From Bryobacterales bacterium (lineage in GTDB: Bacteria; Acidobacteriota; Terriglobia; Bryobacterales; Bryobacteraceae): DNA of 13,311 bases. The notes under the pieces were generated by a model. That model had not been told where the DNA came from and did no database searches. It was given only the letters and a program-made list of their open reading frames with translations. The position numbers and the translations under genes were made by a program. The stretch covers positions 1-13,311 of the forward strand of contig SHUN01000024.1 of assembly GCA_009697495.1 (NCBI GenBank). Reading direction: 5' to 3'. This document shows, piece by piece, positions 1-13,311 of the stretch (position 1 is the stretch's first letter; every line of letters begins with the position of its first letter).

Positions 1-63
1 GACCGCTGCATCATCCGGGCCTTCCACAACGATGAGAAATGGCTTTTGAATTGGAATGCTCAT
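1..63 (-). CDS. Partial Toprim-like protein (DUF3226/DUF4435/OLD-type), partner of the ATPase
   Basis: Only the first 21 codons lie in the window; the gene continues past the left edge. It starts with an ATG at 63-61 that overlaps the TGA of the upstream ATPase gene (62-60) in an ATGA arrangement, so the two are almost certainly co-translated. The visible peptide is MSIPIQKPFLIVVEGPDDAAV. A hydrophobic strand followed by VEGxDD is the usual N-terminal signature of Toprim-fold nuclease-like proteins, where the glutamate and acidic pair bind metal. Such proteins (DUF3226, DUF4435, OLD C-terminal domain) often sit next to AAA15-type ATPases. Which Toprim family this is cannot be told from 21 residues. 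Confidence 0.65.
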   Translation of the reverse strand, partial: MSIPIQKPFLIVVEGPDDAAV

Positions 64-1115
64 CGGACCTCAAGGTCAGCGTCGATCGCAGTCTGCATGA
101 TTTCCTTCGGGAACGCGAAAGCGCGGCCAACTCCATCCTCTTGTTCGATTCGGTAGTATTTGAAATCGTAGTCTCCAGACGCCAACGCCGCCTGATGCGC
201 CGCTACCGCACATTCCTGGCTATGCGTCACCGCGAACACCTGTACGTTGTACTCCTTCGCCAGTGCGTGAATCAGCTTCCAAACCTTCGGCAGCGCTGAA
301 TAGTGAAACCCATTTTCGATTTCGTCAATGAGTACTACTTTCTCCCGATTTTGTAAGATCGCGAAGACGATCTCAATCATGCGAAGCACTCCATCGCCGA
401 CAACAGCCAACGGCAGAAGTGTCGCCCCTCCCATATCAGCGTGAACAAGGGGAGGTCCGGTATTGGTAAGCGTCTTCAAGCCGGCCAGATTCGGATCAAT
501 AAGCCGTAGAGCCTCGACAACCGGGGCAGTCCCTCTCACGACCTCAAGTTCATCGAGATCTCTGGCCAGTTCTACATGGTCTGGCTTCGTCCCCGCCACC
601 AGATAAGAAGAGACTCGTAATGAGCTTTCCCCATTGATATCGCTTTCCATTACGCCATCGACCACCCACAACGCGTCCCGCTTTGCCCCAAAATGAGCCC
701 GTCTCGCAATCAAGACTGGGCGCGCATCCAAATCCAGCCTCGGTGCCCGTGCGGCAGTAAGAAACTGCTTGTCTTCCGGTGTAAGGCTCGTCGTCAAAAT
801 CACTTCGAGATTGTGCCCCGTATCGTGCCCGCCAGAGATCTTGACCTCACCGTCGACTCCGAGATCCCGAAACAGCGTAGCCCACGGCATCGTCCGCGCC
901 GAGTACTTCGTAAATGGAACCGCCGCCAGCCCGCGCGTTGCAAACAGGCGCTTGGCGCGAAGGGTGACGTGCTCCCCCTCCAACAAATAAACCGCCTCCA
1001 ACACCGAAGTCTTCCCCGAGTTATTCCTCCCCGTAAACAAATTCACACGCTTCAGCCCCTCCACCTCCAGTGTTTGAAACGCTCGAAAGTTCTTAATGCT
1101 CAGCGATGTGTACAT
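60..1115 (-). CDS. AAA15/AAA21 family ATPase, OLD/AriA-like
   Basis: This 351-residue P-loop ATPase is of the SMC/ABC-like AAA15/OLD class. The N-terminus (KNFRAF, residues 8-13) is typical of the RecF/OLD beta strand. Walker A is GRNNSGKT (29-36). A degenerate ABC signature follows (LAVVGDGVLRM, around 237-247), then Walker B VVLIDEIENG (260-269) with D264/E265, and a switch histidine in VTHS (296-299). About 200 residues separate Walker A from the signature, as is usual for the class. Its gene overlaps the following Toprim-like gene by ATGA, suggesting one ATP-gated nuclease complex. Relatives include the ATPases of OLD, Gabija and PARIS systems, but members of unknown role are also common. 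The start at 1115 fits the family N-terminus, although only a weak ribosome-binding site (GGA) precedes it. Confidence 0.88.
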   Translation of the reverse strand: MYTSLSIKNFRAFQTLEVEGLKRVNLFTGRNNSGKTSVLEAVYLLEGEHVTLRAKRLFATRGLAAVPFTKYSARTMPWATLFRDLGVDGEVKISGGHDTGHNLEVILTTSLTPEDKQFLTAARAPRLDLDARPVLIARRAHFGAKRDALWVVDGVMESDINGESSLRVSSYLVAGTKPDHVELARDLDELEVVRGTAPVVEALRLIDPNLAGLKTLTNTGPPLVHADMGGATLLPLAVVGDGVLRMIEIVFAILQNREKVVLIDEIENGFHYSALPKVWKLIHALAKEYNVQVFAVTHSQECAVAAHQAALASGDYDFKYYRIEQEDGVGRAFAFPKEIMQTAIDADLEVR

Positions 1116-1212
1116 AGGATCCGCACCCCATTATTGCCCATGCCCCACCGGCCGCCAACACAATAATCACCGCCCAACAAAACGGCCCATACTCAACCTG
1201 CGGCTTCCGCAA
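1093..1212 (-). other. Possible 39-codon membrane peptide ORF, doubtful
   Basis: From a TTG at 1212 a short open frame runs to TAA at 1095-1093, overlapping the first codons of the ATPase by 23 bases. It encodes a hydrophobic stretch (WAVIIVLAAGGAWAIMG) long enough for one transmembrane helix, preceded by a charged RKPQVEYG segment. I see no ribosome-binding site and do not recognise the sequence. It could be a small membrane protein, the tail of a broken gene, or chance; GC-rich DNA often yields such hydrophobic frames. Confidence 0.15.
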
Positions 1213-1460
1213 GAACGCCGGCCAGATCCACTTCAGCATTCACCAGCTTCCGCGGCATGTGAATCTCTTCCGGCTTATGCGCCAGCGACTTCTCGCAGAA
1301 CACATGCTTGCCCGCCAACAGCGCATCCCGCGTGACGGGGAAATGCGTGGACAGCGGCGTCGAGATCTTGCATCCACGGCGCGGCAATCACCGCCGCCGC
1401 CGTCGCCCCCGCCGCCAGTTTGGCCGCGTCGCGCCGCGTCATGTCGTTTGGTTCTGACAT
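1193..1460 (-). pseudogene. Gfo/Idh/MocA-type oxidoreductase, internally deleted and truncated
   Basis: Two frames together hold pieces of a Tat-exported Gfo/Idh/MocA dehydrogenase. From ATG 1460, preceded by AGGTG at good spacing, the peptide starts MSEPNDMTRRDAAKLAAG and continues into an alanine-rich hydrophobic stretch, a twin-arginine signal. At about 1365-1375 the homology jumps to another frame, which reads ISTPLSTHFPVTRDALLAGK and then HVFCEKSL. This is the family's conserved STPxxxH...GKHVxxEKxL segment, where the lysine of the EKP-like motif is catalytic. Most of the Rossmann domain between signal and this segment is gone, roughly 70 codons by family expectation. The frame then ends at a stop at about 1193, far short of the usual 350-450 residues. 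The gene cannot give a working enzyme. Confidence 0.8.
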
Positions 1461-1498
1461 CGCATTCACCTCGATTTTGATCGGTCGACGCCCGCGTC

Positions 1499-2167
1499 TT
1501 GGCCAGTTCCTCCATGAAGGAGTTCCGCGAAAATCCGCCCGACGCGGTAGTCATCGACCTCGGGCGCCTCCCAAGCCACGGCCGCGAAGTCGGAGTCTTT
1601 CTCCGCGGCAGCAAGAGTACGCGGCTCATACCGCTTATTTACGTCGAGGGCGACCCGGAAAAGGTGGCAAGAATTAAGGAGACGCTTCCCGACGCCCGCT
1701 ATACGACTTACGCCAAAATCGGTCCCGTCCTCGAAGACGTACTCGCCCATCGTCCCAGAGAAGTCGTAGTTCCAAAATCGCTCTCCGGCCCCGACTCCCC
1801 TGTCCCGCTGTCAAAAAAACTCGGCCTCAAGCAGGGCCATCCCGCCGGACTCATCAACGCCCCAAAGGGCTTCGAATCAAAAATTCCCAACGTCGAAACG
1901 ATACGCAATCCGAAACACAAAGTCTCGTTGACACTCTGGTTCGTCGAAACGAGAAAGGAGTTCGAATCCGCTCTCCCAAAGATGCGCCAAAAGGCCGAAG
2001 ACGGCGGAATCTGGATCATCTGGCCCAAGACCACGAAGACAAACAGACCCGATATCAACGGCAACATCGTCCGCGAGACCGCCCTCACTGCGGGCTTGGT
2101 CGACTTCAAGATATGTGCCGTGGATGAGACGTGGAGCGGGATGCGGTTCGCCATCAAACGCTCGTAA
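1499..2167 (+). CDS. Receiver-like / DUF3052-like fusion protein, 5' end missing
   Basis: The open frame gives 222 residues from a TTG at 1499 (first ATG 1514); a stop at 1478-1480 blocks any longer version. Residues 14-84 look like a response-regulator receiver domain from strand 3 onward (PDAVVIDLGRLPSHGREVG, where D20 is at the phospho-acceptor position). Strands 1 and 2 of the receiver fold are absent. Residues 103-222 match the DUF3052-like domain (KKLGLKQG, LWFVETR, GGIWIIWPK, GLVDFKICAVDETWSG), whose biochemical role is unknown. No ribosome-binding site precedes either start. Just upstream lies the promoter side of the MocA relic on the opposite strand, so the missing 30-45 codons were probably lost in the same rearrangement. 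It may be a pseudogene, or the intact DUF3052-like part may still be made. Confidence 0.7.
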   Translation: MASSSMKEFRENPPDAVVIDLGRLPSHGREVGVFLRGSKSTRLIPLIYVEGDPEKVARIKETLPDARYTTYAKIGPVLEDVLAHRPREVVVPKSLSGPDSPVPLSKKLGLKQGHPAGLINAPKGFESKIPNVETIRNPKHKVSLTLWFVETRKEFESALPKMRQKAEDGGIWIIWPKTTKTNRPDINGNIVRETALTAGLVDFKICAVDETWSGMRFAIKRS

Positions 2168-2208
2168 ACCAGCCCGAAGCCATACTGGACACGCGGCCTA
2201 ACGATTGC

Positions 2209-3009
2209 CTACTCGCCCGAAGCCCAAGCCGTCCGAAACTCCGGAAACAGCGTCAATCCGCCACAGGCGAAGATCGTTTGCCCGGTAATATACGTCGCCT
2301 CCGAAGACGCCAGAAACGCGAACACCGTTGCGATTTCCTCCGACGTTCCGGGCCGTCCCATCGGAATATGACTTTCGACTACGGCCCGCGCCGCGTCGTC
2401 GTTAATCCACGCCATATTGATCGGCGTGACAATCGCGCCGGGAGCCACGGCGTTCACCCGAATCCCGCGATCGGCGTATTCCAGCGCCAGCGTCCGGGTG
2501 AGATTCTCCATGCCGCCCTTCGATATCGAATAGCTCAAATACTTCGGTTTCGGAATGATTTCGTGGACCGACGAGTTATTCAAAATCACGCCGCCGCGCC
2601 CCTGTTTCAGGAAATACCGTAACGCCTCGCGCGAGCACAGAAACGGCCCGCGCAGATTCACGCCCAAAATACGGTCGAAATCGGCGGCTTCCATTTCGTG
2701 CGAATGGCAGGGTTTCTGAATGCCGGCGTTATTCACCAGGACATCAATGGAACCGAACTCGGCGATGAATTTGTCGAACATCGCAACCACTTGCGTCTCG
2801 TCGGAAACGTCGGCCTGCAGCGTGATCTGCCGGCCCTCGCTCACGCGCGCCGCCTCCGCCTGCTGGCGGGTTTCCTCAGCGCCATCGGCGCCGCGATAGT
2901 AGTTGATGGCGACGTTCGCGCCTTCCTTGGCGAATCGAATCGCCACCGCCTGGCCGATTCCCGATGAAGCTCCCGTGATCAGTACGTTCTTGCCCTTTAA
3001 CCGTTCCAT
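2209..3009 (-). CDS. Short-chain dehydrogenase/reductase, glucose 1-dehydrogenase-like
   Basis: A complete 266-residue classical SDR oxidoreductase. The cofactor loop is TGASSGIG (12-19), followed by NNAG (93-96). The catalytic tetrad is N118, S146 or S147, Y160 and K164 (YSISK). The PG motif after strand 6 (APGAIVTP, around 191-198) and a C-terminal ITGQTIFACGG segment complete the fold. The closest remembered relatives are annotated glucose 1-dehydrogenase (NAD(P)+), but SDR substrate cannot be read from sequence. ATG 3009 is preferred over the upstream TTG at 3030, because an AGGA lies about 12 bases before 3009 and the family N-terminus (LKGKNVLITG) begins right after it. It is transcribed divergently from the large flavoprotein gene. 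Confidence 0.9.
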   Translation of the reverse strand: MERLKGKNVLITGASSGIGQAVAIRFAKEGANVAINYYRGADGAEETRQQAEAARVSEGRQITLQADVSDETQVVAMFDKFIAEFGSIDVLVNNAGIQKPCHSHEMEAADFDRILGVNLRGPFLCSREALRYFLKQGRGGVILNNSSVHEIIPKPKYLSYSISKGGMENLTRTLALEYADRGIRVNAVAPGAIVTPINMAWINDDAARAVVESHIPMGRPGTSEEIATVFAFLASSEATYITGQTIFACGGLTLFPEFRTAWASGE

Positions 3010-3024
3010 GCCTGTTGCTATCCT

Positions 3025-3054
3025 TTGCAATTGAAATACCGCGTCTTCTAATCA
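3025..3054 (+). promoter_or_regulatory. Candidate sigma70-type promoter for the large flavoprotein gene
   Basis: TTGCAA at 3025-3030 and TAATCA at 3049-3054 are separated by 18 bases, each a moderate match to -35 and -10 consensus. It lies in the divergent gap between the SDR gene and the flavoprotein start at 3210, giving a leader of about 150 bases. The match is imperfect and could be chance. Confidence 0.2.
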
Positions 3055-3209
3055 TTCTGTCTCTTCTTCCGGCATTCGCGCAGGAGAATCCCGCGCCGCC
3101 CCAGTCCTATGCCCGAAAAGTATGGACTTTTATGGGTCCTGCTTCGCCGCCGCCGCGAACGTGGCAAAATAGTAGCTTGGGCCGGATTGTCTCCGCCCGC
3201 TCCCCTCAA

Positions 3210-6200
3210 ATGAAGTCTGGCGATACTCTTTCTCTTTCCTTTGGCCTCCAGTTTGATGACCTCTACACGTCGGAGGGCCTGGCCAAAGTCGACGCCGCTT
3301 TTCAGCGGTTCCTGGAATCCGGCGATGCCGCGCTGCTGCCCCAACTGCAGGCCGCGCGGATCGACCCGAAGGCGCTCGCGCGCAAAGCCGAATCCGAACT
3401 TATCCTCGCGATCGCGCCGCATCTTGAAGATTTTCTGGGCGACTTGTTCCAGATCCAGAAAGAAATCCGCGAGTTGCAGCATAAGCACGAGGAGCTGGCG
3501 CCGCTCTATACGGTGAAGCGAAACTTCGTCCAACGCAAGGCGTTGACAGCGATAAAAGAAGCCGATGCGCAGCATCTGCACGGCAAGACGCTGCGAGTGG
3601 AACTGGAAACGTACATGGGCGAGCCGCTGTCCGAGTTAGCCTACGCGCGCGCCGTCACCAAGTGGCTCGACGATCCGGCCGGACACGCCCACCATCTGGA
3701 TATCGCGTCCAAGTACGCCGCCTGGGCCCACTATTCCAAGCCCGGCAAGGAAAAACATAAATCCGGCATTCTGTTCAAAAAGCCGCACAAGATGGAGTTC
3801 GAGAACCTGATTCCGGTGGAGTCGATTACGGAGAACAACGCGCAACGCTGGGTGTTTCCGGAGCGCGAATGGCGCGCCCGCGAGGGCTTCGGCCTCACCG
3901 ATCCCGGCACCGATCTCACCGGCGCTCTCGACGAAGCCAACTACTGCATCCACTGCCACAATCAGGGGAAAGACTCCTGTTCCACCGGCCTTCGGGAGAA
4001 GACCGGCGAGTTCAAAAAATCGCACTTCGGCGTAACGCTCAACGGTTGTCCCCTGGAAGAAAAAATCTCCGAATTCCACGCGGCGATGACCAAGGGCCAC
4101 ACGGTGGGCGCGTTGGGCATCATCACCATTGACAACCCGATGTGCGCCGGCACCGGGCACCGGATTTGCAACGATTGCATGAAGTCCTGCGTGTTCCAAA
4201 AGCAGGAGCCGGTGGACATTCCGCAGGCGGAAACGCGGGCGCTGAAGGAAGTGTTGAACCTCACATGGGGCTTCGAAATCTATTCGCTGCTCACGCGCTG
4301 GAACCCGTTGAACTTCGTGCGGCCCATGCCGAAAGCCGACACCGGATATAAAATTCTGGTGGTTGGCCTGGGACCGGCCGGATATTCCCTGGCGCATCAT
4401 TTGCTGAATGACGGGCATACCGTCTGCGCCATTGACGGCTTGAAAATTGAGCCCCTGCCGTCGCATCTGTCCGGCGTTGACGCGCACGGAAAACAGACGC
4501 CCTTCAGGGCCATTCGCGAAATTCATGAGATTTATGAGTCGCTCGACGACCGTGTGATGGCCGGTTTCGGCGGCGTCGCGGAATACGGAATTACCGTTCG
4601 CTGGGACAAGAATTTTCTGAAAGTCATCCGGCTGCTGATTGAACGGCGGCGGCACTTCGCCATGTTCGGCGGCGTCCGCTTCGGCGGGTCGATTACCGTT
4701 GACAGCGCGTTCGCCCTGGGCTTTGACCACATCGCGCTGTGCGCCGGCGCCGGCCGCCCCACCGTGATTCCCATGAAGAACGGCCTGGCCCGCGGCGTGC
4801 GGCAGGCTTCTGATTTCCTGATGGCCCTGCAGTTGACCGGCGCCGCGCGCGGAAATTCGATTGCGAATTTGCAGTTGCGTCTGCCCGCGGTCGTGATCGG
4901 CGGCGGTTTGACGGCGGTCGACACGGCCACCGAGTCGTTGGCGTATTACCCCGTGCAAGTTCGCAAGTTCCTGGAGCGCTATGAAGCGTTGTGCGCGCAG
5001 AATGGGGAGCCCGCCGTCCGCGCCATTTGGAACGAAGAAGAAAATCTGATCGCGGACGAATTCCTGGACCATGCCCGCGCCATTCGCGATGAGGATGAGG
5101 CTGCCGCGACCGAGGGCCGCAATCCCGTCTACTTGCGCCTGCTGCAATCCTGGGGAGGCGTCACGCTCGCCTATCGTCGGCGCATGATCGATTCGCCGTC
5201 CTACACCCTGAACCATGAGGAAGTGGCCAAGGCCCTGGAAGAGGGCATCCATTTTGCCGAGTGCCTCTCGCCCGAAGAAGTGGGCGTCGATCGCTTCGGC
5301 CATGCGTTCTCCATCACTCTGTCGAAGCTGGTTTTTGACGCCGAAAAGCAGAAACTTATCCACACGGGCGAGATGGCCACCTTGCCCGCCAAGTCCATTC
5401 TCGTCGCCGCCGGCACACAGCCAAATACGGTGCTGGAGCGGGAGGACAGTAACAATTTCATCCTCGACGGCAAGTACTTTCAGGCGCTGGATGAGAACGG
5501 GGAGCCGGTGAAGCCGGAGCGTGTCGCCAAGCCAAATGAAACGCGCGTGCTGACATCCTTGCGCGCCGACGGGAAAGCCATCAGCTTCTTCGGCGATCTG
5601 CATCCCTCGTTTAGTGGCAACGTCGTGAAAGCGATGGGCAGCGCCAAGCAGGGGTATCCGGTGGTGAGCCGCATTCTGGCCGCCCGCCGCAAGCCCGAGG
5701 GGGTCACCGGGCTTGGGCTGATCGAACAGTTGAACGGGGAAATGCGCGCGACCGTGGAAGAGGTGATTCGCCTCACGCCGACGATTATCGAGATCGTCGT
5801 GAAAGCGCCAATGGCCGCGCGGGCATTCCATCCGGGGCAGTTTTACCGGCTGCAGAATTTTGAGACGATTGCGCCGCGGACGCCGGAAACGGTGTTGGCG
5901 ATGGAGGGATTGGCGCTGACCGGAGCGTCGGTGGATCGGGAGGCGGGAACGCTGTCGACCATCGTGCTGGAAATGGGCGGATCGTCGGATTTGTGTTCGC
6001 TGCTGGCCAAGGGAGAGCCGGTGGTCCTGATGGGCCCCACCGGTACGCCAACGGAGACTCCGGGCACCGAAACGGTGCTGCTGGCGGGCGGCGGTCTGGG
6101 CAATGCGGTGCTGTTCTCGATCGGCCAGACGTTTCGCGCCAAGGGCAGCCATGTTATCTACTTCGCCGGATACAAAAAGGTGATCGACCGGTACAAGGTC

Positions 6201-6731
6201 GAGGAGATCGAGCGGGCGGCCGATGTCATCATCTGGTGCTGCGATGAGGCGCCCGGCTTTACGCCCACCCGCGCCCAGGACAGAGCTTTCGTCGGCAATA
6301 TCGTCGCCGCCATGGAGGCCTACGGCAAGGGCGCGCTGCATGGGGAACTCGAAGAACCCCTGCTCATGATGCAGGATGTGGACCGCGTGATCGCCATCGG
6401 CTCCGACGGGATGATGGCCGCGGTGGCCAGAGCCCGGCACACTGTTTTGGCGCCGTATCTTACGAAGAAACCGCAGGGAATCGGCTCTATTAACTCGCCG
6501 ATGCAGTGCATGATGAAGGAGATCTGTGCGCAGTGTCTCCAACTGCACCGGGATCCGGAAACCGGGAAGGAAACGATCGTGTTCTCCTGCTTTAATCAGG
6601 ACCAATCACTTGATCACGTCGACTGGGCGAGCCTTCGCCAGCGGCTCTCGCAGAATTCGACGCAGGAAAAATTAACGAAGCTATGGATTGATCGCTGCTT
6701 GAAACAGCTCGGAATCCGGCTGGAAAAATAG
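3210..6731 (+). CDS. Fused NfnB/GltD-like and NfnA/PyrK-like Fe-S flavoprotein oxidoreductase
   Basis: About 1173 residues, numbered from ATG 3210. Residues 1-245 are a mostly helical, charged region I do not recognise. A GltD/NfnB-type cysteine module follows (C246, C249, C257, C280, C312, C320, C323, C327), fit to bind [4Fe-4S] clusters. An FAD-binding loop GLGPAG (386-391) and a second nucleotide loop GGGLTAVDTATE (from 564) come next. From about 846 there is a ferredoxin-reductase/PyrK-like module: HPGQFYRLQNFE (874-885) for flavin and LLAGGGLGNAVL (957-968) for nucleotide. C1100, C1106, C1109 and C1127 near the end resemble the [2Fe-2S] site of NfnA/PyrK. By homology it should transfer electrons between NAD(P)H and ferredoxin or another acceptor. 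Whether it bifurcates is unknown. ATG 3210 is inferred from the soluble fold; the frame is open upstream to TTG 3015. Confidence 0.85.
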   Translation: MKSGDTLSLSFGLQFDDLYTSEGLAKVDAAFQRFLESGDAALLPQLQAARIDPKALARKAESELILAIAPHLEDFLGDLFQIQKEIRELQHKHEELAPLYTVKRNFVQRKALTAIKEADAQHLHGKTLRVELETYMGEPLSELAYARAVTKWLDDPAGHAHHLDIASKYAAWAHYSKPGKEKHKSGILFKKPHKMEFENLIPVESITENNAQRWVFPEREWRAREGFGLTDPGTDLTGALDEANYCIHCHNQGKDSCSTGLREKTGEFKKSHFGVTLNGCPLEEKISEFHAAMTKGHTVGALGIITIDNPMCAGTGHRICNDCMKSCVFQKQEPVDIPQAETRALKEVLNLTWGFEIYSLLTRWNPLNFVRPMPKADTGYKILVVGLGPAGYSLAHHLLNDGHTVCAIDGLKIEPLPSHLSGVDAHGKQTPFRAIREIHEIYESLDDRVMAGFGGVAEYGITVRWDKNFLKVIRLLIERRRHFAMFGGVRFGGSITVDSAFALGFDHIALCAGAGRPTVIPMKNGLARGVRQASDFLMALQLTGAARGNSIANLQLRLPAVVIGGGLTAVDTATESLAYYPVQVRKFLERYEALCAQNGEPAVRAIWNEEENLIADEFLDHARAIRDEDEAAATEGRNPVYLRLLQSWGGVTLAYRRRMIDSPSYTLNHEEVAKALEEGIHFAECLSPEEVGVDRFGHAFSITLSKLVFDAEKQKLIHTGEMATLPAKSILVAAGTQPNTVLEREDSNNFILDGKYFQALDENGEPVKPERVAKPNETRVLTSLRADGKAISFFGDLHPSFSGNVVKAMGSAKQGYPVVSRILAARRKPEGVTGLGLIEQLNGEMRATVEEVIRLTPTIIEIVVKAPMAARAFHPGQFYRLQNFETIAPRTPETVLAMEGLALTGASVDREAGTLSTIVLEMGGSSDLCSLLAKGEPVVLMGPTGTPTETPGTETVLLAGGGLGNAVLFSIGQTFRAKGSHVIYFAGYKKVIDRYKVEEIERAADVIIWCCDEAPGFTPTRAQDRAFVGNIVAAMEAYGKGALHGELEEPLLMMQDVDRVIAIGSDGMMAAVARARHTVLAPYLTKKPQGIGSINSPMQCMMKEICAQCLQLHRDPETGKETIVFSCFNQDQSLDHVDWASLRQRLSQNSTQEKLTKLWIDRCLKQLGIRLEK

Positions 6732-6751
6732 CGGCTTTCCCCCCAGGCCCG

Positions 6752-6991
6752 TCAACCCAAAATACTCAAAATGCTCGCATCGAGTGCAGCGGCAGTTTGA
6801 ACCACCTTGGCATTCACGCCGTGAAGGCTCTTAGCCGCAATCAGCGCCACAACCTCCGCGCTCAAATCCACGACGTCTTCCGGAGCTGACGGGTCTGCCG
6901 AAAAAGGCAAGCGGGATAAGCGCTCGGCAATCCGCTGGACCCGTTCCTCGGCCCGTCCAAGACCCTCTGCGGCTGTCGGAAAACTACTCAT
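6752..6991 (-). CDS. Small protein with flagellar rod-like C-terminal motif
   Basis: A 79-residue protein ending in DVVDLSAEVVALIAAKSLHG followed by VNAKVVQTAAALDASILSILG. The pattern of acidic DLSAEVV, then an alanine-rich helix with NxKVVQTA, then a leucine-rich terminus ending in G resembles the C-terminal helix of flagellar rod/hook proteins (FlgB/FlgC/FlgG type). The N-terminal rod domain is absent and no flagellar genes are near, so this is either a stand-alone relative or convergent coiled-coil sequence. It follows the SWIM gene on the same strand after 56 bases and may share its transcript. No clear ribosome-binding site is seen, and its end converges with that of the flavoprotein gene 20 bases away. 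Confidence 0.55.
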   Translation of the reverse strand: MSSFPTAAEGLGRAEERVQRIAERLSRLPFSADPSAPEDVVDLSAEVVALIAAKSLHGVNAKVVQTAAALDASILSILG

Positions 6992-7047
6992 TCAATAGCC
7001 ATATCGGAGGCTCCAGCGAGTTCCGGAACCTTTTTTCACAAATTCTT

Positions 7048-8184
7048 CTACGCCACCGGCTCTCCCAACAAAAACCCAACTGCATGTTGGGAAGCCTTCT
7101 TGTAGATAGGCTCCAGCGCATCCAACAACGGCTTCTGCCCCTGCCAAAACGGAAACGGCCCCAAGCGCCGCGGCAATGCGCACGATATCGGCGGCGGCGT
7201 CACGTCGCCCATCACCTCTTCGGGCAATCGCACCGCGCCCTTCCAAAAGGTGTCCGGCTCAAACGGCAATGGCTGCTTCGGATCTTCAGGCTTTTCTTCC
7301 GCTTCGCCGTTCCGCCCGTTCTCCCCTTCTACTGTCGAGATCTGCGGCAACTGCTTCTCGATCATCGCCAGCAGTTTTTCGCGGCGCATGCCACGCAGCG
7401 CAAATAGTAAAAACGGATCCCGGTCGAACTCTTCGCCCAGCAGCAAATAAACGGCAGCGCTATGCTTACACGGGTTGGCCGTGTCCGGACACGTGCACTG
7501 CGCCTTCAGGTCCCCCTCCGCCGCAGGATAAAGCGATAGCCCTTCTTCTTCAAAAATTTCTTCAATATCGGCCGGCATTTCGCCCGCCAACAGGCGCGCC
7601 GAAAACACCGCCTGCTCCGCCAATCGCCCCGCAATCTTCGCCCAGTCCGCCTCCGGCAGCGAGTGCATCCGCACATCGACTTCATACGGCTTCGGCCGCG
7701 ACCCCTGCACCCTGGCCACAACCTGCCCCTCTTCGATCTGAATGGATAGGACGTGACCTTTCTTCGCGTATTCACGGCCGCGGTTCAGCCGCGATCCCAT
7801 GTCGAAGCTCTCCAACACTTCAATCCAGCGCTGCGCCCACCAGTTTTCGCCGAACTTTCCACCCCGCGATTGCGCCTTAATTCCGCTCGCCCGCTGCGGT
7901 TGACGGCCGTATGGGCTGAAAGGCGTCTTACCGCGAGTCTGCCTCTGCCCCCCCGTCCGCGCATTCCGCTGCGGAGGCCCTTGACGGCGCGCCCGTCCCG
8001 CCGCGCTACGAGGCGGTGCCGCCGCTGGAGGCGGTGTCGCCGCAACAGTCGCCGGAGGCTGGCTCGGCGCGCCCTGTCCGGGGGCCGCCGCTCCCTCCAA
8101 ATTCGGCTTTGCGCCCCGCCGAGGCCGGAAGAACTTCCGGCGTCCAATCCCGCGGCCAGTTCCCCGGCCCCCGCGTTCGTTCAT
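7048..8184 (-). CDS. SWIM zinc-finger protein, partner of the SNF2 helicase
   Basis: A 378-residue protein with a SWIM zinc finger of the form CxCx6CxH at C230, C232, C239 and H241 (QCTCPDTANPCKHSAAVYLLL). SWIM fingers bind nucleic acid or protein partners. In bacteria they are often encoded beside SNF2 helicases, so a joint role in DNA repair or remodelling is likely. Residues 1-100 are low-complexity, very rich in R, G, P, A and Q, and look disordered and basic. Residues 110-225 hold a conserved-looking GENWWAQRWIEVLE start and an RGREYAKKG segment, usual for this family. ATG 8184 is chosen because GGAGG lies about 10 bases upstream and the codon overlaps the helicase stop as ATGA. An in-frame upstream extension to 8259 would lie inside the helicase gene and is unlikely. 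Confidence 0.9.
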   Translation of the reverse strand: MNERGGRGTGRGIGRRKFFRPRRGAKPNLEGAAAPGQGAPSQPPATVAATPPPAAAPPRSAAGRARRQGPPQRNARTGGQRQTRGKTPFSPYGRQPQRASGIKAQSRGGKFGENWWAQRWIEVLESFDMGSRLNRGREYAKKGHVLSIQIEEGQVVARVQGSRPKPYEVDVRMHSLPEADWAKIAGRLAEQAVFSARLLAGEMPADIEEIFEEEGLSLYPAAEGDLKAQCTCPDTANPCKHSAAVYLLLGEEFDRDPFLLFALRGMRREKLLAMIEKQLPQISTVEGENGRNGEAEEKPEDPKQPLPFEPDTFWKGAVRLPEEVMGDVTPPPISCALPRRLGPFPFWQGQKPLLDALEPIYKKASQHAVGFLLGEPVA

Positions 8185-11100
8185 CCGTCTTCCTCCACGG
8201 CCTCTCCGCCCAACGCGAAGACCGACTTGAGTTCCTCGTTCGACAACTCGGTGATCCACTGCTCACCGCTGCCGATCACGTCCTTCACAATGCTCTTCTT
8301 GCGTTCGATCATCTCGTCGATTCGCTCTTCCAGCGTCCCAACGCAAACGAATTTATGGACTTGCACATTGCTCTTTTGCCCGATGCGGAAGGCGCGATCC
8401 GTCGCCTGATCCTCCACCGCCGGATTCCACCACCGGTCATAGTGAAACACGTGATTGGCCCGCGTCAGGTTCAACCCCGTCCCGCCGGCCTTCAACGACA
8501 ATATGAAAATCCGCGGTCCATTCGGCGTGTTCTGGAAACGCTCCACCATTTTCTCGCGTTGCCGTTGCGGTGTCCCCCCGTGCAGGAACAGCACCTCTTC
8601 GCCGTAGCACTGCAGCAAGTGATGTTGCAGAATTTTGCCCATCTCGGCGAACTGCGTGAACACCAACGCCCGGTCCCCTGACTCCATCACCTCTTCCAGC
8701 ATCTCCGTCAACCGCGCCAACTTGCCGCTGCGCCCCGTCGGCGGCGAACCATCGCCCAAATAATGCGCCGGGTGGTTGCACACTTGCTTCAGCTTGGAAA
8801 GAGTCGCCAGAATCACGCCGCGCCGCCCGATTCCATCGGCCGTTTCGATCAGCCGATACGCATCCTTGGCCACCTTCTCGTACAAGTCCGCCTGCTCCTT
8901 CGTTAGCGTGCAGTAGACCTTGGCCTCCATCTTCTCCGGCAGGTCGGCGATGATGCTCGTATCGGTCTTCAACCGGCGCAACAGAAACGGTGCCGTCAGC
9001 CGCCGCAAATTCCCCGACATCGAAGGGTCCCGCCCCGTCTGAATCGGAATGAAAAACGTCTTCCGGAAATGGTCGCGCGTCCCCAGGAAACCGGGGTTCA
9101 GAAATTCCATCACCGACCACAACTCGCCCACATTATTCTCAACCGGCGTACCCGTCAGCGCAATTCGGTAATCGGCCATCACCGCCCGCGACGAACGCGC
9201 CTGCCGCGTCTCCGGATTCTTCACGTTCTGCGCTTCATCAAGAATAAGCCCCGCCCACGGAACCTGCTTGATCGCTTCCAAATCCCGCTGCAACAGCCCG
9301 TAGCTGGTAATCACCAGCGTGTGCTTGTAGGCGAGCTTGGCAAAGTCGTCGCCCTTCTCCCGGCCCACGCCGTGATGCAATAAAACCTTTAATTTCGGCG
9401 TGAATCGCGCCGCTTCCTTCTGCCAGTTGCCCACCACCGATGTCGGGCAAATCAACAGCGTGGGCCGATTGACGCCCTCTTCGTTGTCCAGTTGTAACAG
9501 CGCCAATGCCTGAATCGTCTTGCCCAGGCCCATATCGTCGGCCAGACAAGCGCCCAGCCCCCATTTCCGCAGGAACTTGAGCCACGAATAACCGCGAACC
9601 TGATAGGGCCGCAGCGTGCCCTTGAACTCCGCCGGCGGCGCCAATTCCTCCAGCACCACCCGCCCTTCCAACTGATCCAGCAAGCCCTTCACCCAGCCCG
9701 TCGCGATCACGCCCTCAATCGCCAGCGCCGCGTTGGTCTGATAATTCCCCAACGCCATCTGAATCACTTCCCGCACCGTCGCGTGCCCCGTGACATTGCG
9801 GCGCCAGAAATCCAGCCCGATTCCCAATTCCTCCGGCGTTACGTGAACCCACTGCCCGTTCACTTTGCACAACGGCAACCGCAACCGCTCGAGTTCCAAC
9901 AACTCCTCGCGGCTCACCAGCTTCTCGCCAATCGCAATCCGCCAGTCGAATTCCAGAATGAAATTCAACGACAACCCGCCCTTCGGAGGATCGTCATCGC
10001 TATGCACTTTGGCCCTCGCGCTTAAATGCGCGCGCGTTCCGTCTTTTGACCACCATAGCGGCAGCTCCACCGCGAACCCGCCCTGCTCCAGCGCCACTGA
10101 ACGCTGCGTCAAAAAATCGTATGCCCCCTGCGTGTCGAGTTCGAATCCGGTCGGAACAGACACTCGTAAGCTGGTCTCGATCCGCGGAACAATCGAGGTT
10201 GCCTGCGTTAACGCAGTCAGCAGGAATTCCAGCGTCGGCTGCCGCGTCACGCCCGGCAAACGCTCGCCGGAACCGATCTGTTCCGCCCGCAAGACGTTGT
10301 CCGGATTGTCAACGCTCTGGACCATGTACCGGACCATCCACGTCCCGCTGTCCTCGGCCGGCTCCTCCAGCCGGAAACAGAGACGGAACGGCGCGTCCGC
10401 CGTTAACGCCACCGGACGCCGCCACTGGCGCACCTGCGAAGCGATCTTTTCCAACTGTTCCGGATGCCCCTGCACCAAGCCGTCCTGCGTTGCCAGCGCG
10501 TGCAGCCAACGGTCGTGCGGGCTCTTCCCGCGCGGCGGGTTCTGTCCGGAGAACGAGCCGCGAACCAGATCATCCACCATCCAGGCCAGGAATGCGTCCA
10601 AGACGATTCGCGCCGGCGTGACCGGCGGGCTGTTCTCGTCGAAGCCAATCGCCCGGGCCGCCGCCGGCATCGCCGCCGCCAGCGCCGCCAGCCTATGCCC
10701 CTCCATGCCGGGGTATACCGGTGTCCACTGCGCCGTGAAGCCCTCTTCCACCGCGATCATATCCGGCAGAAACTGCTGCCGCGCGACCAAGCCGCCGGCG
10801 AATCGCAGCGCGGTGATCCAGAAGGTTACATCGGGCCCCACCATCAGCCCCGGCCGGATTACCCGTTGCCCGAAGGTGGCCGCCAAAAAGTCGACAGTCT
10901 CCTTTGGCCCTAATTGCATACTGGCAATGGACCACGGCGCTATGGTGAGCGTTTCGTATTCGGGATGCTCGGCGATCAACGCGCTGGAGGCGAGAGGACT
11001 GTCCGGTGCGCTAGGCGCCCACAAAACAGCACGCTGCATTTTTAACTTTGCCAACTCCCCACAGTACGGAAGAGAGGAAAGTACCTCGCGCAACAGAACC

Positions 11101-11246
11101 GGCGGCGCCCCATATGGATAATCCTGCGGCCCGCCACGAGCCGGCTTTACCTGTTTGGCCGCCCCGTTGTCCTGTCTATGATCCGCCGAAGCCTCCAGCC
11201 AAATGGAGAAGTAGCCGTCGTGAACGCCGGCATGAAGGATCAGCAT
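8181..11246 (-). CDS. SNF2-family DEAD/DEAH-like helicase
   Basis: A complete 1021-residue SNF2/Rad54-type ATPase. Residues 1-530 are the bacterial SNF2-associated N-terminal region, carrying no catalytic motifs. The ATPase core begins around 543 (GTLRPYQVRGYSWLKFL). Motif I is DDMGLGKT (570-577), motif II is DEAQ at 670-673, and motif III is LTGTPVEN (697-704). The second RecA lobe has ALVFTQF (860-866), LKAGGTGLNLTRA (919-931) and motif VI QATDRAFRIGQ (947-957). Such enzymes translocate on double-stranded DNA and remodel protein-DNA complexes; the bacterial ones are implicated in repair or transcription recycling. ATG 11246 has a GGAG about 11 bases upstream. The stop overlaps the SWIM start by ATGA, so the two proteins are translationally coupled. 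Confidence 0.95.
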   Translation of the reverse strand: MLILHAGVHDGYFSIWLEASADHRQDNGAAKQVKPARGGPQDYPYGAPPVLLREVLSSLPYCGELAKLKMQRAVLWAPSAPDSPLASSALIAEHPEYETLTIAPWSIASMQLGPKETVDFLAATFGQRVIRPGLMVGPDVTFWITALRFAGGLVARQQFLPDMIAVEEGFTAQWTPVYPGMEGHRLAALAAAMPAAARAIGFDENSPPVTPARIVLDAFLAWMVDDLVRGSFSGQNPPRGKSPHDRWLHALATQDGLVQGHPEQLEKIASQVRQWRRPVALTADAPFRLCFRLEEPAEDSGTWMVRYMVQSVDNPDNVLRAEQIGSGERLPGVTRQPTLEFLLTALTQATSIVPRIETSLRVSVPTGFELDTQGAYDFLTQRSVALEQGGFAVELPLWWSKDGTRAHLSARAKVHSDDDPPKGGLSLNFILEFDWRIAIGEKLVSREELLELERLRLPLCKVNGQWVHVTPEELGIGLDFWRRNVTGHATVREVIQMALGNYQTNAALAIEGVIATGWVKGLLDQLEGRVVLEELAPPAEFKGTLRPYQVRGYSWLKFLRKWGLGACLADDMGLGKTIQALALLQLDNEEGVNRPTLLICPTSVVGNWQKEAARFTPKLKVLLHHGVGREKGDDFAKLAYKHTLVITSYGLLQRDLEAIKQVPWAGLILDEAQNVKNPETRQARSSRAVMADYRIALTGTPVENNVGELWSVMEFLNPGFLGTRDHFRKTFFIPIQTGRDPSMSGNLRRLTAPFLLRRLKTDTSIIADLPEKMEAKVYCTLTKEQADLYEKVAKDAYRLIETADGIGRRGVILATLSKLKQVCNHPAHYLGDGSPPTGRSGKLARLTEMLEEVMESGDRALVFTQFAEMGKILQHHLLQCYGEEVLFLHGGTPQRQREKMVERFQNTPNGPRIFILSLKAGGTGLNLTRANHVFHYDRWWNPAVEDQATDRAFRIGQKSNVQVHKFVCVGTLEERIDEMIERKKSIVKDVIGSGEQWITELSNEELKSVFALGGEAVEEDG

Positions 11247-11437
11247 GAAAGAACTGTCTCCTCATTGATACCACGAACGGGGGTGTTGGCGCGGGGGGGT
11301 GTTTGCTTTCCAACGGAATCTCGCTCCCGCTACTCGCCCCGAGGTACCCGCGAAAATATGCGCAGTGGCTGATCGTGCTGCCATTTGCAACGCAAAGTAC
11401 GGTCGGCGACTCTCGATTCTCCGCCCGAACCAAATGC
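11247..11437. other. Intergenic gap before the TA islet
   Basis: These 191 bases lie between the helicase start and the end of hicB. The gap should hold the helicase promoter, but I see no convincing -35/-10 pair. A run of seven G residues occurs near 11296-11302. No gene, repeat or RNA could be supported. Confidence 0.3.
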
Positions 11438-11677
11438 CTAAGTTAGCGCAGGCGCGTTTTCTATCGTGATGTGGGGACGGGGATTCGGTAGCGGAACCGG
11501 CAGGCCCTGCTCCGCCAGCAGGCTCACATGCTCCGCAATGCCCCACTTGGCCTTGTACAGACAATCTTCCACGGAGTGCCCTACTCCACTAAAGCCTTCG
11601 ATGTCGGGAGAGTAAAACGAGAAAAAATCGGGTTCCTCATTCGCCTCTATTACGAGCGAATAGCGTAACTCAATCAT
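11438..11677 (-). CDS. hicB: HicB-family antitoxin
   Basis: A 79-residue protein of the HicB (UPF0150) family. RYSLVIEANEEPDFFSFYSPDIEGFSGVG matches the beta-strand core of these partial RNase H-like antitoxins, and SVEDCLYKAKWGIAEHVSLL forms the conserved helix. PNPRPHITIENA gives the closing strand. HicB binds and silences the HicA ribonuclease and usually represses its own operon. The start is firm: GGAGG sits five bases before ATG 11677. The ATG overlaps the stop of a hicA remnant just upstream (ATGA), which keeps the normal hicA-hicB order, but no full toxin remains. The antitoxin therefore looks orphaned. No added DNA-binding domain is present, so autoregulation is uncertain. Confidence 0.85.
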   Translation of the reverse strand: MIELRYSLVIEANEEPDFFSFYSPDIEGFSGVGHSVEDCLYKAKWGIAEHVSLLAEQGLPVPLPNPRPHITIENAPALT

Positions 11678-11763
11678 TGCTTCCTCCCAGCCTCGATTCC
11701 GGCCGCGTTCAAGACTGCATGGCAGGTTCCACTTGGCACTTCTTTTGAACCGCGGAAGTCAAC
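11674..11763 (-). pseudogene. hicA: HicA toxin C-terminal remnant
   Basis: The frame ending in TGA at 11676-11674 encodes VDFRGSKEVPSGTCHAVLNA followed by AGIEAGRKQ. This matches the C-terminal third of HicA toxins, where the pattern is VPxHGxKEhxxGTLxxILxxAGI. The open frame extends back to a stop at 11823-11821, but the extra residues show neither the HicA start nor its GSHxxY active-site region with the catalytic histidine. The first two thirds are missing or scrambled. The stop overlaps hicB by ATGA, just as intact hicAB operons do, which supports a decayed operon over chance. A cysteine replaces the usual leucine after GT, suggesting drift. Confidence 0.65.
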
Positions 11764-11941
11764 GCGAATCAGGTTTTCGTACCCGGCTTTTCGATAGCAG
11801 CCGGAAATTTCAGACCATCGTCATTCCAACGAGCGCTTGGCAGCCGGCAATTGGAACACGAGACCAAGCTCCTCTTCCCTCCCGCGAACGCGCCCAATTA
11901 CGGGAGACTCTTCGCGTATCATCAGGAAGGAGGAGACTTTC

Positions 11942-12211
11942 ATGACCATCACCCTCAAACCCGAAGTGGAAGCCCTGATCCAAAGGCGCCTGGCAAGCGG
12001 GGTGTTCCAAAACATAGACGAAGTCATTTACCGGGCGCTGGAGTCGCAGGACGCCGAGGAATCGTGGCTGCTGCTCCACGAGCGCGAAGTGAGCGAGAAG
12101 ATCGACCGCGCGATCGCCGAAGCCGACCGGGGCGAATGCACGACCCCCGAATTGTCCCGGGCCCTGCTGGAGGAGCAAAAGATGGCATGGCGGCGTCAGC
12201 AGCGCCACTAA
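11942..12211 (+). CDS. parD: ParD-like antitoxin
   Basis: An 89-residue protein beginning MTITLKPEVEALIQRRLASG then VFQNIDEVIYRALE. This is the ribbon-helix-helix start of ParD/CopG antitoxins: a short strand binds DNA and two helices dimerise. The C-terminal part (EREVSEKIDRAIAEADRGE and on) is charged and helical, as expected for the segment that wraps the ParE toxin. ATG 11942 follows a strong GGAGGA seven bases away; an earlier in-frame ATG at 11837 lies in non-coding DNA and is rejected. Its TAA overlaps the ATG of the ParE gene as TAATG, a typical coupled antitoxin-toxin pair. The ParD product normally represses this promoter. Confidence 0.88.
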   Translation: MTITLKPEVEALIQRRLASGVFQNIDEVIYRALESQDAEESWLLLHEREVSEKIDRAIAEADRGECTTPELSRALLEEQKMAWRRQQRH

Positions 12212-12507
12212 TGAGCAGCTAAGCCGTAACGCCCGAGGCGAACGCTGACCTGCTCCGGATCTGGCTCTACATCGCGCGGGATAGCGAGGAAATCGCCGAC
12301 CGCGTGCAAACGGAATTCTATTCCAAGTTCGATTCGCTAGCCCGGCATCCTGGCCAAGGGCATCGGCGCACCGACTATACGAAGGCCAACGTCCTATTCT
12401 TTCCGGTCTACTCGTATCTGATCGCTTACCGGCCCGGAACCGACCCGCTGGAAATTCTCGCTGTCGTGCATGGAGCGCGCGAGGTCAAGAAAGTCCTGAG
12501 GCGTTAA
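12211..12507 (+). pseudogene. parE: ParE-like toxin with TAA nonsense codon at position 4
   Basis: The frame starts ATG AGC AGC TAA GCC GTA: MSS, stop, then AVTPEANADLLRIWLYIARD and on to a normal end at 12507. Apart from the stop at 12220-12222 the 98-codon frame is a full-length ParE/RelE-fold toxin. It has the PEAxxDLxxIWxYIA helix, an [13 protein letters not shown] loop, a YLIAYRP strand and a final [15 protein letters not shown] strand. ParE toxins poison DNA gyrase. TAT to TAA would explain the defect, since a tyrosine is common there. No usable start follows before a GTG at 12304, which would omit both N-terminal helices. The intact body suggests a recent mutation or a sequencing error. 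Confidence 0.82.
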
Positions 12508-12545
12508 TCGCACTACGAAGAATCTTGAATCGAGGCAATCAAAAC

Positions 12546-12725
12546 ATGAGCATATCCCCGGAAAAAATCTGCAGCATGATGATGGCCCACGTCCAGTCGG
12601 CCGCTTTGAAAGGTGGTATCGACCTCGGCCTTTTCACAGCCATTGGCGAAGGCCATAACATCGTCGCCGCTGTGGCCCAACGCTGCGGCGCCAGCGAACG
12701 CGGCGCTCGTATTCTCTGCGATTAT
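12546..12725 (+). pseudogene. Methyltransferase N-terminal fragment
   Basis: From ATG 12546, with GAGG about 10 bases upstream, about 60 codons match the helical dimerisation domain at the start of acetylserotonin-type O-methyltransferases. The peptide has [36 protein letters not shown] and [14 protein letters not shown], the winged-helix-like segment before the SAM domain. After about 12725 the reading no longer resembles the family in any frame, although the frame stays open to a stop near 13157 through DNA that is HepT on the other strand. The SAM-binding GxGxG region is absent, so no methyltransferase can be made. The break point probably marks where the neighbouring MntA-HepT segment was joined. 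Confidence 0.7.
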
Positions 12726-12817
12726 CGGGCGTGTCCGCAGGTCTGCGGGGGCGATTCCCGAATTGCGCGGAACCCGTGTGCCCGCTTCCGCTTGGCAATT
12801 CTCAAGAACAGCTTCGT

Positions 12818-13186
12818 CTATACTTTCTGCCGTTCTTCGCCCCCTCGAAGTTTCCTCAGCGCTTGCTCGGCGGCCGTTTTCAAAGGTGCCAAATCACGCT
12901 CAACCATGCGCCAGAGGCGTACTATATCAATACCGTGGTATTCATGCCGAAGCCGGTTCCCAAGGCCGCGAATATCCCGCCAATCAATCTCGGGGCAAAG
13001 TTCCGGAGCCAGTTCCCCAAGTTTTGCCGCCGCTTCGCTGATGATGAGCAGCGCATGTTGCACAGCGAAGAGTTTTTCCTCATCTCCGCCGAAATCCTCT
13101 AGACTCAGTCCTGCCGTGAATCGTTCGATGCGGTCAACATTGTCCAAGATGTCTTGAAATCGCTACGCCGGGTCGCTAGAAGGCAC
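12818..13186 (-). pseudogene. hepT: HepT-like HEPN toxin with TAG nonsense codon at position 8
   Basis: The frame from GTG 13186 reads MPSSDPA, then TAG at 13165-13163, then [20 protein letters not shown] and on to TAG at 12820-12818, 122 codons in all. The body is a HepT/DUF86 HEPN-fold protein with the ending [16 protein letters not shown], a form of the HEPN Rx4-6HxY active site, followed by the [15 protein letters not shown] helix. The MPS...RLQDILDN start is typical, so the in-frame TAG interrupts a natural N-terminus. GTG 13186 has GAGG upstream and overlaps the mntA end by 11 bases. A start at TTG 13147 would give 109 residues and keep the active site, but it lacks a ribosome-binding site. 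Thus the toxin is probably silent, though a shortened product is possible. Confidence 0.78.
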
Positions 13187-13311
13187 GTACCGCCTCAGCC
13201 TCTACGTTTTTTTGCACACGTGGCTTAAGCGTTCCTTCCTCGATCAAATCAACGCGGACGCCGAGCAAATCGGCAAGCTGATTTTCGATGTGAATGACAT
13301 CGAGCAGCGAA
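13176..13311 (-). CDS. mntA: MntA-like nucleotidyltransferase antitoxin, C-terminal part
   Basis: The last 44 codons of a gene that enters from the right edge are visible, ending in TAG at 13178-13176. The peptide SLLDVIHIENQLADLLGVRV then DLIEEGTLKPRVQKNVEAEA matches the end of minimal nucleotidyltransferases of the MntA family: hydrophobic strand, VDLI, LKPR, then EAxxxF. In the MntA-HepT system this enzyme AMPylates the HepT toxin next to its active-site histidine and silences it. The catalytic GSxxRGxxxxxSDxD motif would lie outside the window, so activity cannot be judged. The order mntA-hepT with a short overlap is the usual one. Confidence 0.8.
   Translation of the reverse strand, partial: SLLDVIHIENQLADLLGVRVDLIEEGTLKPRVQKNVEAEAVRAF

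Follow-up and report, generated by a model that had tools for sequence, protein, structure and literature searches.

Three toxin-antitoxin modules at the end of a contig

We analyzed a stretch of 13,311 bp, hereafter the window, which is the entire contig C24 of the Bryobacterales draft genome G000. This assembly, probably a MAG, comprises 2.36 Mb in 285 contigs and is 62.6% complete. Near the end of the contig, an intact SNF2-family helicase gene is followed by hicB and a hicA remnant on the minus strand, parD and parE on the plus strand, a fragment of an O-methyltransferase gene, also on the plus strand, and, again on the minus strand, hepT and the 3' end of mntA (Table 1). All three toxin lesions described in the earlier note are present in the assembly: a HicA of only 29 residues, a TAA at codon 4 of ParE, and a TAG at codon 8 of HepT. 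Its further statement that every antitoxin is kept holds for HicB and ParD, both of which are open, but not in full for MntA, which is visible over 44 residues only and is broken in the sister genome, G002.

Table 1. Features of the window discussed in the text
Feature	Position	Strand	Remarks
SNF2-family helicase gene	8181..11246	-	intact; 5' end anchors synteny
Block of hicAB, parDE, and methyltransferase fragment	11284..12740	.	absent from orthologous place in G002
hicB antitoxin gene	11438..11677	-	79 aa, open; PF15919, E=2.7e-4
hicA remnant	11674..11763	-	C-terminal 29 codons only; matches C terminus of intact HicA in relatives
parD antitoxin gene	11942..12211	+	89 aa, open; AAGGAGGAG upstream of ATG; TIGR02606, E=5.5e-6
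parE toxin gene	12211..12507	+	TAA at codon 4 (12220-12222), then open to own stop; PF05016
O-methyltransferase N-terminal fragment	12546..12734	+	~63 codons; whole 328-aa copy at this place in G003
hepT toxin gene	12818..13186	-	GTG start 13184-13186, TAG at codon 8 (13163-13165); PF01934
mntA 3' end	13176..13310	-	44 codons, cut by contig end; remainder beyond it

A distant blastn search of 72,556 plasmid records returned no match to positions 11261 to 13311, and a plasmid origin was rejected for this reason. We also rejected flanking repeats of a mobile element, since positions 11200 to 13311 yielded only pairs of 12 to 15 nt. All genomes used for comparison are drafts. Genes in them were judged intact or broken by eye and then by an ORF-coverage check, which overturned one by-eye verdict (L145, where ParE is cut by a frameshift).

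HicB is conserved beside a HicA remnant

The HicB of the window scored 21.5 bits against PF15919, under the family cut-off of 27, and its full-length relatives in other genera share 61 to 88% amino acid identity with it. Intact HicA is encoded upstream of related HicB genes, adjoining close HicB homologues in 6 of 13 loci, and the window remnant resembles the C terminus of such a HicA. No complete HicA lies beside HicB at the window locus. The codons left there span model positions 46 to 64 of 65, and the remnant had no Pfam or NCBIfam match.

Pairwise dN/dS of HicB ranged from 0.05 to 0.11 over all pairs with computable dS and from 0.06 to 0.11 in the five of ten window pairs among them, where dS was about 1 or more. 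Between the window and G185, another genome without a whole HicA, it was 0.06. G211, in which HicA is intact, is nevertheless closer to G185 (dN 0.054) than the window is (dN 0.061). Since some HicB relatives are without HicA (G185 and G050, where no HicA ORF was detected beside HicB) and another bears it (G211), the loss of HicA probably took place on at least two occasions, which may be recent. With such repeated loss, pairwise dN/dS cannot separate an orphan from a paired period of HicB. HicB is strongly conserved, while the length of its orphan period would not be datable by this measure.

A probably recent stop in parE

ParD scored 26.3 bits against TIGR02606, under the cut-off of 46.2. 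It precedes ParE, as a ParD-type antitoxin does, and the two genes overlap by one base at 12211. The identical pairing occurs in relatives with ParE intact. In the window, the ParE ORF is interrupted: the 94 codons after the TAA are open and match PF05016 over positions 3 to 88 of 89 (E=3e-14), and the next in-frame ATG, GTG, or TTG is found at 12304. Compared with three intact relatives, dN/dS was 0.09 to 0.25 for ParE and 0.20 to 0.29 for ParD, both rough values with dS above 1. Because the ParE ratio is still like that of ParD, the stop in parE is, by this rough measure, recent.

Relaxed constraint on hepT

The 114 codons that follow the TAG of hepT are open and encode a HepT-like domain (PF01934, E=1.8e-19). 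An ORF of 109 residues (12818-13147) could start at a TTG downstream of the stop and would cover model positions 15 to 114 of 117. The HepT product is nonetheless likely to be wholly lost. The RX4HXY motif defined for HepT (PMC7641770) was not found in the window protein, in which the tyrosine is present and the arginine at -5 is absent; the pattern in this HepT, as in its subfamily, is GxGNxLRHxY. We rejected the missing catalytic arginine as an additional lesion because intact members of the subfamily are without it too. For the same reason, toxicity of HepT in this subfamily is itself only presumed. The visible MntA consists of the last 44 residues, and the part carrying GSX10DXD lies outside the contig.

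Between G000 and G002, dN/dS was 0.64 for HepT (dS 0.122) and 0.12 for 480 codons of the helicase (dS 0.126). Nonsynonymous and synonymous differences numbered 18 and 9 in HepT versus 16 and 41 in the helicase (Fisher P = 0.0017). This contrast at equal dS shows that HepT evolved under relaxed constraint.

For the HepT stop of the window, we rejected a date after the split from G002. The site of the stop falls within a gap of the G002 gene, so that the stop cannot be dated and may be older than the split.

The same place in related genomes

The 5' end of the helicase gene (DNA 10701-11261) was matched in 18 of 19 genomes of the genus, and 17 loci behind it were fetched and read for up to 6 kb. 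An O-methyltransferase gene follows the helicase in 11 of these 17 loci, two end early (G013 and G007), and four, including G002, are without it. G003 has two consecutive O-methyltransferase genes. Within the same 6 kb, HicB, HicA, ParE, HepT, and MntA had no match in any fetched locus other than that of G002, and none of the 17 loci gave a DNA match to positions 11284 to 12521. Since relatives are without the modules here, these seem to have entered the lineage of G000 and G002 by insertion or replacement. As for HicAB and ParDE in G002, loss and failure to gain them both fit.

At this locus, G002 carries a HepT with three gaps that are not shared with the window, and the HepT ORF found there by the model covers only positions 43 to 84 of 117. 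Its MntA is cut down to the N-terminal part. Relatives with intact toxins, which had been named earlier as a sign of assembly artifact, do exist for all three families in other genomes; the sister HepT at the same locus, in contrast, is broken by gaps of its own.

Four of the fetched HepT-MntA loci are common to G000 and G002, and each of them has a broken HepT in one species or in both. The HepT lesions certainly differ between the two in three of the four. MntA is damaged in two of the three readable G002 genes at these loci (C45 and C275), which tells against a strict toxin-first rule; the asymmetry is weaker there than across the genus.

Toxin and antitoxin lesions in paired loci

The HepT-MntA set, drawn from the genus, comprised 49 rows representing 47 loci, of which 48 rows were read (the second piece of G011:C63 was omitted). 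MntA was readable in 45 loci, the window and G002:C610 running off their contigs. We did not take MntA rows marked with internal stops as lesions, as many proved to be the ordinary end of the gene, to which the alignment extended, and instead read MntA at each fetched locus individually. Both genes were intact in 23 of the 45 loci, the toxin alone was broken in 13, the antitoxin alone in 2 (G002:C13 and G016:C8, with HepT intact and MntA broken), and both were damaged in 7, one of them ambiguous. Lesions confined to the toxin are thus more frequent than lesions confined to the antitoxin (13:2, P = 0.007). The ORF-coverage rule gave 14:2 (P = 0.004), since it scores the MntA of G002:C275 as intact despite a missing DXD loop, and scoring the MntA of G017:C15, with its altered GS motif, as damaged gave 12:2 (P = 0.013). 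In G000 itself, HepT is broken in five of seven HepT-MntA loci, so that the window module is not exceptional there. All six readable MntA genes of G000 are open, a tally that omits C276 (cut at a contig end) and two other nucleotidyltransferases.

For ParDE, surveyed across the order, 30 of the 59 rows retrieved with ParD were read: 11 had a whole ParE, and in the remaining 19 ParE was either broken or not detected. At 7 of these 19 loci scored as toxin broken no ParE ORF was detected, and ParD may have another partner there. Among the matches listed for ParE, we read 30 loci, the window included. Both genes were intact in 21, the toxin alone was broken in 7 (including the window), the antitoxin alone was possibly broken in 1 (L168), and 1 was ambiguous (L167). 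With the window excluded, this set alone gave 6:1 (P = 0.125). The two sets overlap by 11 loci, and their union (ParE: matches listed) contains 49 loci with the window. Of these, 24 had both genes intact, 22 had lesions in the toxin only, 1 in the antitoxin only, and 1 in both (L154), and 1 was ambiguous; by ORF coverage, the same classes held 25, 23, 1, 0, and 0 loci.

All 14 HicB-queried rows were read, representing 13 loci including the window. Six had both genes intact, five had only HicA broken or not found, two had both broken, and none had only HicB broken. The sets retrieved with an antitoxin (ParD and HicB) are biased toward intact antitoxins. The two toxin-queried sets, pooled without the window (ParE: matches listed), gave 19:3 (P = 0.0009), mostly from HepT.

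Family scans of the genus, in which rows with stops include possible natural ends, showed in-frame stops in 16 of 126 HicA rows and 4 of 99 HicB rows (P = 0.03). Among hand-matched adjacent pairs with a stop, seven had it in HicA only, one in both, and none in HicB only; this count omits G002:C107, where a HicB with a stop lies 404 bp from a HicA row. In a rhodanese control, TAA or TAG occurred in 0 of 111 rows. Only these two codons were scored, as a recurrent single TGA in 18 of the 111 rows, from 14 genomes, made TGA unusable.

Toxin lesions in paired loci do outnumber antitoxin lesions for HepT-MntA, and the order of decay that had been predicted, toxin before antitoxin, is supported there. 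ParDE (22:1 among the matches listed) and HicAB (5:0) point the same way, although both sets count the window and were retrieved in part or entirely with an antitoxin, and so do the HicA-only stops (7:0).

Toxin-first decay and its alternatives

The explanation we favor, with good confidence, is that a cluster of acquired TA modules is undergoing ordinary decay, toxins first, and that its lesions differ in age. Three unrelated modules, probably acquired horizontally, would be decaying next to a helicase gene that is conserved, at a site occupied by an O-methyltransferase gene in most of the relatives read. By the general logic of TA modules, losing the antitoxin first would be harmful and losing the toxin first harmless, so that lesions would gather in toxins and antitoxins would follow; the counts themselves are observations. 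Such an ordered decay would need no selection keeping the antitoxin. The kept antitoxins would be passengers, and the broken genes would presumably make no active toxin. The lesions are of separate kinds: hicA lost its 5' part, the stop in parE is, on a rough estimate, recent, and that in hepT has no date. Because each module has its own kind of lesion, three decayed modules side by side would require no joint cause.

A rather doubtful alternative is that selection maintains the remaining antitoxins as putative anti-addiction genes or regulators acting against incoming or resident toxins. It would fit the low dN/dS between the HicB genes of the window and G185, both without a whole HicA, the 5 of 13 related HicB loci (the window included) with an intact HicB and no whole HicA, and the presence in G000 of other ParE-type toxins, for example, on C54, at 46% identity. 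There is also a precedent in the chromosomal ccdEch of Erwinia, as presented in parts of PMC2654758. However, the position of the HicA-bearing G211, closer to G185 than the window is, means that the orphan period cannot be isolated. Moreover, MntA is broken at the G002 locus, the G002 genome contains no HicB relative at E<=1e-8, which was lost or never gained, and the locus has no plasmid match. With similar reserve, we consider a broader proposal in which TA modules of Bryobacterales would often be disarmed by many independent recent toxin lesions, differing even between sisters. Orphan antitoxins, above all HicB, which in several genera is strongly conserved though no whole HicA accompanies it, would be left as a putative inherited protection against addiction imposed by incoming elements.

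We give less credit to the absence of any order, that is, to random pseudogenization within a silent cluster, which by chance struck the three toxins. Three genes only are concerned, the MntA of G002 was struck at this locus too, and the adjoining methyltransferase is also truncated. On the other hand, the paired asymmetry is found genus-wide, where HepT-MntA alone is significant, and it persists in the toxin-queried sets without the window. Less credible again is continued production of the broken toxins, with HepT made from the TTG at 13147 and ParE translated either through its stop or from the GTG at position 12304. The 109-residue HepT ORF and the low dN/dS of the ParE frame would speak for it, but we saw by eye no Shine-Dalgarno-like sequence before the TTG, ParE started at 12304 would lose 31 residues, the HepT ratio is relaxed, and the HepT ORF of G002 is shorter still.

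Assembly or consensus error, the alternative raised in the earlier note, is the least probable explanation of the stops. In its favor, G000 is incomplete and fragmented, and its contig breaks off within the cluster. Base error appears unlikely, however: 8,127 bp of the contig align to G002 at 96.3% identity, interrupted by a single gap (position 6753, in the final codon of an unassigned 79-residue ORF and 22 bp beyond the gene at 3015-6731), and the helicase matches that of the sister across all 1,021 residues. Moreover, what happened to hicA is a truncation and cannot be put down to miscalled bases, the sister also has a broken HepT, and lesions confined to toxins exceed those confined to antitoxins over many assemblies. 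Five long upstream ORFs, 3,286 codons in sum, are open, as listed ORFs are by definition.

Relation to known systems

The idea that TA modules decay toxin first is not new and has been published for other bacteria. The chromosomal ccdO157 of Escherichia coli (Mine et al. 2009), as cited in PMC2654758, PMC7280312, and PMC7167474, is likewise a chromosomal TA locus whose toxin genes are defective in many isolates, which has been read as degeneration. Its decay is discussed together with anti-addiction in PMC2654758, and decay is also taken up in PMC7167474. That example concerns one family in one species, whereas in the window modules of three unrelated families adjoin one another, and the lineage is acidobacterial and uncultured.

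According to excerpts of a survey of 334 Pseudomonas genomes (PMC7280312), the toxin is missing or truncated beside its antitoxin in 24 of 46 xre-res loci (up to 52% in one family), 10 of 37 higBA loci, and 6 of 41 hicAB loci. The pattern of a lost toxin and a kept antitoxin is the same as ours. However, that survey followed homologues of Pseudomonas putida TA families, searched mainly by antitoxin, and neither HepT-MntA nor a comparison of lesions between sister species, both included here, appears in those excerpts. Abundant orphan antitoxins in the Klebsiella pneumoniae complex, as reported in part of PMC7192599, are similarly antitoxins without a valid toxin and were interpreted either as degraded loci or as genes with a possible anti-addiction role. 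They were defined by structural rules for valid pairs, in contrast to our paired lesion counts. The HepT-MntA of Shewanella oneidensis, as described in part of PMC7641770, resembles the window module in having a HepT of PF01934 adjoining an MNT antitoxin, but its HepT carries the RX4HXY arginine that the window protein lacks.

No comparable paired lesion count for Bryobacterales was found among the literature matches listed, and ours may therefore be new. The result fits what has been published on chromosomal TA modules, whose decay tends to begin with the toxin. The window is a clear case from nature of how the genes of TA modules are lost in order, and a sister genome allows comparison. Counting paired toxin and antitoxin lesions would offer a way to measure this order of loss throughout one taxonomic order of uncultured bacteria. 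If the branches leading to orphan HicB proteins prove to be under selection, anti-addiction would become testable from sequence.

Results

In a HepT subfamily comprising the protein of the window and those of loci L084, L087, L092, L094, L097, and L100, the RX4HXY motif is replaced by GxGNxLRHxY. This subfamily is recurrent in the genus, and some of its members are intact. Its catalytic arginine, if there is any, would be located elsewhere.

Relatives of the window HicB sharing 86 to 88% amino acid identity with it were found in other genera of the same family, at loci L121 (G050:C2) and L120 (G185:C238). No HicA open reading frame was detected beside HicB at either locus; at L120, a short HicA-like C-terminal stretch remains there.

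At the orthologous place in the sister genome (L022, G002:C45), about 0.9 kb past the helicase start, a stretch of 28 residues aligns with the C-terminal portion of ParE (36% identity, E=1e-5). It is situated just past the broken HepT-MntA, and toxin-antitoxin remnants may thus extend further in this genome.

Long open reading frame with an oxidoreductase domain in the window
Feature	Position	Strand	Domains
1238-aa ORF	3015-6731	+	pyridine nucleotide-disulphide oxidoreductase; dihydropyrimidine-dehydrogenase-like 4Fe-4S

The PF00581 search of 19 genus genomes yielded 111 rhodanese rows, none with an in-frame TAA or TAG. Exactly one in-frame TGA was present in 18 of them, spread over 14 genomes and including one from the window's own genome (G000:C65). 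These sequences possibly represent a selenocysteine rhodanese that is widespread in the genus.
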